A DNA stretch of 64,000 nucleotides from the NCBI GenBank assembly GCA_019119355.1, contig DWXE01000039.1:1-64000 (forward strand). Reading direction: 5' to 3'. This document shows, piece by piece, positions 1-64,000 of this stretch. Every line of letters starts with the position of its first letter. Within the stretch, counting starts at the first letter, position 1. The notes below the pieces were generated by a model that was given only the letters and a program-made list of their open reading frames with translations, was not told the origin of the DNA and ran no database searches. Source of the stretch: Candidatus Eisenbergiella merdigallinarum (GTDB lineage Bacteria; Bacillota; Clostridia; Lachnospirales; Lachnospiraceae). The translations under genes and the position numbers were made by a program.

Positions 1-37
1 TATAGGAAAGGTGATTTTTTGTATAACTAACATCGCG

Positions 38-125
38 CACCCGCATAGCGGGTGGTTAATATTTCGCACGTTTCCGTTTCTCTGGTGAGAAACTCCAACG
101 TACTCAACTGGGTCTATCCGACCCA
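38..125. mobile_element. Three consecutive hairpins, possible IS200/IS605-like element end
   Basis: Three perfect hairpins follow one another: 38-44/48-54 (CACCCGC/GCGGGTG, loop ATA), 76-82/87-93 (GTTTCTC/GAGAAAC) and 109-114/120-125 (TGGGTC/GACCCA). A stem of this CACCCGC/GCGGGTG type followed by GTTAAT resembles the subterminal hairpins of IS200/IS605-family elements. No transposase is visible because the window starts here, so the identity is a guess. No credible gene covers 1-130. Confidence 0.3.
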
Positions 126-132
126 TAAAAAC

Positions 133-180
133 AAAAGGCTGCCGTCCTGCGGGGATTCCTCCGCAAAACGGCAGCCTTTT
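133..180 (-). terminator. Intrinsic terminator after the hydroxyacid dehydrogenase gene
   Basis: A 13-bp perfect stem (133-145 pairing with 168-180, core GGCTGCCG/CGGCAGCC) closes 21 bases after the stop codon of the minus-strand dehydrogenase gene. On the minus strand it is followed by a T-rich run (TTTTGTTTTTA). It could also act on the plus strand. Confidence 0.85.
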
Positions 181-201
181 CGCTTCGTTCCATCGTTCCT
201 T

Positions 202-1170
202 TTATACCACGACGTTCCGCTCTTCTCCGGCCAGGAAGGCTTCGATGTTTTTGCAGGTCTCGCTGACGCAGCGCTCCCGCGCTTCCGTGCTGGCCCACGC
301 CATGTGGGGCGTCATCTGCAGCTTTCCCGTATCCGCCACGGCCAGGAGCAAATCGTCCGGGCTCATGGGCTCCTTCTCGAAGACGTCCAGCCCGGCCCCG
401 CGGATCTTTCCGGCCATCAGCGCTTCCGCCAGCGCCCGGGTATCCACCACGGCTCCGCGGGCCACGTTGATCAGGATGGCCTCTTTCTTCATCCTTTCAA
501 AAGCCGACGCGTCCATCAGGTGCCGGGTCCGGTCGCTCAGCGGGCAGTGCAGGGACAGGATGTCCGACCGCTGCAGCAGCCCGTCGAAGTCCACCTGTTC
601 ATAGTCCCGGCAGGCGCTCTTTCCGGAAGCGGAGTAGAAAATGATCCGGCATCCCAGGGCCTGGGCCGCGGCCGCCACGCGGCGTCCGATGTTGCCCATC
701 CCCACGATCCCCCAGGTCTTTCCTTCCAGCTCCCAGAAGGTCTTTTCGTAATGCGTGAACCTCGTCTGGCGCGCGTAGGCTCCGGATCTGACGTATTCGT
801 CATAGTAGGGCAGGTTTTCCAGGACGGAAAGGGCCATCGCGATGGTGTGCTGCACCACCGCGGCGGTGGAGTAGTTCCTCACGTTCACCACCCGGATCCC
901 CCTGGACCTGCAGTATTCGATATCCACATTGTCGTAGCCGGTGGCGAACTGGCAGACGAGCTTCACCCTGCCCGCACCGTCCATGGTTCCGGCGTCCAGC
1001 TTCGCCTTATTGGAAACGACGATGTCCGCGTCCGCGATCCGTTCCGCCACCTCGTCGTTGGAAGTGACGTTGTAATACGTCACTTCCCCGTACTTCTGAA
1101 ATTCGTCCACGGAAACGTCCTCGCCCACGCTGCTTCTTTCCAGGACGACGATTTTCATTCTTCCGTTCAT
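202..1170 (-). CDS. D-2-hydroxyacid dehydrogenase (NAD-dependent)
   Basis: 322 aa, the usual length for the D-isomer 2-hydroxyacid dehydrogenase family, which interconverts 2-keto acids and D-2-hydroxyacids with NAD(P)H. The Rossmann motif GMGNIG lies at residues 157-162. The catalytic triad is visible as Arg in INVARGA (about 238), Glu in FEKEP (about 267) and His in TPHMAW (about 289). The exact substrate (glycerate, hydroxypyruvate, lactate) cannot be read from sequence. The gene starts 7 bases after the pgi stop, so the two are probably co-transcribed. ATG at 1170 is used here; a second in-frame ATG at 1158 (MKIVVLE) is an equally plausible start. Confidence 0.9.
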   Translation of the reverse strand: MNGRMKIVVLERSSVGEDVSVDEFQKYGEVTYYNVTSNDEVAERIADADIVVSNKAKLDAGTMDGAGRVKLVCQFATGYDNVDIEYCRSRGIRVVNVRNYSTAAVVQHTIAMALSVLENLPYYDEYVRSGAYARQTRFTHYEKTFWELEGKTWGIVGMGNIGRRVAAAAQALGCRIIFYSASGKSACRDYEQVDFDGLLQRSDILSLHCPLSDRTRHLMDASAFERMKKEAILINVARGAVVDTRALAEALMAGKIRGAGLDVFEKEPMSPDDLLLAVADTGKLQMTPHMAWASTEARERCVSETCKNIEAFLAGEERNVVV

Positions 1171-1177
1171 CTTCCGC

Positions 1178-2527
1178 TTACAGCCTCTTCAACAGTTCTT
1201 CTCTCTGCGCTTCGTAGCCGGGCTTTCCCAGAAGGGCGAACATGTTCTTCTTGTAGCTCTCCACGCCGGGCTGGTTGAAGGGATTCACGCCCAGCAGATA
1301 GCCGCTGACGCCGCAGGCGAATTCGAAGAAGTAGAACAGCTGGCCCAGATAGAACTCGCTGACTTCCGGTACGTTGATCACGAAGTTGGGCACCTGGCCG
1401 TCCGTGTGCGCCAGGATCGTCCCGTTCATGGCGCTCTTGTTGACGAAATCCACGCTCTGCCCGGCCAGATAGTTCAGGCCGTCCAGATCCACCGGCTCTT
1501 CGTTGATGATGATCTCTTCCCGGGAGGTCTCCACGTTGATCACGGTTTCGAACATGATCCGCGCGCCGTCCTGGATGAACTGCCCCATGGAGTGCAGATC
1601 CGTGGTCAGATCCACGCTGGCCGGGAAAATCCCCCTCTGATCCTTGCCTTCGCTCTCCCCGTAGAGCTGTTTCCACCACTCGGAAACGTAGTGCACCGCG
1701 GGCTCATAGTTGGCCAGGATTTCCACCGATTTCCCCTTCCGGAGCATGATGTTGCGCAGCGCCGCATATTTCATCGCGTCGTTTTCTTCGAACGGGGCGT
1801 TCAGCGCCATCTCCCGCCCGCTGGCAGCGCCTTCCATCAGCCTGTCGATATCCGCGCCGCTGACCGCGATGGGAAGCAGGCCCACCGCTGTGAGGACGGA
1901 AAAGCGCCCGCCCACATCGTCCGGAACCACGAAGGTTTCATAGCCTTCTTCGTCCGCAACCTTTTTCAGGGATCCCTTCGCCTTGTCCGTAGTGGCGTAA
2001 ATCCTGGAAGCGGCCCCTTCCTTGCCGTATTTCTTCTCCAGCATCTCCTTGAACACGCGGAACGCGATGGCCGGTTCCGTGGTGGTGCCGGATTTTGAAA
2101 TCATATTGATGGAGAAATCCCGGTCCCCGATCACATCCATCAGGTGCCGGATGTAGGTGGAACTGATGGAATTGCCCACGAAATAGATCTCCGGCGTCTT
2201 GCGGACCGATTTGTCCACCACGTTATAGAAGCTGTGGCGAAGGAATTCGATGGCCGCCCTGGCGCCCAGATAGGAACCGCCGATGCCGATCACCAGCAGC
2301 ACTTCGGAATCGCTTTTGATCTTCTCCGCCGCCTTCTTAATGCGCGAAAACTCCTCTTTGTCATAGTTCACCGGCAGGTCGATCCAACCCAGGAAATCGT
2401 TCCCCGCACCGGTTTTGGAAACCAGCAGTTCCTTCGCGTCGCAGGCCTGCTTCTTCATGTTGTCCACTTCGTGATCCATCACAAAGGGAGCGGCCTTGCT
2501 GTAGTCAAATGTCACTTTCGCGCTCAT
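1178..2527 (-). CDS. pgi: Glucose-6-phosphate isomerase
   Basis: 449 aa, typical of the shorter Bacillota-type phosphoglucose isomerases, which interconvert glucose-6-phosphate and fructose-6-phosphate in glycolysis and gluconeogenesis in the cytosol. The sugar-phosphate-binding SIS fold is marked by [11 protein letters not shown] (about residue 81) and by the phosphate-binding KSGTTTEPA (about 145). The catalytic Glu lies in [11 protein letters not shown] and a His in DLHSMGQF. The start is set by AAGGAGG placed 7 bases before ATG 2527. It lies downstream of the membrane protein gene ending at 2614 and just ahead of the dehydrogenase gene. Confidence 0.97.
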
Positions 2528-2613
2528 TTCTTTTCCTCCTTAAAACCGCCCGTTATTTCGGGCAAAATCTGTTCTAAATCCCGCTATCAGTTTAGCAAAG
2601 TTGCCTGTCGATT

Positions 2614-3357
2614 TCAAGCCAAAAATTCCCTCAGCAGCCTCTCCAGCTCGGCGCCGTCCCCGCCTTCCCGGGCGGGCGGCGCTCCCTTTGCGCCGTCTTC
2701 CCATGCCGTTGAGGCGTCCGTCGCAGGGCCGTTTTCTTCCTCCGCCCCGCCCTGTCCCGCCGCGCCGTTTTGAACCGGTTTTCCGGCCTCCCTCAGAGCC
2801 TTTCGTTCTTCCTCTTCCAGCCGGGCGCTGTCCTGCCGGGCGTTGCGGATCCGCTCGGGCATCCGGTTTTCCAGAAAATCCGTCACCGTGATTTTCAGCG
2901 CCTCGCGTTTTCCCGGGACATCGATGAGGCCGGACAGGCCGAAGTGCGCGTACAGCGACAGGAAGGCCTGCAGGTAATAGGGCAGCACCTGGCCCAGGGT
3001 TTCCCCGTGCGCCAGGCCGAGACAGGAACCGATGCCGTCCGCGAACACCGACAGCAGAAGGAACTGTCCGGACAGCTGATTGATCAGCCGCAGGCTGCAC
3101 CTTCCCACCCGGATGCCCTGCATGAATTTTTCCACGAAAACGCCCGCGTTCACGGAGCCTCCGTTGAGCTCATAGCAGTTCCGAAATTTCAGCTTGCACT
3201 GTTTCAGCAGCCTGTTTTCCGTGGCGGACATGTTTTCCGCCTCCCGGTTCAGCTTTTTTAAAATCACGCCGGTTATAAATCTGCATAAAATACTGAATAA
3301 TAAGAAGAACGCTGCCGCCCCCATAAAGAAGGCATGTCCCCTTTCAAAAGCCTGCAT
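2614..3357 (-). CDS. Conserved membrane-anchored protein of unknown function
   Basis: 247 aa starting at ATG 3357, chosen because GGGAGGAGG lies just upstream. One hydrophobic segment near the N-terminus (about residues 8-30, HAFFMGAAAFFLLFSILCRF) predicts a single membrane anchor. A helical body follows with hydrophobic stretches around residues 85-145. The last ~60 residues are a charged, low-complexity Ala/Glu/Gly tail that looks disordered. No family motif is recognised. It precedes pgi on the same strand by 86 bases, with a weak 5-bp GC hairpin (GCCCG/CGGGC, about 2549-2564) between them. Confidence 0.7.
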   Translation of the reverse strand: MQAFERGHAFFMGAAAFFLLFSILCRFITGVILKKLNREAENMSATENRLLKQCKLKFRNCYELNGGSVNAGVFVEKFMQGIRVGRCSLRLINQLSGQFLLLSVFADGIGSCLGLAHGETLGQVLPYYLQAFLSLYAHFGLSGLIDVPGKREALKITVTDFLENRMPERIRNARQDSARLEEEERKALREAGKPVQNGAAGQGGAEEENGPATDASTAWEDGAKGAPPAREGGDGAELERLLREFLA

Positions 3358-3470
3358 ACGAATTCCTCCTCCCGTTTCAAGATCCAGTATAAATCCCGCG
3401 GGTATCCCCGGCAATCCCTCTTCGGCCGGGCTCAAATTACATTTTTCGCCTTTCTTTTTCGCAACAAAAC

Positions 3471-3479
3471 TGTTATAAT
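3471..3479 (+). promoter_or_regulatory. Extended -10 promoter for the TSCPD gene
   Basis: TGTTATAAT is a consensus extended -10 (TG-N-TATAAT) about 50 bases before the TSCPD protein start. No good -35 box is visible at the usual distance, which is tolerated in extended -10 promoters. Confidence 0.55.
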
Positions 3480-3531
3480 CGCTTTATTGACAGAAAAAAG
3501 CAAAATTACAGAATTTACGGGAGGATAAGAA

Positions 3532-3777
3532 ATGCGTTACAAGACGAAAGGAACCTGCTCCACTGCGATCGATATAGAAATGGACGGCGATGTGATCCGC
3601 TCCGTGGCTTTCACCGGAGGGTGCAACGGAAATCTGAAGGGGATTTCCAGCCTGGTGTCCGGGATGAAGGCGGAAGACGCCATCGCGAAGCTCAAGGGGA
3701 TCCGCTGCGGATTCAAGCCCACTTCATGTCCCGACCAGCTGGCCTGCGCACTGGAAGAAATGCTGCAGACCCGGTAA
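3532..3777 (+). CDS. TSCPD domain protein (TIGR03905 family)
   Basis: 81 aa, a full-length member of the small TSCPD family. The name-giving motif appears as PTSCPDQLA near residues 63-71, and there are further cysteines in GTCSTAI, TGGCNGN and IRCGF. The domain is also found at the C-terminus of some ribonucleotide reductases, where it is thought to bind metal; the role of the free-standing form is not established. GGGAGG sits 9 bases before the ATG. It is followed by murG after 81 bases, possibly in one transcript. Confidence 0.88.
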   Translation: MRYKTKGTCSTAIDIEMDGDVIRSVAFTGGCNGNLKGISSLVSGMKAEDAIAKLKGIRCGFKPTSCPDQLACALEEMLQTR

Positions 3778-3858
3778 GGGCGCGGCACATCCGAAAAGAT
3801 CACCGGGGCGGACTTTCCCGAAAGCGCCCGCCCCTGACAGGAAGGAGGCATCTTTCCG

Positions 3859-4935
3859 ATGCGCAAAAAAATCGTTCTCACCGGCGGCGGAACAGCCGGC
3901 CATATCACGCCGAACATCGCTCTTCTTCCGCGCCTGGAGCAGAAGGGATACGACGTCTTTTACATCGGCTCCTACGACGGCATGGAAAAAAGGCTGATGG
4001 CAGATTACCGCACCCCTTATTACGGGATTTCCACCGGGAAATTCCGCCGGTATTTCGATTTGAAAAATTTTACCGACCCGTTCCGCGTGCTGAAAGGGTT
4101 TACGGAAGCCCGGAAAATCCTGAAGGAGATCCAGCCCGATCTGGTCTTTTCCAAGGGCGGCTTCGTGGCCGTGCCCGTGGTCCGCGCGGCCGCTTCTCTG
4201 AAGATTCCCTGCGTGATCCACGAGTCCGACATGACGCCGGGGCTCGCCAACAAGCTGTGCATCCCCGTGGCCAAAAAGGTGTGCTGCAACTTTCCCGAGA
4301 CGATGCGCACCCTTCCCGCTTCCAGGGCGGTCCTGACCGGATCTCCCATCCGGGAAGAGCTGCTGAAAGGGGATCCGGAAGCGGCCCGCAGGCTGTGCGG
4401 TTTCGATTCCAGCAAGCCCGTCCTGATGGTCATCGGGGGCTCCCTGGGGTCCGCCGCCATCAATCAGGCCGTCCGGGAATCCCTGCCCGCCCTGCTGGCC
4501 GATTTCCAGATCGTCCACATCTGCGGGAAGGATAAAATCGACAATCTCCTTCTCAACACCGGAGGCTATCGTCAGTTCGAATACCTGAAATCCGAACTCA
4601 AGGACGTATTCGCCATGGCGGACGTGGTGGTTTCCCGCGCCGGAGCCAACGCCATCTGCGAGCTGCTGGCGCTGAAGAAGCCGAACCTGCTCATTCCCCT
4701 GTCCGCCGGAGCCAGCCGCGGCGATCAGATTCTGAACGCCCGCTCCTTCGAATCCCAGGGATTTTCCATGGTGCTGGACGAAGATTACCTCTCTCCCGGA
4801 CTGCTCACCGAAAAGGTCCAGGAGCTGTACTTCACCCGCCAGACCTATATCGCGGCCATGTCCAAAAGCCAGCAGACCAACGCGATTTCCACCATCATCG
4901 GCCTGTTCGAGGATATCGTGTCCGGGCGCTGCTGA
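3859..4935 (+). CDS. murG: UDP-GlcNAc:undecaprenyl-PP-MurNAc-pentapeptide GlcNAc transferase
   Basis: 358 aa, the usual MurG length. MurG adds GlcNAc to lipid I to make lipid II on the cytoplasmic face of the membrane. The N-terminal glycine-rich loop GGGTAGHITPN is at residues 8-18, with His in the conserved position. The second glycine-rich loop GGSLGSAAIN is near 194-203. The donor-binding region reads SRAGANAICELLA near 256-268. AGGAAGGAGG lies 9 bases before the ATG. It stands alone here rather than in a division/cell-wall cluster, which is common in Clostridia with a second murG-like gene; no mur or fts genes are nearby. Confidence 0.95.
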   Translation: MRKKIVLTGGGTAGHITPNIALLPRLEQKGYDVFYIGSYDGMEKRLMADYRTPYYGISTGKFRRYFDLKNFTDPFRVLKGFTEARKILKEIQPDLVFSKGGFVAVPVVRAAASLKIPCVIHESDMTPGLANKLCIPVAKKVCCNFPETMRTLPASRAVLTGSPIREELLKGDPEAARRLCGFDSSKPVLMVIGGSLGSAAINQAVRESLPALLADFQIVHICGKDKIDNLLLNTGGYRQFEYLKSELKDVFAMADVVVSRAGANAICELLALKKPNLLIPLSAGASRGDQILNARSFESQGFSMVLDEDYLSPGLLTEKVQELYFTRQTYIAAMSKSQQTNAISTIIGLFEDIVSGRC

Positions 4936-4950
4936 CCCGCCGCCCGTAGA

Positions 4951-5001
4951 AAAACTGCCGCCTTTCCGGCTTCAAAACCGGTAAGGGCGGCAGCTTTTTT
5001 T
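4951..5001. terminator. Bidirectional terminator between murG and the DegV gene
   Basis: CTGCCGCC (4955-4962) pairs with GGCGGCAG (4986-4993), with an inner CCGG/CCGG stem. T-runs flank it on both strands (CTTTTTTTT on plus, TTTTTC on minus). It lies between two convergent genes and can serve both. Confidence 0.85.
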
Positions 5002-5004
5002 CCG

Positions 5005-5985
5005 TTAAATCCCGAATTCTTCCGCATATCTCATGGTTCCGGAAACCTCCGGCGACACGTCCGCTCCTTCCGTCTCCTCCCGCAGCTCCTCCGGCGTCCA
5101 TTTGCGCAGAAAGCCCGCTCCCACCGGGTATGGCCCGGTATGCACGCCGATGGTGGCGCCGATCTGGATTTCATCCCAGTCCCCGGGCAGGTTTCCCGCT
5201 TCTTCCAGCCTTCTTTTCAGATCCTCGCGAAACGCCAGATACTCCGGCACCGGAAGCCCTTCTCCCGTGGCGAAACGGTAGCCCTTCAGGTCGATCTTTT
5301 CCCGCTCCACGTACTGCAGTAGCCGCTCCGCCACCTTCTGCAGGGAACGCTTCCTGCCCCGGCACAGCTCCGTCGGCCCCAGCTCGCCGTCGTAAAACTG
5401 CAGCAGCGGCTTGATCTCCAGCACGCTGCCCACCACGCAGGCCGCCTTGCCGATCCTTCCGCCCCGCTCCAGATATTTCAGATCCTTCGTGGTGAAAAAA
5501 ATGCGCCCCGACTCCCGGATCCGCTCCAGAACCCGCACCGCCGTCCGGAGGGACGCCCCGCAGTCCCTCAGCCGGACGGCTTCCTCCACGAACAGGCCCT
5601 GCAGCCCGGTGGCGAGCCTGGAATCCATCACTTCAATTTCCGCTTCCGGGAAGTCCTCCGTCAGGGCTGTCCTGGCGTTTGCCGCGGCTTCCATGGAACC
5701 GCTGAAATTCCGGGTCAGGCAGATGCAAAGCACCGGCAGCCCCTCTTTGACTGCCGGCAAAAACGCATCCATATAGTCCTGAACGGAAGGCATGGACGTT
5801 TTGGGAAAACAGTCCGGCCTGGCTTCCATCTCCCGGTAAAAATCCGTCACCGCGATCTGTTTTCCTTCCTGCAAATACTCCTTCCCGTCCAGGGAAACAT
5901 AAAAGGGCACGACGGAAACGCCCGCCCTCTTCGTCCAGTCCTCCGAAAGGTCGCAGGAGCTGTCGCTCACGATGCAAAATTTCAT
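5005..5985 (-). CDS. DegV family fatty-acid-binding protein
   Basis: 326 aa, slightly longer than the usual ~280-290 aa. DegV proteins bind a fatty acid; FakB members present it to the FakA kinase for phospholipid synthesis. The N-terminal signature VSDSSCDLSED (residues 6-16) and the fatty-acid-head-group motif KTSMPSVQDY (about 62-71) are present. A partner FakA kinase is not in the window, so FakB function is inferred from family only. The ATG overlaps the stop of the upstream HIT gene (ATGA), indicating an operon with coupled translation. Confidence 0.9.
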   Translation of the reverse strand: MKFCIVSDSSCDLSEDWTKRAGVSVVPFYVSLDGKEYLQEGKQIAVTDFYREMEARPDCFPKTSMPSVQDYMDAFLPAVKEGLPVLCICLTRNFSGSMEAAANARTALTEDFPEAEIEVMDSRLATGLQGLFVEEAVRLRDCGASLRTAVRVLERIRESGRIFFTTKDLKYLERGGRIGKAACVVGSVLEIKPLLQFYDGELGPTELCRGRKRSLQKVAERLLQYVEREKIDLKGYRFATGEGLPVPEYLAFREDLKRRLEEAGNLPGDWDEIQIGATIGVHTGPYPVGAGFLRKWTPEELREETEGADVSPEVSGTMRYAEEFGI

Positions 5986-6419
5986 AACGTTCCGCGCCCC
6001 TGCTCCTCTCCTTCGCAGATGATCCTGCGCACCGCTTCCAGCTCCTCCTGATCCGCCTTGCCCTGCTTCCCGCCGATGATCTGCCCGTCGCCGTAATAGC
6101 GCGGAATCATGTGGATGTGGAAATGAAACACCGTCTGTCCCGCCACTTCGCCGTTGTTCTGCAACAGGTTAAAGCCGTCGCAGGAAAGCCGCTCCGTCAT
6201 CCGTCCCGCCATCCGTCCGGCCAGGGCAAAAGCCTCCCGGCACCATTCTTCCGGCAGCTCGTACAGATTGGCGAAGTGCTCTTTGGGCAGCACCAGAGCA
6301 TGTCCCCTGGTGGCGGGCCCCAGATCCAGGATCACCCGGAACCGTTCGTCCTCGTACAGCGTTTTGGACGGGATTTCCCCGTTGGCTATTTTACAGAAAA
6401 TACAGTCGTCTTTCTTCAT
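5982..6419 (-). CDS. HIT family nucleotide hydrolase/transferase
   Basis: 145 aa from ATG 6419, chosen because AGGGAAGGAAAG lies just upstream; this start gives the standard HIT N-terminus KKDDCIFCKIANGEIPS. The histidine triad reads HFHIHMIPRY near residue 100. Such proteins hydrolyse AMP or GMP conjugates (Hint-like phosphoramidases). The two N-terminal cysteines (CIFC) are the zinc ligands seen in many members. First gene of a two-gene operon with the DegV gene, overlapping by four bases. Confidence 0.93.
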   Translation of the reverse strand: MKKDDCIFCKIANGEIPSKTLYEDERFRVILDLGPATRGHALVLPKEHFANLYELPEEWCREAFALAGRMAGRMTERLSCDGFNLLQNNGEVAGQTVFHFHIHMIPRYYGDGQIIGGKQGKADQEELEAVRRIICEGEEQGRGTL

Positions 6420-6448
6420 GCTTTCCTTCCCTCTCGCCCCGGCGCGTT

Positions 6449-7069
6449 CTAATACGCGCGGCGCGTTCCCCATCTCGGGATAATATTCAGCAGAAACGCC
6501 AGAAGGAATCCGGACAACAGCCCTCCCACGTGCGCCGCGTTGTTCACGTTCGCCCCGTAAAATCCGGCGTACAGGGACAGAAACACCGCGATCAGCATCC
6601 GCTGCATGGAAATATGCGCGGCGGCCCCTTTCCTGACGATGACCAGAAACAGCAGCGCGCCGGTGAGCCCGAAGACCGCTCCGCTGGCCCCGATGGAATC
6701 GTAAAAGCCTCCCGTGGAGAGCTCATAGGCCGAAGAGAGCAGATTTCCGCATACCGCGGACAGGGCGTACAGGATCAGAAAGCGGGGCTTGCCCAGCGTC
6801 CGCTCCACGATCTCCCCGCAGAAGTAGAGAAGCAGCATGTTGTTCACCAGATGCTCGATGTCCGCATGCAGAAAGGCGGCCGTAATGAGCCGGTAAAACT
6901 CCCTTCCGTGCAGCAGATAGATCACGCTGTAGCAGCCTTTTGCTTCCATCCGGAATCCCAGCGCCGGAAAGAGAATTCCCAACGCAAAAACGATGACGTT
7001 GATCCCGATCAGGGCTACGGTGCAGGCGGGCAAATCTACAGTTTTTCTCGGATTTTCCCGGTATTCCAT
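6449..7069 (-). CDS. Rhomboid family intramembrane serine protease
   Basis: 206 aa starting at ATG 7069, which has AGGAGG 8 bases upstream. The catalytic serine is in GASGAVFG and the catalytic histidine in NAAHVGG, both inside predicted membrane helices. The conserved HLVNNMLLL of the family's TM2 is also present. Six hydrophobic segments are visible, as in compact bacterial rhomboids. The enzyme cleaves substrates within the membrane; no substrate can be assigned. It ends 30 bases before the HIT gene and may be the promoter-proximal gene of that operon. Confidence 0.94.
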   Translation of the reverse strand: MEYRENPRKTVDLPACTVALIGINVIVFALGILFPALGFRMEAKGCYSVIYLLHGREFYRLITAAFLHADIEHLVNNMLLLYFCGEIVERTLGKPRFLILYALSAVCGNLLSSAYELSTGGFYDSIGASGAVFGLTGALLFLVIVRKGAAAHISMQRMLIAVFLSLYAGFYGANVNNAAHVGGLLSGFLLAFLLNIIPRWGTRRAY

Positions 7070-7140
7070 GGCGGTTTCCTCCTGTAACAAAGGGTATCAC
7101 GTCGGGCCACCTCTGTCAATCCAAAACCCCGCCGCCCGGC

Positions 7141-8337
7141 TCACCGCCCGCGGGAATAAAAGCGCAGCGCAAACCGCTCCCTGCCGAACTGTATCACATC
7201 CCCTTCCCGGAGCGAGGCCGATTCGTTGGGCGACAGCTTCTTTCCGTTGACGATGGTCCCGTTTCTGGAATTTAAGTCCAGCACGCGGATTCCTCCTTCC
7301 GACGCCTGCAGGCGGGCGTGGATCCGGCTCACCGAGCTGTCCGTCAGCTCGATGGAAACCCTGCCCTTCAGTTTTCCCACCGTCATGGGAAGCTGATCCA
7401 GGGGAAAGCGGCGGTTTCCTCCCTCTTCCTCCAGCCAGGCGGTCTTCTCCTTTTCCGTTCCGCGCTCCAGATCCGTAAAATAGACCGTCTCCCCGGTTCC
7501 TTTCGGATCCAGCTGCCCCGCGTAGCTGTCCCACACCGTATCCGGCCAGGGCTCCTCCAAAGGCTCCTCCTCCCGCTCCTTTCCCCGTTTTTTCCGCATT
7601 CGGGAAAACAGCCGGGAGAACAGGCCTTTCTTTCGGGGCGCTTTTTCGCCTTCCTCCTCCGTTTCCAAAGAGCGGTCCGCAGCGGCCGGGTCTCCGCAGT
7701 CCCTCCCTTCTCCCTGTTCCCGATCCTGCGCGAAGGAAGGGGCGAAGGGATCCGCCTCCCGTTCCAGACCCTCCGCCGCTTCCCGCGCCCGGGCCTCCTC
7801 CTTTTCCAGATACGGAAGGAAAGAGCTCAGCACGAAATACGCTCCTTTCGACAGTTTGTAAAACTGGTAGGCCACGTTCACGGCGTGTTCGTCCCCATGA
7901 TCCACATGCTCCAGGAAAAAATCCGCCAGATTCGCGTAGCGGTACTCCTCCTCTTTGCGCCCCGGATCGAAGCAGAAGAAAAGCTCCTCGGTTTCCACAT
8001 CTGCGAAGAGCATTTCCGCCTCCAGGACCAGCCCCTGTTCGTCCAGCAGATATTCCCCCAGATCTTCCTGCATGGCCGCGATGGAACGCAGGATCCGGGC
8101 CAGATCTTCCAGGCCCATTTTCGCCGACTCGTACAGCCGTTCCAGCGGCTGACGGGAAGAAATGTCGTAATAGAGCCAGGTTTCCCCGTCCAGAAACCGC
8201 GGCCGGCAGTCCAGCAGGCGGCCGATCCGGTTTTCCTCCATCATCCTCCAGGCATATCCCCCAAAAAGCGCAGGCTGCAGGCACTTTTGAACCAGATAGC
8301 TGTGATTCAGCTCCCGTTTGTAAGTCACTTCATTCAT
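7141..8337 (-). CDS. DUF6382 and FHA domain protein of the Tad locus
   Basis: 398 aa. The N-terminal ~165 residues match the DUF6382 type of domain found with Tad pili in Clostridia. A charged, low-complexity linker follows (about 170-300). The C-terminus (about 315-395) is an FHA fold, with phosphothreonine-binding features GKLKGRVSIELTDSSVSRIHARL and LDLNSRNGTIVNGK. FHA domains bind phosphothreonine peptides, so the protein may link pilus assembly to Ser/Thr kinase signalling; that is inference and no kinase lies in the window. Its start overlaps the end of the preceding TadE-like gene by 8 bases, placing it last in the tad operon. Confidence 0.85.
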   Translation of the reverse strand: MNEVTYKRELNHSYLVQKCLQPALFGGYAWRMMEENRIGRLLDCRPRFLDGETWLYYDISSRQPLERLYESAKMGLEDLARILRSIAAMQEDLGEYLLDEQGLVLEAEMLFADVETEELFFCFDPGRKEEEYRYANLADFFLEHVDHGDEHAVNVAYQFYKLSKGAYFVLSSFLPYLEKEEARAREAAEGLEREADPFAPSFAQDREQGEGRDCGDPAAADRSLETEEEGEKAPRKKGLFSRLFSRMRKKRGKEREEEPLEEPWPDTVWDSYAGQLDPKGTGETVYFTDLERGTEKEKTAWLEEEGGNRRFPLDQLPMTVGKLKGRVSIELTDSSVSRIHARLQASEGGIRVLDLNSRNGTIVNGKKLSPNESASLREGDVIQFGRERFALRFYSRGR

Positions 8338-8749
8338 CCGTTTCCCCCGTTTCGCTCAATTTCCGGATCCCCCTGATGTAGGCGACGGGCTCCCTGACCG
8401 CGATCTTCCAGGAAGCGGTCAGCGGGGGGATCCCCATGGACTCCAGCGGCGTATCCCGGCGCAGGGAGACCTGTGCAAAGAGAAGGCCTGCCCGGATCGA
8501 CCGTTCCTCCGCCTGAAACCGGAGCACCTCGCCCTCCAGGATTTCATCCAGCTGGCTCTCCACATAAGCCTCGCCCCGTTCCGGGAAGCGGCTTCCCCGA
8601 AAGGCCGCCACGTAGGCCGCCTGCGTCAGGAAACATCCCTGATAAAGATAGCTGCACAAAAAGACCAGCAGCAAGATTATAACGGACGCCCAGGGCAACA
8701 AAAAGGCCGCTTCCACGATCACGTATCCGTCCCTTCCCCGCCGCTTCAT
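8330..8749 (-). CDS. TadE-like pseudopilin
   Basis: 139 aa. ATG 8749 overlaps the stop of the prepilin peptidase gene (ATGA). The N-terminus is a short basic leader followed by GYVIVEAAFLLPW and a long hydrophobic helix, the hallmark of TadE/TadF minor pilins with the conserved Glu shortly after the cleavage site. The remaining ~100 residues are presumably extracellular. It is probably cleaved by the adjacent prepilin peptidase and incorporated into or used for assembly of the Flp pilus. Confidence 0.82.
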   Translation of the reverse strand: MKRRGRDGYVIVEAAFLLPWASVIILLLVFLCSYLYQGCFLTQAAYVAAFRGSRFPERGEAYVESQLDEILEGEVLRFQAEERSIRAGLLFAQVSLRRDTPLESMGIPPLTASWKIAVREPVAYIRGIRKLSETGETDE

Positions 8750-9186
8750 CCGCCCGCCAGCCCTACTGTCACCGCGGCCGCCAGCAGGAACGGGGCGAAC
8801 GGCAACGCGCTGTCCCTTTTCAGCCTGCCCGCGGCCAGCCCCGCCCCCGCCCAGAGGGCGGACAACAGGCAGGCAGCGCAGAGCGCGGCCGCGGTTTTTC
8901 GCCACCCCAGCATCAGGCCCAGGATCAATACCATGTCCCCGTCTCCCCTGCCCACCTTTCCCTGCGTGAGCAGGCTGCATCCCCACAGCAGAAGCCCCGG
9001 CAGCAGGCTGATTCCGATTTCCCAAAGGCCAGTCCTCCCTTCCGCAAGCCGGGCCGCAGCCAGCCCTGCGGCGCCCAGCGCCCCCGCCAGCAAAACGGCG
9101 GCCCCGATCCTTTTGCACCCGATGTCCATGGCCGCACAGGGCGTCAAAAACAAAACCGCCCATCCGATTTCCTCCATCCTTCGCAT
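8746..9186 (-). CDS. Prepilin peptidase, A24 family (TadV/CpaA-like)
   Basis: 146 aa, all hydrophobic with about five or six membrane segments. The two aspartates of A24 peptidases are visible: one in AAMDIGCKRI (about residue 21) and one in the GxGD motif GRGDGDMV (about 80). The N-terminal methyltransferase domain of PilD-type enzymes is absent, as in TadV/CpaA. It should cleave the leader of Flp and of the TadE-like proteins at the inner face of the membrane. ATG 9186 is used; ATG 9177 is an alternative. It sits between two TadE-like genes in the operon. Confidence 0.88.
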   Translation of the reverse strand: MRRMEEIGWAVLFLTPCAAMDIGCKRIGAAVLLAGALGAAGLAAARLAEGRTGLWEIGISLLPGLLLWGCSLLTQGKVGRGDGDMVLILGLMLGWRKTAAALCAACLLSALWAGAGLAAGRLKRDSALPFAPFLLAAAVTVGLAGG

Positions 9187-9196
9187 CCTTTCCGCT

Positions 9197-9961
9197 TCAT
9201 CCGCATTTGGGGCAGGCGTGCCTGCCCATGTCCTGCGCCTCTTCGATGGAAACGCCCGTAATGGTCCTGCGCAGTCCGCCGCAGGTCACCGTGCCGTGAT
9301 AGCGCTCCCCGGAGGCGGTCACATAGACGATGGGTCCCGCAGGACGGCAGAGCAGGCAGGGCGTATAGGGCTGTCCCCCGCTGTTTTTTGCCGCCGCGGC
9401 CTCGTCCAGGGACAGGAGCTCAATCCGCGGATTCAGGTAATCGCATCCCCTGTCCCGGTGCCACGCCGTCCCGGAAGCGGTGATGAAAACCAGCTCCTCC
9501 CGCCGGGGATCGGCCCCGCTTCCCGTTTCCTCCCCCAGCCCGAACCCGATCCATTTGTGCATCACGCAGCCGTTCGCCACGAGGGCCCCCGGAAACCCCG
9601 CGACGGGAATCAGCGGCGTCACCCTCTGCGTCCGCACCAGGCGGACGTCCGATTCCCCGCCTTCCTGGCCGTAAGCCAGCAGGGAAAGCGTCCGGCCCGC
9701 CTGATGCAGCTCTCCCTCCTGAACGCTGAACTCCTGAAACATCAGAAACAAAGACAGCAGGTTGACCGCGGCGAATAAAAACAGCGGCAGCGCGATGGCC
9801 GCTTCCACCGTCATGCTGCCCGGAAGGGCCCGACGGGATGCCCTTTGCTCCCTCACTTCGCGGCCGGGATATTCAGGAGAAATATTTGGAGCATTTTGCC
9901 GTATTTCCTGTTTGTGGAGAGAAAGATTTTGTTGCCGTCCTTCATGAGGTCGAAAAGACAT
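9197..9961 (-). CDS. TadE-like pseudopilin with two C-terminal His/Cys modules
   Basis: 254 aa. The pilin-like part begins at residue 49 with SMTVEAAIALPLFLF and a hydrophobic helix. The ~48 residues before it are unusually long for a leader, so the true start may be internal, although GGGAGG lies 10 bases before ATG 9961. The C-terminus carries two related modules (about 158-205 and 212-254). Each has the pattern V-[FY]-[IV]-TASG, then a His, one Cys, an S-x-x-EA segment and a final CxxC. One His plus three Cys per module suggests metal binding. Lies in the tad operon ahead of the prepilin peptidase. Confidence 0.8.
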   Translation of the reverse strand: MSFRPHEGRQQNLSLHKQEIRQNAPNISPEYPGREVREQRASRRALPGSMTVEAAIALPLFLFAAVNLLSLFLMFQEFSVQEGELHQAGRTLSLLAYGQEGGESDVRLVRTQRVTPLIPVAGFPGALVANGCVMHKWIGFGLGEETGSGADPRREELVFITASGTAWHRDRGCDYLNPRIELLSLDEAAAAKNSGGQPYTPCLLCRPAGPIVYVTASGERYHGTVTCGGLRRTITGVSIEEAQDMGRHACPKCG

Positions 9962-9997
9962 CCGGTCCGACCCTCCCTTCTGTTATCAAACTGTTTT

Positions 9998-11431
9998 CTA
10001 TTCCCTTTCGTATTCATAGATCCTGGTGATTTCAAAATCCCCGGAAAATCCGCTGGTCACGGAAATTTGCGCCTCCATCCCGTCGATGAGCCCGTCGATC
10101 CGGAATTCCCCGTTCCCGGGCGTCCTCCGGATGTCGCTCTCCATCACGTCCATGAGCCCTTGCTGCGCGTTTTCGGAACCGTGCAAAAACAGCAGCGCCC
10201 CCAGATAGTCCCCGTAGCTCCAGCCGCTCTCCGACGAGCGGTAAGAATCCAGGTGCATCCGATAGGTGAGCAGCCGGGAAAAGGGCGTATTCCATTCCCC
10301 TTCGCTCTTCAGAAGAGGGACCCGTCCCCCCTGAAACAGGATCCTGACGTCCTTGACGCTCTCCGCGTAAGCCCAGGCGAACAGGATGACGGTCTCCACC
10401 GCCGGGGCGATTTCCGGCATGAGCAGCAGCGCGGCGATGACGTTTGCCGCCCCGGCCGCCTCGCTGCGCAGACCGCTCCCGAAGAGGAAGGCCGCGTTGG
10501 CCGCCTCCCGGATCAGGAGCAGCTCCTGGGCCGTGCGCTTTAAGTTTTCCCGGTCCTGGCACTGCCGCTGCAGGATGTACTCCACCTCATAGGCCAGAGC
10601 GCTGTTTTCCTTTTCCTTTCCCAGATAACCGCAGTGCTCCATGATATACGCGTAAAACAGGCCGTCGTCGATCAGCCCGTCCGCGGCCGTTTTGGGCTCG
10701 AACAGCCCCGTTCCCCGGTTCAGCTTCCGCTTCGAAGGGCGGGAAGCGTCCGGAATGGACGCTCCGGAGAGCTTCATCCCCTGGGCCGCAGGCCCCAGGA
10801 TCCCCTCTCCCCGGGTGGCGCGCACCGCGTCGGAAGGGGTCTCCGGGATTTCCCCGTCCCAGTCTTCGTCCTGCAGCCGCTTTTTATGGGCGATCTCCTC
10901 CTTCAGCGCCGCTTCCGCCTCGTCCCACTGCCCTTCCACGTCCTGACCCTGCCAGCCCTGCGCCTGTTCCCCCAGCCCCAGGATCCGCTGTGCCAGGGAA
11001 AGCCCGCTGACGTCCTTCATATAGCGGACCGCGTGGTACTTCAGCACGCCCCCGCCGTCGTCGGTGGCCAGCCCCGCCCGCAGCAGGTTTACGTCCGTGG
11101 CGGACAGCCCCGTGATATCCCGGATCCCGGGGAGGGAGAATTCCTCCCCGGGGCGCAGGTTCTTTTCCATGTACTCGAAGATCCAGTCCTCCGTCCGGTG
11201 AAAGGACGGATCCCCGGTCCCATAGGACGTATCGATGAAAAACAGGTCGTACTGCTCCAGCATTTCCCGGTGATACTGGGCCAGGGCGGAATCCAGCGCC
11301 ATATCGGCGCAGCATTCGATGTGCATCCGGATCGTGCTCCTTCTGGCCCCTTCGATGACCGCCAGAAACAAAGAGATCATCACCCCGAAGGTCAGGGCCA
11401 GATAGACGGTCATGTAGCCGCAGCGTTTCAT
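9998..11431 (-). CDS. DUF5702 protein of the Tad locus
   Basis: 477 aa. After a short basic start (MKRCGYMTVYLALTFGVMIS) a single hydrophobic helix is followed by a long polar, presumably extracytoplasmic, region and a second region of hydrophobic residues around 300-350. This is the architecture of DUF5702, which in Clostridia is found almost only in Tad pilus loci and may be a large TadG/TadF-like pseudopilin. The ATG overlaps the flp stop (ATGA), so translation is coupled. Function within the pilus is not known. Confidence 0.82.
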   Translation of the reverse strand: MKRCGYMTVYLALTFGVMISLFLAVIEGARRSTIRMHIECCADMALDSALAQYHREMLEQYDLFFIDTSYGTGDPSFHRTEDWIFEYMEKNLRPGEEFSLPGIRDITGLSATDVNLLRAGLATDDGGGVLKYHAVRYMKDVSGLSLAQRILGLGEQAQGWQGQDVEGQWDEAEAALKEEIAHKKRLQDEDWDGEIPETPSDAVRATRGEGILGPAAQGMKLSGASIPDASRPSKRKLNRGTGLFEPKTAADGLIDDGLFYAYIMEHCGYLGKEKENSALAYEVEYILQRQCQDRENLKRTAQELLLIREAANAAFLFGSGLRSEAAGAANVIAALLLMPEIAPAVETVILFAWAYAESVKDVRILFQGGRVPLLKSEGEWNTPFSRLLTYRMHLDSYRSSESGWSYGDYLGALLFLHGSENAQQGLMDVMESDIRRTPGNGEFRIDGLIDGMEAQISVTSGFSGDFEITRIYEYERE

Positions 11432-11643
11432 ACCTTCCCGGCCTGGGACGTGATCCGGTTGAAGATGGAGGTCACCAGTTCCGTAATCCTGTCCTTGAAA
11501 ATCAGCACCAGGCCCACGGCCACCAGGATCAGAAGCACCACTTCCACCGTGCCCACCCCGTCCTGGCTGGACAAAATCCGCTCCGCCCTCCTGCGCAGCC
11601 CGTACCCCGCCAGTTTCACTTTCTCTGCGATCTTTTTTACCAT
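11428..11643 (-). CDS. flp: Flp-type type IVb pilin
   Basis: 71 aa from ATG 11643, which has GGGAGG 9 bases upstream; a TTG further up is less likely. A basic leader (VKKIAEKVKLAGYGLRRRAE) is followed by SSQDGVGTVEVVLLILVAVGLVLIFKD-type sequence: a G-x-x-E arrangement with a conserved Glu five residues into the mature helix, then a hydrophobic segment. This is the expected form of the major Flp1-like pilin in Gram-positive Tad systems. It should be cleaved by the A24 peptidase encoded at 8746-9186 and assembled by the TadA/B/C machinery. Confidence 0.9.
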   Translation of the reverse strand: MVKKIAEKVKLAGYGLRRRAERILSSQDGVGTVEVVLLILVAVGLVLIFKDRITELVTSIFNRITSQAGKV

Positions 11644-11677
11644 ATGCCTTTTCCTCCCTGTCAATTTGAACAGTCCG

Positions 11678-13090
11678 TCAGATTCCTCCGAAGGAGAAGC
11701 AGGCCGGCACCAGGATCAGCATCATGATCACCGCCAGCATCATCAGCATGGGCGCCAGCAGCCTGGTCTGCGCCTCGTCTCCCCTTCTTTTGGCGTATCG
11801 TTTCCGCTCCTCAAAGGCGTCCTCCGCCTCCCGGTTCAGCGCTTCCAGCAGCCCTCCCGTCCCCCTCTGCAGGTTCTGGGACAGCAGGGATGCATATTTT
11901 TTGTACTGCGGCAGTCCGCACCGCCTCCCGAAGCTCTCGATGGCCTGCAGCTGCGTCACCCCGCTCTCCATTTCCCGGCAGGCCCGCAGGAGTTCCTCTT
12001 CCACCGGCCCGGCGCCCCGCTTTTGCCCGTCCTTCGCCATCCGGAAAAAAATGGTCCTCAGGGGCATTCCCGTGCCCGCGAACAGGGCCGTTTTGGCGAG
12101 GAAGGAGGGATAGGCCAGCGCCAGCTCCTCCCTGCGCCGTTTTCCTTCCTCCAGAAGATCCCGGTCCCAGGCGGCGTACAGGGCCAGACAGCCGGCCGCG
12201 GTGAGCAGGGCGGACCAGGCGAAGGGCGCGGAAGCTGGCTCGTACCAGCTCACCTTCTGCCCTTCAAATTCTGCCGGAAGGGGCACCTCCTCTTCGCCGC
12301 TGTCTTCTTCCATCCGCCGCCCCACTTCGCGCAGAAGCCTGGCCGACGCTCCGGTCTCCTCCGGCACCAGCCGCAGGGGAAACGTCAGCGTCCGGCTGTC
12401 CTCCCCGCAGGAGAGGACGGCTGTCAGAGTGACCGCTTCCCCTTCTTCGGGAAGCAGCTGCTCCCGGATCTTCCCGGATCCGTCCATCAGGTCGTAATCG
12501 CTGCTCTGCCAGGTCACTTCCACCAGGCCGCCGCACAGCTCCCTGGGCAGTTCCAGATCGCTGCGGACCGCATCCGGATCCCAGCCCTCCCCTTCCATCT
12601 GCGAAGAGAGGCGGGAGGACGCTTCCTCCAGCAGCCAGTCCTCCTCTTCCGGCGAGAAAGCCCGCTCCGGCACGTTCAGGCTCACCTGCTCGGGAGCTTC
12701 CTCGCCGATCTGCACGTCCAGGGAAACGCTCCGGCCTCCCTCTCCGGCCACGGGCCGTTTCAGCTTGTCCACCGCTTCCCTTTCGCCCAGCCAGGACGCC
12801 GCCAGCAGGGCTGCGGTGAGCCCGGTCCCCGCCAGCAGGAGGGCCAGCAGGCGCTCATACCGTCCGATCTGGAACCTCCGGTACTCTTCCCGGGCTCCCG
12901 CCTGTCCGTAAAGGGCGGACAGCGCCTCCATCCGTTTTCGTCCGGCGGCGCTTCCGCCGGGTCTCCCGCGGGCCTCCTGTCGTTTCCACAGCCATGCGGC
13001 CGGACGCTCCAGCAGATCCCAGGCGTCCCGTTTCGTCCCCTGTTTCAGGGTTCTCTCCCTCCTTTCCCCTTTTCGGCCGCCCGCGGTCAC
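11678..13090 (-). CDS. tadC: TadC-like type II secretion F-domain protein with large insert
   Basis: About 470 aa. The C-terminal third (residues ~295-470) is a T2SSF domain with flanking membrane helices, ending in a hydrophobic pair rich in Met/Leu. The N-terminal part has a helix at about 85-105 followed by ~190 polar residues, presumably outside the membrane, and a second helix near 285. Ordinary TadC proteins (~300 aa) lack this insert. Two starts compete: GTG 13090, overlapping the tadB stop as GTGA, and CTG 13048, which has AGGAGG 9 bases upstream. I use the GTG. Acts with TadB as the inner-membrane platform. Confidence 0.82.
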   Translation of the reverse strand: MTAGGRKGERRERTLKQGTKRDAWDLLERPAAWLWKRQEARGRPGGSAAGRKRMEALSALYGQAGAREEYRRFQIGRYERLLALLLAGTGLTAALLAASWLGEREAVDKLKRPVAGEGGRSVSLDVQIGEEAPEQVSLNVPERAFSPEEEDWLLEEASSRLSSQMEGEGWDPDAVRSDLELPRELCGGLVEVTWQSSDYDLMDGSGKIREQLLPEEGEAVTLTAVLSCGEDSRTLTFPLRLVPEETGASARLLREVGRRMEEDSGEEEVPLPAEFEGQKVSWYEPASAPFAWSALLTAAGCLALYAAWDRDLLEEGKRRREELALAYPSFLAKTALFAGTGMPLRTIFFRMAKDGQKRGAGPVEEELLRACREMESGVTQLQAIESFGRRCGLPQYKKYASLLSQNLQRGTGGLLEALNREAEDAFEERKRYAKRRGDEAQTRLLAPMLMMLAVIMMLILVPACFSFGGI

Positions 13091-13872
13091 ACCCGGATGT
13101 CCATGATCCGGGCGGAAAGGCCGCAGGCCGAAAGATACAGCGCCAGCGCCGCCGTCATAATCACCTGCCCCGTCCCGTTGTGGTACAGCACGTCGAAAAA
13201 ACCGGGCGAGGACAGCTGCAGATAGGCGAACAGAAAAAACGGGATCAGGGTCATCACCTTCTGCTCGTATTTCCTGGCCGCCAGAATGGCCCGGATCTCC
13301 TGCTCCACCTCCATCCGCTGCCGCGTCAGCTCCACCGTCCGCAGGACGATGGCGCGCAGGTTTCCGCCCATCCGCTTGGCCGCCGCAAAGGCTTCCGCGA
13401 AGTCGCGGATTTCCTCCACGCCGCTGCGGTCGCCCAGCCCCTGGACCATCTGCTCCAGGGGGATCCCGTTTTTGAGCCCTTTTCTCACATCCGCCAGCTC
13501 CCGCGCCATTTCGCTTTCCTCCCCGTACAGGGAGCGGATTTCTCCTTCCGCTTCCAGGAAGGCGTTTTCCACCGAATACCCCGCCTGCATTCCGGCCGCG
13601 GCGGCGGAAATGGCATCCCCGAACTGCGCGGACAGCCGTTCCTTCCTCTGTTTCGTCCCCTTTTGCCGCTCTCCCTTCAGCCAGAGCGCCGCCACGGCGG
13701 GCCAGGCCAGGCATCCGATCCATGACTGATAGAACATATAGGCGAAAGCGCACGTCGCCGCAGCGCTCCCGCACAGCGCCCGAAGGATTTCCTTCCAGGA
13801 CAGGCGATACTCATCGTAGCGGATCTTCTCCTCCCGCCGTTCCCACCCCCGCTTCCTCCAGCTTTCCAACAT
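13087..13872 (-). CDS. tadB: TadB-like type II secretion F-domain protein
   Basis: 261 aa. Two hydrophobic helices near residues 30-66, a cytoplasmic F domain with the typical FGDAISAAAAGMQAGYSVENAF-type stretch (about 85-105), and C-terminal helices. This is the inner-membrane platform subunit that couples the TadA ATPase to pilin polymerisation. Its start overlaps the end of tadA by 62 bases, unusually long; AAGGGGGA 8 bases before ATG 13872 supports the start nevertheless. Confidence 0.9.
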   Translation of the reverse strand: MLESWRKRGWERREEKIRYDEYRLSWKEILRALCGSAAATCAFAYMFYQSWIGCLAWPAVAALWLKGERQKGTKQRKERLSAQFGDAISAAAAGMQAGYSVENAFLEAEGEIRSLYGEESEMARELADVRKGLKNGIPLEQMVQGLGDRSGVEEIRDFAEAFAAAKRMGGNLRAIVLRTVELTRQRMEVEQEIRAILAARKYEQKVMTLIPFFLFAYLQLSSPGFFDVLYHNGTGQVIMTAALALYLSACGLSARIMDIRV

Positions 13873-15064
13873 GGGTCAGTTCCCCCTTTTTCACCAGTTC
13901 CCCGCATACTTTCTCCCGGGTGCTGCGTTCGTTTTCCTCGAAGGCGTACAGCGTCCGGGTGCGGATTTCCCCGTCCGAAAACCCGAGAATTTCCGCGATT
14001 TCCAGCACCCTGCGGGACTTATCCCGCAGCCTTCCCAGATGCACCATCAGGTCGATCCCGGAAGCGATCTGGCGCCGGATGGCGTCCAGCGGCACATCCA
14101 TTCCCATCAGTAGCATGGTCTCCATCCGAAGCAGCATATCCCGGGCGGTGTTGCCGTGGCCGGTGGACATGCTTCCCGCGTGTCCGGAATTGTAGGCGGT
14201 GAGGAGTTCGCAGATCTCCGCGCCCCGCACTTCCCCCACGATGATCCGGTCCGGCCGCATCCGCAGGCTGGTGCGGATCAGATCGCGAATCGTCACCGGC
14301 GCGCAGCCTTCCGCGTTGGCGTTCCTGGTCTCCAGCGAAATCAGGTTTTTGGCGGACGCCAGCTGCAGCTCGGCGCTGTCCTCGATGGTGATGATCCGCT
14401 CCTCTTCCGGGATCGCCTGGGACAGGGCGTTCAAAAAAGTCGTTTTCCCGCTGCCGGTGCCCCCGCTGATAAAAATGTTATATTTGCAGCGCACCATCCG
14501 TTCCAGAAAGGCCCTGGTCTCCTCGTTGAGGGAGCCCAGCTCCACCAGCCGCGAAAGGGTCATCCCCTCTTTCGGAAATCGCCGGATCGTCACGGCGGGG
14601 CCGTTTAAGGCCACCGGGGCCAGCACCACGTTCACCCGGGAGCCGTCCGCGAGCCTGGCGTCCAGAATGGGAGACGCTTCGTTCACCGCCCGGTTGCAGC
14701 CGGCAGCGATCTGCTGGATCACGTCCTGCAGGCGGGTCATGCTCTCAAAGCGGCCCTCCCAGGGCCACAGCCGTCCCCCCTTTTCCACGAAAATCCGGTC
14801 CGGCCCGTTGATCATGATCTCCGTGATTTCCGGATCCTCCAGCAAATCCTGCAGAAGATCCAGGCCGCGGATGGAGGCGAACAGTTCCCTGCTCATGTCC
14901 CTTCTGGAGGCCACGCCCAGCCTTCTGGCGTATTCCCTGCCGCACAGCTTTTCGTCGATCAGGGCCCGCACCTGGGCGTCGGTCATATCCCGCCCGCAGT
15001 CCAGTTCCTCCAGGATTTCCCGCTTTAAGGCCGCGCGGATGGCCCCGTATTCCCTCTCCCTCAT
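13811..15064 (-). CDS. tadA: Pilus assembly ATPase TadA/CpaF
   Basis: 417 aa from ATG 15064, which overlaps the tadZ stop (ATGA). The protein is a secretion ATPase of the VirB11/CpaF group. Walker A reads SGGTGSGKTTFLNAL (about 215). The Asp box and Walker B region appear as TIEDSAELQL and IRTSLRMRPDRIIVGEVRG. A His box is present in GSMSTGHGNT. It powers pilin extraction and polymerisation from the cytoplasm. All catalytic motifs are intact, so the system is likely functional. Confidence 0.95.
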   Translation of the reverse strand: MREREYGAIRAALKREILEELDCGRDMTDAQVRALIDEKLCGREYARRLGVASRRDMSRELFASIRGLDLLQDLLEDPEITEIMINGPDRIFVEKGGRLWPWEGRFESMTRLQDVIQQIAAGCNRAVNEASPILDARLADGSRVNVVLAPVALNGPAVTIRRFPKEGMTLSRLVELGSLNEETRAFLERMVRCKYNIFISGGTGSGKTTFLNALSQAIPEEERIITIEDSAELQLASAKNLISLETRNANAEGCAPVTIRDLIRTSLRMRPDRIIVGEVRGAEICELLTAYNSGHAGSMSTGHGNTARDMLLRMETMLLMGMDVPLDAIRRQIASGIDLMVHLGRLRDKSRRVLEIAEILGFSDGEIRTRTLYAFEENERSTREKVCGELVKKGELTHVGKLEEAGVGTAGGEDPLR

Positions 15065-16059
15065 CCTTCGCCACGACCTTCCCGGGCCAGCAGGTCTTCC
15101 ACGTACTGGGAAATCCCGCTCCCCTCCGGATGGCTCAGATCCCGGGGCAGCCGCTGAAAGGCCGGCAGGGCGCATTTTACCGTCTTTTCCGCCACATCCC
15201 CGTAATCCGCACTCTCCAGCGCGGCCTCGTACTGGGCCAGCTTCGCCCTCGCGAAGCCGTCCTCCCGGACGATGGTATAGACCCGGCTGCAGCTTCGCAG
15301 CAGTTCGAACAGCCCGGACACCGCGTCGGACAGGTCCAGAATCACGTATTCATACCGGCTGTTTCCGAGAATTTCCAGCAGCCGCAACCAGTCCTCCCGG
15401 CGGATGGAAAACAGCTCCGGCCCTAGGAAGGCCGGCGGCACCAGCTCCAGGCCGTTGACCTGTTCCGCCTGGCGGTACAGATATCCCAACACCTCTTCCT
15501 CCGGCTGTGGCAGGCGGAAGAGCAGATCCGAAAAGTCCGATTCAAAGCTTCGGCACAGCAGCCGGTCCAGGCCCGACCAGCTTTCGAAATTCAGATATAA
15601 AACCCTGTGAGCGCGGGCCAGAACCTGGCCCAGGACGAGAGAAAATGTGGTTTGCAGACACCGGTGGACCGGCGTATAGACGCCCAGGAAATGGACGGGA
15701 TGTTCGCAGGACTTCGGCGGCGGCAGGTCTCCGGCCTCCGCGGCCGTCTCCATGATTTTTTTCATGATGCGGGTCACGCTGCTGTATTTGCTCAGGGAAG
15801 GCAGCTCCTCCTCGGGCCCCTCTTCCTCGTTCAGCAGAATGATCCGCGACACGCCCCAGCCTTTCATTTCAGCATCAAAGGCGCTGCGGGCGATGAGCAG
15901 GATCCGGACGGGCCTTTCGGCCAGGCTCTCCTTCAGCCGGTCCGTACCGGTAAAGGCGAGCATCTCGAAGGGAAAGTCCTCCCTCCGGCTGAGAGCGTCC
16001 ATCAGGCGATAAGCGTACTCCTGCTCCGGATCGCAGATCGCCAGCATATTTCTTTTCAA
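15061..16059 (-). CDS. tadZ: TadZ/CpaE-like localisation protein
   Basis: 332 aa. The N-terminal ~110 residues resemble an atypical receiver domain (LAICDPEQEYAYRLMDAL). The rest has the alpha/beta pattern of the MinD/ParA group, but the canonical deviant Walker A (KGGxGKT) is missing: the matching position reads FLGVYTPVHRCLQTTFSL. Loss of the P-loop lysines is seen in several TadZ/CpaE proteins, which position the pilus apparatus at the pole. First gene of the tad operon, downstream of the promoter at 16171-16199. Confidence 0.8.
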   Translation of the reverse strand: MKRNMLAICDPEQEYAYRLMDALSRREDFPFEMLAFTGTDRLKESLAERPVRILLIARSAFDAEMKGWGVSRIILLNEEEGPEEELPSLSKYSSVTRIMKKIMETAAEAGDLPPPKSCEHPVHFLGVYTPVHRCLQTTFSLVLGQVLARAHRVLYLNFESWSGLDRLLCRSFESDFSDLLFRLPQPEEEVLGYLYRQAEQVNGLELVPPAFLGPELFSIRREDWLRLLEILGNSRYEYVILDLSDAVSGLFELLRSCSRVYTIVREDGFARAKLAQYEAALESADYGDVAEKTVKCALPAFQRLPRDLSHPEGSGISQYVEDLLAREGRGEG

Positions 16060-16170
16060 TCAGTTCCTCCCTGGAAAAATCGACGACGGAGATGTCTGAA
16101 GCGGCCCGGACGGGCCCGAAAAGATGAAACACAGAATGTTGAAAAAAGATTGGAATGGATGGTAAGACGA

Positions 16171-16199
16171 ATTATAGCCCTCCCGTCCCGGTTTGTCCA
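16171..16199 (-). promoter_or_regulatory. Sigma-A promoter of the tad operon
   Basis: On the minus strand TGGACA (16194-16199) and TATAAT (16171-16176) are separated by exactly 17 bases: 5/6 and 6/6 matches to consensus. It lies 112 bases upstream of tadZ. Confidence 0.8.
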
Positions 16200-16211
16200 G
16201 CGGGCGGAGGA

Positions 16212-16242
16212 AAAAAATTCTTTTTCGGCGAAACCGCCGAAA
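16212..16242 (-). terminator. Terminator after bofA
   Basis: On the minus strand an 8-bp stem TTTCGGCG/CGCCGAAA (16235-16242 with 16223-16230) with a 4-nt loop is followed by AAGAATTTTTTT. A second GC-rich stem (GGCCGG/CCGGCC, about 16272-16293) lies closer to the bofA stop. Confidence 0.6.
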
Positions 16243-16294
16243 TTTTCCGCAAAAATTCGTGAGATGCGACAGGCCGGCCCGCCGGGACCGGCCG

Positions 16295-16510
16295 TCAGAG
16301 ATAAAAACGGATTCCGTACAGCAGGGCGATCCCCGGGAATCCCAGAAGCCCGGAAGTCAGAAAGCTGAAGGGGTTGATCCCCACGCTCTCCTCCACGCCC
16401 CGGCCCTGCAGGAAGGAATTGACCAGGTAGATGGCGATCATTCCGAAGATCGCGCGCAGCATGAAATTCAGGAAATGTTCCGTCCAGTTTTTCACGGGCA
16501 GCTCCGGCAT
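16295..16510 (-). CDS. bofA: Pro-sigma-K processing inhibitor BofA
   Basis: 71 aa, close to the ~85 aa of BofA. Two hydrophobic segments are visible (about 14-31 and 48-68) with the family's GINPFSFLTSGLLGFPGI signature between and within them. In Bacillus BofA holds the SpoIVFB protease inactive in the outer forespore membrane until engulfment is complete. Its presence indicates a spore-former. No clear Shine-Dalgarno precedes ATG 16510, so the exact start is less certain. It is divergent from the yaaL-like gene. Confidence 0.9.
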   Translation of the reverse strand: MPELPVKNWTEHFLNFMLRAIFGMIAIYLVNSFLQGRGVEESVGINPFSFLTSGLLGFPGIALLYGIRFYL

Positions 16511-16642
16511 GTCTTTTTATCACTATATGATTTGTCCGAACCGGATATGCCTGGCCCCGCGCGGGAAGATTGTCCCCGCAGGATGTATATTCTTTCCAGT
16601 TGCGCCTATACTTTACTATACAAGCAATCTGGAGGTTTTGCC

Positions 16643-16942
16643 ATGAAATCGAGTTTCCGCATCAGCCGCCGCCCCGAAAGGGGAAAGGAGGGGCTCACTT
16701 ATGAGGAAAGCCTGCGCTTCGACCTGCAGCTGGCCACGTGGGACCTGGAGAACGCCTACGCCGGTTTCGACTACGCCACCGAGCCGGACCTGATCGACTG
16801 CTACATCTACGAGCTCAACGCCGCCATGAAGCGGTACAAGTACCTTCTGGAAAAATATGAAGCCCTGAAGAAGGAATCCGTGCAGACGGACCGGATCGCT
16901 TCCGCCGACGGGGGATCCCCGCTGGAGTTTTCCGTGGTCTAG
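16643..16942 (+). CDS. yaaL: DUF2508 (YaaL) family protein
   Basis: 99 aa with GGAGG 8 bases before ATG 16643. The core (residues ~18-75) has the DUF2508 pattern: LRFDLQLATWDLENAYAGFD followed by DLIDCYIYELNAAMKRYKYLL, a helical hairpin. Function is unknown. In Bacillus subtilis yaaL lies directly before bofA on the same strand; here the two are neighbours but divergently oriented, which supports both assignments while showing a local rearrangement. Confidence 0.88.
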   Translation: MKSSFRISRRPERGKEGLTYEESLRFDLQLATWDLENAYAGFDYATEPDLIDCYIYELNAAMKRYKYLLEKYEALKKESVQTDRIASADGGSPLEFSVV

Positions 16943-16962
16943 GCAAAAGATAGATACCGGTC

Positions 16963-17547
16963 TCACCTGTTTTCCCGCACGACCCGGCAGGGATTCCCAT
17001 ACGCGATGGAATTATCCGGAATATCTTTCGTGACGACGCTTCCGGCTCCGATCACCACGTTGTTTCCGATGGTGACTCCCGGCATGAGAACGGCGCCCCC
17101 GCCGATCCAGACATTGTCCCCTATCGTAACCGGGGCCGTCTGTGTTTTGCAGAATTCAAAGCTTCCGTCCTCTTTCGTTTCCCCAAAACGGTCGGCGGCA
17201 TTCGTGGGGTGAAACGCCGTATAGATCTGCACGTTTGGAGCGATCAGCGCATTGTTTCCGATGCGGATGACGTTATCGTCCAGAAACGTACAGTTCATAT
17301 TTACTTCGCAGTTATTTCCAAAGTAAATGTTGTTTCCATAGTCCACATAAAACGGCGCGGTAATCCAGAGGTTTTTTCCTCTGCCGCCCAGAAGCTCGTC
17401 CAAAATCCGTTCCTTTTCCTGCGCATTCGCGGAATCGCAGCGGTTGTAATCCCGCATCAGATCCTTCGCCTTATGCCATTGTGCGATCAGCTCCGCATCC
17501 CCGCAATCATAGAGCTGTCCTGCCAGCATTTTTTCTCTTTCCGTCAT
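16963..17547 (-). CDS. Sugar O-acetyltransferase (maltose/galactoside acetyltransferase type)
   Basis: 194 aa from ATG 17547, with GGAGG 5 bases upstream (ATG 17550 is also possible). An N-terminal Mac domain (EKMLAGQLYDCGDAELIAQW) precedes a left-handed beta-helix of hexapeptide repeats such as IRIGNNALIAPNVQIY and VTIGDNVWIGGGAVLM. The catalytic His is in YTAFHPTNA. The enzyme moves acetyl from acetyl-CoA to a sugar hydroxyl; the physiological acceptor is unknown for most members. The gene is visibly less GC-rich than its neighbours, which may indicate recent acquisition. Confidence 0.92.
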   Translation of the reverse strand: MTEREKMLAGQLYDCGDAELIAQWHKAKDLMRDYNRCDSANAQEKERILDELLGGRGKNLWITAPFYVDYGNNIYFGNNCEVNMNCTFLDDNVIRIGNNALIAPNVQIYTAFHPTNAADRFGETKEDGSFEFCKTQTAPVTIGDNVWIGGGAVLMPGVTIGNNVVIGAGSVVTKDIPDNSIAYGNPCRVVRENR

Positions 17548-17581
17548 CATTTCCTCCTTTTCTTCGAAGTCCGAAGATACC

Positions 17582-17615
17582 CCGGGGCCGGCGCAGTCCA
17601 TCGCGCCGGCCCCGG
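17582..17615. terminator. 13-bp GC hairpin after glgB
   Basis: CCGGGGCCGGCGC (17582-17594) and GCGCCGGCCCCGG (17603-17615) form a perfect 13-bp stem with an 8-nt loop, 17 bases after the glgB stop. There is no T-run, so it may stabilise the mRNA end or act as a weak terminator. Confidence 0.45.
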
Positions 17616-17631
17616 AGAACCGTTTCGTCGA

Positions 17632-19545
17632 TCAGAATGTGAATACCACGGCGGCGTAGGCCGGAAGGTCGAAGGTGATGCGATAAGGGCGGTTGTCGCT
17701 GGGCGACGCTTTCGCCATCAGCTCCGCGGGGACGGTTTCCCCGCTGCCGCCGAACCGCTCCTGCGTACTGCACAAAACCGTCCGGTATTTCTTTCGCTTC
17801 GGCACGCCCACACAGTAATCCTCCCGCGCCACGGGAGTCATGTTCAGCACGAAGAGCAGATTCTTCTTCCCGTCCGAAGACTTGCGGATAAAGCTATAGG
17901 TGCTCCGCTCCGCATCGTCCGCGTTCACCCATTCGAAACCGCCCCAGTCGTTGTCGATCTCGTACAGGCAGGGATATTTATGGTAGAGGTTGAGCAGCTC
18001 CTTCATGTATTCCTGCATCCCGCGGTTGAGGTCGTTTTCCAGCAGGAACCAGTCCAGCTCCCTGGCCTCGCTCCATTCCCTCTCCTGGCCGAACTCCTGT
18101 CCCATGAAGAGCAGCTTCTTGCCGCAATGGCCGAACATGTAGGTATAGCCGAGGCGGAGGTTCGCGTACTTGTCCACGTGATAGCCCGGCATCTTGTTGA
18201 CCATGGAGCATTTCAAATGCACCACCTCGTCGTGGGAGAGGGGCAGGATATAGTTTTCCGCGCTGTTGTAGGTCATGGCGAAGGTCATGCCGTAATGGGC
18301 GTTTTTGCGGAAATACGGATCCAGCTTCATATACTCGCAGAAGTCGTGCATCCATCCCATGTTCCACTTGAAGGAGAAGTGCAGGCCGCCTTCCTCGATG
18401 GGCCCCGTCACCTTCGGCCATGCCGTGGATTCCTCCGCGATGGTCATCACGCCCGGGAAGGTTCCCCGGATCACGGAATTGAAATGCTTGAAAAATTCGA
18501 TGGCTTCCAGGTTCTCGTTGCCGCCGTATTTGTTGGCGACCCACTGGCCGTCCTGTTTGCCGTAGTCAAGATAGAGCATGGAAGCCACCGCGTCCACCCG
18601 CAGCCCGTCCACATGGAATTCCTTGATCCAGAACAGGGCGTTGGCGATGAGGAAATTCTTGACTTCCGTCTTGCCGTAGTTGAAAATTTTCGTCCCCCAG
18701 TCGGGATGTTCCCCCAGCCTGGAATCCGGATGCTCGAACAGCGCTTCCCCGTCGAAATCCGCCAGTCCGTGGGCGTCCCTGGGGAAGTGGGCAGGAACCC
18801 AGTCCAGGATCACGCCGATTTTGTTCCTGTGCAGGGTATTCACCAGATAGGCGAAGTCCTCCGGCGTCCCGTACCGGGAAGTGGGGGCGTAGTAGCCCGT
18901 GACCTGATATCCCCAGGAGCCGTCGAAAGGATGCTCCGCGATCCCCATGAGCTCCACATGGGTGTATTTCAGCTCCTTCAGATATTCCACGATGCGGTCC
19001 GCGAATTCCCGGTAATTGTAAAAGCCGTCTTCGCTGTCCGGATGTTTCATCCAGGAACCGATATGGCATTCATAGATCGCCAGCGGCTCCTTCGTCATAT
19101 CCTTCTGGTCCCGTTCCTCCATCCATTTCCCGTCGGACCACCGGATTTTGGACAGATCGGCGATGACGGACGCGGTCCCCGGACGGAGCTCCGCGTAGTT
19201 CGCGAACGGATCCGATTTGTACAGCTTCCTCCCGTCTTTGGCCGTGATGAGGAACTTGTACATTTCCCCGGCGCCGATTCCGGGAACGAATGTCATATAA
19301 ATTCCGCCGGGGCCCAGCTTTTCCATGGGATGCGCCGATTCATCCCAGCCGTTAAAGCTGCCCACCACGTGTACGCTCTGGGCGTGGGGCGCCCAGACCG
19401 CGAAGGTAACTCCCTTTTTCCCGTTTTCTTCGGAGAGATGGGCGCCCAGCTTTTTGTAGATATCGTAGTGCGTCCCCTGGGCGAACAGATACTGATCCGC
19501 CTCCGAAATGAAAACTGTTTCCGGTTTTTTTGCTGTTTTTGCCAT
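17632..19545 (-). CDS. glgB: 1,4-alpha-glucan branching enzyme
   Basis: 637 aa, full-length. An N-terminal CBM48 (about 30-125, VTFAVWAPHAQSVHVVGSFN) precedes a GH13 barrel. The four conserved GH13 regions are visible: DWVPAHFP, GLRVDAVASM (nucleophile Asp), the EEST acid/base Glu, and LPLSHDEVVH. The enzyme introduces alpha-1,6 branches into glycogen in the cytosol. No other glg genes are in the window. It follows the large TPR protein by 54 bases on the same strand. Confidence 0.96.
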   Translation of the reverse strand: MAKTAKKPETVFISEADQYLFAQGTHYDIYKKLGAHLSEENGKKGVTFAVWAPHAQSVHVVGSFNGWDESAHPMEKLGPGGIYMTFVPGIGAGEMYKFLITAKDGRKLYKSDPFANYAELRPGTASVIADLSKIRWSDGKWMEERDQKDMTKEPLAIYECHIGSWMKHPDSEDGFYNYREFADRIVEYLKELKYTHVELMGIAEHPFDGSWGYQVTGYYAPTSRYGTPEDFAYLVNTLHRNKIGVILDWVPAHFPRDAHGLADFDGEALFEHPDSRLGEHPDWGTKIFNYGKTEVKNFLIANALFWIKEFHVDGLRVDAVASMLYLDYGKQDGQWVANKYGGNENLEAIEFFKHFNSVIRGTFPGVMTIAEESTAWPKVTGPIEEGGLHFSFKWNMGWMHDFCEYMKLDPYFRKNAHYGMTFAMTYNSAENYILPLSHDEVVHLKCSMVNKMPGYHVDKYANLRLGYTYMFGHCGKKLLFMGQEFGQEREWSEARELDWFLLENDLNRGMQEYMKELLNLYHKYPCLYEIDNDWGGFEWVNADDAERSTYSFIRKSSDGKKNLLFVLNMTPVAREDYCVGVPKRKKYRTVLCSTQERFGGSGETVPAELMAKASPSDNRPYRITFDLPAYAAVVFTF

Positions 19546-19599
19546 ATTAAACCCCCTGGTTCGTCATTTTTGCCGCCGGGTTCCCAGCCCGCCGGTCTC

Positions 19600-22311
19600 T
19601 CAGATAAAATCCCTCTCTCTCAAAATAATCATATCGTCTTCATCGTACCGCTTCCGCAGCAGCACGTCCATAAAGTGACGCAAGGATTTGCGTTCCGCGT
19701 GGTCGATGGCTTCGTCCACGATTTCCCGAACCTCTTCCACCGTCACCGCGTGGTCGCTGGTCTGCATGTCCTCGATCCGGGTGTGCAGCGCCAGGCGCCC
19801 CAGCTCGTCGATGGAGTATTCCATGTTATATGCGTACTGACAGCCGTATTTCACCAGCGTAGCGCTGTCCAAGGCCGCGATATCGAACCGCGCCGTGAAG
19901 AAGGGCAGCAGCTGCGGGCACCTGTCCGTAAGCCGTCCGATGGCCCTGCTGGTGTCCATCAGAAAAACGATGGCCCCGGTATGCTCCTGATTGAGCGCCT
20001 TCATCAGATTTTCGGTCCCGGCGTCGGAAAGCTTTCCCGCGCGTTCTACGATCAGGGCTCCTCCCGGAATCTTCGCCAGGATCCCGTCCGCTTTTTTGCG
20101 GTTGAGCATCTCCGCGTTCACCTTCGCCACTTTTCCGGAAAAATTCCCGTCGGAAGCCTGAAGGATGCGGATCACGTTTTTCGTGAATTTCATCATGTCG
20201 GAGCCCGGAGCGCCCGTGACGATCATATTGCCGGTGTAAGCGGAAAGGCTGAGCTGATCCATGGCCCGCACCAGCTGCCGCATGGCCTTCTTCGTGGGAA
20301 CGAAGGGGGCGAACAGCGCTTTTTCCTTTTTCGTCAGGCTGCGCTCGTGCTCCTCCATCTGCTGTTCCCGGATCCGGGTATGCAGCGCCGCCGTATCGCC
20401 CCCGTTCTCCTTCCGGGAAGCGGGCGCATCCGCGCTCTCTTCCATAACGGCTTCCCGCCCGGAAGGCTCCTCCCGGACGGCGGGAGCCGGCGCGGCTTCT
20501 TCCGCGGGCTTCGCTTCCTGCCGCGCTGCGGGCGCGGGCTCCCCGGAAGCGGGAAGGGGCTGCGCCCCCTCTTCCCGAACGTCGGCCGCCCGCTCTTCCG
20601 AAGCGGCGGGAACCGGAGGGACGCCGGGCTCAGCCGTCGCAGGCTGCGCCGGAACGCGCGCTTCTTCCAGGATTCCCTGGGCCGCCATGGCCACCCTGGC
20701 CGCCGCATTGGCGGGAGCCGGCTGAACCTGACCGGCTTCCCGGACAGTGCGGTCCGATTCCGGCCGGGCCGAAACGGGCTGAGGGCGTTCCTGCCGCACG
20801 GGCATGGGGATCGCATCGGGCTGCGCCGCGCCCTCCTCCGGCGCCTCGATCTCCTCCAGCTCTTCCACCTCATCCAGGGGATCGAAGGATTCCTCGCGCT
20901 CCAGCTTCTCCAGAACGCCGTCCTTTGCCGTATGATCGAAATCTTCGAACAGGGTCCCGGTCTGCTGCATCATCCACTGCCGGGTCTCCCGCTTTCTCTT
21001 CTCCTCGTTGTCCCGCTTCAGCTTTTCCCACTCCGCCAGGACTTCTTCCAGGCTCATCTGCCCCGTAATGCGCCGCTCGCCGGGCCTGGATTCCTCATCC
21101 TGCCTTCCGGAGGCAGGCGCGGGAACTTTCTCCGCAGAAGCCCGGGGCGCGGCCGCAGCGGATGCCGGGAGAACCGCCTTCGGCGCCGCGGGCTCGCCAT
21201 ATGTCCCGGCTGCGGAAGCCGGAGCCGCGGGCTCGAAAGCCTGAGGCGCGGCCGTTGCGGGCGCAGCGGAAACTGCGTCGGCCGGGGCCTCCCCGGAGCC
21301 GGACAGGCCTTTGCCCTCTTCCTCCGGCAGGGATGCCGGGCTTTCTGCCTGCACTTCCGCCGGGCGCAGCGCCCTGGCGGCCTCCCGGATCCGTTCCGTT
21401 TCGATGGTGCGGGTGACGCTGCCGGGCACTTCTTCCGCCCCGGAGCCCGCGCCCGGTTCCGGCGCTGCCAAAGCCCCGTCCGGCCGCGCTCCCGGGCCTT
21501 CCGTTTCGCCTTCCGCCAGCACTTCCTTCATGCTCTCCGCCAGAGCCGCCTGCAGGTTCATCGTATTATACTGGCCCATATCCATGGGCTTCACCTGAAT
21601 ATCCATTTCTTCGCCCGCCGCGGCGGATTCCCGCTCCCGGGCCGAAGCCGCGGGCTGAGCCTTCTCCTCTGCCTTCCCGGCCGGTTTTCCCTCCAGCCTT
21701 CCCAGATATCTGTCATAGATCTGCTGCTGGGCGGGGGACAGCGGAACGTAGAGCATTTTCAGCTCCATGGCCTTCGCCACGTATTTTCCCTCCCCGAACC
21801 AGAGGATCAGCTGGTCGCATTCTTCCACGCATTCGGTGGCCAGCCCCACCCGATGATACAGGAAAGCCAGCTCATAGGCCCATTTCTCGTTATATTCCCG
21901 TTTCTTGTACTCCTTGAGCACCGCGATCCGCTCTTCCAGGCTGATATCCTGCGCTTCGTAAATCTTGTACAAAAGGATGTATTTGCTGTTGTCGTTGGGC
22001 GCCAGCTGGACGAACTCCTTATAGTACTCCACGGCGTCCACCACGAGTCCCATCTTGACGGTCAGGTCGCAGAGGGCGTAGAGGATCCTCCTGTTCTGCG
22101 GGCTCTTTTCGTTGGCGAGAAGGAGGATCGCCTTCGCGTCGTCAAATCTTCTGTTGATCTTATATACGTCGCTGACCACGCCGAGGGTGGAGACGTTTCT
22201 GACCTTATTCCAGTCGATGGTATCCGCCACCTGGGCCGCTTCCTGAAACCTTCCTTTTTTATTCAGCGTTCTGATCTCTTCCAGCCGCAGCTTATATTCG
22301 TACTTATCCAA
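19600..22311 (-). CDS. Large TPR protein with catalytically dead AAA+-like C-terminus
   Basis: 903 aa starting at TTG 22311, chosen because GAGGTGA, a perfect anti-Shine-Dalgarno match, ends 5 bases upstream; GTG 22320 overlaps that motif. Residues 1-200 are helical repeats of TPR type (EAAQVADTIDW, DDAKAILLLANEKSP). Residues ~200-590 are an Ala/Pro/Glu/Gly-rich linker that looks disordered. The C-terminal ~310 residues resemble a CbbX/SpoVK-type AAA+ domain, but Walker A is degenerate (VTGAPGSDMMKF, no GK[ST]) and Walker B reads GALIVERAG. It probably scaffolds or senses rather than hydrolyses ATP. Function unknown. Confidence 0.75.
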   Translation of the reverse strand: MDKYEYKLRLEEIRTLNKKGRFQEAAQVADTIDWNKVRNVSTLGVVSDVYKINRRFDDAKAILLLANEKSPQNRRILYALCDLTVKMGLVVDAVEYYKEFVQLAPNDNSKYILLYKIYEAQDISLEERIAVLKEYKKREYNEKWAYELAFLYHRVGLATECVEECDQLILWFGEGKYVAKAMELKMLYVPLSPAQQQIYDRYLGRLEGKPAGKAEEKAQPAASARERESAAAGEEMDIQVKPMDMGQYNTMNLQAALAESMKEVLAEGETEGPGARPDGALAAPEPGAGSGAEEVPGSVTRTIETERIREAARALRPAEVQAESPASLPEEEGKGLSGSGEAPADAVSAAPATAAPQAFEPAAPASAAGTYGEPAAPKAVLPASAAAAPRASAEKVPAPASGRQDEESRPGERRITGQMSLEEVLAEWEKLKRDNEEKRKRETRQWMMQQTGTLFEDFDHTAKDGVLEKLEREESFDPLDEVEELEEIEAPEEGAAQPDAIPMPVRQERPQPVSARPESDRTVREAGQVQPAPANAAARVAMAAQGILEEARVPAQPATAEPGVPPVPAASEERAADVREEGAQPLPASGEPAPAARQEAKPAEEAAPAPAVREEPSGREAVMEESADAPASRKENGGDTAALHTRIREQQMEEHERSLTKKEKALFAPFVPTKKAMRQLVRAMDQLSLSAYTGNMIVTGAPGSDMMKFTKNVIRILQASDGNFSGKVAKVNAEMLNRKKADGILAKIPGGALIVERAGKLSDAGTENLMKALNQEHTGAIVFLMDTSRAIGRLTDRCPQLLPFFTARFDIAALDSATLVKYGCQYAYNMEYSIDELGRLALHTRIEDMQTSDHAVTVEEVREIVDEAIDHAERKSLRHFMDVLLRKRYDEDDMIILRERDFI

Positions 22312-22421
22312 GGTACTCACCTCATATGAATCATCTTATCGTTCTTTGAGAAACGGGTTTTAGAATATCGCTATTTCGTAAATTCCGTTTGGGCATACTT
22401 CCCCACTTTTTCACTTTACAT

Positions 22422-22450
22422 AGTGTATCATAGCGTCTGGCTGTTGTCAA
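22422..22450 (-). promoter_or_regulatory. Sigma-A promoter of the TPR gene/glgB unit
   Basis: On the minus strand TTGACA (22445-22450) and TACACT (22422-22427) with a 17-base spacer, about 110 bases before the TTG start. Confidence 0.75.
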
Positions 22451-22507
22451 AGAAATGATGGAAAGAATCATCTTCCTGTCAAAGCGGAAATTTTTCAAAT
22501 CTTTTCC

Positions 22508-22536
22508 TTGATTTTGATCCCCGTAAAAACTACGAT
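22508..22536 (+). promoter_or_regulatory. Promoter of the flavodoxin-like oxidoreductase gene
   Basis: TTGATT (22508-22513), 17-base spacer, TACGAT (22531-22536), 32 bases before the ATG. Rest of 22312-22568 holds only this and the divergent promoter. Confidence 0.55.
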
Positions 22537-22568
22537 GAAATGAGATGTGGCGAAGGAGGATGCAGGAA

Positions 22569-23114
22569 ATGAAGGCGGTATTGATTTTGAAGGGAAGCCC
22601 GAGGAAAAACGGAAACAGCGCCCTGCTGGCGGACGAGTTCGCCAGAGGCGCTGCGGATGCGGGGCATAAGGTTGAAACCGTGTCGCTGCGGGAAAAGGAA
22701 ATCGGGGATTGCCTGGGGTGCGCGGCCTGTCAGGACAACGGCGGCCAATGCGTCCAGAACGACGATATGACAGCCCTCTGCGAGCGGATGCTGGAGGCGG
22801 ACGTCATCGTCTTCGCGTCGCCGGTCTGGTTCTACACCTGGCCTTCCATCATGAAACGCTTTATCGACCGCACCTTCGCCGTCGAAAAGCGGCTGCAAAA
22901 CAAGACGTTTTATCTGCTCGGCGCCGGGGCCGCGCGGGATGAGAAAGGGATGCGCATCATGATCGACTCCTACCGGAATTATATCGGCTGCTTCACGGGA
23001 GAGGGCAACGGGGACGGCGGCTGCCTGTTCGCCTGCAACGCCAGAAAGCCCGGAGAGGCCGGGGGCACGGAGGCGTTTTTCAAAGCGTATCAGCTCGGAA
23101 AAGCGATTCGATAG
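22569..23114 (+). CDS. Flavodoxin-fold NAD(P)H-dependent oxidoreductase
   Basis: 181 aa from ATG 22569 (GGAGG 9 bases upstream; ATG 22560 possible). The FMN phosphate-binding loop reads LKGSPRKNGNSALL near the N-terminus. It is followed by the CLGCAACQDNGGQC cysteine cluster around residues 47-60, typical of the iron-sulfur-flavoprotein-like NADPH-dependent FMN reductase group. The motif SPVWFYTWPSIMKRFIDR contacts the flavin. The substrate is unknown. It is adjacent to but divergent from the iron cluster, so a role in iron reduction is possible but unsupported. Confidence 0.88.
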   Translation: MKAVLILKGSPRKNGNSALLADEFARGAADAGHKVETVSLREKEIGDCLGCAACQDNGGQCVQNDDMTALCERMLEADVIVFASPVWFYTWPSIMKRFIDRTFAVEKRLQNKTFYLLGAGAARDEKGMRIMIDSYRNYIGCFTGEGNGDGGCLFACNARKPGEAGGTEAFFKAYQLGKAIR

Positions 23115-23129
23115 CGCCCGTTTCGGATC

Positions 23130-23387
23130 TCACCGCAGCTCTTCTTCCGCCGACAGCTCGTATACGATCTGCCTCCTGAGCACGCCGATTTTTTCCAGGG
23201 CATTGACCAGGCGGTAGACCGTCGCGAGACCGACCGAGGCGTCTTTTTTGGACGCCTGGTAATAGATTTCCTTGCAGCTGGAGCAACGGTTCTCCAAAAT
23301 GACGTCCAGAAGCTCCAGCCTTTGCTTCGTGATCCTGCACCCGTTTTCCTGCAGTTTCCTGATGATCCTGTTTTTCTCGCTGCTCAT
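23130..23387 (-). CDS. Short Fur-family regulator, DNA-binding domain only
   Basis: 85 aa against ~140-150 for a full Fur. The winged helix is present: GCRITKQRLELLDVILENR, then ATVYRLVNALEKIGVLRR. The C-terminal dimerisation/metal-binding domain with its His-rich motif is absent, so a conventional iron-sensing mechanism is not possible. One cysteine pair (CSSC, about 35-38) might bind metal or sense redox state. It follows the feoB and Cys-rich protein genes on the same strand and is the obvious candidate to act on the local iron boxes, by inference from position. It lies 47 bases beyond the HMA gene. Confidence 0.82.
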   Translation of the reverse strand: MSSEKNRIIRKLQENGCRITKQRLELLDVILENRCSSCKEIYYQASKKDASVGLATVYRLVNALEKIGVLRRQIVYELSAEEELR

Positions 23388-23434
23388 CGCGGCTTCCTCC
23401 CCCCGTTTCCCCGTCGCGGCAAATGTTCCGGGCC

Positions 23435-23818
23435 TTATGCGCGAACGGATTCCACCCGGAATCCTTCCTTTTCCACGGCGCGGATCAATACCGCATCCTC
23501 GATTCTGCGGTCCATGGATACCACCGCGCGCCCTTTGTCCAGATCCACCCGGGCGCTAACCCCGTCGATCCCGTTTAAGCTGTCCGTCACGCTCTGCGCG
23601 CAGCCGGCGCAGTGCATTCCCGAAATGGAAAGGGTTTTTTTCCCGATCACCGGACCGGACAGCTTCTTCTTTTTACCCTTCCCGCCGGAGCAGCTTCCTC
23701 CCGCGGGACATCCCACGCATTTCACTCCGCTCCTTTTCGCCCGGATCAGATATGCCACGGCCCCGCCCACCAGGACGGCCAAAACCGCCAGCGCGATCAC
23801 ATTTTCCAAATCTGTCAA
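23435..23818 (-). CDS. FeoB-associated Cys-rich membrane protein fused to an HMA domain
   Basis: 127 aa. The N-terminus is a membrane helix (about residues 6-26) followed by KCVGCPAGGSCSGGKGKKKK, the pattern of the small FeoB-associated Cys-rich proteins. The second half (about 60-127) is a heavy-metal-associated domain with the GMHCAGCAQSV metal-binding motif and ferredoxin-like fold. The stand-alone Cys-rich protein is normally ~50-60 aa, so this is a fusion. It may pass or guard metal at the cytoplasmic face next to FeoB. Confidence 0.85.
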   Translation of the reverse strand: MTDLENVIALAVLAVLVGGAVAYLIRAKRSGVKCVGCPAGGSCSGGKGKKKKLSGPVIGKKTLSISGMHCAGCAQSVTDSLNGIDGVSARVDLDKGRAVVSMDRRIEDAVLIRAVEKEGFRVESVRA

Positions 23819-23847
23819 CCTCCCGATTCTGCATTCATGGAACGCCA

Positions 23848-23883
23848 GGCGGCGGACAAAGCAACTACGCTTTGCCCGCCGCC
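23848..23883. other. 15-bp hairpin between feoB and the HMA gene
   Basis: Positions 23848-23862 and 23869-23883 pair over 15 bp with one G-U wobble and a 6-nt loop. No T-run follows on either strand. It may be an mRNA-processing or stabilising structure in the feo transcript. Confidence 0.4.
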
Positions 23884-23902
23884 GGCGTATCGCTGTTATT
23901 CC

Positions 23903-25909
23903 TTATGATTGTGCGGAACGCAGCTTGTATTCCGCCGCGAACTCCTTGTCGGACTTGCGGATTCTCCACAGGATGATCAGGGCGAATACGATGACCGCGA
24001 TCAGCCCGGGAACGAATGCGGTTCCCAGCGCTCCCGTAGTGACCAGCGTGCCGATCTGATATACGGCGAAGGCTACGGTATAGCCCGTGGCGAGCTGGAG
24101 GCAAATGCCGCCCAGCAGCCATTTCCCGCTCTTCATCTCCGAGTTCATCGCCCCCAGGGCCGCGAAGCAGGGCGGCGTATAGAGGTTGAACATCAGGTAT
24201 GCCAAAGCCGCCGCTTTCGTAAGCCCCATGACGGTGGCCACTTCGTTTCCGCTGCCGATCAGCGCCAGCTCATCGGTATCGATCAGGTTCGTAATGCCGT
24301 ATACCACGGCCAGCGTGCCCACCACGTTCTCTTTGGCGATGAAGCCCGTCACGGCCGCCGCCGCCAGCTGCCATACGCCGAAGCCCAGCGGGATGAAGAG
24401 GATCGCGAAGGGATGCGCGACGGAAGCGAGGATGGAAGTGCTCTCCGCGCCTTCCTCCACGAGCTGGAACTGCCAGTTGAAGCTCTGCATGATCTGGACG
24501 ACCGTATTGCACACGAGGATGATGGTTCCCGCTTTCACGATGTATGCCTTCCCGCGTTCCAGCATGGATACGCAGGCCCGTTTCAGGCTCGGAATCTTAT
24601 ATTCCGGAAGCTCGATGATGAAGAAGGATTTCCGGTATTTCTGGCCGGTGATTTTCTTGACCAGCAGCGCCCCCAGAAGGACCAGCAGGATTCCCGCCAG
24701 ATACATGGTCGCGGAAACCCACCACGCGTCGGCGAAGAACGCTCCGGCGAACAGGGCGATGACCGGGATTTTCGCTCCGCAGGGCATAAACGGCGTCAGC
24801 ATGGCCGTGGTGCGGCGCTCCCTCTCGTTGCGGATGGTGCGGCAGGCCATAACGCCGGGGATGGCGCAACCGGTGCCGATCACCATGGGGATGACGGATT
24901 TTCCGGATAAGCCCACCCTCTTGAAAATGGGATCCAGCACGACCGTCGCCCGGGCCATGTAGCCGCAGTCTTCCAGCAGCGCGATCAGGAAATACATGAC
25001 CATAACCAGCGGCAGGAAACCGACGACCGCGCCCACGCCGCCGATGATGCCGTCCACCAGGAGAGCGTAGAGGAGCGGGTTCGCATTTTCCATCAGTCCG
25101 CCGACCCAGCCCTGGAAGGTTTCGATCCAGGCTACCAGCCAATCCGCGATCCAGGTTCCCACCGTCGTCTGCGATATGTAGAACACCAGGAAGATGATGG
25201 CCGCGAAGATCGGGATCCCGATCACCTTGTGGGTGATCACGCTGTCGATCTTATCCTGCGCATTTTTGTCCTTCGTGAAGACCTTTCTCTTTTCCACTTC
25301 TTTGACGATGCCGTTGACGAAGTCGAAGCGCTTCCGGTCGGCGGCTTCCACCGCCGCTCTGTCCTTCAGGTCGATGTCCGCCTGCACATACGGGGCCTTC
25401 TGCCCTTTTCCCTTCAGGGCCGCGGCCGCGCCGACCGCCTCTTTGAGCCCCTCGTGCCCGGAAGACGTGGATACGGTCTTCACCACCGGGCAGCCCAGCT
25501 TCTCCGACAGCTTCTTTTCGTCGATCTGAGTCTGCTTTTTCTCCACGACGTCGCTCTTGTTCAGCGCCACCACCACCGGAATCCCCAGCTCCAGAAGCTG
25601 CGTGGTAAAGAACAGGCTCCGGCTCAGATTCGTGGCGTCCACGATGTTGATGATCGCATCCGGCCTTTCGTTTTTCACATAGCCGCTGGTGATGCTCTCT
25701 TCGGAAGTGAAGGGGGACATGGAATAAGCGCCCGGCAAATCCACCGCGATCAATTCCTCCGCCCCGTCATAATAGCTCTTCCGGATCGGGCTCTCCTTTC
25801 TCTCCACCGTCACGCCGGCCCAGTTCCCGACGCGTTCGTTTCTGCCGGTCAGCGCGTTGTACATGGTCGTCTTCCCGCTGTTTGGATTTCCAGCAAAAGC
25901 AATCCTCAT
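23903..25909 (-). CDS. feoB: Ferrous iron transporter FeoB
   Basis: 668 aa. The N-terminal G domain has G1 GNPNSGKTTMYNAL (residue 7 on), G3 DLPGAYSMSP and G4 NKSD. The membrane core carries the two Gate motifs, recognisable in the ARATVVLDPIFKRVGLSGKS and GTGCAIPGVMACRTI segments, with conserved cysteines. It imports Fe2+ across the cytoplasmic membrane with GTPase control. AAGGAGG lies 7 bases before the ATG. It has its own upstream region with two putative iron boxes and is separated from feoA by a strong terminator, so it is likely transcribed independently of feoA. Confidence 0.97.
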   Translation of the reverse strand: MRIAFAGNPNSGKTTMYNALTGRNERVGNWAGVTVERKESPIRKSYYDGAEELIAVDLPGAYSMSPFTSEESITSGYVKNERPDAIINIVDATNLSRSLFFTTQLLELGIPVVVALNKSDVVEKKQTQIDEKKLSEKLGCPVVKTVSTSSGHEGLKEAVGAAAALKGKGQKAPYVQADIDLKDRAAVEAADRKRFDFVNGIVKEVEKRKVFTKDKNAQDKIDSVITHKVIGIPIFAAIIFLVFYISQTTVGTWIADWLVAWIETFQGWVGGLMENANPLLYALLVDGIIGGVGAVVGFLPLVMVMYFLIALLEDCGYMARATVVLDPIFKRVGLSGKSVIPMVIGTGCAIPGVMACRTIRNERERRTTAMLTPFMPCGAKIPVIALFAGAFFADAWWVSATMYLAGILLVLLGALLVKKITGQKYRKSFFIIELPEYKIPSLKRACVSMLERGKAYIVKAGTIILVCNTVVQIMQSFNWQFQLVEEGAESTSILASVAHPFAILFIPLGFGVWQLAAAAVTGFIAKENVVGTLAVVYGITNLIDTDELALIGSGNEVATVMGLTKAAALAYLMFNLYTPPCFAALGAMNSEMKSGKWLLGGICLQLATGYTVAFAVYQIGTLVTTGALGTAFVPGLIAVIVFALIILWRIRKSDKEFAAEYKLRSAQS

Positions 25910-25933
25910 GGTGCTACCTCCTTAGCCTCATAC

Positions 25934-25969
25934 ATTAGCATTTACTAATTTTAATAAGCATAGACTAAC
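25934..25969. promoter_or_regulatory. Two putative iron boxes upstream of feoB
   Basis: ATTAGCATTTACTAAT (25934-25949) and ATAAGCATAGACTAAC (25954-25969) share a TTAG-N6-CTAA-like dyad, with the second copy imperfect. Their centres are 20 bases apart, two helical turns. The same dyad overlaps the feoA promoter at 26392-26407, suggesting shared control by a Fur- or DtxR-type regulator. Confidence 0.6.
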
Positions 25970-25971
25970 CT

Positions 25972-26006
25972 ATGCGTGAAAAAAATAGTGACGAATCACT
26001 ATTTTT
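25972..26006 (-). terminator. Strong terminator after feoA, UUCG tetraloop
   Basis: An 11-bp perfect stem (25981-25991 with 25996-26006) encloses TTCG on the minus strand, followed by further T residues. It begins inside the feoA stop codon and separates feoA from feoB transcription. Confidence 0.85.
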
Positions 26007-26217
26007 ATATTGAAATGGCTTTCGCCAGATCAGTATCGACGTTATACCGCCCGTCCTTGATGGAGACCACGCATCCACCCTTCAGATGGGAAACCACGGT
26101 GATGGGTTCGCCGCTGTAACAGCCCAGCGAGAACAAAAAGGAGGTCAACTCCTCGTCGTCCGCGGTGATTTCCTTCACGATATATTCTTCCCCTTCTTTG
26201 GCTTCCAGCAAATTCAT
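26005..26217 (-). CDS. feoA: FeoA family protein
   Basis: 70 aa, an SH3-like FeoA domain. ATG 26217 has GGAGG 5 bases upstream. Sequence features include the EEYIVKEITADDEELTSFLFSLGC core and PITVVSHLKGGCVVSIKDGRYNVD, typical of the family. FeoA is a small cytoplasmic partner of FeoB. The gene is preceded by a 136-nt repeated element, itself downstream of an iron-box promoter. An in-frame ATG 12 bases upstream (MEEN-) also exists and is shared with the other copy of the element. Confidence 0.93.
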   Translation of the reverse strand: MNLLEAKEGEEYIVKEITADDEELTSFLFSLGCYSGEPITVVSHLKGGCVVSIKDGRYNVDTDLAKAISI

Positions 26218-26218
26218 G

Positions 26219-26354
26219 TTTTCCTCCATTCCGAAGCGCTTTTGCGCTGAGGAACGCGCGCCAAATCTCAAATTTGGCGCTGCGATTCACGAATTTGTGA
26301 CGCTTCGGCACAAATTCTGATTGAAAAATAAGCCATCGGGCTTATTTTTCAATC
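26219..26354 (-). repeat. Dispersed structured element, copy A (5' leader of feoA)
   Basis: On the minus strand it contains, in order: a 16-bp perfect stem (26339-26354 with 26319-26334, loop CGAT); a 9-bp stem (26309-26317 with 26291-26299); a 9-bp stem GCGCCAAAT/ATTTGGCGC (26259-26280); a 5-bp AGCGC/GCGCT stem (26235-26248); and GGAGGAAAAC directly before the feoA ATG. 26219-26284 is identical to 46096-46161 and 26293-26354 matches 46184-46245 at 60 of 62 positions. A further GGAGTGG outside the 16-bp stem is also shared. With the promoter at 26395-26423 it accounts for most of the 308-base gap 26218-26525. Confidence 0.9.
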
Positions 26355-26391
26355 TTCCACTCCTTTCGGCCTTTCTCCCGGCCGGTACAGT

Positions 26392-26423
26392 GTTAGTATA
26401 TGCTAACCAAAGATTGTTGTCAA
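26392..26423 (-). promoter_or_regulatory. feoA promoter overlapped by an iron box
   Basis: On the minus strand TTGACA (26418-26423), a 17-base spacer and TATACT (26395-26400). The -10 box lies inside the palindrome GTTAGTATATGCTAAC (26392-26407), the same type of dyad as the two boxes before feoB, so a bound repressor would block polymerase. Confidence 0.78.
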
Positions 26424-26525
26424 TAACCAACTTGTAAAATTTCTCAGCGGGCCGGCGTTTACACGATTCCGTCCCTGTGATACCATATCCGCAGAAAGGG
26501 CGACAGCCCGTGAAAGGAGACCGCC

Positions 26526-27065
26526 ATGCCCACAATGAGCACCTTTTCCGGCCGGAAACCGGATCCCATGAACATCGACTCCCGGGAGATCTGCCCGGAG
26601 GATATCGCCCACGCCCTGAGCCTCTTATGCCGGGGAGGGGGCCATCTGCTCCGCTTTTATTCCGTGGGGCAGCATTCCCTCAACTGCATGAAGGAAGCGC
26701 AGGCCCGGGGCTGGTCCCGGCGCGTCCAGTTCGCCTGCCTGATGCACGACGCCAGCGAAGCCTATCTGTCCGACGTGATCCGGCCGGTGAAGGCGCACTT
26801 TCCCCTGTATGCGGAGGCGGAGAGAAACGCCATGGCCCGGATCCGGGAAACATTCGGCCTCCTGGATCTGAACGAAGAGGAGAACCGGCAGTGGAAACAA
26901 ATCGACGATGACATGCTGGAGTACGAATTAAAGCACCTGATGCCCGGGGAATCAGAGCGGAAAATCCCGCCCCTGTGCTCCTGCCCGGACCTGTCGGAAC
27001 GGCCCTGGCGGGAGGTGGAGGCGGAATTTTATGAAGCGCTGCGGCGCTTTCAGGATTCCCTGTAA
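26526..27065 (+). CDS. HD-domain phosphohydrolase
   Basis: 179 aa. Residues ~40-90 contain the HD motif: His in VGQHSLN, then CLMHDASEAYLSDVIRPVK and a later Asp. This subset resembles YfbR-like or other small HD nucleotide phosphohydrolases; the substrate is not known. The start has GAAAGGAG 7 bases upstream. A start at MNIDSREICPEDI (residue 15) would fit the usual family N-terminus, so the first 14 residues may be untranslated. It is convergent with, and overlaps by 16 bases, the DUF3298 lipoprotein gene. Confidence 0.85.
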   Translation: MPTMSTFSGRKPDPMNIDSREICPEDIAHALSLLCRGGGHLLRFYSVGQHSLNCMKEAQARGWSRRVQFACLMHDASEAYLSDVIRPVKAHFPLYAEAERNAMARIRETFGLLDLNEEENRQWKQIDDDMLEYELKHLMPGESERKIPPLCSCPDLSERPWREVEAEFYEALRRFQDSL

Positions 27066-28858
27066 TTCAGGTCAATTTTCAGCTTCAGCCGGTCGAAGGG
27101 GATGGTGACGGTGGGAAATCCCTCCGCGTAGCTGGCCACTTCGTACTGCCCGAAATAGAAGGTGACCCCTTCTTCCGACAGGCCAAACGCCATGTCCGGG
27201 CCCGCCGCATCGTAGACGGCCTGCCTTCTCTCCTTCCAGATTTCGTCCTCATTATAATAGGGAGGATCGCAGAAGGCGTCGGCCACCATGGTCCGGATCT
27301 CTTCCTCCGAATGATCCAGCACGTCCGAAAGCTTCAAACGGCTGCCGGTCTGCCGGTCGAACAGCATGGAATCCCGCGCCGAGTTCCCATGGGCCCCGCC
27401 GCCGTAATCATAGTTTACGCGCATCAGGTTCAGATATCTGCCCCCGTCGTAAAGGACCCGCATTTCGGATTCCGAGCAGATGGATACCGCGCTGAACTCA
27501 TGGATGCAGCCTCCGTCCCAGGAGGCGGAAGCTTTCACATAATCTTCGGCCCAGGCGGCGTGATCCGCATACAGGCCGCGGAGCGCTTCGTTGATGGCCG
27601 CATCCCCGGGGAATGCCTCCGCCAGTGTCAGCTCTTGGTCAAAATACCAGTCCCGGTTTCCGCACACGGGGCAGAAAAGGTTCTTCCCATCGATTTTCAC
27701 CTCTCCCAGATCCCCCAGGGGATCCGCGGAAATCGCGTCGCCCTTGAAATCCGGTTCCCCGTCTCCGCCCTTTTCGAAAACGGCCAGGCGGTCGCTCATC
27801 CCGTCCTCCGCAGGATACAGGGCGTAAATCTCATCCTCCAGCACCGCGGCCGCAAACGGCCCGCTCCGATAGCTCCCGCCCAGCCCTGTCCGGCAGGGGA
27901 TGCGCAGCAGCTCCTCATACTGCAGCGTCTGCCGGTCGAATCTTCCCACCAGGAAGTCGCCGGTCACCGGCGTCTCTCCCTCCGGCTCCCTGACGCTTCC
28001 CACGTACAGGGAGGTTTCGTCATAGCCCAGGACGCTCTGAAAGCCTTCGCAGACGGGAGTCTCCTGCCTGTCCTTCCGACCCTCTCCCTCCCAGGTGACG
28101 TAATACGCGGTTTGATCCCGGCTCCCCACATGGCTCGCCACCGCGAAGTCCGGGGTCTCCAGGATCCAGCCCATCCCGTCTTCCCCATAGGGCATGGCCG
28201 GATAGGCGTTCTCTTCCACCAGGGGCTCCCCGAGGCCGCCGTCCTCCCGGATGGGATAGAAATAGCGGTCATAAAAATCGCCCTCGTCGTTGGGGGCCTC
28301 CAGAAACAGGACGCCGTCCCGGACGCTTAAGCTCTGCGTTGCCTTTCCCGCTTCCAGCAGCTCCCGCTTTTCCAGCGTTTCCCCGTCCACCAGCCAGAGG
28401 CCGCCGCCGTACTTCAGATTGACATAGACGTTTCCGCCGTCCACGGCAAAATCCCCGATGGGCGTATATTCGCTGTCGAACAGCAGCGTCCGGTCCGCCC
28501 CGGTCAGCGTCTGCCGGTACAGCTGATAGTGATTGTCCGGATCCCGGTAGGCGAAATACACCAGGTTCCCGTGCTCCTGGATCTTCTGCAGCGCTTCAAA
28601 GCGGAAGGAGGCCGCCTTTTCCGCCAGCGAAGCTCCCTCCTGTGCGGACGGGAAATCCGGAGCCGTTTCCTCCGATCCGGTTTCCGCCGTCCCCGTTCGC
28701 CCCGTTTCCTCCTCCGCCGCAGAGGGTTCCGCCCCGGGCGCGGCGGCCTGCCCGCTTCCCCCGTTTTGCGCGCAGCCGCAGAGCGCCCCGGCCGCCATGG
28801 CCGCGCCCAGCAGGACCAGCGCCCTTTTCCATCCCCGTGCTCCGTCGCCGTTTTTCAT
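27050..28858 (-). CDS. DUF3298-containing lipoprotein of the sigma/RsiV operon
   Basis: 602 aa. A lipoprotein signal ends at the lipobox ALCGC (about residues 27-31), so the protein is anchored on the outer face of the membrane. A low-complexity linker follows. The middle (about 75-400) looks like repeated beta strands, possibly a propeller. The C-terminus (about 440-600) is a DUF3298 domain (NYDYGGGAHGN, FYFGQYEVASYAEGFP). It lies 48 bases after the RsiV-like gene, whose own C-terminus is also DUF3298. In B. subtilis the RsiV DUF3298 region binds lysozyme, so a second sensor, decoy or binding protein is a reasonable guess. Confidence 0.8.
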   Translation of the reverse strand: MKNGDGARGWKRALVLLGAAMAAGALCGCAQNGGSGQAAAPGAEPSAAEEETGRTGTAETGSEETAPDFPSAQEGASLAEKAASFRFEALQKIQEHGNLVYFAYRDPDNHYQLYRQTLTGADRTLLFDSEYTPIGDFAVDGGNVYVNLKYGGGLWLVDGETLEKRELLEAGKATQSLSVRDGVLFLEAPNDEGDFYDRYFYPIREDGGLGEPLVEENAYPAMPYGEDGMGWILETPDFAVASHVGSRDQTAYYVTWEGEGRKDRQETPVCEGFQSVLGYDETSLYVGSVREPEGETPVTGDFLVGRFDRQTLQYEELLRIPCRTGLGGSYRSGPFAAAVLEDEIYALYPAEDGMSDRLAVFEKGGDGEPDFKGDAISADPLGDLGEVKIDGKNLFCPVCGNRDWYFDQELTLAEAFPGDAAINEALRGLYADHAAWAEDYVKASASWDGGCIHEFSAVSICSESEMRVLYDGGRYLNLMRVNYDYGGGAHGNSARDSMLFDRQTGSRLKLSDVLDHSEEEIRTMVADAFCDPPYYNEDEIWKERRQAVYDAAGPDMAFGLSEEGVTFYFGQYEVASYAEGFPTVTIPFDRLKLKIDLNYRES

Positions 28859-28906
28859 ACTTTCCTCCATATCCGAAGCGTCACAAATCCGACCTTTTCC
28901 CGTTTC

Positions 28907-29836
28907 TCACCTTTCGATCTCGAACTCCGGCATTCCCATATAACCCGGCGCGATCTCGTACTCGTCGAATACCACCACCGCGTTTCCCTCCCCGTTCAGA
29001 TAGAACTTCGTGTCCGGGGAAACCGTGGTGAACCCTTCGATCCCCATTTCCGCATCCAGCTCCCCGTCCGGCCCGTATCCGAAGTAGGATTTCATCTCGT
29101 CCGTCCGGATCTGTTCCCGGATCTGGGCGTCGATGCTCTCGTTGCAGATCCTGACGTAATCCGCTCCCAGCACGTCCTCCAGGGTCAGCGGCCGTTCTTC
29201 CGCCAGGTTCAGATTGTAGTAATGCCGCTCTTCGGAAGCGGCGACCCATCCTTTGGCCGTGATCAGCTCCAGGGAAAGGAGTTCGCCCTCCTGGTATTTC
29301 ACCGTATAGTCCACCGTGATGTCCATCTTCCGGTCGTTCCATTCCTCCTGCGTCCCGCCGGTCTCAAAAAACGCCTTTTTGTACTCCGCGAACTCCGCCC
29401 GGGCCTGTTCCATGTAGGAATCCACGATTTTTTCGATCTGCGCGTTGATCTCCTCCGTAAAATCCGGCGCCGCGTCGGGCTGCGTTTCCGTCTCGATCCG
29501 GGGCACTTCCAGATCGATCTCATAGTCCCCGTCCGTCCCGTGCCACGACCGGACGGTCAACACCCTGGCCAGCGCGCCGATCACCGGCAGCTCTCCCAGC
29601 TCCCGCGCGAAGGCTTCGCTGGAATTCACCCCTACGGTCAGGCAGAGAATCAGGGCGGCAGCCGCAGCCGCCGCGTTCCGAAAAAGGCGCACCGTCCTGC
29701 TTCGCCTCCGTTCCCGTTCGTACCGTCTCCGGAGCTCTTCCCCGGACCGGGAACGGATCGCCCGGTCCACGACTTCCGAAAGCCGGTCCGGGATTTCGAT
29801 GGAATCATAGATGTTTTTTCCGTCTTCCGGTCTCAT
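28907..29836 (-). CDS. RsiV-like anti-sigma factor with DUF3298
   Basis: 309 aa. Residues 1-50 are cytoplasmic and charged (sigma-binding region). One membrane helix spans about 53-70 (AAAAAAALILCLTVGV). The rest is extracytoplasmic, ending in a DUF3298 domain with YYNLNLAEERPLTLEDVLG and VVVFDEYEIAPGYMG. In the RsiV paradigm, ligand binding outside triggers regulated proteolysis and release of the ECF sigma factor. The ATG overlaps the sigma gene stop (ATGA). The ligand here is not known. Confidence 0.9.
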   Translation of the reverse strand: MRPEDGKNIYDSIEIPDRLSEVVDRAIRSRSGEELRRRYERERRRSRTVRLFRNAAAAAAALILCLTVGVNSSEAFARELGELPVIGALARVLTVRSWHGTDGDYEIDLEVPRIETETQPDAAPDFTEEINAQIEKIVDSYMEQARAEFAEYKKAFFETGGTQEEWNDRKMDITVDYTVKYQEGELLSLELITAKGWVAASEERHYYNLNLAEERPLTLEDVLGADYVRICNESIDAQIREQIRTDEMKSYFGYGPDGELDAEMGIEGFTTVSPDTKFYLNGEGNAVVVFDEYEIAPGYMGMPEFEIER

Positions 29837-30324
29837 ATGGCAGCCTCCTTTAACCCTTTTTCCAGCCTGTTGAGCGCGCTGTAAAACCTGGATTTCACCG
29901 TGTTCAGATTGGTTTTCGTGACCCCGGAAATCTGTTTTAAAGTCAGGCCCTCATAGAAATGGAGCACGACGATGGTCTTCATGGGCTCCGGAAGGCGCAT
30001 CACTTCCTCGTAGACTTCCCTCTGCCTTTCGTAGGCCGGTTCGTGATAAATCTGTTCCGGCAGCTCCCCGTCCGTGCTGACCGCTTCCCGCCTGTTTTTC
30101 CTGAGATACTGCAGGGCTTCGTTGACGACGATCCGGTAAAACCACGTGTTGAGCGCATCCGGGTTCTTCAGGCCGAAGCACTTCTCCAGCCCTCTGCAGA
30201 TGGCGTTCTGCACCACGTCCAGGGCGGCGTCCTCGTTGCGCACATAGCTGTATGCCAGGCGGTAAAACCTGTTTTGATTTTCCAGTATATGGGAAACGGT
30301 GCGGTCGTAAATATCCTGCGCCAT
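29833..30324 (-). CDS. ECF RNA polymerase sigma factor (SigV-like)
   Basis: 163 aa, two-domain ECF sigma factor. Region 2 reads NRFYRLAYSYVRNEDAALDVVQNA with the W-less ECF form of the -10 recognition helix (NTWFYRIVVNEALQYLRKNRR). Region 4 is LPEPMKTIVVLHFYEGLTLKQISGVTKTNLNTVKSRFYSALNRL-like, a helix-turn-helix that reads the -35 box. It is paired by overlap with its membrane anti-sigma factor and a DUF3298 lipoprotein. A candidate ECF promoter lies upstream at 30357-30382. Confidence 0.93.
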   Translation of the reverse strand: MAQDIYDRTVSHILENQNRFYRLAYSYVRNEDAALDVVQNAICRGLEKCFGLKNPDALNTWFYRIVVNEALQYLRKNRREAVSTDGELPEQIYHEPAYERQREVYEEVMRLPEPMKTIVVLHFYEGLTLKQISGVTKTNLNTVKSRFYSALNRLEKGLKEAAI

Positions 30325-30356
30325 ATGCCGTGCTCCTTTCTCCGCTTTATCTTATG

Positions 30357-30382
30357 GATACGCCGGGCAGCCATAAAGTTTG
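30357..30382 (-). promoter_or_regulatory. Candidate ECF-type promoter of the sigma/RsiV operon
   Basis: On the minus strand CAAACTTT (ends at 30375-30382) and CGTATCC (30356-30362) are separated by about 15 bases, close to the ECF pattern TGAAAC-N16-CGT. This would make the operon autoregulated. Confidence 0.4.
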
Positions 30383-30401
30383 AAGAAAGGGAAAAAAGTT
30401 T

Positions 30402-31259
30402 TTATTCCTGCGGAGCGTCCGCCTCTCCGCCGTCCACCGAAAATTCCAGGCAGAGCTCTTCTTCCCCCTCCTGCCCGGAAACGGAATACCGCTTCACCAG
30501 GCGATACTGCCCGGAGGGCAGCGTCCCGTATCCCGCCGCCAGATCCACGGAGATCTCCGCCTCTTCCCCGGGGGAAAGCGCGTAGAGCAGATCCTCCCAG
30601 GCCAGCTCAGCGCCGGGATTCACCTCCTGCCAGGCGCCGTCCTCCAGGCGCTCCAGCGAATAGGCGGGCCCATAGGTCACTTCCCCGTCCGTCCCGTTGG
30701 AGAGCAGGAAGGTCACGCCGTCCCCGTCCGCTTCCAGCACGGCGCCGGAGAGAGCGCCCGATGCCAGCCCTTCCGTCAGCGCCGCCGGAGCTGTTCCGGA
30801 ACCGCCGTTTTCCGGGCCGACGATTTGCCCGCTCTTCTCCTCTGCCGCGGCGTCTTCCCCGATCCCGCGGGCGGACTTTCCGTCCGGAACGGCCTGCTGC
30901 GCCCGGGGCGATTCCGCCGCCGCTGCCGCCGCGTCCGGAGCCGCTTCCCAAACGCTGTCGGCGGCGGTTTCCTCCCCGCTTCGCCCTCCGGTTTCCTGCC
31001 GGGCTTCCAGCGCCGCCTCCGGCTGCGCCGTATCCCGGGCCGGCGACGCCGGATACGGCGCCCGGATCTGATACAGGCCCGCACACACCGCCAGCAGGGC
31101 GCAGGCTGCCAGCGCCCCTCCCCAGCCGGCGGCAGCCTTCCCGGCCCGGGATTTTCTTCGTCCCGCCCTCCGGGCCTCTTCCACCAGCCCGTCGTCGATT
31201 TGGCCCATGGCGTCCAGCAGTTTTTCGCTCCGATCCCTTCGGCCTTCTTCCCGATTCAT
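30402..31259 (-). CDS. Membrane anti-sigma-like protein with Ig-like C-terminus
   Basis: 285 aa from ATG 31259, overlapping the sigma gene stop (ATGA). Residues 1-45 are charged and cytoplasmic, with MNREEGRRDRSEKLLDAMGQIDDGLVEEA as in many clostridial ECF partner proteins. A membrane helix spans about 48-66. A long Ala/Glu-rich low-complexity stretch follows (about 70-170), then a beta-rich C-terminal domain (about 180-280; GDGVTFLLSNGTDGEVTYG, SGQYRLVKRY) resembling bacterial Ig-like (Big_14 type) domains. Probably the anti-sigma factor for the upstream gene; the ligand is unknown. Confidence 0.75.
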   Translation of the reverse strand: MNREEGRRDRSEKLLDAMGQIDDGLVEEARRAGRRKSRAGKAAAGWGGALAACALLAVCAGLYQIRAPYPASPARDTAQPEAALEARQETGGRSGEETAADSVWEAAPDAAAAAAESPRAQQAVPDGKSARGIGEDAAAEEKSGQIVGPENGGSGTAPAALTEGLASGALSGAVLEADGDGVTFLLSNGTDGEVTYGPAYSLERLEDGAWQEVNPGAELAWEDLLYALSPGEEAEISVDLAAGYGTLPSGQYRLVKRYSVSGQEGEEELCLEFSVDGGEADAPQE

Positions 31260-31816
31260 AGTTCGATTCCCTCCTTTTCCAGATGCTCCCTCAGCCGGTT
31301 CCTGAGCCGGAACAGCAGGGACTTCACCTTGCTTTCGCTGACCCCAAACCGGCCCGCGACCTCCTTTACGGAGTCCAGATAGAAATAGCGGCGCACGAAA
31401 ATATTCCTGCTCTCCGCCCCCAGCCCGCGCAGAAAACGGTCGATGGACTCCGCCAGCTCCTTTCCCTCGACCTCTTCTTCCACGCTCCCGGCGCCGGGAA
31501 TGCAGTCTTCCAGTTCCGTCAGCACCAGCTCCACTTCCCCGCCGCCGCGCTTTTCGGCCCGGTTCTTCCGGTATCGGCTGATGGAAAGGTTTCTGGTGAT
31601 CTTTCCCAGAAACGCGCAAAGGCAGGAGGGCCTCCCCGGCGGCATGCTGTCCCAGGCCCTCAGCCACGTGTCGTTGACGCACTCCTCGCAGTCCTCCCGG
31701 CTTTTCAGAATCCGCATGGAGAGGCTCCTGCAGTAGCCGCCGTATTTCCGGTCCGTCTCCGCGATGGCCGTCTCGTTCCTGGCCCAGTACAAATCGATGA
31801 TCTTTCCGTCTTCCAT
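31256..31816 (-). CDS. ECF RNA polymerase sigma factor
   Basis: 186 aa from ATG 31816 (GGGGAGAAAAGGG upstream). Region 2: YGGYCRSLSMRILKSREDCEECVNDTWLRAW, the C-x-x-C-rich form common in Lachnospiraceae ECF factors. Region 4: VRRYFYLDSVKEVAGRFGVSESKVKSLLFRLRNRL. It overlaps its membrane partner gene by four bases. This is the second ECF module in 3 kb. The upstream strand contains GTGAAAC at about 31908-31914, a possible ECF -35 box, but no clear -10. Confidence 0.9.
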   Translation of the reverse strand: MEDGKIIDLYWARNETAIAETDRKYGGYCRSLSMRILKSREDCEECVNDTWLRAWDSMPPGRPSCLCAFLGKITRNLSISRYRKNRAEKRGGGEVELVLTELEDCIPGAGSVEEEVEGKELAESIDRFLRGLGAESRNIFVRRYFYLDSVKEVAGRFGVSESKVKSLLFRLRNRLREHLEKEGIEL

Positions 31817-31950
31817 CCCTTTTCTCCCCTGTAGCGTTTCGGCTTCTCTTTTTTCTGACGCGCTCCGCCCCGTCCCCGTCGCGCGTCCAGGCATAAAATT
31901 TGCCCCGTTTCACTATAATTTTATCATAGATCCCATCAAAGGAGCCGTTT

Positions 31951-32472
31951 ATGCTATCCTTCACTTCATTTTCCGACCCCTGTCCCTATCCCCCTCTGCG
32001 GGTGGAACGTCCAAACCCGCTCTATGCCAGCGAAATGCTCTCCAACATCGGGGCCTGCAATTCGGAAATGTCCGCCGTCAGCCTCTACCTGTACGACAGC
32101 ACCATCCTCACCCCCGTCAACCGGGAATTCGCGGACGTCTTCCATAAAATCAGCATGGTGGAAATGCGCCACCTGAATATCTTTTCCCATCTGGCCCATA
32201 TGCTGGGCGCGGATCCCAGGCTGTGGACCTGCAGCGGAAAACGGCCCTGCTACTGGTCCCCCGCCTGCAATCACTATCCCCGACAGCTGGTCCCCCTGTT
32301 GAAAAACGCCCTGCAGGGCGAGCAGGACGCCATTTTGAAATACCGCCGTCAGGCCGATCAGATCTGCGACGCCTATGTGGCGGATCTTTTGAACCGGATC
32401 ATTCTGGACGAACAGATCCACGTGGAGATTTTCCGGGAAATGATCGAAATTTCCACCGCCTCATCCCTTTGA
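31951..32472 (+). CDS. Ferritin-like (rubrerythrin/bacterioferritin superfamily) protein
   Basis: 173 aa. Metal-ligand patterns of a ferritin-like four-helix bundle are visible: E-x-x-H in MVEMRHLNIF (about 71-75), a Glu in LQGEQDAIL, and E-x-x-H in LDEQIHVEIF (about 151-155). The expected N-terminal Glu could be SEM (about 27-29) or SEMSAV (38-40). It probably binds a di-iron or di-manganese centre for oxidative-stress or metal storage functions. A TATAAT at 31914-31919 may be the -10 box, but no good -35 accompanies it. Confidence 0.8.
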   Translation: MLSFTSFSDPCPYPPLRVERPNPLYASEMLSNIGACNSEMSAVSLYLYDSTILTPVNREFADVFHKISMVEMRHLNIFSHLAHMLGADPRLWTCSGKRPCYWSPACNHYPRQLVPLLKNALQGEQDAILKYRRQADQICDAYVADLLNRIILDEQIHVEIFREMIEISTASSL

Positions 32473-32497
32473 CATCGCTCCGGGAAACTTCTATAAT
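32469..32497 (+). promoter_or_regulatory. Consensus sigma-A promoter of the MATE gene
   Basis: TTGACA (32469-32474), a 17-base spacer and TATAAT (32492-32497): a perfect match. The -35 box overlaps the stop codon of the ferritin-like gene. Confidence 0.88.
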
Positions 32498-32548
32498 ACA
32501 CTGGAACTCATAGAAAAATCGGATTTTTGAAAAACGCCGGAGGAAGAA

Positions 32549-33895
32549 ATGGAACAGGAACTGACGCGGGGCCCCGTCATGAAAACCATGCTGCTCTTCG
32601 CGATCCCCATGATCCTGGGGGATCTTCTGCAGCAATGCTACAACATCGCCGATACGCTGATCGTCGGAAATTTTCTGGGGGTGGACGCTCTGGCCGCCGT
32701 GGGCTCCGCCTTTTCCCTGATGACCTTTCTGACCTCCATCCTGCTGGGCCTGGCCATGGGGAGCGGCACGGTTTTTTCCATCCGCTTCGGCCAGGGGGAC
32801 CGGACGGGGCTCAAGGAGGCCGTCCTGGCTTCCTTCGCGCTCCTCTGCGCCGTCACCGTCGTCCTCAACGTCCTGATCTTTCTGGGAATCGACTGGATCA
32901 TCCTGTTTCTGCGCACTCCGGAACGCTTAAAGCCCCTGATGCGGGAATACCTGGTTGTGGTCTTTTCCGGGATGGCCGGCATCTTCCTCTATAATTTCTT
33001 CGCCTCCCTGCTGCGCTCTCTGGGCAACTCCGTGACGCCGCTGGCCTTCCTGGCTGTTTCCGCCTGTCTCAACATCGGCCTGGATCTTCTGTTCGTGGCC
33101 GTCCTCCATCGCGGCGTGGCAGGGGCCGCAGAGGCCACCGTCATCTCCCAGTACGTCTCCGGCGTCGGGATCGCCCTCTATACGCTCCTGAAATTCCCCC
33201 ATCTCTTCAACCGGGAAGAGGGCGTTTCCCTCCGCTTCTCCCGGATCCGGGAGATCGCCGGCTTTTCCTCCCTCACCTGCCTGCAGCAGTCCATCATGAA
33301 TTTCGGGATCCTGACGGTGCAGGGGCTGGTGAACAGCTTCGGCACTACGGTCATGGCCGCTTTCGCCGCGGCCGTGAAGATCGACGCCTTCGCCTACCTG
33401 CCGGTACAGGACTTCGGCAACGCCTTTTCCATCTTCATCGCCCAGAATTTCGGCGCAAAACAGGAAGAACGGATCCGGAAAGGCATCCGCACCGCGGTTT
33501 TGACGTCCTTTTCCTTCTCCGTCCTGATCTCCGTCCTCGTTTTCTCCTTCGCGGGCCCGCTGATGTCCCTCTTCGTGGACGCGGGAGAAACCGCCGTCAT
33601 CGCCGAAGGGGTGCGCTATCTGCGGATCGAAGGGGCCTTTTACTGCCTCATCGGCGCGCTGTTTCTGCTCTACGGCCTGTACCGCGCCCTGGGGCAGCCC
33701 GGGATGTCCGTAGTCCTCACCGTGGTCTCCCTGGGCACCCGGGTGGCCCTGGCCTATCTCCTCTCCTCCATCCCGTCCGTCGGCGTGACGGGGATCTGGT
33801 GGTCCGTCCCCATCGGATGGTTTCTGGCGGACGCCCTGGGCATCGCATATTATTTCGGAAAGCGCGGGAAAATGCGGGCTAAAATCCGGTCATAA
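32549..33895 (+). CDS. MATE family multidrug efflux transporter
   Basis: 448 aa with twelve hydrophobic segments arranged as two MatE halves. The N-terminal motif MKTMLLFAIPMILGDLLQQCYNIADTLIVG matches the NorM/DinF-like clostridial branch, and the second half begins near residue 235 with AGFSSLTCLQQSIMNFGI. MATE proteins export cationic drugs in exchange for Na+ or H+. Expression is likely strong given its consensus promoter. Its end overlaps the convergent gene at 33879 by 17 bases. Confidence 0.94.
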   Translation: MEQELTRGPVMKTMLLFAIPMILGDLLQQCYNIADTLIVGNFLGVDALAAVGSAFSLMTFLTSILLGLAMGSGTVFSIRFGQGDRTGLKEAVLASFALLCAVTVVLNVLIFLGIDWIILFLRTPERLKPLMREYLVVVFSGMAGIFLYNFFASLLRSLGNSVTPLAFLAVSACLNIGLDLLFVAVLHRGVAGAAEATVISQYVSGVGIALYTLLKFPHLFNREEGVSLRFSRIREIAGFSSLTCLQQSIMNFGILTVQGLVNSFGTTVMAAFAAAVKIDAFAYLPVQDFGNAFSIFIAQNFGAKQEERIRKGIRTAVLTSFSFSVLISVLVFSFAGPLMSLFVDAGETAVIAEGVRYLRIEGAFYCLIGALFLLYGLYRALGQPGMSVVLTVVSLGTRVALAYLLSSIPSVGVTGIWWSVPIGWFLADALGIAYYFGKRGKMRAKIRS

Positions 33896-34619
33896 AGAAA
33901 AACACCGGGCCCAGCCCCAGCCCCCATGAGGAACTCAAAAACGCGGCCCAGACCGCGGTGACGAGCATCCCCAGCAGGGAAAGGAAGAATACGATCCCGC
34001 ACCGCTTCCTGCGCACCGCCCGGAAGATCCCCAAAAACAGAAGGGCTGCGGAGACGGCCGCCACGCCGAAAAACAGCCACACGAACAGGAAGCCGTAAAG
34101 CCCCGCCTGATCGATGGCCAGCAGGGCGAACACCGCCAGCAGCACGAATCCCGCCAGCCCGGTCAGGCTCCTGATTTCCTGGCGCCGCTCCGCTCTCGCC
34201 TGCTCCCTTTGCTCCCGCCTTTCCCGCTTTTGCAGCCTTCGTTCCTCCTGCCTGGCCTGCCGCAGCCTCAGGGCAGCCTCCCTTTTTTCTTTCTTCCCGG
34301 CAGCCCTTTCCTGGCGCTCCCGGGCGCGCAGCTCCCGCTTCGTGGGCGCGGCGGGCTCCGTTTCCTCAGCGGTTTTTTCCTCCGCCGCAGGGTTTATTTC
34401 CTCAGCGGGTTCGGCCGCGCCGCCCGCCGCGGGTTTTTCCTCCGCCGCTGGGGCCTCCATGGGGGCTTTTGCATCGCCCGGCACAGCCGCCGCTGCGGCT
34501 TCCGGTTCCGTCCCCGCAGGGCCCGTTTCCCGGGCGCCCTCTTCCTGTTTCTCCTGCATCCGCTGCCGGATCAGCGCTCCCGCGTCCCGTTCTTCTCTCG
34601 TTTCCATCCCTTCAACCAT
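33879..34619 (-). CDS. Membrane protein with long charged N-terminus, unknown function
   Basis: 246 aa; ATG 34607 (METREERD) is an alternative start. Residues 1-145 are hydrophilic and low in complexity, first Ala/Glu/Pro-rich, then a strongly basic and acidic coiled-coil-like stretch (RQERAAGKKEKREAALRLRQ onwards). Residues ~150-246 form three hydrophobic helices. No family is recognised. It starts within the end of the HD-domain gene, so the two are an operon. The 3' end is convergent with and overlaps the MATE gene. Confidence 0.65.
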   Translation of the reverse strand: MVEGMETREERDAGALIRQRMQEKQEEGARETGPAGTEPEAAAAAVPGDAKAPMEAPAAEEKPAAGGAAEPAEEINPAAEEKTAEETEPAAPTKRELRARERQERAAGKKEKREAALRLRQARQEERRLQKRERREQREQARAERRQEIRSLTGLAGFVLLAVFALLAIDQAGLYGFLFVWLFFGVAAVSAALLFLGIFRAVRRKRCGIVFFLSLLGMLVTAVWAAFLSSSWGLGLGPVFFFMTGF

Positions 34620-35202
34620 CCTTCCGACGCGAAGCTTCCTCCGCGATTTTCTCCTTCGTCCGTCTCACCGCTTCCTCCTGCAGGGCTTCCAGCGCCGGAA
34701 AGCCCTCCACGTTCCGGGCCGCGTAAGTCTGCTGCAGCTCATATTCCAGGGGCAGCCAGGTGGAAATGTCGCTCTCGTTATGGGAGATGACCGCCTCCAG
34801 GCGGTCCAGGGCCTTGTATACCTTCGCCTCTTTCGTCTCCAGGGCTTCCATTTCCGCAAACAGGGCCTTCAGCTCCTCCGCCAGCGCCCCGGGCAGGCCT
34901 CCCAGCAGATCTTCCACCGCCTGCCGCTCCGTCCTCTCGTGGCCGCCGTTTTTCTCGAAGGTGGGGATATCCCCGGTAACCGCTTCCCCGATGTCGTGAA
35001 TCAGGCACATCCGGATCACCCTGTCGATATCGATGTCCCCCAGCTCGTCCTTGAGCAGGTACGCCATCAGCGCCGTCCTCCAGGTGTGCGCGGCCACCGT
35101 CTCCGGCTCCCCGTCCGCGGTGACGCAATGACGGCGCACGGACTTGAGCTTTTCCACCCGGTTCAGAAAATCCGTAAACTGCCTCGCCGAAAACCCGTCC
35201 AT
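34612..35202 (-). CDS. HD-domain nucleotidase-like protein (YfbR group)
   Basis: 196 aa. The HD superfamily residues are in place: His in VAAHTWRTALMA (about 38), HD in CLIHDIGEAVTGDIPTF (about 68) and a distal Asp in ISHNESDISTWLPLE. This matches the HD_3/YfbR-like group, whose characterised members dephosphorylate deoxynucleoside monophosphates. AAAGGAGGAAG precedes the ATG. It is co-transcribed with the unknown membrane protein gene that overlaps its stop. Confidence 0.88.
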   Translation of the reverse strand: MDGFSARQFTDFLNRVEKLKSVRRHCVTADGEPETVAAHTWRTALMAYLLKDELGDIDIDRVIRMCLIHDIGEAVTGDIPTFEKNGGHERTERQAVEDLLGGLPGALAEELKALFAEMEALETKEAKVYKALDRLEAVISHNESDISTWLPLEYELQQTYAARNVEGFPALEALQEEAVRRTKEKIAEEASRRKDG

Positions 35203-35363
35203 CCGACTTCCTCCTTTTCTCTCTTTCCCGATGGGGTTTCGGGGCTACCTCTCCCCGTTCCCGTTTATTGTAGCAAGCCGCAGGCCCCATGACCAGACAA
35301 AAACGCGGTTTTTTCAAAAAAGATGCGGCCGCTCCCTCCGTTTTCAAACGGAACAGGACATAG

Positions 35364-35369
35364 TATAAT
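35364..35369 (+). promoter_or_regulatory. -10 box of the two-component operon
   Basis: TATAAT, 31 bases before the response regulator ATG. TTTTCA at 35341-35346 is a 4/6 -35 candidate at a 17-base spacing. Confidence 0.5.
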
Positions 35370-35399
35370 GAGAAAAACCGAAGCATAACGGAGATTGAC

Positions 35400-36095
35400 A
35401 TGAAGCGAATCTTTTTTGTAGAAGACGACTTAAGCCTGATCAACGGCCTGTCCTTCGCCCTGAAAAAACAGGGATATGAGCTCGCCGTGGCCAGGACCAG
35501 CGCCCAGGCCCGGCAGCTGTGGAAGGACGGATGCTGCGATCTGGCCATTCTGGACGTGACCCTCCCCGACGGGTCGGGCTTCGACCTGTGCCGGATGATC
35601 CGCGAAACGTCCCGGGTGCCGATCCTGTTTCTGACCGCGGCGGACGAGGAATGCGACATCATCATGGGGCTCGACCTGGGCGGGGACGATTATATGACCA
35701 AACCCTTCAAGCTGGCGGTATTTCTGGCCCGGGTGAACGCGCTTTTGCGCAGGGGCGAAAACTTCGGCGGGGGGACGTCCCTGAGCTCCAACGGCATCCG
35801 CGTGGATTTGCTCAAACGGGAAGTGTGGAAGGGCGAAACCCCGGTATCGCTCACGGCGGGGGAATACCGGCTGCTGTGCCTGTTCCTGGAAAATCCGGAT
35901 ATCGTCCTTTCGCCGGAACAGATTCTGGGAAGGCTCTGGGACTGCGAGGAAAACTATATCGACAGCGGCGCGCTGACCGTCTACATCCGCAGGCTCCGGA
36001 CGAAGATCGAGGACGATCCTTTCAGGCCCTGCAGGATCGTCACCGTCAGGCGCATGGGCTACAGGTGGAATCCCCGCGGAACGCAAAACGAATAA
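35400..36095 (+). CDS. OmpR-family response regulator
   Basis: 231 aa. Receiver domain (residues 1-115) with acidic pocket VEDD (8-11), phospho-acceptor Asp in AILDVTLPDG (about 52) and Lys in MTKPF (about 101). The C-terminal winged helix (about 130-228) has the LTAGEYRLLCLFLENPDIVLS and IRRLRTKIEDDPFRPCRIVTVRRMGY signatures. It is followed by its kinase and an ABC transporter, the layout of peptide-antibiotic sensing and detoxification modules (BceRS/BceAB type). A palindrome at 37131-37146 is the likely binding site. Confidence 0.95.
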   Translation: MKRIFFVEDDLSLINGLSFALKKQGYELAVARTSAQARQLWKDGCCDLAILDVTLPDGSGFDLCRMIRETSRVPILFLTAADEECDIIMGLDLGGDDYMTKPFKLAVFLARVNALLRRGENFGGGTSLSSNGIRVDLLKREVWKGETPVSLTAGEYRLLCLFLENPDIVLSPEQILGRLWDCEENYIDSGALTVYIRRLRTKIEDDPFRPCRIVTVRRMGYRWNPRGTQNE

Positions 36096-36107
36096 AAGGA
36101 GGCGCGT

Positions 36108-37145
36108 ATGAAACTTTTCGTGGATCGAAACGTCAAGGGGCTCTTTTGCCGCGCTCTGGCGGGCGTCGCCGCCTTTGGCCTGATCTGCTCGGCCTGGACC
36201 GGGCTGGATCTCCCCCTGGCAAAAATGGCGGTCCCGCTGTCCTTTTTTGGGGCGGCGATCCTCGTCTTCGCGTCCCTGTACGGGTATTTCCGCCGTCAGC
36301 ACGAAATCATGGAAAGCGCCTGCGCCCGCATCCGGTCCTGCCTTTCCGGGGATCCGGACGCCCGGCTGGACAGCGACGAAGAGGGGGAGCTGTACCGCCT
36401 CTTCCATGAGGTCAATTCCCTGATCTCCATCTTGAACGCCCACGCCGAAAACGAAAGGCGTTCCAGAACGTTTTTGAAGGACGCCATCTCCGACATTTCC
36501 CACCAGCTCAAAACCCCTCTGGCGGCCCTGAATATTTACAACGGGATCCTGCAGGGCGAAGCCGCGGACGATCCGGCCCTCCGGGAGTTCACGGATCTCT
36601 CGGAACAGGAGCTGGACCGGATCGAAACCCTGGTGCAAAACCTTTTGAAAATCACGAAGCTGGACGCCGGCGCCATCGTTCTGGACAGATCCCCTCAAAA
36701 CCTTTCCGAACTGATGGGCTGGCTGGAACGCCGTTTCTCCCACCGGGCCCTGCAGGAGGGCAAGGAACTGCTCTTTTCGGGCAGCGAATCCGTCTCCCTC
36801 TCCTGCGACCGCACCTGGCTGACGGAAGCGGTGGGCAACCTCATCAAAAACGCCTTCGACCACACGAAACCGGGGGATTCCATCCGGGTCTGCTGGCAGA
36901 AATCCCCCATGGCCGTCCAGATCCGGGTCAGCGACACCGGCAGCGGCATCCATCCGGAGGACATGCCCCACATATTCAAGCGGTTTTACCGCAGCCGCTT
37001 TTCCAAGGACATCCCCGGGATCGGGCTGGGGCTTCCGCTGGCGAAGGCCATCGTGGAAGCGCACGGCGGGACCCTGGAAGCGGACAGCGCGCCGGGACAG
37101 GGCTCCTCCTTTCTCATGAATTTCCTCATTCCTACAAAATTGTAG
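36108..37145 (+). CDS. Sensor histidine kinase, intramembrane-sensing type
   Basis: 345 aa. Two membrane helices (about 12-33 and 42-63) are joined by only ~8 residues (TGLDLPLA), so there is no extracellular sensor domain. The H box is DISHQLKTPLAALNIYNGIL, the N box NLIKNAFDHTKPG, and G boxes DTGSGI and GIGLGLPLAKAI. Such intramembrane-sensing kinases usually depend on a partner ABC transporter for stimulus detection, consistent with the transporter genes directly downstream. GGAGG lies shortly before ATG 36108, 12 bases after the regulator's stop. Confidence 0.94.
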   Translation: MKLFVDRNVKGLFCRALAGVAAFGLICSAWTGLDLPLAKMAVPLSFFGAAILVFASLYGYFRRQHEIMESACARIRSCLSGDPDARLDSDEEGELYRLFHEVNSLISILNAHAENERRSRTFLKDAISDISHQLKTPLAALNIYNGILQGEAADDPALREFTDLSEQELDRIETLVQNLLKITKLDAGAIVLDRSPQNLSELMGWLERRFSHRALQEGKELLFSGSESVSLSCDRTWLTEAVGNLIKNAFDHTKPGDSIRVCWQKSPMAVQIRVSDTGSGIHPEDMPHIFKRFYRSRFSKDIPGIGLGLPLAKAIVEAHGGTLEADSAPGQGSSFLMNFLIPTKL

Positions 37146-37146
37146 G
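37131..37146. promoter_or_regulatory. Putative response-regulator operator upstream of the ABC transporter
   Basis: CCTACAAAATTGTAGG is a perfect 7-bp inverted repeat with 2-nt centre. Read as CTACA-N4-TGTAG it is close to the TNACA-N4-TGTAA site of BceR-like regulators. It overlaps the kinase stop codon and lies about 64 bases before the transporter gene, where such sites normally sit. Confidence 0.55.
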
Positions 37147-37209
37147 GCGGGCGTCATCCGGCAGTAGGGTTTGGGTGGTACGCTGTCCCCATCAATCAGG
37201 AAGAGAGGT

Positions 37210-37902
37210 ATGATACGCATGGATTTACTGGAAGTCAAAGACGTTTCGAAAACCTACGGAAGCGGCGAAACCGCCGTCCATGCCTTAAAGGGCGCCACCT
37301 TTTCCGTCCCGAAAGGGGAATTCGTGGCGGTTGTGGGGGAATCCGGATCCGGCAAGAGCACGCTGCTGAACATGATCGGCGCGCTGGACACGCCCAGTTC
37401 CGGAAAGGTATTCATCGACGGGAAGGATATTTTCTCCATGAAAGAGCGCAGCCTGACGGTCTTTCGCCGCAGGAACATCGGCTTCATCTTTCAGAGCTTC
37501 AACCTGATCCCGGAACTCACCGTGGAGCAGAATATCGTTTTCCCGGTGCTGCTGGATTATCAGAAGCCGAACCGGGACGATCTGGAAGAACTGCTGACCG
37601 TTCTGAATCTGCAGGACCGGCGCAGCCATCTGCCCGCCCAGCTCTCCGGCGGACAGCAGCAGCGGACAGCCATCGGCCGCGCGCTGATGACGCATCCCTC
37701 GCTGATCCTGGCGGACGAACCCACCGGAAACCTGGATACGCAGAACACCGGGGAGGTCATCGCCCTGTTGAAGGAAGCTTCCCGGAAATACGAGCAGACC
37801 ATCCTGATCATCACGCACAGCAGGAGCATCGCCCAGACCGCGGACCGGATCCTGCAGGTTTCCGACGGGGTGCTGACGGATTTCGGGAGGTGCCGCGAAT
37901 GA
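37210..37902 (+). CDS. ABC transporter ATP-binding protein (MacB/BceA type)
   Basis: 230 aa from ATG 37210 (ATG 37219 equally possible). Walker A GESGSGKSTLLNMIG, Q loop FIFQSFNLIPELT, signature LSGGQQQRTAIGRAL, Walker B LILADEPTGNLD and H loop ITHSRS are all intact. The family energises mechanotransmission or peptide release by FtsX-like permeases. It overlaps the permease gene start by four bases (ATGA) and forms the transport half of the two-component/ABC module. Confidence 0.95.
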   Translation: MIRMDLLEVKDVSKTYGSGETAVHALKGATFSVPKGEFVAVVGESGSGKSTLLNMIGALDTPSSGKVFIDGKDIFSMKERSLTVFRRRNIGFIFQSFNLIPELTVEQNIVFPVLLDYQKPNRDDLEELLTVLNLQDRRSHLPAQLSGGQQQRTAIGRALMTHPSLILADEPTGNLDTQNTGEVIALLKEASRKYEQTILIITHSRSIAQTADRILQVSDGVLTDFGRCRE

Positions 37903-40229
37903 AAAGCTATCTGGACCTCATTCCCATATCCGCCGGGATCCGACGGCGTCAGAACCGCATGACGATCCTGTGCATCCTGTTTTCCGTATTCCTCGTCACC
38001 GCCATGTTTTCCGTGGCGGACATGATGATCCGCACCGAACGCGGCTTCATGCTCAGCCGGCACGGGGACTGGCACATCAAACTGGACGGAATTGCGCCCG
38101 AAATCGCCGCCCGGGTGGAAAGCCGCCCCGACGTGACGGCCGCAGGCATTGCTTCCTCCTTCAATCAGGACGGCGATCTGCCCTGGCGGATCGGTGAAAA
38201 AAGGGCCGCGCTGTACGGGACGGAGCGCGCCTGGCTGGATCGGATTTTCCATGGGATCCTGGAAGGGGAGTTCCCGGAAAACGACGGCCAGGTCATGCTC
38301 AGCCCCAATGCGGCTGACGCCCTGGATATACGAATCGGGGATTTTGTCACGCTGCACACCCCCGCCGGGGATTTCTCCTTCACCGTATCCGGCTTCGGCG
38401 CCGACGACAGGGATTTTTATGAAAATCAGACCTTTCTGGTGGGCGTCTATCTGACGCGGACGGCCTTCGATTCCATCCTGGAACAAAACGGGATCGGGGA
38501 GGTCCTCCCCTCCTGCTATGTACAGTTTGAAAGCGCCGCCAAAGCCGCCGACGCCATGCCGAAGCTGAGGGAGCAGTACGGGCTGCCGGACGGAGCCGTT
38601 TCCGAAAACACCGGCGTGATGGGAATCGCCGGGGAGAGCGAAAACGAGACCGTGAAAAATATCTACGGCCTCGCCTTCATCCTGTTTTTCCTGGTGCTGG
38701 CTTCGGGCGTGCTGATGATTTCCGGCAGCATGAACACCACCGTCGCCCAGCGCTCCCGGTTCTTCGGCATGATGCGCTGCATCGGGGCCAGCCGCAGCCA
38801 GATCATCCGCTTCGTCCGGCTGGAAGCGCTCAACTGGTGCAAAACGGCGGTGCCCATGGGGATGGCCGCCGGCACCGCCGTCAGCTGGGGGATCTGCGCG
38901 GCTCTGCGCTACGGGATCGGCGGCGAATTCGCCACCACCCCCGTTTTTTCGCTCAGCCCCGCGGGCCTGGTCAGCGGGGCCGCAATGGGCGTCATCACCG
39001 TGCTCCTGGCGGCCCAGGCCCCGGCCAGGCGCGCGGCGAAGGTCTCCCCCATGGCCGCGGTCCGGGGCGGGCATCCCGCCGTCACCTCCCGCCGCGCGGC
39101 CAGAACGGACTTCGGCAGGATCGAAATTTCCCTGGGCGTCCGCCACGCCATGGAATCGAAGAAGGGCTGGTGCCTGATGACGGCTTCCTTCGCGCTGTGC
39201 ATCGTCCTGATGCTGGCCTTCTCCGTCCTGATGGACTTCGCGCAGCTCCTGCTGCCCTCCCAGGCTCCCTCCTCCGCGGACATGGCTCTCAACGGCTACG
39301 CCAACGCGATGGTGCTCGACCGGGAACTGGTGGATGAAATCAAAGGCATCGACGGCGTGGAAAACGCCTACGGCTGCAGCTATGCGGAACACATCCCGGC
39401 CGTTTCTTCCCGGGCCGGCATCAGCGAAGTCAGCCTCGTATCCTACGACGACACCCTGCTCTCATACGCCGAAGAGAGCGCGGCCCGGGGGGATTTATCC
39501 GGGATCCGGGAGGGCACGGGAAAGGTGGCCACGGTTTTCAATCCGGACAATCCCCTGCAGGCGGGAGATACCCTCGAAATCGGAGGGATTTCGCTGGAGG
39601 TTTCCTGCTCCCTGTCCCGGGGGCTGTTCGGAGACGGCCCGGTCGTCGTCTGCTCCCAGGAAACCTTCGACCTCCTGGTCGGGGAGTCGAAATACTGTCT
39701 CATCGGCGTGCAGCTGAAACAGGGCGCTTCGGACGAAACGGCGGACCGGATCCGGAGTTTCGAAAACGACGACGTCATCGTCTCCGACTACCGCGAGAGC
39801 AACCGGCAGGACAGCGCCACCTGGCTCGCCTCCCGGATCGTCGTATACGGCTTCTGGTCCATCATCGCCGTCATCACCCTGTTCAATATCGTCAACAGCA
39901 TTTCCATGAGCGCTGCTGCCAGGACCCGCCAATACGGGGCGATGCGCGCCGTGGGCATGGACGGCGCGCAGCTCTCCGGCATGATCGGCGCGGAAGCCCT
40001 CACGTACGCCGTCTCCGGCCTCCTTCTGGGCTTCGCTGCCGGCATTCCCCTAAACCGTTTTCTGTACGGAACGCTCATCACCCCCTATTTCGGCCTGACC
40101 TGGAGCCCGCCCGCAGGGCTGCTGGCAGCGGTGAGCCTCTTCGTATTCGCCTCCGCCGCCATCGCGTTTTATGCTCCGGCGAAACGGCTGAGGCGGCTGG
40201 ACGTCACCGCGGCCATCGGCGAGCTGTAA
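37899..40229 (+). CDS. ABC transporter permease, double FtsX-like
   Basis: 776 aa from ATG 37899, which overlaps the ATPase stop. A membrane helix at about 20-40 is followed by a MacB-like extracytoplasmic domain, then three helices with FtsX features (about 255-385). The layout repeats: helix near 430, second extracytoplasmic domain (about 460-640), three helices to the C-terminus (ARTRQYGAMRAVGMDGAQL). It is therefore not the single-domain BceB layout but a tandem one, as in many clostridial peptide- or lipoprotein-handling exporters. With the kinase it may form the stress sensor. Confidence 0.9.
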   Translation: MKSYLDLIPISAGIRRRQNRMTILCILFSVFLVTAMFSVADMMIRTERGFMLSRHGDWHIKLDGIAPEIAARVESRPDVTAAGIASSFNQDGDLPWRIGEKRAALYGTERAWLDRIFHGILEGEFPENDGQVMLSPNAADALDIRIGDFVTLHTPAGDFSFTVSGFGADDRDFYENQTFLVGVYLTRTAFDSILEQNGIGEVLPSCYVQFESAAKAADAMPKLREQYGLPDGAVSENTGVMGIAGESENETVKNIYGLAFILFFLVLASGVLMISGSMNTTVAQRSRFFGMMRCIGASRSQIIRFVRLEALNWCKTAVPMGMAAGTAVSWGICAALRYGIGGEFATTPVFSLSPAGLVSGAAMGVITVLLAAQAPARRAAKVSPMAAVRGGHPAVTSRRAARTDFGRIEISLGVRHAMESKKGWCLMTASFALCIVLMLAFSVLMDFAQLLLPSQAPSSADMALNGYANAMVLDRELVDEIKGIDGVENAYGCSYAEHIPAVSSRAGISEVSLVSYDDTLLSYAEESAARGDLSGIREGTGKVATVFNPDNPLQAGDTLEIGGISLEVSCSLSRGLFGDGPVVVCSQETFDLLVGESKYCLIGVQLKQGASDETADRIRSFENDDVIVSDYRESNRQDSATWLASRIVVYGFWSIIAVITLFNIVNSISMSAAARTRQYGAMRAVGMDGAQLSGMIGAEALTYAVSGLLLGFAAGIPLNRFLYGTLITPYFGLTWSPPAGLLAAVSLFVFASAAIAFYAPAKRLRRLDVTAAIGEL

Positions 40230-40250
40230 CATCATGGCCCTCCCTCTTCC

Positions 40251-41843
40251 TCACCGCCGTCCGGCCAGCTCCCCGGCGGCCCAGCGGGACAGGTTGAAGC
40301 CGCGGATCCCCATGTGCTGCGCGCCCTCCTTCATCCGCGCCTCCCAGTCCTGAAACGGCCAGGTCTCATCCCAGAGCTCCGCCGTTTCAGGATCCAGAAG
40401 GGCTGGAGCGGCGTCCGCACAGAGCGTGCTCAGATATCCGTAATCGTCGTATTCCCCGGCCTCCATGGCGGCCGCGTTGTACCGGGCGATCCAGTAATCC
40501 GGCCTGCCGAAAGCGGGCGCCAGATAGAGGATCGCCACCGTCACGGCGCAGAACGAAAAGAGCGGGAACCCCTTCCGGTAGATGGAGACGATCACCCCCG
40601 CAAAGATCAGGGCGATGACCGCCAGCGCCCAGAGCACCATGAGCCGCAGAAAGGTGAGGTGATAGTTCCGGATGTAGAGGAGCATCCGGCAGGCGCTGGA
40701 CGCGATCATGATATAGGTCATCAGGGAAATGGCCGTCAGCATCGCTTTCAGCGCCCTGCTCTCTTCAAAGAGCGCCAGGCAGATCAGCACCAGGGCCAGG
40801 TTGATCAGGCACACGAACAACAGCTGGAAAAATCCCTGCCGGGCGTACTGCGCCCAGGTCAGACCGCGGGGCAGCTGCAGCTTTCCCCAGAACAGATAGA
40901 CCACCTGGACTCCGCAGAAAATCAGGTAGACGACGGCCGTCACGGAAGTGAAGGCCAGCGCCGCCGCGGAGGGATACTTCTTTCTCCGCTCCCCTTCCCG
41001 GGGCGGACGGGCGGCCAGATCCGCGAAAATCCCCCTGACGTAAGCGTAGCACAGGAAGAAAACCGCCGCGGCCATAGCCGCCATTCCCGCAAGGTCCCAG
41101 AGCCGGAACCCCTTCACGGCCCGCGCCAGCAGGTCCGAAAAGACCGCGTCCGCGCTGGCCAGGAGGGCCAGGATGACGATCAGGAAGGGGATCGCGGCGA
41201 AAAGTCCCGCGGCAACGGCCCCAACGCGGCCGCTTTTCCCGCCCTTCTCCCGCTGCCCCAGCCAGCCGATCCCGTCCCGTACCGGCGCGTCCAGATAGCC
41301 TGGGGTTTCCGCCAGGCTCCGGCAGATCCGGCACAGCCAGAGGGAAAAATCCCATTCCTTCGCGCGGTAAAGCTGCCGCAGCACCAGGGTGACGGTGAGC
41401 AGGAAGATCCCCGTCTTCGTCATCAGATGGATCTTTCCGTCCGCCGTCAGGCACACGGAAACGCCCAGCAACAGGATGAACCCCGCATAGACCCCGTCAA
41501 CGGCGCCGCGTTTTCCACCGGCGCTGCTCCCGGAAGGAACCCCGCACCTTTTGATACAGAAGAAAAAATAGAACAGGGTTCCCGCGATGAAAAAAGGGTA
41601 GGTGATCCCCGACGCGTTGCGATACAGGCAAAAGGTATAAAACAGGGCGTACAGGGCGCTGGCCCCGCCCAGGACGGGAAAGGGGACGGGCGGCCGGGCG
41701 GCGGACAGCCGCCTTTTTTCATCCTTTTCCGGCCGGATCTCCCCCTGTGCCGCCTCCTGCGCCGCTCCCAGAGCCGGCCCCTGCGCTTTTGCCTTCCTCT
41801 CGGGATTCATCTCCCCCTGCGTTCTCTTTCCCGCTTCATCCAT
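40251..41843 (-). CDS. DUF4153/DUF4173 family membrane protein
   Basis: 530 aa from ATG 41843 (AAGGAGG 8 bases upstream). A ~50-residue charged N-terminus precedes about eleven to thirteen hydrophobic helices. The central LTWAQYARQGFFQLLFVCLINL segment is the recognisable DUF4153/4173 core. A ~80-residue soluble C-terminus ends in FQDWEARMKEGAQHMGIRGFNLSRW. Function unknown. It overlaps the HTH gene by 8 bases; DUF2975, YozG-like HTH and DUF4153/4173 genes commonly occur together in Bacillota. Confidence 0.85.
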   Translation of the reverse strand: MDEAGKRTQGEMNPERKAKAQGPALGAAQEAAQGEIRPEKDEKRRLSAARPPVPFPVLGGASALYALFYTFCLYRNASGITYPFFIAGTLFYFFFCIKRCGVPSGSSAGGKRGAVDGVYAGFILLLGVSVCLTADGKIHLMTKTGIFLLTVTLVLRQLYRAKEWDFSLWLCRICRSLAETPGYLDAPVRDGIGWLGQREKGGKSGRVGAVAAGLFAAIPFLIVILALLASADAVFSDLLARAVKGFRLWDLAGMAAMAAAVFFLCYAYVRGIFADLAARPPREGERRKKYPSAAALAFTSVTAVVYLIFCGVQVVYLFWGKLQLPRGLTWAQYARQGFFQLLFVCLINLALVLICLALFEESRALKAMLTAISLMTYIMIASSACRMLLYIRNYHLTFLRLMVLWALAVIALIFAGVIVSIYRKGFPLFSFCAVTVAILYLAPAFGRPDYWIARYNAAAMEAGEYDDYGYLSTLCADAAPALLDPETAELWDETWPFQDWEARMKEGAQHMGIRGFNLSRWAAGELAGRR

Positions 41844-42093
41844 GGTCCGTTCCTCCTTCTTCTCCGTTCTCTCCCCCGCCTTCCTCCTCATCCTCCACAT
41901 ACTGCAGGATGTCGCCGGGCTGGCAGTCCAGCGCCCGGCAGATGGCGTTGAGCGTGGACAGCCGCACCGCCTTCGCCTTATTGTTTTTCAGGATGGACAG
42001 GTTCGCCAGGGTGATGTCCACCTCGCCCGCCAGCTCGGTGAGCCCCTTTTTTCGCCTGGCCATCATGATGTCCAGATTGATGATGATCGACAT
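41836..42093 (-). CDS. Small HTH regulator (Xre/YozG type)
   Basis: 85 aa, nearly all one helix-turn-helix domain: MARRKKGLTELAGEVDITLANLSILKN then LSTLNAICRALDCQPGDILQYVEDEE. This YozG-like group is paired with DUF2975 membrane proteins and is probably a repressor of its own operon. The acidic, Gly-rich tail (about 68-85) is presumably disordered. It lies 10 bases after the DUF2975 gene. Confidence 0.92.
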   Translation of the reverse strand: MSIIINLDIMMARRKKGLTELAGEVDITLANLSILKNNKAKAVRLSTLNAICRALDCQPGDILQYVEDEEEGGGENGEEGGTDHG

Positions 42094-42103
42094 GGCCCAC
42101 CTC

Positions 42104-42550
42104 CTAAATCGTCAGGTCGTTTTCCAGCTTGTAGGACACAGCCCGGTCGAACACGCCGGCCAGCACCCGGGAAAACAGACCCGCGATGACGAACACCAGG
42201 ATCACCACCAGCACCGCCGGCGTCACGTACAGAAACAGGCGGCAGGCGGTGATCGCGGCGATTCCGAAACTGTATATCCCCATCCGCCTTAAACTCGTCA
42301 CGTTCTCCCGGATGAAGCAGTCGTCGTCCAGCACCGTCCGAAACATCCGGCGCAGCTCCAGGACGATCAGAAGCGCCAGAACGCCGGAAATCCCGAACAA
42401 AAACACCAGCGGGATCCAGTTTCGGGCGAAGTACGAATTGTACCTCCCGTAAAAGCGGATGGACGCCGGCAGCGTCAGCGTCACCGCGATGCCGATATAG
42501 AACATCGCGTCCAGCAGATATTTCGTAAAAATCGTCAGTTTGTCTTTCAT
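42104..42550 (-). CDS. DUF2975 membrane protein
   Basis: 148 aa with four hydrophobic helices. Family features include a second helix followed by LRRMFRTVLDDDCFIRENVTSLRRMGIYSF, typical of DUF2975. Function is unknown, but the constant pairing with a YozG-like regulator suggests a regulated membrane sensor. It is the promoter-proximal gene of the operon, with promoter and operator at 42584-42635. Confidence 0.92.
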   Translation of the reverse strand: MKDKLTIFTKYLLDAMFYIGIAVTLTLPASIRFYGRYNSYFARNWIPLVFLFGISGVLALLIVLELRRMFRTVLDDDCFIRENVTSLRRMGIYSFGIAAITACRLFLYVTPAVLVVILVFVIAGLFSRVLAGVFDRAVSYKLENDLTI

Positions 42551-42583
42551 CGTCGTTTCCTCCGCACTCGTCTCTTTATCCGT

Positions 42584-42612
42584 AATGTATCACGATTTAT
42601 ATCGAAAGTCAA
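42584..42612 (-). promoter_or_regulatory. Promoter of the DUF2975/HTH/DUF4173 operon
   Basis: On the minus strand TTGACT (42607-42612), 17-base spacer, TACATT (42584-42589). The -35 box lies inside a palindrome (42600-42635). Confidence 0.78.
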
Positions 42613-42635
42613 TCTGTTTTTATTGACTTTCGATA
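42600..42635. promoter_or_regulatory. 14-bp inverted repeat, likely operator of the YozG-like regulator
   Basis: TATCGAAAGTCAAT (42600-42613) and ATTGACTTTCGATA (42622-42635) are perfect reverse complements 8 bases apart. One arm overlaps the -35 box, as expected for autorepression. It could alternatively terminate the ZIP transcript ending at 42641, but no T-run fits. Confidence 0.6.
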
Positions 42636-42640
42636 AAATT

Positions 42641-43429
42641 TTATTGAATCACATCCAGCATCATCATGATCAGAAACCCGGCCATGACGCCGAAGGTCCC
42701 GGATCTGTCGTTTTCCCCGCCGCTGGCTTTCGGGATCAGCTCCTCCGCGATCACGTAGATCATGGCCCCTGCCGCGAAGGACAAAAGCCACGGCATCAGC
42801 GCCCCCGCCCGCTCGCCCAGGGCGGCCACCGCCATGGCGAAAGCGGGTTCCAGCGCCCCGACGCCGGCGCTGACGCAGAAAGCCCGCTTCGCGGGCACCC
42901 CGTCCCTGCGGATGGGCATGGAAACGGCGCTGCCTTCCAGGAAATTCTGGATTCCCAGCCCCAAAGACAGCACCACGGCCGCCGCCATGACCTTCCTGTC
43001 GCCGCCGGAGCAGGCGGCCAGAAAGGCCAGGCCCGTGGACATCCCCTGCGGGATGTTGCGCAGGCTGTTGGCGGCCAGCGCCAGGGTCGTTCCCCTGGTC
43101 ATGCCGCAAAAACGCCAGCCCTCCCCCATCCGAAGAAACTTTCGCCCGATGAGACGGTCCGTCCAGAACAAAAACAGGCCGCCGGCAGCGAATCCACACG
43201 CCACCGGCAGCCAGCCAGCATGGTTTTTTTCATTTGCGCTCTCGATGGCGGGGAGCAGCAGCGACCAGACTGCCGCCGCCATCATGACCCCCGCCGCGAA
43301 TCCCAGAAAGGCCCGTTCCGTCCGTGCCTTTATATCCCTCTGCAGCCAGAAGACGACTGCGGATCCCAGCACCGTCATCAAAAAGGGGAAGGCGGTGCCG
43401 CAGGCCGTATAAAAGATCGCATGTTCCAT
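42641..43429 (-). CDS. ZIP family metal transporter
   Basis: 262 aa with about eight hydrophobic helices. The metal path is marked by ANSLRNIPQGMSTGLAFLAA (TM4, His replaced by Asn-rich motif typical of the bacterial ZupT-like group) and GIQNFLEGSAVSMP (TM5). Family members import zinc, iron or manganese; specificity is undetermined. It starts 45 bases after the AlaX-HAD gene, so it may be the last gene of that transcript. Confidence 0.92.
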   Translation of the reverse strand: MEHAIFYTACGTAFPFLMTVLGSAVVFWLQRDIKARTERAFLGFAAGVMMAAAVWSLLLPAIESANEKNHAGWLPVACGFAAGGLFLFWTDRLIGRKFLRMGEGWRFCGMTRGTTLALAANSLRNIPQGMSTGLAFLAACSGGDRKVMAAAVVLSLGLGIQNFLEGSAVSMPIRRDGVPAKRAFCVSAGVGALEPAFAMAVAALGERAGALMPWLLSFAAGAMIYVIAEELIPKASGGENDRSGTFGVMAGFLIMMMLDVIQ

Positions 43430-43474
43430 CTGTTTTCGACCGATTCCCTTTCATTCCCTCTCTATCAGGGTATG

Positions 43475-45433
43475 TCAGATCAGCCCGAAATGCTCCAGCG
43501 CCTTCCGAATCCCGTCCTCCGAAACCCTGGCCGTCTGCCAGACGCACCAGGGCAGGATCTTCTCCGAGCATTCCCCCATGGCGATTCCGTTGGCCACGGC
43601 CCGCAGCATGGGAATGTCGTTCTCCCCGTCGCCGATGGCGTAGCAGTTTTCCGTCCGGATGCCGAACTCCTTCTGCAGGATGCGGATCCCCTCCGCTTTC
43701 GTACAGCCCTCCGGGACCACTTCCAGCCTCCCCGCGCCCTGGGGAGTGGCCACGAACTCGCCCCGGATGTAATCTTCCAGCCCCTTTTCGTCGCTCTCGT
43801 CGGTCAGCAGGCAGTAAAACTTGTCGAAGGTCAGGCCGCTGTCCTCCAGATTTTCGGGGAAGTCCTTCACGTCGGAGCCGTTGTTGGAAAAGAGCACTTT
43901 GGACCGCTCCGCTTCCGGATTTTTCACCGGGTGCTGCCCGTCGAACCAGACGTGCTCCGGCGACTCGAAAAAGGCCGTGATCTTCAGCTCCCGGAGCTTT
44001 TTGATGATCTCCACGCACTTTTCATGGGGAATCGAATGGGAAAACAGCGTCCTGTCCCCGCAGTAAATATGAGTGCCGCATCCGCAGACCATGCCGTCGA
44101 AGCCGATGCTTTGGATCCCTTCGTGGATGCTGTTGAGCGTCCGACCCGAATTGATGAAGGCGAGATGCCCGTTTTCGCGCAGGCGGCGGATGGCTTCCCT
44201 GGCGCTCTCCGGAACCCGGTGCGTGGCGTTGTCCAGCAGGGTCCCGTCGATGTCGAAAAAGACGATTTTGCGCTCCCCTTTCAAAAAGCTTTCGATCTGT
44301 CGCCGCGTGGCCGCCACGGATCCCTGGACCATGGGATTTTTCCCTCCGCCCCTCCCCGAAAGGACGCGGTTGAATTCCCGCCCCAGGGACGCCACGTCCA
44401 GGGTCCGGCTGCAGATCACATACTGATAGCCGCCGCGGTCCGTCCCGGAAAAGACGGCGGCCAGCTCCGCCTTCTGCTGGATCCGGTCGGCCAGCCGCCG
44501 CACTTCCACCGGCGTCAGCCCCTCTTCGAAGAGCAGCCCCGCCTTCTCCCCGTCGGGCACCGCCTCCGCCCTGCTCTCCAGCAGGCTCTGGCGCAGCCCC
44601 GCGTACTCCGCTTTCAGGGCGCCGTACTCCTGCAAAAGCTTCTCCGCAGCCTCCCCGATCCGCTCGGCGGGCACCGACAGCAGGGCGGAAACCCGGGCGG
44701 CGTTGTCGCATTTCTCCCGGTAATCGGCCAGCGCCTTTTCCCCGATCAAAAGGGTCAGGCGGATTCCGCTCTTATAGTGTTCCTTTCCGATGACCCGGAT
44801 CGGCCCGATCTCCCCGGTGCGCCTCACATGGGTGCCGCAGCAGGCGCATACGTCCGCGCCCGGGATCTCCACGATGCGCACCGCCCCTTCCAGCTCCTTC
44901 TTGCTCCGGTACTCCAGCGCCTCCAGGCTCTCCCGATCCGGGTACCAGGCTTTTATCTCCACGTCCTCCAGCACCTTCCGGTTCGCCAGCTCCTGGGCCG
45001 CCGCGATCTCTTCCTCCGTGAGCCGGCGGCTGAAATCCACGGTGACGAAATCCCTTCCCATGTGGAAACCGATGTTGGAACAGCCGTAGCTGCGGCAGAT
45101 GATCCCGGACAGGACGTGTTCCCCGGAATGCTCCCTCATGTTCGTCAGCCTGCGCTGCCAGTCGATGGCGCCGCGTACGCGGCTGCCCGGAGAAAGCGGA
45201 CGGCTGCAGGTATGGACCACTTCCCCGTCCGCCTCCTGCACGTCCAGCACATCCGCAGCCGGTTCCTCCGCCGGCTCCAGCGTCCCGAAATCGCAGGGCT
45301 GTCCGCCGCCCTCCGGATAAAAGGCCGTCCGGTCCAGCACCACTTCATATCCCTGTTCCGACTTCCTGCAGGAAATCACCGTCGCGTCGAATTCCCGCCG
45401 GTAAGCATCCTCATAATAGATCCGTTCCGTCAT
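43475..45433 (-). CDS. AlaX-type alanyl-tRNA editing domain fused to a Cof-type HAD phosphatase
   Basis: 652 aa, one uninterrupted frame. Residues 1-384 are a complete long AlaX: the editing site is seen as H102-x3-H106 (REHSGEHVLSG) and C198/H202 in CACCGTHV (zinc ligands), and a DHHA1 domain with GRGGGKNPMVQGS lies at about 325-384. Residues ~386-652 are a complete HAD Cof-like phosphatase: motif I FFDIDGTLLD (D394, D396), motif II NSGRT, motif III Lys in TKAEGI and motif IV GDGENDIPML. AlaX hydrolyses mischarged Ser/Gly-tRNA-Ala. ATG 45433 overlaps the HAM1-type gene by 23 bases. No known precedent comes to mind for this fusion; a lost stop codon is the alternative explanation. Confidence 0.9.
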   Translation of the reverse strand: MTERIYYEDAYRREFDATVISCRKSEQGYEVVLDRTAFYPEGGGQPCDFGTLEPAEEPAADVLDVQEADGEVVHTCSRPLSPGSRVRGAIDWQRRLTNMREHSGEHVLSGIICRSYGCSNIGFHMGRDFVTVDFSRRLTEEEIAAAQELANRKVLEDVEIKAWYPDRESLEALEYRSKKELEGAVRIVEIPGADVCACCGTHVRRTGEIGPIRVIGKEHYKSGIRLTLLIGEKALADYREKCDNAARVSALLSVPAERIGEAAEKLLQEYGALKAEYAGLRQSLLESRAEAVPDGEKAGLLFEEGLTPVEVRRLADRIQQKAELAAVFSGTDRGGYQYVICSRTLDVASLGREFNRVLSGRGGGKNPMVQGSVAATRRQIESFLKGERKIVFFDIDGTLLDNATHRVPESAREAIRRLRENGHLAFINSGRTLNSIHEGIQSIGFDGMVCGCGTHIYCGDRTLFSHSIPHEKCVEIIKKLRELKITAFFESPEHVWFDGQHPVKNPEAERSKVLFSNNGSDVKDFPENLEDSGLTFDKFYCLLTDESDEKGLEDYIRGEFVATPQGAGRLEVVPEGCTKAEGIRILQKEFGIRTENCYAIGDGENDIPMLRAVANGIAMGECSEKILPWCVWQTARVSEDGIRKALEHFGLI

Positions 45434-46094
45434 GTTCCATCCTCTTTTTTTCTGCAATTTTTGCGGCGTGAGCCCGGAGCGCTTCCTTCAGGAAGCGCCG
45501 GAAGCCGGCCCCGTCCTCTTCTACGGGGGTCCATTCCCCGATGTCATAAAAATGCCGTCCGGAAGGGTATTCCTGGCTGATGGCATCCAGCGGAAACCCC
45601 TCGATCCGCTGGGGCCGCTCGTCCTGGCAGAGGTAAAATCTCTCCCATGCCAGATCCCCGTCCTGACTGCAGTAGATTTCCTCCTCCGAAAACGCCAGAC
45701 AGACGGCATTCCGGTATTGCGCTACGCACCGTCCGCCCAGCCTTTTGGCGATCCCCTTATAATGAGCCCTCATCTCCCCGTCCGTCAGGGCGCGTCCTCC
45801 CACCCGCCGGACGAATGCTCCGGGCTGTTCCTCTTCGGGCAGGCCTTCGATATACAGCCCGCTGTCGACGGAAATCACCGGCCTTTGAAAAGCGGCGCAA
45901 TAGTACAGCGCCTTTTTCCTGGCGTTCTCCATCATATCGCGCCCGTCCTCTTCGGGCTCCAAAACGCGCAGTGGCAGATCCCCCAGCCCGATCAGCTCCA
46001 CCTCATCCATCCCCCGCAGATAGTTTCGCATGGCGGCCAGCTTTCCCGCGTTGGTCGTCCCAAACAGCAGGGAAAACTTCTTCGTCTCTTCCAT
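45411..46094 (-). CDS. HAM1/RdgB-like non-canonical purine NTP pyrophosphatase
   Basis: 227 aa. The nucleotide-binding start LLFGTTNAGKLAAMRNYL, the conserved ENARKKALYYC and the DSGLYIEGL motif identify the Maf/HAM1 inosine triphosphate pyrophosphatase fold. The enzyme removes ITP/XTP-like nucleotides. It diverges from canonical RdgB at several positions, so substrate range is uncertain. ATG 46094 is preceded by GGAGG that belongs to the repeated element, copy B. The adjacent AlaX fusion is another quality-control enzyme, a suggestive grouping. Confidence 0.88.
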   Translation of the reverse strand: MEETKKFSLLFGTTNAGKLAAMRNYLRGMDEVELIGLGDLPLRVLEPEEDGRDMMENARKKALYYCAAFQRPVISVDSGLYIEGLPEEEQPGAFVRRVGGRALTDGEMRAHYKGIAKRLGGRCVAQYRNAVCLAFSEEEIYCSQDGDLAWERFYLCQDERPQRIEGFPLDAISQEYPSGRHFYDIGEWTPVEEDGAGFRRFLKEALRAHAAKIAEKKRMEHDGTDLL

Positions 46095-46095
46095 A

Positions 46096-46245
46096 TTTTC
46101 CTCCATTCCGAAGCGCTTTTGCGCTGAGGAACGCGCGCCAAATCTCAAATTTGGCGCTGCGCAAGGATACTTCGTATCCTGGGATTTGTGACGCTTTGGC
46201 ACAAATCCTGATTGAAAAATAAGCCATCGGGCTTATTTTTCAATC
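46096..46245 (-). repeat. Dispersed structured element, copy B (leader of the HAM1-type gene)
   Basis: Second copy of the element at 26219-26354, 150 nt. It has the same order of stems: 16-bp (46210-46225 with 46230-46245), 9-bp (46182-46190 with 46200-46208), 9-bp GCGCCAAAT/ATTTGGCGC and AGCGC/GCGCT, then GGAGG before the ATG. It carries an extra 7-bp hairpin AGGATAC/GTATCCT (46164-46180) where copy A has only 8 unrelated bases. The element fills the whole space between the stop of the 73-aa gene and the HAM1-type start. Confidence 0.9.
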
Positions 46246-46246
46246 C

Positions 46247-46468
46247 TCACCACTCCCTGCGGATCTCATCCGCCGAAATTCCGTATGTTTTCAAAAATTC
46301 CTCCCGGTCCCGATCCGTCCGAAGGCACATCACTTCCCGGAAGCGGCCTGTGGACCGGTCCTTAAATCCCGCCACCTGCTCCCCGGTGCAGATGCTGCTT
46401 CTGATGGCCGGAATTTCCTTTTCCCGGTCGAAGGTTTTGACCCCGTTTCCTTTCCGTTTTCCAAACAT
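46247..46468 (-). CDS. Small conserved protein of unknown function
   Basis: 73 aa. ATG 46468 has GGGAGG 9 bases upstream. The sequence is hydrophilic with a beta-rich middle: IRSSICTGEQVAGFKDRSTG, then REVMCLRTDRDREEFLKTYG, ending SADEIRREW. Similar short proteins occur in Lachnospiraceae, sometimes mislabelled aspartate dehydrogenase. There is no recognisable domain. The GGAGTGG just outside the 16-bp stem of the repeated element overlaps its last two sense codons. Confidence 0.75.
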   Translation of the reverse strand: MFGKRKGNGVKTFDREKEIPAIRSSICTGEQVAGFKDRSTGRFREVMCLRTDRDREEFLKTYGISADEIRREW

Positions 46469-46517
46469 CCCGAGTTCCTCCCGTTCTCCGGCAAACGCAC
46501 CGACAAATTTCCTCCCA

Positions 46518-46546
46518 ATTATAGCGAAAAAAAGCCGGCGCCGCAA
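46518..46546 (-). promoter_or_regulatory. Promoter of the 73-aa gene/HAM1/AlaX-HAD unit
   Basis: On the minus strand TATAAT (46518-46523) with TTGCGG (46541-46546) 17 bases upstream. The -35 hexamer lies partly in the loop of the yoaK terminator, giving a compact terminator-promoter junction. Confidence 0.55.
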
Positions 46547-46554
46547 GACGCCGG
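46526..46554 (-). terminator. Terminator of the yoaK-like gene
   Basis: On the minus strand an 8-bp stem (46547-46554 with 46535-46542, one G-U pair) and GCAA-complement loop are followed by CTTTTTTTC. A longer hairpin without T-run lies closer to the gene (46585-46631). Confidence 0.82.
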
Positions 46555-46638
46555 AAATCCCGGAACCCGCGCCGGAAATCCTGGAGCGCTTCAAACGCCG
46601 GGGCCCGCGGTTTTTCGGCGTTCGAAGCGCTGCAGCGG

Positions 46639-47295
46639 CTACAGCGTTTCCGGAACGAACATCAGGAAAAAGACGAACAGCAAAAAGCCCGAACAGCACA
46701 GGATCGCCCGTTCCCCCATGCCCCGGATCAGGAAATTGCCCAGCACGGCTCCCGCCACGAAGCAGAGGATGATCCCGTAATACAGGAGGGCGTCCCGGAG
46801 CTTTTCCCGGTCCTTTTCGGAAAAGAACTGGCAGAGGCTCTGGGTCCCGCTGCGCAGATTGCCGATGCACATGGTGGTGGCGATCCCGTTTCCCCGGATT
46901 TTCCGAAAGCTCTCCACCTGAATCCCGCAGGCGAAGGAAGTCAGGGAGTTCGCCAACGGGTTCATGGTCAGGGGCAGAAAGGCCACCGCCGCCAGAATCA
47001 GGGCTTCGATCAGCACCGCGGTCTGTCTCCAGTGCAACAGTTCTGTCCGTTTCAAATGGACGATCTCCGCCATGGCGATCCCCATGGCGAAGAAAAAGAC
47101 CGGGAAAAAGTAGCGGGCCGCCGCCCCGAAGTTCCCTTCCGATAAATTCACCCCGAACAGGAGGATGTTCCCCGTCTGCGCGTTGGCGAAGACCCGGTCC
47201 CTCACCAGGTAGGAATAGGCGTCCATAAACCCTCCGGACGCCGCCAGAAGCATCCCCAGCCGAATGGACTCCGACATCTGTTTCGTTCTTTTCAT
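46639..47295 (-). CDS. YoaK family (DUF1275) membrane protein
   Basis: 218 aa with six or seven hydrophobic helices. Family signatures are GGFMDAYSYLVRDRVFANAQTGNILLFG at the N-terminus and VESFRKIRGNGIATTMCIGNLRSGTQ in the middle. The biochemical role of DUF1275 proteins is unknown. The gene is divergent from the HTH-AAA-nuclease gene across 177 bases and has its own terminator. Confidence 0.93.
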   Translation of the reverse strand: MKRTKQMSESIRLGMLLAASGGFMDAYSYLVRDRVFANAQTGNILLFGVNLSEGNFGAAARYFFPVFFFAMGIAMAEIVHLKRTELLHWRQTAVLIEALILAAVAFLPLTMNPLANSLTSFACGIQVESFRKIRGNGIATTMCIGNLRSGTQSLCQFFSEKDREKLRDALLYYGIILCFVAGAVLGNFLIRGMGERAILCCSGFLLFVFFLMFVPETL

Positions 47296-47411
47296 GTTCC
47301 GATTCTCCCCGTTTTCAGCGATTTTCCAGGGCCCATTTTAATACACGGCGCGGGGGAAAGCAAGGGTTGCGAAAACATTCCGGATGCTCCGCATCATTCC
47401 GAATCATATGA

Positions 47412-47440
47412 TTGCCTTTATTCGGAACATTGGTTATACT
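47412..47440 (+). promoter_or_regulatory. Promoter of the HTH-AAA-nuclease gene
   Basis: TTGCCT (47412-47417), a 17-base spacer and TATACT (47435-47440), 33 bases before the ATG. Confidence 0.7.
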
Positions 47441-47472
47441 ATTCTTAAAAACGATTAGGGAGGCGCTTGCAT

Positions 47473-49341
47473 ATGACGATCAAAGAAGCTGCGGCAGCAT
47501 GGGGAATTACGGAGCGGCGGGTCAACGAACTTTGCAAATCGGGACGGATCGCCGGAGCGTACAGGACGGGCAGGCAATGGTTCCTTCCGAACGACGCGCC
47601 AAAGCCGGCGGATAAGCGCGTCCGTCGAAGTCAGGTTCCTACGGCGGACCCTTCCCCGCGCAGGCCCCTTCCCATCGGCGTTTCGGATTTTCGGGACGCC
47701 TGCGCCAACTACTACTATGTGGACAAAACGATGCTCATCCGGGATTTCCTGGACGAACGGCCGAAAGTATCCCTGTTCACGCGCCCCCGCCGTTTTGGAA
47801 AGACGCTGAACATGGATATGCTCCGCACTTTCTTCGAAAAAACGGATCAGGATACCTCCCTCTATTTCAGGGATAAGAAAATCTGGTCCTGCGGGGAAAC
47901 ATACCGGGCCCATCAGGGAAAATATCCCTTGATCTTCCTGTCCTTTAAGGATGTAAAATATTCCTCCTGGGAGGAAACCCGTCAGACCCTTCAAAAGCTC
48001 ATCGGCCAGGAATTTCGCCGTCATGACGAGCTGGCATCCAGCGCCGCGCTCAGCGATTACGAAAAGGAGGAGTTTTCCCGTCTCGCAACGGAAACGGCCG
48101 ACGAAGTGGCCTGCCAGATGTCCCTGCGGACGCTGACGCTGTTTCTCCATAAGCACCATGGCATCGCTCCCATCGTAATCATCGACGAATACGACACGCC
48201 CATCCAGCAGGGCCATGTAAACGGTTTCTACGATACGGTCATCGGTTTTATGCGCAACCTGTTCTCCGGCGGGCTGAAGGACAATCCGCATTTGAGCTAC
48301 GGTTTTCTGACCGGCATCCTGCGCGTCGCCAGGGAGAGCATCTTCAGCGGGCTGAACAACCTGAAGATCAATTCCATCCTGGATGAACGGTACAGCGAAT
48401 ACTTCGGCTTCACTTCCGATGAAGTGCGGAAGATGGCGGCATATTACGGCGCTTCCGAAAAGTACCAGGAGCTCTGCGACTGGTACGACGGTTACCGTTT
48501 CGGCAATACCGATATTTTTAATCCCTGGTCCGTGACCGGATATTTCAGTAACAGCTGCCGCCCCAAAGCCTTCTGGCAGTCCACTGGCAGCAACGATATT
48601 ATCGGAGAAACGCTGGCCTCCGCCACGCCGGAGATCGTGGAGCGCCTGGAGCTGTTGATGAAGGGCGAATCCTTTGTTACCCACATCGACACCGGCGTCA
48701 TCTATCCGCAGATCCGAAACGATCCTTCCTCCGTCTACAGTTTCCTGCTGGTGTCAGGCTATCTGAAGGCGGTAAACAGCGCCCAGCCCTATGGCGAGGA
48801 CTATATGTGCGAGGTCGCGCTGCCGAACAGGGAAATCTCCTTCGTTTACAGCAAGGAAATCCTTTCCCGGCTCAGCTCCGTGATCCCCCGCTCCGCCGCG
48901 GTTTCCATTCAGGAGGCCATCTATCGGATGGATATCGATGCCCTGCAAAAGGCGCTGGAAAATTTTCTGCTGCAAACGATCAGCTTTCACGATGCCGCTT
49001 CCGAAACCTTTTACCACGGCCTGATCCTGGGCATGTGCGCCGTGATGGACAACAGCTACCGGATCACTTCCAACCGCGAAGCCGGCGAGGGCCGGTTCGA
49101 TATCCAGATGCTTCCGATGGATCAACGGCTTCCCGGCATCCTGATCGAGCTCAAAGCCAGGAAAGACTGCTCCGGGCCGCAGCTGGAAAACCTGTCCCGC
49201 CTCGCTCTGCAGCAGATCGGCGACCGCGCGTACGATACGGAGCTGCGGGCGATGAAAGTCGCTTCCATCATAAGGATCGGCATCGCTTTTTCCGGCAAAA
49301 CGGCCCGCATTGCCGCCGAACGGCAAAATGTTGAAAAATAG
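47473..49341 (+). CDS. HTH-fused AAA-ATPase-like/PD-(D/E)XK nuclease protein
   Basis: 622 aa from ATG 47473 (GGGAGG 9 bases upstream). Residues 1-45 form an excisionase-type helix-turn-helix (MTIKEAAAAWGITERRVNELCKSGRI). Residues ~65-290 are the AAA-ATPase-like domain: IGVSDFRDACANYYYVDKT, Walker A LFTRPRRFGKTLNM and Walker B IVIIDEYDTP. The C-terminal ~90 residues are the associated nuclease domain, with D in GRFDIQM and ExK in LIELKARK. The common form of this family lacks the HTH. Its role is unknown; a mobile or defence-related function has been suggested for relatives. Confidence 0.88.
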   Translation: MTIKEAAAAWGITERRVNELCKSGRIAGAYRTGRQWFLPNDAPKPADKRVRRSQVPTADPSPRRPLPIGVSDFRDACANYYYVDKTMLIRDFLDERPKVSLFTRPRRFGKTLNMDMLRTFFEKTDQDTSLYFRDKKIWSCGETYRAHQGKYPLIFLSFKDVKYSSWEETRQTLQKLIGQEFRRHDELASSAALSDYEKEEFSRLATETADEVACQMSLRTLTLFLHKHHGIAPIVIIDEYDTPIQQGHVNGFYDTVIGFMRNLFSGGLKDNPHLSYGFLTGILRVARESIFSGLNNLKINSILDERYSEYFGFTSDEVRKMAAYYGASEKYQELCDWYDGYRFGNTDIFNPWSVTGYFSNSCRPKAFWQSTGSNDIIGETLASATPEIVERLELLMKGESFVTHIDTGVIYPQIRNDPSSVYSFLLVSGYLKAVNSAQPYGEDYMCEVALPNREISFVYSKEILSRLSSVIPRSAAVSIQEAIYRMDIDALQKALENFLLQTISFHDAASETFYHGLILGMCAVMDNSYRITSNREAGEGRFDIQMLPMDQRLPGILIELKARKDCSGPQLENLSRLALQQIGDRAYDTELRAMKVASIIRIGIAFSGKTARIAAERQNVEK

Positions 49342-49369
49342 AAAATTAAAAAAAGAAAGGAACCGCCTC

Positions 49370-49870
49370 ATGTTTTCCATCAGACAAGCCTGCCCGGAGG
49401 ATCTCAGCCGGATCCTCCCCGTCTACGACCGGGCGCGGGCCTTTATGGCCGCCAACGGGAACCCGGACCAGTGGGGAGACCGCCATCCGGACGAAGGGAT
49501 CCTGTCCCGGGACATTCAAAACAAAACGTTGTTTTTATGCGAAAGCGACGGCGAAATCGCCGCCGTCTTCATGTTCTTTATCGGCGAGGAGCCCAACTAC
49601 GCCGACATTGCGGACGGGGACTGGCCGGACAGGCGCCCCTACGGCACCATCCACAGGATCGCTTCCTCCGGGCGCTTTCCGGGGGCGGCTTCCTTCTGCG
49701 TGGGCTGGTGCTTCGAACGGTGCCGCCGGGCCGGGGCCAGCCTGCGTGGGGATACCCACGAAAAAAATATCCCCATGCAGCGGGTATTCGAAAAGAACGG
49801 GTTTTTGCGCTGCGGCCTGATCCGGGTGGAGGACGGCACGGAGCGGATCGCGTTCCAGAAAAACGGCTGA
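49370..49870 (+). CDS. GNAT family N-acetyltransferase
   Basis: 166 aa. ATG 49370 has AAAGGAA 8 bases upstream and gives the usual start FSIRQACPEDLSRILPVYDRAR. The acetyl-CoA-binding region is GRFPGAASFCVGWCFERCRRAGA (about 105-127), followed by LRGDTHEKNIPMQRVFEKNGF, the classic Asn-rich motif near the C-terminus. Acceptor unknown. It follows the AAA-nuclease gene by 28 bases and may be co-transcribed. Confidence 0.92.
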   Translation: MFSIRQACPEDLSRILPVYDRARAFMAANGNPDQWGDRHPDEGILSRDIQNKTLFLCESDGEIAAVFMFFIGEEPNYADIADGDWPDRRPYGTIHRIASSGRFPGAASFCVGWCFERCRRAGASLRGDTHEKNIPMQRVFEKNGFLRCGLIRVEDGTERIAFQKNG

Positions 49871-49908
49871 CGCCGGCCGGAAACGTCAAATATGGTTAAA
49901 AATACAGC

Positions 49909-49937
49909 TTGCATTTTGATCCGGTTTCGTTTATGAT
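49909..49937 (+). promoter_or_regulatory. Promoter of the mutS2-like leader
   Basis: TTGCAT (49909-49914), 17-base spacer, TATGAT (49932-49937). Transcription would start near 49944, about 380 bases before the coding start. Confidence 0.72.
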
Positions 49938-49943
49938 GGACGA

Positions 49944-50210
49944 AATCAGAAGTTTCAGAGGTGAAGTGTTTGTTAATTGCAGTCGGAGCGGAAAAGAAGT
50001 AAGAAAAGACGGGTACGGTCCGGGGAGCGCCTGCGCGCTGCCCTGTTGTTTTCGTACCTTCCATCCGGCCGACGCGCGACATGATATCGATACAAAGATG
50101 CGAAGCACCGGACCCCGGTTTCGGGAGTCTGTTTCCGCATAAAAGCTTTGTACGAAAAACCTGGTATGAAAACGATCTGTCAGGCGGATGGAGCCGGCAG
50201 GTCGTTTTTT
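49944..50210 (+). ncRNA. Structured leader RNA with attenuator-like terminator
   Basis: The gap 49871-50320 has no credible gene. After the promoter come GTCGG/CCGAC (49982-49986 with 50069-50073) enclosing GGTACG/CGTACC (50012-50017 with 50053-50058) and AGCGC/GCGCT. An intrinsic terminator follows: 50169-50179 with 50198-50208, 11 bp with one G-U pair, then a T-run. CCATCCG (50061-50067) can pair with CGGATGG (50185-50191) inside the terminator, offering an alternative fold. No T-box or known riboswitch consensus was recognised. Confidence 0.5.
50169..50210 (+). terminator. Terminator/attenuator in the mutS2-like leader
   Basis: AAAACGATCTG (50169-50179) pairs with CAGGTCGTTTT (50198-50208) with one G-U, followed by TT and a further T-rich stretch. 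It stands 110 bases before the coding start, so it either ends a small RNA or attenuates the downstream gene. Confidence 0.7.
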
Positions 50211-50320
50211 CTTTCGCGCTGCTTCCCGTTTTGCCCGACGGCTTTCTTTTCCGCTCCGCCTTTCGACGCGATCCCCCTTTGCGGGCCGGGGGAAAAACGA
50301 AAATGAAAGGAAAAAAAGAA

Positions 50321-52255
50321 ATGAACGCTGCTTTTGAAACGACAGGATATACGCAGATTTTAAAACGCCTTTCCGGGCTGGCGGTGACGAAGGCCGCGGC
50401 CAAAAAGGCGCTGGAACTGAAACCCGAACGGAATGAAATCCGCCTGCGCAGGCATCTCTCCGATACCGCACAGGCCAGAGAAATGCTGGAAATCTTCGGC
50501 ACGCCTCCCCTGCCCGCCATGGAGCGGACGGAAGAAACCGTCGGCCGGGCGGACGCGGGGGAACTGCTCTCCGCTTCGGAAATTGAAGAGGTGGGCTCGT
50601 TTCTCACCTCCGTGGGCCGCATGATCCGCTATCTGGACCGGGGCTGCGAACGGCAGATCAGCCTGGCATTTTACCGGGAAAATCTGGACGACATGCCCGG
50701 CCTGCGGGAGGAAATCCTGCGCTGCATCCGAAACGGCAAAGTGGACGACGCCGCTTCCCCCGCCCTCCGGGACGCCCGGCGCAGATCCCTGCTGCTGGAA
50801 GAAAAGATCCGGGAAAAGGCCGAATCCATCCTCCGGTCCCAGAAGAACTGCATGTCGGAGGGCTTCACGGCGATGCGGAGCGGCTGCCTCTGCCTGCCGG
50901 TGAAAAAGGAATGCAGGTCCAGGGTGCCCGGCAAGCTGGTGGATCAGTCCTCCACCGGGGCCACGCTTTTCATCGAGCCCGCCGCCGTGGCCGCCCTCCA
51001 GCAGGACCTGGAGCTGGCCCGTCTGGATGAGGAGAACGAAGAGCGGATCGTCCTTTACACCCTGCTGTCGGAAATTGCGGATCGAAAGGATTCCCTGCTG
51101 TCGGACATCCGCGCGCTGGAAAAACTTGACTTCGTCTTCGCGAAGGGAAAGCTGGCTCTGGACATGGAGGCCGTGGAGCCCGCCATCAATACGGAAGGCT
51201 ATCTGTCCCTGAAGGAAGCGCGCCATCCGGCCCTGCCGAAGGAAGAGGCGGTGCCGCTGACGCTCTCCATGGGAAAGCGGGAGCGGGGCATCGTCATCAC
51301 CGGCCCCAACACCGGCGGCAAAACCGTGGCCGTCAAAACGGCGGGGCTCTTCGTCCTTCTGGCAGGATCCGGGCTCTTCGTGCCCTGCCGGGAGGCGGAC
51401 ATCTGCATGTGCGATCAGGTGCTGTCGGACATCGGGGACGGGCAGAACATCGCGGACAACTTATCCACATTCTCCGCCCATATCAAGAACATCATCCACA
51501 TCCTGAACCGGATATCCCCGGACAGCCTGGTGATTCTGGACGAGCCCGGGTCCGGGACCGATCCCGCGGAAGGCATGGGGATCGCCGTCGCCATCCTGGA
51601 ACAGCTCAAAAGGAGCGGCTGCCTCTTCCTGGCGACCACCCATTATCCGGAGGTGAAAACCTGGAGCGAGCGGACGGACGGCGTGACCAACGCCCGGATG
51701 GCCTTTGACCGGGAGCTCTTAAAGCCCCTTTACCGGCTGGAAATCGGCGAGTCCGGCGAGAGCTGCGCTCTCTACATCGCGAAACGGCTAGGGATGCCGG
51801 AAGACCTTCTGAAATCCGCGGCGGCCGCCACTTACGGGGAGCACAGCGGCCCCGTCCTTCAAAAGCTGTTTTCGGACGGCTCAGAACCGGCGGCTTCCCG
51901 GCCCGGCCCCCGCGCCTCCCTGCTGGAACGAAAAAACCCCCGGCCGGCGGCTGGCTCCAAAGCCTGCGCCCTGCAGAGGGGGGACAGCGTAGCGGTATGG
52001 CCGGAAGGGGTTACCGGCATCGTGGTTCTTCCAGCTGACAAAAAGGGCGACGTGCTGGTACAGATCCGGAAGGAAAAGAAGATGGTCAACCACAAACGGC
52101 TCACCCTGCGGGTGCCGGCCGCCGAACTGTATCCGGAGGACTACGACTTTTCCATCCTTTTCGATACGGTGGAAAACCGGAAGGCCAGGCACAGGATGAG
52201 CAAAGGGCATCAGGAAGGGCTCGTCATCCGCCCGGAAGATCCCGGGGCGTTTTGA
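50321..52255 (+). CDS. MutS2-like ATPase lacking the Smr domain
   Basis: 644 aa from ATG 50321 (GAAAGGA 10 bases upstream; ATG 50303 possible) against ~780-790 for MutS2. A MutS-III/clamp-like region precedes the ATPase: Walker A GPNTGGKTVAVKTAGL, signature region NLSTFSAHIKNI, Walker B SLVILDEPGSGTDPAEG and the H motif ATTHYPEVK. The C-terminus has a KOW-like stretch (GDSVAVWPEGVTGIVV) but stops before the Smr nuclease. MutS2 acts on recombination intermediates or collided ribosomes; without Smr this protein could only bind and remodel. Convergent with the gene ending at 52259. Confidence 0.88.
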   Translation: MNAAFETTGYTQILKRLSGLAVTKAAAKKALELKPERNEIRLRRHLSDTAQAREMLEIFGTPPLPAMERTEETVGRADAGELLSASEIEEVGSFLTSVGRMIRYLDRGCERQISLAFYRENLDDMPGLREEILRCIRNGKVDDAASPALRDARRRSLLLEEKIREKAESILRSQKNCMSEGFTAMRSGCLCLPVKKECRSRVPGKLVDQSSTGATLFIEPAAVAALQQDLELARLDEENEERIVLYTLLSEIADRKDSLLSDIRALEKLDFVFAKGKLALDMEAVEPAINTEGYLSLKEARHPALPKEEAVPLTLSMGKRERGIVITGPNTGGKTVAVKTAGLFVLLAGSGLFVPCREADICMCDQVLSDIGDGQNIADNLSTFSAHIKNIIHILNRISPDSLVILDEPGSGTDPAEGMGIAVAILEQLKRSGCLFLATTHYPEVKTWSERTDGVTNARMAFDRELLKPLYRLEIGESGESCALYIAKRLGMPEDLLKSAAAATYGEHSGPVLQKLFSDGSEPAASRPGPRASLLERKNPRPAAGSKACALQRGDSVAVWPEGVTGIVVLPADKKGDVLVQIRKEKKMVNHKRLTLRVPAAELYPEDYDFSILFDTVENRKARHRMSKGHQEGLVIRPEDPGAF

Positions 52256-52258
52256 CGC

Positions 52259-53005
52259 TCACTCCTTCGCCCGGTACAGATAGGCCCTTCCCTCCCTGCC
52301 CACTACCTCCACAGTCTCCAGGAAAGCCAGCACGTTTAAGACGGTGCCGGCCAGCTCGCGGCGGATGCGGACGGCTTTGGCGAAGCGCGCCGCGGTGAAG
52401 GGCTCTTCCAGCCCATAGGGGATCAGCTGCAGATAATCCCGGGGACAGGTGAATTCCACCTCATATTCCAGGGAAACGGGGATCCGGTCAAATCGGCTGG
52501 ATCCCCGCTTTTTGTCGTAACTCCAGCCGTTTAGGAGCTTATATTCCTCCATGTTCAGAAAGGCCAGGCGGATCCGGAGATTGGGATCCTTTAAAAACGG
52601 CTTGATCCGGTACAGCTCCGGGAAGGCCATGTAGGGCGTCCCCTTTTGCGGGGACTTCCTTCCGCCGGAAATCTCCCCGGTGTCCGGATCCACCCAGTGC
52701 ACCGTCTTTTGCAGCGGGATGGGGTACACCACCGTCACGGGACAGAGCGGCAGAAACCGCTCCAGTTTGGGGCGAAGGCGATGGAATCCGCGGGTCTGGA
52801 TCTCCACGATTTCGGAACCGGTGCAGATATCCGCCACGCAGCCCGCCACCGGGACCTCCTGCACGGACGGATCCGGCGCATAATATTCCTTCAGCACCGC
52901 GTGCACCGTCTTTTCCGACAGGGTCCCGATGCCGTTTCTCTCCCGGGCCTTTCCCACGATCTTTTCCCGGGCCTGACCGAAGCGGAGGATTTCGGATTCC
53001 GTCAT
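52259..53005 (-). CDS. Conserved cytoplasmic protein of unknown function (DUF8091-like)
   Basis: 248 aa. The conserved core reads GTLSEKTVHAVLKEYYAPD, DICTGSEIVEIQTRGFHRLRPKL and VVYPIPLQKTVHWVDPDTGEISGGRKSP, a pattern found in unannotated Lachnospiraceae proteins. The E-I-Q-T segment has some resemblance to a restriction-like (PD-(D/E)XK) fold, unproven. The C-terminus (about 200-245) looks like a winged helix. It overlaps the stop of the SGNH-like gene by four bases. Confidence 0.7.
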   Translation of the reverse strand: MTESEILRFGQAREKIVGKARERNGIGTLSEKTVHAVLKEYYAPDPSVQEVPVAGCVADICTGSEIVEIQTRGFHRLRPKLERFLPLCPVTVVYPIPLQKTVHWVDPDTGEISGGRKSPQKGTPYMAFPELYRIKPFLKDPNLRIRLAFLNMEEYKLLNGWSYDKKRGSSRFDRIPVSLEYEVEFTCPRDYLQLIPYGLEEPFTAARFAKAVRIRRELAGTVLNVLAFLETVEVVGREGRAYLYRAKE

Positions 53006-54078
53006 GAGCCCCCCTCCATAAACTGCTCCTCAGCCCTTTGGGGGATCGTCGTTTCCGCCAGCTCCTCCATATGCCCCAGCAGCTCTTCCCGGTTGTCCGG
53101 CGTCACCAGATAAGCGGAATCCTCCTTCTGCGCTTCCAGAACAATCCAATGATTGACGTCCGCGGAAAAGTGGATGGGATCCATATAGTTGTCCAGATCC
53201 AGGACGATCTCTTCCTCTCCCTGGAAATCGAACACCTTCGCGTTGTCGAAGGCGCACAGCCGCTCCATCGCGGCCCTTCTGGCGTACAGGTATTCCTCCG
53301 TCCGGCCGCTCAAAGCGGCGTTGTCCCACCAGAGCATGGAATAGGGCGGAAGGAAGAAATAGAACTGCGTCTCCGGATGCGCCTCCACCATTTCCGTCAG
53401 AAGATCCAGATTGCCGTCCACGCGGGGCTGCCACTCCTGCCGGGGAACCTCCTCTTGCGGGCCGTCCGGGCGCTCGTAGTGGCTGATCGCCTCTTCTTCG
53501 GAAAAGGTTTTGTCCTCCCACCAGTTATAGGAAGTCCCCTCGTCGTATCCGGCCGCCGTCATGGCCAGCAGATAGGGGATATCCTCGAACAGCACATCCC
53601 GGTTGAGCAGATAGCGGACGTCGTTGAAGGGATTGCGGTCGTACAGGTACAGCGGCATGGAATCGTTCACGAAATTGCTGTCCGGATCCCCGTCCAGGGC
53701 GAACAGATCCAGGCTGTAAAACACGTTTTTCACCTCATGGGTCAAAAACGCCTCGTCCAGATAAAATTTCAGGTCCGCCGTGGTGCCCGAGCTCTTGATG
53801 GCCTTCACGGTCTTCGCCCCGAACCCCTGATCGAACCAGCCGTTGTGATAGTTTTCTGCCGTGGAAGAGCCCGCCAGCACGCTGTCGTAATCGAAGTTTC
53901 GGACGGTCCCGATGCACTGATATTCGGATTTTGTCACCACGGCTTTCAGGCCGGGCAGCGGCCCGTGGAAATGATAGAAGGGGTCGAACAAAAACACCAG
54001 CCCGCCGGCCAGCAAAATGAGCCCCGCAGCCGCCGCGGCGAAGGCGCGGATGAATTTCAGAAAAGGATCCGGTTTCAT
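53002..54078 (-). CDS. SGNH/AlgJ-like membrane-anchored protein of the MBOAT cluster
   Basis: 358 aa. An N-terminal membrane helix (about 10-32) anchors the protein outside the membrane. The candidate nucleophile is in VLAGSSTAENY (about residue 70) and a possible catalytic Asp-x-x-His is DPIHFS near 305. This fits the SGNH or DltD/AlgJ type of partner that acts with MBOAT proteins to move acyl groups onto cell-surface polymers. It starts 14 bases after the MBOAT gene's stop. The target polymer is unknown. Confidence 0.75.
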   Translation of the reverse strand: MKPDPFLKFIRAFAAAAAGLILLAGGLVFLFDPFYHFHGPLPGLKAVVTKSEYQCIGTVRNFDYDSVLAGSSTAENYHNGWFDQGFGAKTVKAIKSSGTTADLKFYLDEAFLTHEVKNVFYSLDLFALDGDPDSNFVNDSMPLYLYDRNPFNDVRYLLNRDVLFEDIPYLLAMTAAGYDEGTSYNWWEDKTFSEEEAISHYERPDGPQEEVPRQEWQPRVDGNLDLLTEMVEAHPETQFYFFLPPYSMLWWDNAALSGRTEEYLYARRAAMERLCAFDNAKVFDFQGEEEIVLDLDNYMDPIHFSADVNHWIVLEAQKEDSAYLVTPDNREELLGHMEELAETTIPQRAEEQFMEGGS

Positions 54079-54092
54079 AAGGTTCTCCGTTT

Positions 54093-55553
54093 TCAGAAGT
54101 CAAAATACAGGTACGTGCTCACCCCGGTCATCCCCAGAACGGACCAGACGAACACAAACGCCGTGAGAAACGCCGTCTTTTTCGAATAAACGCCGCCCGC
54201 CGCGATGGCGGAAGCGTTTCGGGAGGCGCACACCGCCGCGCAAACCGCGAACAGAAGCAGCAGGAGGATCAGGTGGATCCAGGGCAGCAGCGCGGGCGCA
54301 GCCATGGACGCGGCCTTGGTGAGGACGTAGAATTCCGACGGATCCAGCGCTTCGGCCATCCGAAACAGAAATCCGTTCCACTTCGGCACGGCCATGGCCC
54401 GGAGCACCTGAAAGCCCTCCCCGATGGTGGACGCCCGGAAAAAGACGAAGGCCAGGCAGGCGTAGACGAAAGTCAGCGCCTGATGCATCCATTTTTTCGG
54501 AAGGCGCAAAATCCCCAGGCTGTCGAAGGACACCGCGATCCCGTGCAGGATCCCCCAGAACACGAAGGTCCAGGCGGCCCCGTGCCAGAGGCCCGACAGG
54601 GCGAAGACGATCATGGTATTGAGGATCGTCCGCCCCTTCCCGCGCCTGCTGCCCCCCAGCGGGATGTACACGTACCGGGTGAAAAACCGCCCCAGGGTCA
54701 TGTGCCACCTGCGCCAGAATTCCTTTATGGAAGCGGACTTGAAGGGGGAGTCGAAGTTTTGCGCCACCTCAATGCCGAACAGCTTCCCCAGCCCCATGGC
54801 CATATCACAGTATCCGGAGAAATCGAAATACAGCTCCAGCAAATAGCCCGCTGCCAGCAATACGGCGGACGGGCTGTCCAGGGAAGCGACGTTCTCATAG
54901 CCGAAGTTGACGGGCTTTGCCAGGCTGTCCGCCAGCAGCACCTTTTTCCCCAGCCCCATGGAAAAGAGCCGGATCCCTTCCGAAAAGCGCCGGGCGTCGA
55001 ACCTGCGCCGCCCTTCCTCGCGCAGCTGCGGGATCAGCTCCTTTCCCAGGAGGATGGGCCCCTGCAGGATCTGCGGGAAATACAGCATGAACGTCAGATA
55101 GTCCAGCAGGCTGCACGGCCCCTCTTCCCCCTTCCACCGGTCGATGAGAAAGGCCAGCTGCTGAAACGTATAGAAGCTGATCCCCACCGGCAGGATGACG
55201 GAAACCAGCGTGAAGTCCGTCCGCAGCGCGGCGTTTATGTTCTCCAGAAAAAAGCCGCTGTATTTGAAATACCCCAGCGTCCCCAGATGGAAGAAACAGC
55301 CCGCCGCCAGAACCGCTCTGCGCCCCGCCGCACCCTTCACCCGGTCCAGCAGGGCGCAAAACCCGTATCCGGCGAAGCAGCTGGCCAGCAGGATCAAAAG
55401 ATGCGACGGGTTCATCCAGCCGTAAAACCACAGGGACATCCCCAGCAAAAATCCCTGCGCCAGCCCGTATCGCCTGCGGCTGTTTAAAAAATACCAGCCC
55501 GCCAGCGCGATGGGCAAAAAGATAAAGATGAAAAGTTGAGAATTGAACAGCAT
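54093..55553 (-). CDS. MBOAT family O-acyltransferase (AlgI/DltB-like)
   Basis: 486 aa with ten or more hydrophobic helices. The family landmarks include YFDFSGYCDMAMGLGKLFG, FKSASIKEFWRRWHMTLGRFF, IPLGGSRRG and the catalytic-region His in ALSGLWHGAAWTF. AlgI-like proteins carry acyl groups across the membrane for O-acylation of exopolysaccharide, peptidoglycan or teichoic acids. Together with the SGNH-like gene downstream it makes a two-component surface acylation unit. Resistance to lysozyme would fit the nearby sigma system but is speculative. Confidence 0.93.
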   Translation of the reverse strand: MLFNSQLFIFIFLPIALAGWYFLNSRRRYGLAQGFLLGMSLWFYGWMNPSHLLILLASCFAGYGFCALLDRVKGAAGRRAVLAAGCFFHLGTLGYFKYSGFFLENINAALRTDFTLVSVILPVGISFYTFQQLAFLIDRWKGEEGPCSLLDYLTFMLYFPQILQGPILLGKELIPQLREEGRRRFDARRFSEGIRLFSMGLGKKVLLADSLAKPVNFGYENVASLDSPSAVLLAAGYLLELYFDFSGYCDMAMGLGKLFGIEVAQNFDSPFKSASIKEFWRRWHMTLGRFFTRYVYIPLGGSRRGKGRTILNTMIVFALSGLWHGAAWTFVFWGILHGIAVSFDSLGILRLPKKWMHQALTFVYACLAFVFFRASTIGEGFQVLRAMAVPKWNGFLFRMAEALDPSEFYVLTKAASMAAPALLPWIHLILLLLLFAVCAAVCASRNASAIAAGGVYSKKTAFLTAFVFVWSVLGMTGVSTYLYFDF

Positions 55554-55577
55554 ATGGCCCCGTCCTTTCGGCGGGAA

Positions 55578-57377
55578 TTATCCCACCAGTTCGATCAGCT
55601 GATCCAGCATGTCTTCGAAGAGCTTCGCCGCGGCCTCCACGGGCTCCTTTTTGCTCATATCCACGCCGGCCAGTTTCAGCAGGTCGATGGGATCCGCGGA
55701 CCCGCCGCCGGTCAGGAATTTCATGTAGTCCTTCACGCCCTCTTCTCCCAGGGTCAGGATCCGCTCCGACAGCGCCGCTGCGGCCGAAATGCCCGTGGCG
55801 TACTGATACACGTAAAAAGGCGTGTAGAAGTGGGGAATTCTGGCCCATTCCAGCCGGATCTCCTGATCCACCTTCATATCAGGGCCGAAATACTTCTCGT
55901 TGAGCCCGTAATAAATCCGGTTCAGCCCGTCCGCGGTCAGCGCCTCTCCGGCTTCCGCCCTGCGGTGGGCGATCATCTCGAATTCCGCGAACATGGTCTG
56001 GCGGAAGAGCGTCCCCTTAAAGCTGTCCAGGAAATGATTGATGATGTACGCCTTCTGCGCTCTGTCTTCGGTATGGGAGAGCAGGTAGCGGGTCAGCAGG
56101 ATCTCGTTGCAGGTGGAAGCCACCTCCGCCACGAAGATCAGATAGCCCGCCGTCTGGTGCGGCTGAACCTTCATGCTGAAATAGCTGTGCATGGCATGGC
56201 CCATCTCGTGAGCCAGGGTGAACATGCTGTCCAGCGTGTCCTTATAGGTCATCAGCACATAGGGATGGCCGATGGTGCCGCCGTTGCAATAGGCCCCGCT
56301 TCTCTTTCCCGCATTCTCGCAGGCGTCGATCCAGCGGTTTTCAAACCCTTCCCGAAGGGCCGCCAGGTATTCCTCTCCCATGGGCTTTAAGGCTTCCAGA
56401 ATCGTCTCCTTCGCCTCCTCGAAGGTCACCTTCATCGTGCACTCGGGGATGATGGGGGCGTATACGTCGTACATATGGAGCTCCTCCACGCCCAGCAGCT
56501 TTTTGCGCAGGGCCACATAGCGGTACATGGAGGGCAGCGCTTCGTGCACCACATCGATCAGGTTGTCGTACACCTCTTCCGGAATGTTGCCGGGGGCCAG
56601 GTACATGGCCCGGGTGGAGGAGTAGCCCCTGGCTCTGGCAAAAAACATCGCCTGTTTGACGTTGGCCGAAAACGTGGAAGCGATGGTGTTGGCGAACTGG
56701 CCGAAACTGGAATACATGGACTCGAAGGCGGCCTTTCTCACATTCCGGTCCGCGCTCTCCATCAGGCTGATGTACCTCCCGTGCGTCACTTCCGTCTCCT
56801 GGCCGTCCTCACCGACGATCTTCGGGAAGGTCAGGTCCGCGTTGTTGAGCATCGTAAACGTATCGGAGGGCGCCGACGCCATCTCCGACGCGCCGGCCAG
56901 AAGTTCTTCCACCTCGCGGCTGCGGGTGTGTTCCCTCCTGCGCAAAAGCACCGTAAAGTACCGGTCGTAGACGGAGAGCCCCGGCGTTTCGGCCCGCCAG
57001 GAAGCCAGCGTCTCTTCCGGAATGGCCATGATCTCCGGCTGCGCGAAGGCGTTCTCCTCCTCCGCCCTCACCAACAGCGTCTGCGCCTTCATCCGCATGG
57101 TCTGATAGGTCACGTCGGTGGTATCCACATCCATGTTGAGATGGGCGTACATATAAATCTTTTCGATCTCCTGATCCAGCTGATCTGCGAAATCCAGATA
57201 TTCCTGAAGCGTCTGCGCGCTGTCGCCCAGATGCCCCTTATATTTCTCCCCTTCGCCGATGAGGGCGGCCACGCGCTGATAGTCCTCTTCCCATGCCGCG
57301 TCGCAGGGATAGAGATCCTCCACCGCCCAACGTTTCTCCTGAGGGATTTCGCTTCTTTTCGCCACTGTATCCGCCAT
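55578..57377 (-). CDS. pepF: Oligoendopeptidase F (M3 family)
   Basis: 599 aa, standard PepF length. The zinc site is HEMGHAMHSYF (HExxH, about residue 382). The M3B N-terminal helical domain (about 1-130) precedes the catalytic domain. The enzyme cleaves peptides of about 7-17 residues in the cytosol. ATG 57377 has AGGAGG 12 bases upstream, slightly long. It follows the MBOAT gene region on the same strand but is separated by 24 bases only in the opposite sense of transcription order, being upstream of the MBOAT gene. Confidence 0.96.
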   Translation of the reverse strand: MADTVAKRSEIPQEKRWAVEDLYPCDAAWEEDYQRVAALIGEGEKYKGHLGDSAQTLQEYLDFADQLDQEIEKIYMYAHLNMDVDTTDVTYQTMRMKAQTLLVRAEEENAFAQPEIMAIPEETLASWRAETPGLSVYDRYFTVLLRRREHTRSREVEELLAGASEMASAPSDTFTMLNNADLTFPKIVGEDGQETEVTHGRYISLMESADRNVRKAAFESMYSSFGQFANTIASTFSANVKQAMFFARARGYSSTRAMYLAPGNIPEEVYDNLIDVVHEALPSMYRYVALRKKLLGVEELHMYDVYAPIIPECTMKVTFEEAKETILEALKPMGEEYLAALREGFENRWIDACENAGKRSGAYCNGGTIGHPYVLMTYKDTLDSMFTLAHEMGHAMHSYFSMKVQPHQTAGYLIFVAEVASTCNEILLTRYLLSHTEDRAQKAYIINHFLDSFKGTLFRQTMFAEFEMIAHRRAEAGEALTADGLNRIYYGLNEKYFGPDMKVDQEIRLEWARIPHFYTPFYVYQYATGISAAAALSERILTLGEEGVKDYMKFLTGGGSADPIDLLKLAGVDMSKKEPVEAAAKLFEDMLDQLIELVG

Positions 57378-57538
57378 TTTTATCCGATTCCTCCTTCTTC
57401 TTCGCATGCGTCCCATCCGGCGCGCACGCGCCTTTTGCTGTCTACTAACTTACCACGATTTTCCCCGCCTGTCCACACCGGCGCGGCCGCGTCCATCCTC
57501 CGGCGGCGGGATGACGGCCCCTTCCCGGGACCGATGGT

Positions 57539-58153
57539 TTACTCTTCTTTGTCAGGCGCCTGTCCATCGTGAGCGCGCCACTTACACTCCGTCATTTCCA
57601 TGTGGGTAAAGACGGCTTTAAAAGAAGATTCTTCCGGACTGCACGCGTACACGCCAAAGCGAATGGCGCCTTTCGCCTCCAACATATGGCATACCCGCAT
57701 TTGCTGAAATATCCCGCCATCTACGGAACATTCGATACAGAAGTCGTCTTCCCTCCGGCTCAAACGATACCACATGGATTTCACCGCAGCCGGTATTTCC
57801 GTTGTTGCCCAGTCCGAATAACCATGATTGGTCACAACGCTTCCCAAATGCTGAAATTTTTCGTTTTCGTACTCGACGGAACCTTTTAACCAGTTTTCAC
57901 TGTCCAGATACAGAACAACGCCACATTGGTCAAAGCGATGATTGCTGTTTGAAAAGTCGGTTTTCACCACAAAAGAAAAAAACTTTTCATCCGTTTCCAT
58001 CTGCAGCACAGGAGCGTTATCATTGCGGAAATGATAATATGTCCGCTGCCACAGGTCTGTATGGGGGACTGTCGTGATCTCAATTTTTTCCGGAGTAACA
58101 GCAAAATCCAAAGGTTCCCTCGTCCATTTTAGTCGATCAATATCCCAGTTCAT
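57539..58153 (-). CDS. DUF1349 domain protein
   Basis: 204 aa, a single jelly-roll DUF1349 domain. Typical features are PHTDLWQRTYYHFRNDNAPVL, QCGVVLYLDSENWLKGSVEY and FGVYACSPEESSFKAVF. The fold is concanavalin A-like and usually linked with carbohydrate binding or modification; no enzymatic motif is claimed. Base composition is clearly less GC-rich than the flanking genes, suggesting horizontal transfer. It is an isolated gene between pepF and the sugar kinase gene. Confidence 0.9.
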   Translation of the reverse strand: MNWDIDRLKWTREPLDFAVTPEKIEITTVPHTDLWQRTYYHFRNDNAPVLQMETDEKFFSFVVKTDFSNSNHRFDQCGVVLYLDSENWLKGSVEYENEKFQHLGSVVTNHGYSDWATTEIPAAVKSMWYRLSRREDDFCIECSVDGGIFQQMRVCHMLEAKGAIRFGVYACSPEESSFKAVFTHMEMTECKWRAHDGQAPDKEE

Positions 58154-58222
58154 AAAAATTCCTCCAACTGATAATCCGCCAAACCGTGAATTCGATTTGA
58201 TTACCCTCTGCGTCCACCTCTG

Positions 58223-58254
58223 AAAAAAGGGGTACCGCCCGCTGCGATACCCCC
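58223..58254 (-). terminator. Terminator of the sugar kinase gene
   Basis: On the minus strand GGGGTA/TACCCC (58248-58253 with 58229-58234) closes a 13-base loop and is followed by six T residues, 30 bases past the stop. Confidence 0.88.
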
Positions 58255-58283
58255 GCCTTTCGTTCTATGTATCCCGATCCGCC

Positions 58284-59252
58284 TTATCTGCCCCTTTCGG
58301 CGATGAATTTCTCCACTTCCTCCACTTCGGGCATCACGCGGAGCGCGCCCTTTCTGGTGGTGATGATGGACGCCGCCGCGTTGGCGAAGGTGAGCATTTC
58401 TTCGAGCTTCTCCCCGTCCAGGTTGTCCAGGCCGTACTTCAGCACGTAATGCAGGCAGCATCCTCCGAACGTATCGCCAGCGCCCGTGGTTTCGATGGTG
58501 GAATCCTGAAGGAAAGGAGCCACTTCCACCCTCAGGTCCTTATAGTAGGCGCGGCTTCCGTCGCGGCCCAGGGACAGCAGGATCAGCGGGATGTCGTACT
58601 GGCTGCGCAGCTTCGCGATCCCGGCGTCGAAGTCCTCTTCCCCGGTGAACCACTGGATCTCGTTGTCGGAGATCTTGAGCACGTCGCACTTGCCCAGGCC
58701 GTAAGCCACCTGCTCCTTCGCGTCGTCCAGCGTCTTCCACAGCGGAGGGCGCAAATTCGGGTCGAAGGAAATCACGGCCCCGCTCTCCTTCGCGATATCG
58801 ATGGCCTTCTTCGTGGCGCAGCGCACGTCTTCGTGGGTCATGGAAAGCGTTCCGAAATGGAATACCTTCGCGTCGCGGATCAGGTCTTCGTGCAGATCCG
58901 CTTCGGTCAGCATCATGTCCGCGCCGGGATTGCGATAAAAGGAAAAATCCCGGTCCCCGTCCGGGAACGTCTCCACGAACGCCAGAGTGGTGCGAGCCTC
59001 TTCGTCGATGATCAGGTTGGACGTATCGATCCCCACCTCGTCCAACGTCGCTTTCAGCTTATTTCCGAAAATATCCTGCCCGACTTTCCCGATGAACGCG
59101 GTTTTGCGGCCGGCCCGGTTGAGCATCGCCAGCACGTTGCACGGCGCTCCGCCCGGATTGGCCTCATAAATCGTATTTCCCTGCGCGCTCACGCCGTTTT
59201 CCGTAAAGTCGATCAACAGCTCGCCGAGCGCTACCACATCAAAATTCTTCAT
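58284..59252 (-). CDS. PfkB family carbohydrate kinase, probable fructokinase
   Basis: 322 aa from ATG 59252 (GGAAGGGG 9 bases upstream). Family signatures are GGAPCNVLAMLNRAGRKTAFIGKVG near residues 42-66 and ETTGAGDTFGGC near 264-275, whose Asp is the catalytic base. ATP-dependent phosphorylation of fructose is the best guess; other ketoses or sugar acids are possible. No sugar transporter is adjacent. Confidence 0.92.
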   Translation of the reverse strand: MKNFDVVALGELLIDFTENGVSAQGNTIYEANPGGAPCNVLAMLNRAGRKTAFIGKVGQDIFGNKLKATLDEVGIDTSNLIIDEEARTTLAFVETFPDGDRDFSFYRNPGADMMLTEADLHEDLIRDAKVFHFGTLSMTHEDVRCATKKAIDIAKESGAVISFDPNLRPPLWKTLDDAKEQVAYGLGKCDVLKISDNEIQWFTGEEDFDAGIAKLRSQYDIPLILLSLGRDGSRAYYKDLRVEVAPFLQDSTIETTGAGDTFGGCCLHYVLKYGLDNLDGEKLEEMLTFANAAASIITTRKGALRVMPEVEEVEKFIAERGR

Positions 59253-59410
59253 GGTAATATCCCCTTCCTTTCTCGTTTCCCTCCGCCGCGTACGGGCAGA
59301 AGATGTCAGTTCCATTTTATCAGGAAGCCGGGGAAAAAGAAACAACAAAATCCAAAGATTTCCCTTCGCAAAAAATTTCCGTTTCTCATTTTGTTTTAAT
59401 TTTCCGGCTT

Positions 59411-59416
59411 TATACT
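59411..59416 (+). promoter_or_regulatory. -10 box of the PepSY lipoprotein gene
   Basis: TATACT about 70 bases before the ATG; no convincing -35 at 16-18 bases. Confidence 0.4.
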
Positions 59417-59486
59417 ACACTCATAACAGAAACGTCACCGACGATGAATGAAATACAACCCCAAATCGTGAAAAAGGAGAATGAAA

Positions 59487-60686
59487 ATGATGAAACGAAA
59501 AAGCATGGCGATTTTACTGGCTCTGACCCTCACCGCAGCCTCCCTGACGGCATGCGCCTCCGCCGGCGGACAGGACGCCGCACAGGAGAGCGCGCAGCCT
59601 GCGGCCACAGCTCCGGAAACAGCCCCCGGAACGGAGCAGACGACGGAACAGGCGACGGCGCAGGATGCGGCCCCGGAAACCGGCGGGACCTCTGAAACCG
59701 CACAGCCCGCCGCGCAGGATGCCGGCACGGCGCCTCAGGCCGCGCAGGCGGGTTCCTCCATCTCCGCAGACGGGGCGAAAGCCATCGCCCTGGATCACGC
59801 CGGTGTGGCGGAAGCCGGTCTCATCGCCGTTATCGTCACCGAAGAACGGGACGACGGAATGGATCTGTACCAGGTGGATTTTTATACCGCTGAGAAGGAT
59901 TTCGAGTACGAAATCGAAAAAACCTCCGGCCGGATCATGTCCATCGATACGGATCTCAACGACCTGTCCTGGTCCACCCCTTCCGGCGCGTCCTTCACGA
60001 AGGAGCAGGCCATGGACGCAGTTCTCGCGAAGGTTCCCGGATCCACGCAGGACAATCTGCGCATGAAGGCGGAACGGGACGACGGCCGCACGGTCTATGA
60101 GGGCGAAGTCATCGTTTCCGACAGAAAATACGACTTCGAAATCGACGCGCAGGACGGGGCCTTCCTGGAGTGGACGGAAAAAGTTTTCCCCGCCCAGGCT
60201 GCGGGCCAGGCGGAAGGATCCGGCCAGGCCGCTGCACAGAGCGCCGGTACGCCGGAAGAGACAGCCCTGCAGACCGCTCTGGCGGATTCCGGCGTCGCCC
60301 CGGAAAACGTGCTGGCATCCGGAATCAAACGGGATATGGACGACGGGCAAATCCGCTATGACGTAGAAATCTACGCGGTGAACGCGGACTACGAATACGA
60401 GCTCGACGAGACCGGAACGCGGATTCTGGAGCGGGAACGGGAAAGCTACAGCCTGGACTGGAACACCCCTTCCGGCGCGTCCTTCACGAAGGAGCAGGCC
60501 GTGGACGCCGTTCTCGCGAAGGTTGCCGGCTCCGCGCAGAACAACCTTCGCATGAAGGCGGAACGGGACGACGGCCGCACGGTCTACGAGGGCGAAGTCA
60601 TCGCGGACGACCGCAAATACGAATTCGAAATCGACGCCTCCACGGGAACCTTCCTGGAATGGAGCGAAGAGGCGCTGTTTTATTGA
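59487..60686 (+). CDS. Lipoprotein with four PepSY domains
   Basis: 399 aa from ATG 59487, where AAAGGAGA has 6-base spacing. A lipoprotein signal ends in the lipobox LTAC (about residues 22-25). An Ala/Thr/Glu-rich linker follows. Four PepSY domains are recognisable at roughly 92-160, 170-232, 255-318 and 330-399, arranged as two tandem pairs; the second and fourth are nearly identical. PepSY domains bind or inhibit peptidases outside the cell, so a protective or regulatory role at the surface is likely. Terminator at 60710-60745 follows. Confidence 0.9.
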   Translation: MMKRKSMAILLALTLTAASLTACASAGGQDAAQESAQPAATAPETAPGTEQTTEQATAQDAAPETGGTSETAQPAAQDAGTAPQAAQAGSSISADGAKAIALDHAGVAEAGLIAVIVTEERDDGMDLYQVDFYTAEKDFEYEIEKTSGRIMSIDTDLNDLSWSTPSGASFTKEQAMDAVLAKVPGSTQDNLRMKAERDDGRTVYEGEVIVSDRKYDFEIDAQDGAFLEWTEKVFPAQAAGQAEGSGQAAAQSAGTPEETALQTALADSGVAPENVLASGIKRDMDDGQIRYDVEIYAVNADYEYELDETGTRILERERESYSLDWNTPSGASFTKEQAVDAVLAKVAGSAQNNLRMKAERDDGRTVYEGEVIADDRKYEFEIDASTGTFLEWSEEALFY

Positions 60687-60709
60687 TCAACGGGGCGTAT
60701 CGCGCCATC

Positions 60710-60745
60710 CCGCCGCAGAATTTTTAAGGATTCTGCGGCGGTTTT
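60710..60745 (+). terminator. Terminator of the PepSY lipoprotein gene
   Basis: CCGCCGCAGAAT (60710-60721) pairs perfectly with ATTCTGCGGCGG (60730-60741), followed by TTTTG. TATAAT at 60750-60755 just behind it may be the -10 of the sulfatase gene. Confidence 0.9.
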
Positions 60746-60784
60746 GTAGTATAATGGGAAAAAATACGTTTACGGAAAGGAACG

Positions 60785-62251
60785 ATGACCATGAAGCAGC
60801 CCAATATCCTTTTGATCATGACGGACCAGCTGCGCGGGGACTGCCTCGGCGCGGCCGGGCATCCGGATGTGAAAACCCCTTACCTGGATTCCCTGGCCGC
60901 CAGGGGAACCCTTTTTGACCGCGCCTATTCTTCCTGCCCCAGCTGCATCCCGGCCCGGGCCGCCCTCCACACCGGCCTGTCCCAGGAAAAGCACGGCCGG
61001 GTGGGCTATCAGGACTGCGTGGACTTCCGCTATCCCCACACCATGGCCGGGGAGCTGGCGAAAGCCGGGTATTATACCCAGTGCGTCGGAAAAATGCACG
61101 TCCATCCCCTGCGGAACCTGATGGGCTTTCATCACGTGGAGCTGCACGACGGATATCTGCACGCGTACCGCCGGCCCGATACCCCCTGGTACGAATCCCA
61201 GAAGGTGGCGGACGACTATTTTTACTGGTTGAAAAACGAGAAGGGGATCTCCGCTGACGTGACGGACACCGGCATGGAATGCAATTCCTGGGTATCCCGC
61301 CCCTGGATCTACGACGAAATGTCCCACCCCACCAACTGGGTCAGCACGCGTGCCATCGATTTTCTGCGCCGACGCGACCGGAGCAAACCGTTTTTCCTCA
61401 TGGCCTCCTATCTGCGCCCGCATCCGCCCTTCGACGCCCCGCAGCATTATTTCGATCTGTACCGGGACATGCAGCTTCAGCCGCCCTTCGTGGGATCCTG
61501 GGAGGATCCGGCGGAACTGGACCAGCAGGGAAGGATCTATGATTCCTCCACGGGCCCTGTGGATCCGGAGCTGATCCGCCAGGCGCAGATCGGCTACTAC
61601 GCCTGCATCACTCATCTGGATCACCAGATCGGCCGCCTCCTGCAGGAGCTGACCGAACAGGGGCTGAACGAAAACACCATCATCCTCTTCACCTCCGACC
61701 ACGGGGAAGAGCTGTGCGACCATCACCTGTTCCGCAAATCCCGGCCCTATGAGGGCAGCTGCCGCATCCCTCTCATCCTGTCCGATCCCGGCTCCATCAC
61801 GGGCTTTGGCCGCGGTCAGGTTTGCCACGGCGTGACGGAGCTGCGGGATATCATGCCCACCCTGCTGGACATCGCAGGAGCCCCCATCCCTCCCGAAGTG
61901 GACGGCAAAAGCCTGCTCCCTCTGGCCGCCGATCCTTCCCGGTCCGTGCGGGAATGGCTGCACGGCGAACACGCCCTGGGGAATGCGTCCAACCACTTTA
62001 TCGTGACGGAAACGGACAAATACATCTGGTATTCCCAGACGGGCCGGGAGCAGTATTTCGACCTGCGAAGCGATCCTCACGAACGCTTCGACCGGATCGC
62101 CGATCCCGCCTGTCAGGAGCGGATTTCCCTGCTGCGTGGGCATCTCGTGGACATCCTCTCCCAGCGGGAAGAGGGCTTCGTGCAAAACGGCGCCCTGGCC
62201 ACGGGACGGCCCGTGACGGCGCTTCTGGAACGCTCCCTGCTGCGGGGCTGA
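60785..62251 (+). CDS. Sulfatase family hydrolase (Cys-type)
   Basis: 488 aa (ATG 60791 is an alternative start). The N-terminal motif NILLIMTDQLRGD provides metal-binding Asp residues. The formylglycine motif is CIPARAALHTG (C-x-P-x-R) near residue 56, so this is a Cys-type sulfatase. Further metal and active-site elements include TSDHGEELCDHH near 303. Cys-type enzymes need conversion of the Cys by an anaerobic sulfatase-maturating enzyme, which is not in the window. Without an export signal it appears cytoplasmic. Substrate unknown (choline sulfate or a sulfated sugar). Confidence 0.9.
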   Translation: MTMKQPNILLIMTDQLRGDCLGAAGHPDVKTPYLDSLAARGTLFDRAYSSCPSCIPARAALHTGLSQEKHGRVGYQDCVDFRYPHTMAGELAKAGYYTQCVGKMHVHPLRNLMGFHHVELHDGYLHAYRRPDTPWYESQKVADDYFYWLKNEKGISADVTDTGMECNSWVSRPWIYDEMSHPTNWVSTRAIDFLRRRDRSKPFFLMASYLRPHPPFDAPQHYFDLYRDMQLQPPFVGSWEDPAELDQQGRIYDSSTGPVDPELIRQAQIGYYACITHLDHQIGRLLQELTEQGLNENTIILFTSDHGEELCDHHLFRKSRPYEGSCRIPLILSDPGSITGFGRGQVCHGVTELRDIMPTLLDIAGAPIPPEVDGKSLLPLAADPSRSVREWLHGEHALGNASNHFIVTETDKYIWYSQTGREQYFDLRSDPHERFDRIADPACQERISLLRGHLVDILSQREEGFVQNGALATGRPVTALLERSLLRG

Positions 62252-62324
62252 ACCGCCAGGATTTTTCTTCCCCCATCCGTTCCCCGCGGATGGACGGACA
62301 TCTGTGGAAAGGAGATTTTTTATC

Positions 62325-63269
62325 ATGAAATATCTGATCGTTGGGGCCGGCGGGACCGGCGGAGCCATCGGCGGCTATCTGGCCCGCGCCGGAAAGGACG
62401 TGACCCTCATCGCCAGGGGCGCGCATTTGCAGGCCATGCGGGAAAACGGCCTGAAATTCGAGACGCCGCAGGGAGACTTCGCAGTCCCCGTCAGCGCCTG
62501 CACTTCGGAAGAATATGAAGGTTCCCCGGATGCGGTTTTCGTCTGCGTCAAAGGGTACTCCCTGGAGGGCATCGTCCCGTTTCTCAGCCGCGTCTGCCGC
62601 CCGGATACCGTCGTCATCCCGATCCTGAACATTTACGGCACCGGCGGGCGGCTGCAGAAGCTCCTGCCGGGCGCCATGGTGACGGACGGCTGTATTTACA
62701 TCGCGTCCGAAATCAAATGCCCCGGCACAATCCTCCTGTCCGGCGCCATTTTCCGCGTGATTTTCGGCCCCCGCAGGGACGCGTCCAGCCCGCTCAAAGA
62801 GACCCTGCTTCCCGTCCTTTCCTCCGTCCGCGCGGATCTGGAGGAAGCCGGGATCGAGTCCGTGCTCTCCGACGCCATCGAACGGGACGCTCTTCAAAAA
62901 TTTTCCTTCGTCTCCCCCATGGCCGCTGCCGGCGCCTATTACGGCGTTTCCGCCTTCGCCCTGCAGGCCAGAGGGCAGATGCGCAACACCTTCCTCGCCC
63001 TGGTCCGGGAAATCCGGGATCTGGCGGACGCCATGGGGATTTCCCTGCCGGAGGATATCGGGGAGATCAACCTCAGGATCCTGGACGGGCTGGCCCCCAC
63101 GGCCACCGCATCCATGCAGCGGGATCTGCGGGACGGCAAACCCTCCGAAATGGACGGCCTCATCTTCGAAGTGGTCCGCCTCGGGAAGCGCTACGACGTC
63201 CCCACCCCGGTCTACGAAATGATCGCGGAAAAATTCGCCTCCTGCGGCGATACGGAAAGGAAGGGATGA
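62325..63269 (+). CDS. Ketopantoate reductase family protein (ApbA/PanE)
   Basis: 314 aa from ATG 62325 (AAAGGAGA upstream). The N-terminal Rossmann loop is VGAGGTGGAIGGYLARAG. The domain boundary and C-terminal helical domain include AIERDALQKFSFVSPMAA (catalytic Lys) and PTATASMQRDLRDGKPSEMDGL, a signature of the family. PanE reduces 2-dehydropantoate to pantoate for coenzyme A synthesis, but paralogues with other 2-keto acid substrates are common. It follows the sulfatase gene by 73 bases. Confidence 0.92.
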   Translation: MKYLIVGAGGTGGAIGGYLARAGKDVTLIARGAHLQAMRENGLKFETPQGDFAVPVSACTSEEYEGSPDAVFVCVKGYSLEGIVPFLSRVCRPDTVVIPILNIYGTGGRLQKLLPGAMVTDGCIYIASEIKCPGTILLSGAIFRVIFGPRRDASSPLKETLLPVLSSVRADLEEAGIESVLSDAIERDALQKFSFVSPMAAAGAYYGVSAFALQARGQMRNTFLALVREIRDLADAMGISLPEDIGEINLRILDGLAPTATASMQRDLRDGKPSEMDGLIFEVVRLGKRYDVPTPVYEMIAEKFASCGDTERKG

Positions 63270-63270
63270 C

Positions 63271-64000
63271 ATGGCAGAAATAACCTCCGTACCCGCCGCC
63301 AGCGTGGCGGGAATGATCTTTTCCCTGATCCTCTCCATCGGGCTGCCCATCGGACTGCTGATCTATCTGCGCAACCGCACCGGAGCCCGCATATCGGCCT
63401 TTCTGATCGGCGGCGCAACCTTCTTTTTGTCCGCCATGGTGCTGGAGCAGCTTCTGCACGCTGCGGTGCTGGCCGCAGCCGGGAACGCTCTCACCGGAAA
63501 TATCTGGCTTTACGCCCTTTACGGCGGGCTGGCCGCGGGGCTGTTCGAGGAAACCGGGCGGTATGTGGCCATGAAGTTCTGCATGAAAAAACAGCTGACC
63601 CGCCAGTCGGCCCTCATGTACGGGGCCGGGCACGGCGGGATCGAAGCCGTTCTGATCCTGGGGCTGACGTCCATCAATAACCTGAGCGCCGTGGCCCTGG
63701 TCAACAGCGGCGGATTCGAGTCCTTCCTCTCCTCCCTTTCCGCAGAGGAGAGCGACGCTCTCATACAGGCGTTTTCCGCCCTCTGGTCCACGCCCTCCTG
63801 GCAGTTCTTCCTGGGAGGAATCGAACGGATTCTGGCGGTGGCCCTGCACATTTCCCTGTCCGTCCTGGTCTACCGCGCCGTCCGCGACCGCAGGATATCG
63901 TTCTATCTGCTGGCTGTGGGGCTGCACGTTCTGGTAGACAGCGCTGCCCTGGCGGCCTCCCGTTTCCTTTCCCCCATCCTGGTGGAAGCCCTGGTCCTTC
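63271..64000 (+). CDS. YhfC family membrane protein, 3' end beyond window
   Basis: At least 243 aa, cut by the window end. It starts one base after the ketopantoate reductase stop, so it is co-transcribed. Six or more hydrophobic helices are visible. The conserved segments GLFEETGRYVAMKF (about 89-102) and GHGGIEAVLILGL (about 120-132) identify the YhfC (PF10086) group, distantly like CPBP-type intramembrane proteases; proteolytic activity is not shown here. Confidence 0.85.
   Translation, partial: MAEITSVPAASVAGMIFSLILSIGLPIGLLIYLRNRTGARISAFLIGGATFFLSAMVLEQLLHAAVLAAAGNALTGNIWLYALYGGLAAGLFEETGRYVAMKFCMKKQLTRQSALMYGAGHGGIEAVLILGLTSINNLSAVALVNSGGFESFLSSLSAEESDALIQAFSALWSTPSWQFFLGGIERILAVALHISLSVLVYRAVRDRRISFYLLAVGLHVLVDSAALAASRFLSPILVEALVL

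What the first reader, a model, noticed from the sequence alone, without database searches (positions are those of the whole stretch)
26219..26354. Structured repeated element inserted in the feoA 5' leader, with compensatory base change
Two copies in the window share the same ordered series of hairpins. In the 9-bp stem, copy A has GAATTTGTG/CACAAATTC and copy B has GGATTTGTG/CACAAATCC: an A-T pair replaced by G-C on both sides, which implies selection on pairing rather than chance. The outer 16-bp stem with A/T runs could act as a terminator on the nascent leader. The element carries its own Shine-Dalgarno and an in-frame ATGGAGGAAAAC ahead of the gene start. The other copy precedes an unrelated gene, so this is not an iron riboswitch; a mobile or domesticated leader RNA is more likely.
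Basis: partly seen in the sequence, partly recalled or inferred. Interest (0 to 1): 0.85.

Follow-up and report, generated by a model that had tools for sequence, protein, structure and literature searches.

The report
Mobile element inserting at ribosome-binding sites
A small structured DNA element has spread through many gut bacteria, apparently of the Lachnospiraceae, by inserting between a gene's ribosome-binding site and its start codon, bringing a new ribosome-binding site with it.

Summary
The 136-nt element has 10 near full-length copies in its own genome. It occurs in 11 of 13 genomes of the genus and 34 of 250 genomes sampled one per genus from the family; one genome has 108 matches. 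Most copies start right after a Shine-Dalgarno (SD)-like sequence (78 of 101). Of 103 copies, 85 precede an ORF of 60 or more codons, 70 of them with the ATG exactly one base after the element's own SD end. Sister species have empty sites, and one genome holds three identical copies at different loci, so it moves. A pseudoknot next to the SD covaries strongly. Target genes are unrelated, so it is no iron riboswitch. Rfam has no match at threshold. Y1 transposase has no match in 14 carrier genomes, reverse transcriptase and IS110 none in several, so the mobilising enzyme is unknown. The nearest known kind is the mycobacterial MIRU.

The parts
26219..26354 (-). copy A of the element (136 nt), in the 5' leader of feoA
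   Evidence: CM score 168.4 bits
26355..26364 (-). target-side Shine-Dalgarno AGGAGTGGAA directly before the element (SD1)
   Evidence: SD-like 4-mer in the 14 nt before the element in 78 of 101 copies against 15-27 of 97-100 in control windows
26319..26354 (-). P1: 16-bp hairpin GATTGAAAAATAAGCC/GGCTTATTTTTCAATC, loop CGAT
   Evidence: 16 of 16 pairs with both-side changes in A3
26287..26352 (-). leader ORF TTG AAA AAT AAG ... TGA, 21 codons and stop, starting in P1 at normal spacing from SD1
   Evidence: translation is inferred, not shown
26291..26317 (-). P2: 9-bp hairpin GAATTTGTG/CACAAATTC with loop CCGAAGCGT
26301..26308 (-). pseudoknot 5' strand CCGAAGCG (P2 loop)
26259..26279 (-). P4: hairpin CGCCAAATT/GATTTGGCG, variable in sequence
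   Evidence: 8 of 9 pairs with both-side changes
26235..26248 (-). P5: hairpin AGCGC-AAAA-GCGCT, excludes the pseudoknot
   Evidence: weak covariation
26231..26238 (-). pseudoknot 3' strand CGCTTCGG, just before the element's SD
26223..26227 (-). element's own Shine-Dalgarno GGAGG (SD2)
26005..26217 (-). feoA (FeoA domain, PF04023), start codon one base after the element
26395..26423 (-). promoter-like TTGACA-17-TATACT upstream of feoA; if used, the element lies in the transcribed leader
   Evidence: 11 of 12 matches; consensus only
46096..46245 (-). copy B (150 nt, with an extra hairpin), before a Ham1-family gene starting at 46094
46253..46258 (-). SD1 of copy B (AGGGAG), inside the last codons of an upstream ORF that stops at 46247

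Best explanation
It is a small mobile element (about 135-145 nt in many intact copies) that inserts between the Shine-Dalgarno sequence and the start codon of host genes. The target's SD is left at the 5' edge of the element, next to an NTG in the first hairpin, where it can start a short leader ORF. The 3' edge of the element carries a fresh SD (GGAATGGAGG) at the right distance from the host ATG, so the gene can still be translated. This would make the insertion nearly neutral and explains the fixed position, the large copy numbers and the unrelated target genes. Shown: presence-absence at orthologous sites and identical copies at different loci (movement), the target rule, the element's own SD, a conserved fold with a pseudoknot. 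Inferred: that the leader ORF is translated, that SD2 is used, and that a recombinase recognises the folded strand and a target resembling the element's joined ends (SD-TTA-GT-NTG-AAA looks like a translation start). The enzyme is unknown.
For: Three 145-nt copies, 100% identical, at three loci of G006: their 5' flanks differ (two of the three resemble the element's own 3' end) but they share the 3' end GACATGGAGGGAAA, so SD2 belongs to the element. Two identical 141-nt copies lie on different contigs with different flanks in G008; a 99.3% copy lies in G012 at a site that is empty in G008. Eleven orthologous starts were read for four (L099, L102, L096, L090) of the 13 filled loci searched; 10 plainly lack the element and one (L290) may hold a relic. 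feoA orthologs in G002 and G003 lack it. SD-like sequence before the element: 78 of 101, controls 27/100, 25/99, 15/97, 15/97. Start at +1: 70 of the 85 with an ORF of 60 or more codons, of 103. NTG at P1 nt 3-5: 84 of 101 (GTG 40, TTG 37, CTG 4, ATG 3); in these 84 that frame is open for a median of 22 codons against 0 and 2 in the other frames. Patchy distribution, 34 of 250. Downstream genes of unrelated families.
Against: No autonomous copy (fetched loci only) and no mobilising enzyme was found. No constant long target duplication; a duplication of one to three bases is not excluded, and a partial likeness of the 5' flank to the own 3' end (10 of 58 against 3.1 expected) is unexplained. 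Strong pairing conservation could also reflect a regulatory RNA. C is rare at P1 nt 2 as well as at nt 3, so the NTG pattern alone does not prove a start codon. Some sites are shared between species (L083/L084), so not all copies are recent. G008 is 68% complete and in 230 contigs, so its identical copies rest on a draft assembly.
Confidence: 0.83

Rival explanations
1. A cis-regulatory leader RNA (riboswitch or attenuator-like): ribosomes on the leader ORF, or a ligand, toggle the pseudoknot and thereby SD2, and copies were recruited as a regulon.
For: Conserved pseudoknot next to SD2; leader ORF through P1 and P2; a competing local hairpin P5 with weak covariation, own 4.43 against 4.18 shuffled, highest shuffle 4.36.
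Against: The 20 downstream proteins scanned share no pathway. Identical copies sit at different genes, and orthologs in sisters lack the element. Predicted SD2 accessibility changes only from 0.39 to 0.49 when the pseudoknot strands are blocked: up by >0.1 in 40 of 94, down in 19 of 94. Eleven of 103 copies precede ORFs of <30 codons.
Confidence: 0.1
2. A non-autonomous element moved by an IS200/IS605-type (Y1) or RAYT transposase, like PATEs or REPs.
For: Hairpins, no inverted ends seen by eye, insertion directly 3' of a short target that resembles the element's own 3' end. Y1 is present in some carriers: G007, G009, G010 and a fragment in G005, G073 and G026, marginal in G024.
Against: Y1_Tnp (PF01797) has no match in carriers G000, G001, G002, G006, G008, G011, G012 (completeness 58-98%) and G106, G208, G230, G170, G194, G072, G110 (97-100%). 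The latter seven hold 11-108 matches.
Confidence: 0.05
3. Not an insertion: an old leader inherited vertically and lost repeatedly, with the copies homogenised by gene conversion.
For: Some positions are shared between species: L083/L084, 98.5% identical copies with like flanks, and ogt in G000 (Pfam) and, by its N-terminus only, in G001.
Against: 100% identical copies with unrelated flanks; patchy presence; empty sites keep an SD-spacer-ATG without evident remnants in 10 of 11.
Confidence: 0.05

Closest known systems
Mycobacterial interspersed repetitive units (MIRU)
   Same: Short, mobile-looking units that insert at start codons and carry an ORF coupled to the target gene, so that the insertion costs little (one passage of the review PMC12548453 seen).
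   Different: Sequence relation was not tested. This element inserts between SD and start codon, brings its own SD, and has a conserved pseudoknotted fold. Of 78 copies with an NTG-started leader ORF and an ATG in range, the ORF stops 67-82 nt before the gene in 31, elsewhere before it in 23, within -4 to +3 of the start in 6, runs past it out of frame in 6 and in frame in 12.
Pneumococcal BOX, RUP and SPRITE repeats
   Same: Small interspersed repeats that form stem-loops, no host role evident, some BOX elements carrying ORFs (passages of PMC3049150 seen).
   Different: BOX and RUP are described with terminal inverted repeats and target duplications, and all three as overrepresented between convergent genes, not in the SD-ATG gap.
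Rfam TD-2 RNA (RF03162; that it is named after Treponema denticola is recalled)
   Same: Read on its reverse strand it has the same order of a TGAAAA/TTTTCA hairpin, a TTTTGC/GCAAAA hairpin and a further hairpin (alignment); full-length hits of 35.7-40.1 bits in 6 of 46 copies or loci examined, all six antisense to the element.
   Different: All hits are below the gathering score of 48.7; none in 20 G194 loci. A weaker hit of 24.9 bits in the window lies on the sense strand. Its position relative to genes could not be checked here.
PATE/REP elements of IS200/IS605 (recalled)
   Same: Hairpins, short target, no inverted ends seen.
   Different: No Y1 transposase match in 14 carrier genomes, seven of them 97-100% complete family genomes.

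Membership tests
MIRU-like start-codon-targeting repeat | inserts at start codons of unrelated genes | tested here: met
   70 of 85 starts at +1; empty sites; unrelated Pfam families
MIRU-like start-codon-targeting repeat | internal ORF overlapping the gene start by 4 nt | tested here: not met
   stop at +1 of the start only in L004, L131, L135, L166 of 78 copies
MIRU-like start-codon-targeting repeat | sequence homology to mycobacterial MIRU | not tested
   no MIRU sequence was compared
IS200/IS605-derived element (PATE, REP) | Y1 transposase in carrier genomes | tested here: not met
   no match in G000, G006, G194, G106, G208 and nine other carriers; present in G007, G009, G010, G073, G026
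Retroelement or group II intron derivative | reverse transcriptase in carrier genomes | tested here: not met
   RVT_1 in 5 of 13 genus genomes; none in carriers G000, G001, G002, G006, G008, G009, G011; other genera not tested
IS110 family with bridge RNA | DEDD IS110 transposase in carrier genomes | tested here: not met
   over cut-off in 6 of 13 genus genomes; none over cut-off in carriers G000, G001, G005, G006, G008; other genera not tested
Classical MITE | terminal inverted repeats and constant target duplication | tested here: inconclusive
   identical copies share the 3' SD but not the 5' flank, so the SD is no target duplication; no inverted ends seen by eye; a duplication of 1-3 bases is not excluded
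Known Rfam family | score at or above gathering | tested here: not met
   0 hits in the window; TD-2 at most 40.1 against 48.7
Iron riboswitch of feoA | copies before iron-uptake genes | tested here: not met
   20 proteins scanned: FeoA once, else Ham1, CoaX, PTA/PTB, mannosidase, UvrA, Ogt, LexA, OTCase, MetG and others

The most novel reading that the evidence does not exclude
A new class of mobile element whose joined ends imitate a translation start (SD-TTA-GT-NTG-AAA) and which recombines into real translation starts through its pseudoknotted single strand, using none of the three enzyme types tested here (Y1, reverse transcriptase, IS110). The TD-2 RNAs of Treponema would be distant members of the same class, described on the wrong strand.
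Probability: 0.3. Interest if true: 0.9.

Novelty: new variant of a known kind. Interest (0 to 1): 0.75.

Why it matters
It shows how a mobile element could occupy one of the most sensitive spots of a gene, the gap between ribosome-binding site and start codon, without silencing the gene, and reach 108 matches in a 2.7-Mb genome. It appears to rewrite ribosome-binding sites of its hosts: in the window's genome 10 further genes carry the CTTCGGAATGGAGGA end before their ATG without a full copy. It gives a test case for leader translation in gut bacteria, and a search for an unknown mobilising enzyme.

Tried and rejected
Iron riboswitch: rejected, targets are unrelated. Rfam families: nothing at threshold in the window; TD-2 kept only as a lead; other sub-threshold hits (U1, mir-2731, mir-242, Termite-flg, AS-pc01, IsrM, snoRNAs) taken as chance. 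Y1, reverse transcriptase and IS110 as movers: presence and absence do not fit. Autonomous long copy: searched in the loci held by P2 without a tail and tail without P2, none found (one locus, L140, is masked there). Phage or plasmid carriage: none in viral contigs (exact core only), plasmids or phages (both with one copy, L087, as query). The SD as a target duplication: rejected because identical copies share the 3' SD with different 5' flanks, but a partial likeness of flank to own 3' end is significant. SD gating by the pseudoknot: folding gave no clear effect. My first pseudoknot check was one base out of register (own 3.14 against 3.10 shuffled) and is not used; replace it. Empty sites among the loci already held: none found. 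L357-L359 are identical including the flanks shown, so part of a longer repeat, and were not counted as independent movement. Literature: the listings showed no description of this element; one search matched 723 papers, of which 8 were listed, so this is not exhaustive, and only open-licence PMC papers are held. The primary MIRU paper was not seen. PMC2864571 holds neither TD-1 nor TD-2 by the term search.

Full report
OBSERVATION. The two window copies are present as described, both on the - strand. Copy A (26219-26354) ends one base before the feoA ATG; copy B (46096-46245) ends one base before the ATG of a Ham1-family gene. Both fold far better than shuffled sequence (z -8.0 and -8.4). The A-T to G-C exchange in the 9-bp stem is real.

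COPIES. A BLAST of the 136 nt in the window's own genome gives 34 matches, 10 of them near full length at 85-100% identity, the query itself included. A covariance model R1 (12 copies) gives 58 matches at E<=1, some of them antisense or weak, and 19 at E<=1e-6. R1 finds the element in 11 of 13 genomes of the genus at E<=0.001 and in 34 of 250 genomes drawn one per genus from the family at E<=1e-6 with stricter filters. I then chose 18 genomes, 14 with and 4 without matches before: matches at E<=1e-6 were 108 in G194, 46 in G106, 45 in G208, 35 in G073, 25 in G008, 19 in G000, 11-19 in eight others and 0 in the four. That the window's own family is Lachnospiraceae is inferred from this. The same pattern has 0 matches in viral contigs, and blastn with one copy finds nothing in plasmids or phages.

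ANATOMY (sense strand). P1 is a 16-bp hairpin; P2 a hairpin around the loop CCGRAGCG in the common form; P4 a hairpin of variable sequence; then the strand CGCTYCGG, then GGAATGGAG, then usually 6 bases and an ATG. Alignment A3 holds 103 matches from 100 of the loci held (60 of the 118). In it 97.0% of 3956 pair cells are standard pairs against 79.4% in shuffles, 32 of 42 pairs have changes on both sides, and sliding the partners drops pairing to 35-48%. A3 was fitted to P1, P2, P4 and P5, not to the pseudoknot; the loci were picked by an exact P2 core, which holds their loop fixed. In the pseudoknot, pair 122/330 is G-C 63, A-U 27, G-U 10, other 2. Other subfamilies change the whole loop together with its partner (CGCAGACG with CGTCTGCG, CGAGAACGC with GCGTTCTCG, GTCGGGGCGC with GCGCTCCGAC). 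Over 122 of 141 copies with a recognisable loop the longest complement averages 8.75 against 6.73 for shuffled partners (highest of 200 shuffles 7.16); over 34 distinct loops, decayed ones included, 8.3 against 6.3 (highest of 500 shuffles 7.06). A repeat on 92 distinct combinations gave 8.52 against 6.28. A competing local hairpin P5 has only weak support (4.43 against 4.18, highest shuffle 4.36).

TARGET RULE. Of 123 exact cores, 94 had the 3' motif within 250 nt by a strict pattern, and in 61 of these the ATG lay exactly 6 nt after GGAG. In A3, 85 of 103 copies are followed by an ORF of at least 60 codons starting at -2 to +7, 70 of them at +1. Of the 18 others, one ORF runs off the locus, two have no start codon in range (one of them masked), four have ORFs of 30-59 codons and eleven have ORFs under 30 codons; nine of these eleven still have ATG at +1. 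This suggests that the ATG is part of the target and not merely kept by selection, though small or decayed genes could explain some. The 14 nt before the element hold an SD-like 4-mer in 78 of 101 copies, against 27/100, 25/99, 15/97 and 15/97 in windows further upstream. In a set with strict ends (77 copies out of 147 cores found) that drops 19 flanks containing AATGG it is 50 of 58.

LEADER ORF. The target SD stands at normal spacing before an NTG in P1 (84 of 101: GTG 40, TTG 37, CTG 4, ATG 3). In these 84 that frame is open for a median of 22 codons; the other two stop after medians of 0 and 2. Typical translations are MKNKPDGLFFNQNLCRSVTNS (copy A) and MKNKLDSLFFTRLFVPERHK. Of 78 with an ATG in range, the ORF stops 67-82 nt before it in 31, elsewhere before it in 23, within -4 to +3 in 6, past it out of frame in 6 and in frame in 12, which could give an extended host protein. 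Translation is inferred, not shown. Against it: C is rare at P1 nt 2 as well as nt 3, so base bias alone could favour NTG, and the later part of the ORF is not kept in one frame.

MOBILITY. Joined flanks of 13 loci searched in the genus gave contiguous hits across junctions. I read 11 orthologous starts for the filled loci L099, L102, L096 and L090; 10 lack the element, one (L290) may hold a relic. The feoA orthologs of G002 and G003 have none. Identical copies occur at different loci: L095 and L104 (141 nt, G008, a 68% complete draft), whose 99.3% relative L102 sits in G012 at a site empty in G008, and L360, L361, L362 (145 nt, G006). The G006 trio shares the 3' end GACATGGAGGGAAA while the 5' flanks differ, so the second SD is part of the element. 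Still, flanks resemble the own 3' end more than permutation allows (10 of 58 suffix matches of 6 or more against 3.1, P 2e-4), and some flanks carry the 3' end of an older copy. This fits repeated insertion into similar starts; gene conversion is possible. Other copies are older: L083 and L084 are orthologous by their flanks.

RELICS. The motif CTTCGGAATGGAGGA occurs 76 times at up to 2 mismatches in the own genome against 6 for the reversed pattern. Of 20 exact matches, 9 are 3' ends of full copies, one is the 5' flank of copy L006, and the other 10 (some of them decayed copies, such as L037, L042 and L044) stand 2-4 bases before an ATG. I read these as ribosome-binding sites left by decayed copies; this is inference.

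FUNCTION. Twenty downstream proteins fall into unrelated Pfam families, among them FeoA, Ham1, pantothenate kinase, PTA/PTB, UvrA, LexA, ornithine carbamoyltransferase and methionyl-tRNA synthetase. Blocking the pseudoknot strands in a folding model changes mean SD2 accessibility from 0.39 to 0.49, rising by more than 0.1 in 40 of 94 and falling in 19 of 94, so a simple switch is not supported. A consensus promoter TTGACA-17-TATACT lies upstream of copy A, so the element is probably transcribed in the feoA leader. No terminator-like site was called.

MOVER. Y1 transposase has no match in carriers G000, G001, G002, G006, G008, G011 and G012, but is present in G007, G009, G010 and as a fragment in G005. 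Of ten copy-rich family genomes it has no match in G106, G208, G230, G170, G194, G072 and G110, is present in G073 and G026 and marginal in G024. Reverse transcriptase has no match in carriers G000, G001, G002, G006, G008, G009 and G011, IS110 none over its cut-off in G000, G001, G005, G006 and G008; these two were tested in the genus only. The genomes are incomplete to varying degrees (G000 90%, G001 58%, G008 68%), so absence in any one is weak, but seven copy-rich genomes at 97-100% lack Y1. No long copy with a gene inside was found in the loci held.

KNOWN KINDS. The closest in behaviour are MIRUs, described in a review passage as apparently mobile units that insert at start codons with a coupled ORF, likely minimising their effect (PMC12548453). 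The lead on TD-2: in 6 of 46 copies or loci examined RF03162 scores 35.7-40.1 bits, below its cut-off of 48.7, full length and antisense to the element; one weaker hit (24.9 bits) is on the sense strand, and 20 G194 loci have none. These copies are related to each other, so the hits are not independent. The printed alignment shows the same order of hairpins read backwards. No Treponema genome could be read here.

VERDICT. A real, widespread mobile element with a new target rule and a pseudoknotted fold that no Rfam family matched at threshold; behaviour akin to MIRU, mover unknown.

Noticed in passing
window 26392-26407: Palindrome GTTAGTATATGCTAAC overlaps the -10 of the feoA promoter; similar TTAGCATTTACTAA and AAGCATAGACTAACC motifs lie before feoB (about 25935-25970). 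They look like an iron- or manganese-dependent repressor operator (recalled, not tested).
   Followed up: no
window 47467-49341: AAA-ATPase_like plus PDDEXK_9 nuclease protein about 1.2 kb from copy B; not tested for association with the element.
   Followed up: partly
G106 loci L357, L358, L359: An element copy identical together with the flanks shown at three places, so it rides inside a longer repeat.
   Followed up: partly
G000:C36:170950-171156 and one place in each of eight other genus genomes: Weak, below-cut-off DEDD_Tnp_IS110 matches inside 1215-1444-codon open frames, possibly Cas9-like RuvC domains (guess).
   Followed up: no
L127 1-53: A partial T-box match (30.3 bits, below its cut-off of 93, cut at the end of the locus) upstream of an element copy before a gene that looks like prolyl-tRNA synthetase by eye.
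   Followed up: no
L096, L131: Likely orthologs by eye (N-terminus KEKLYTIPLNDAVN / KEQLYTIPLNDAVN; L096 is DUF6062) in two different genomes both carry an element, of different subfamilies, at the start codon, perhaps independent insertions at one start.
   Followed up: no
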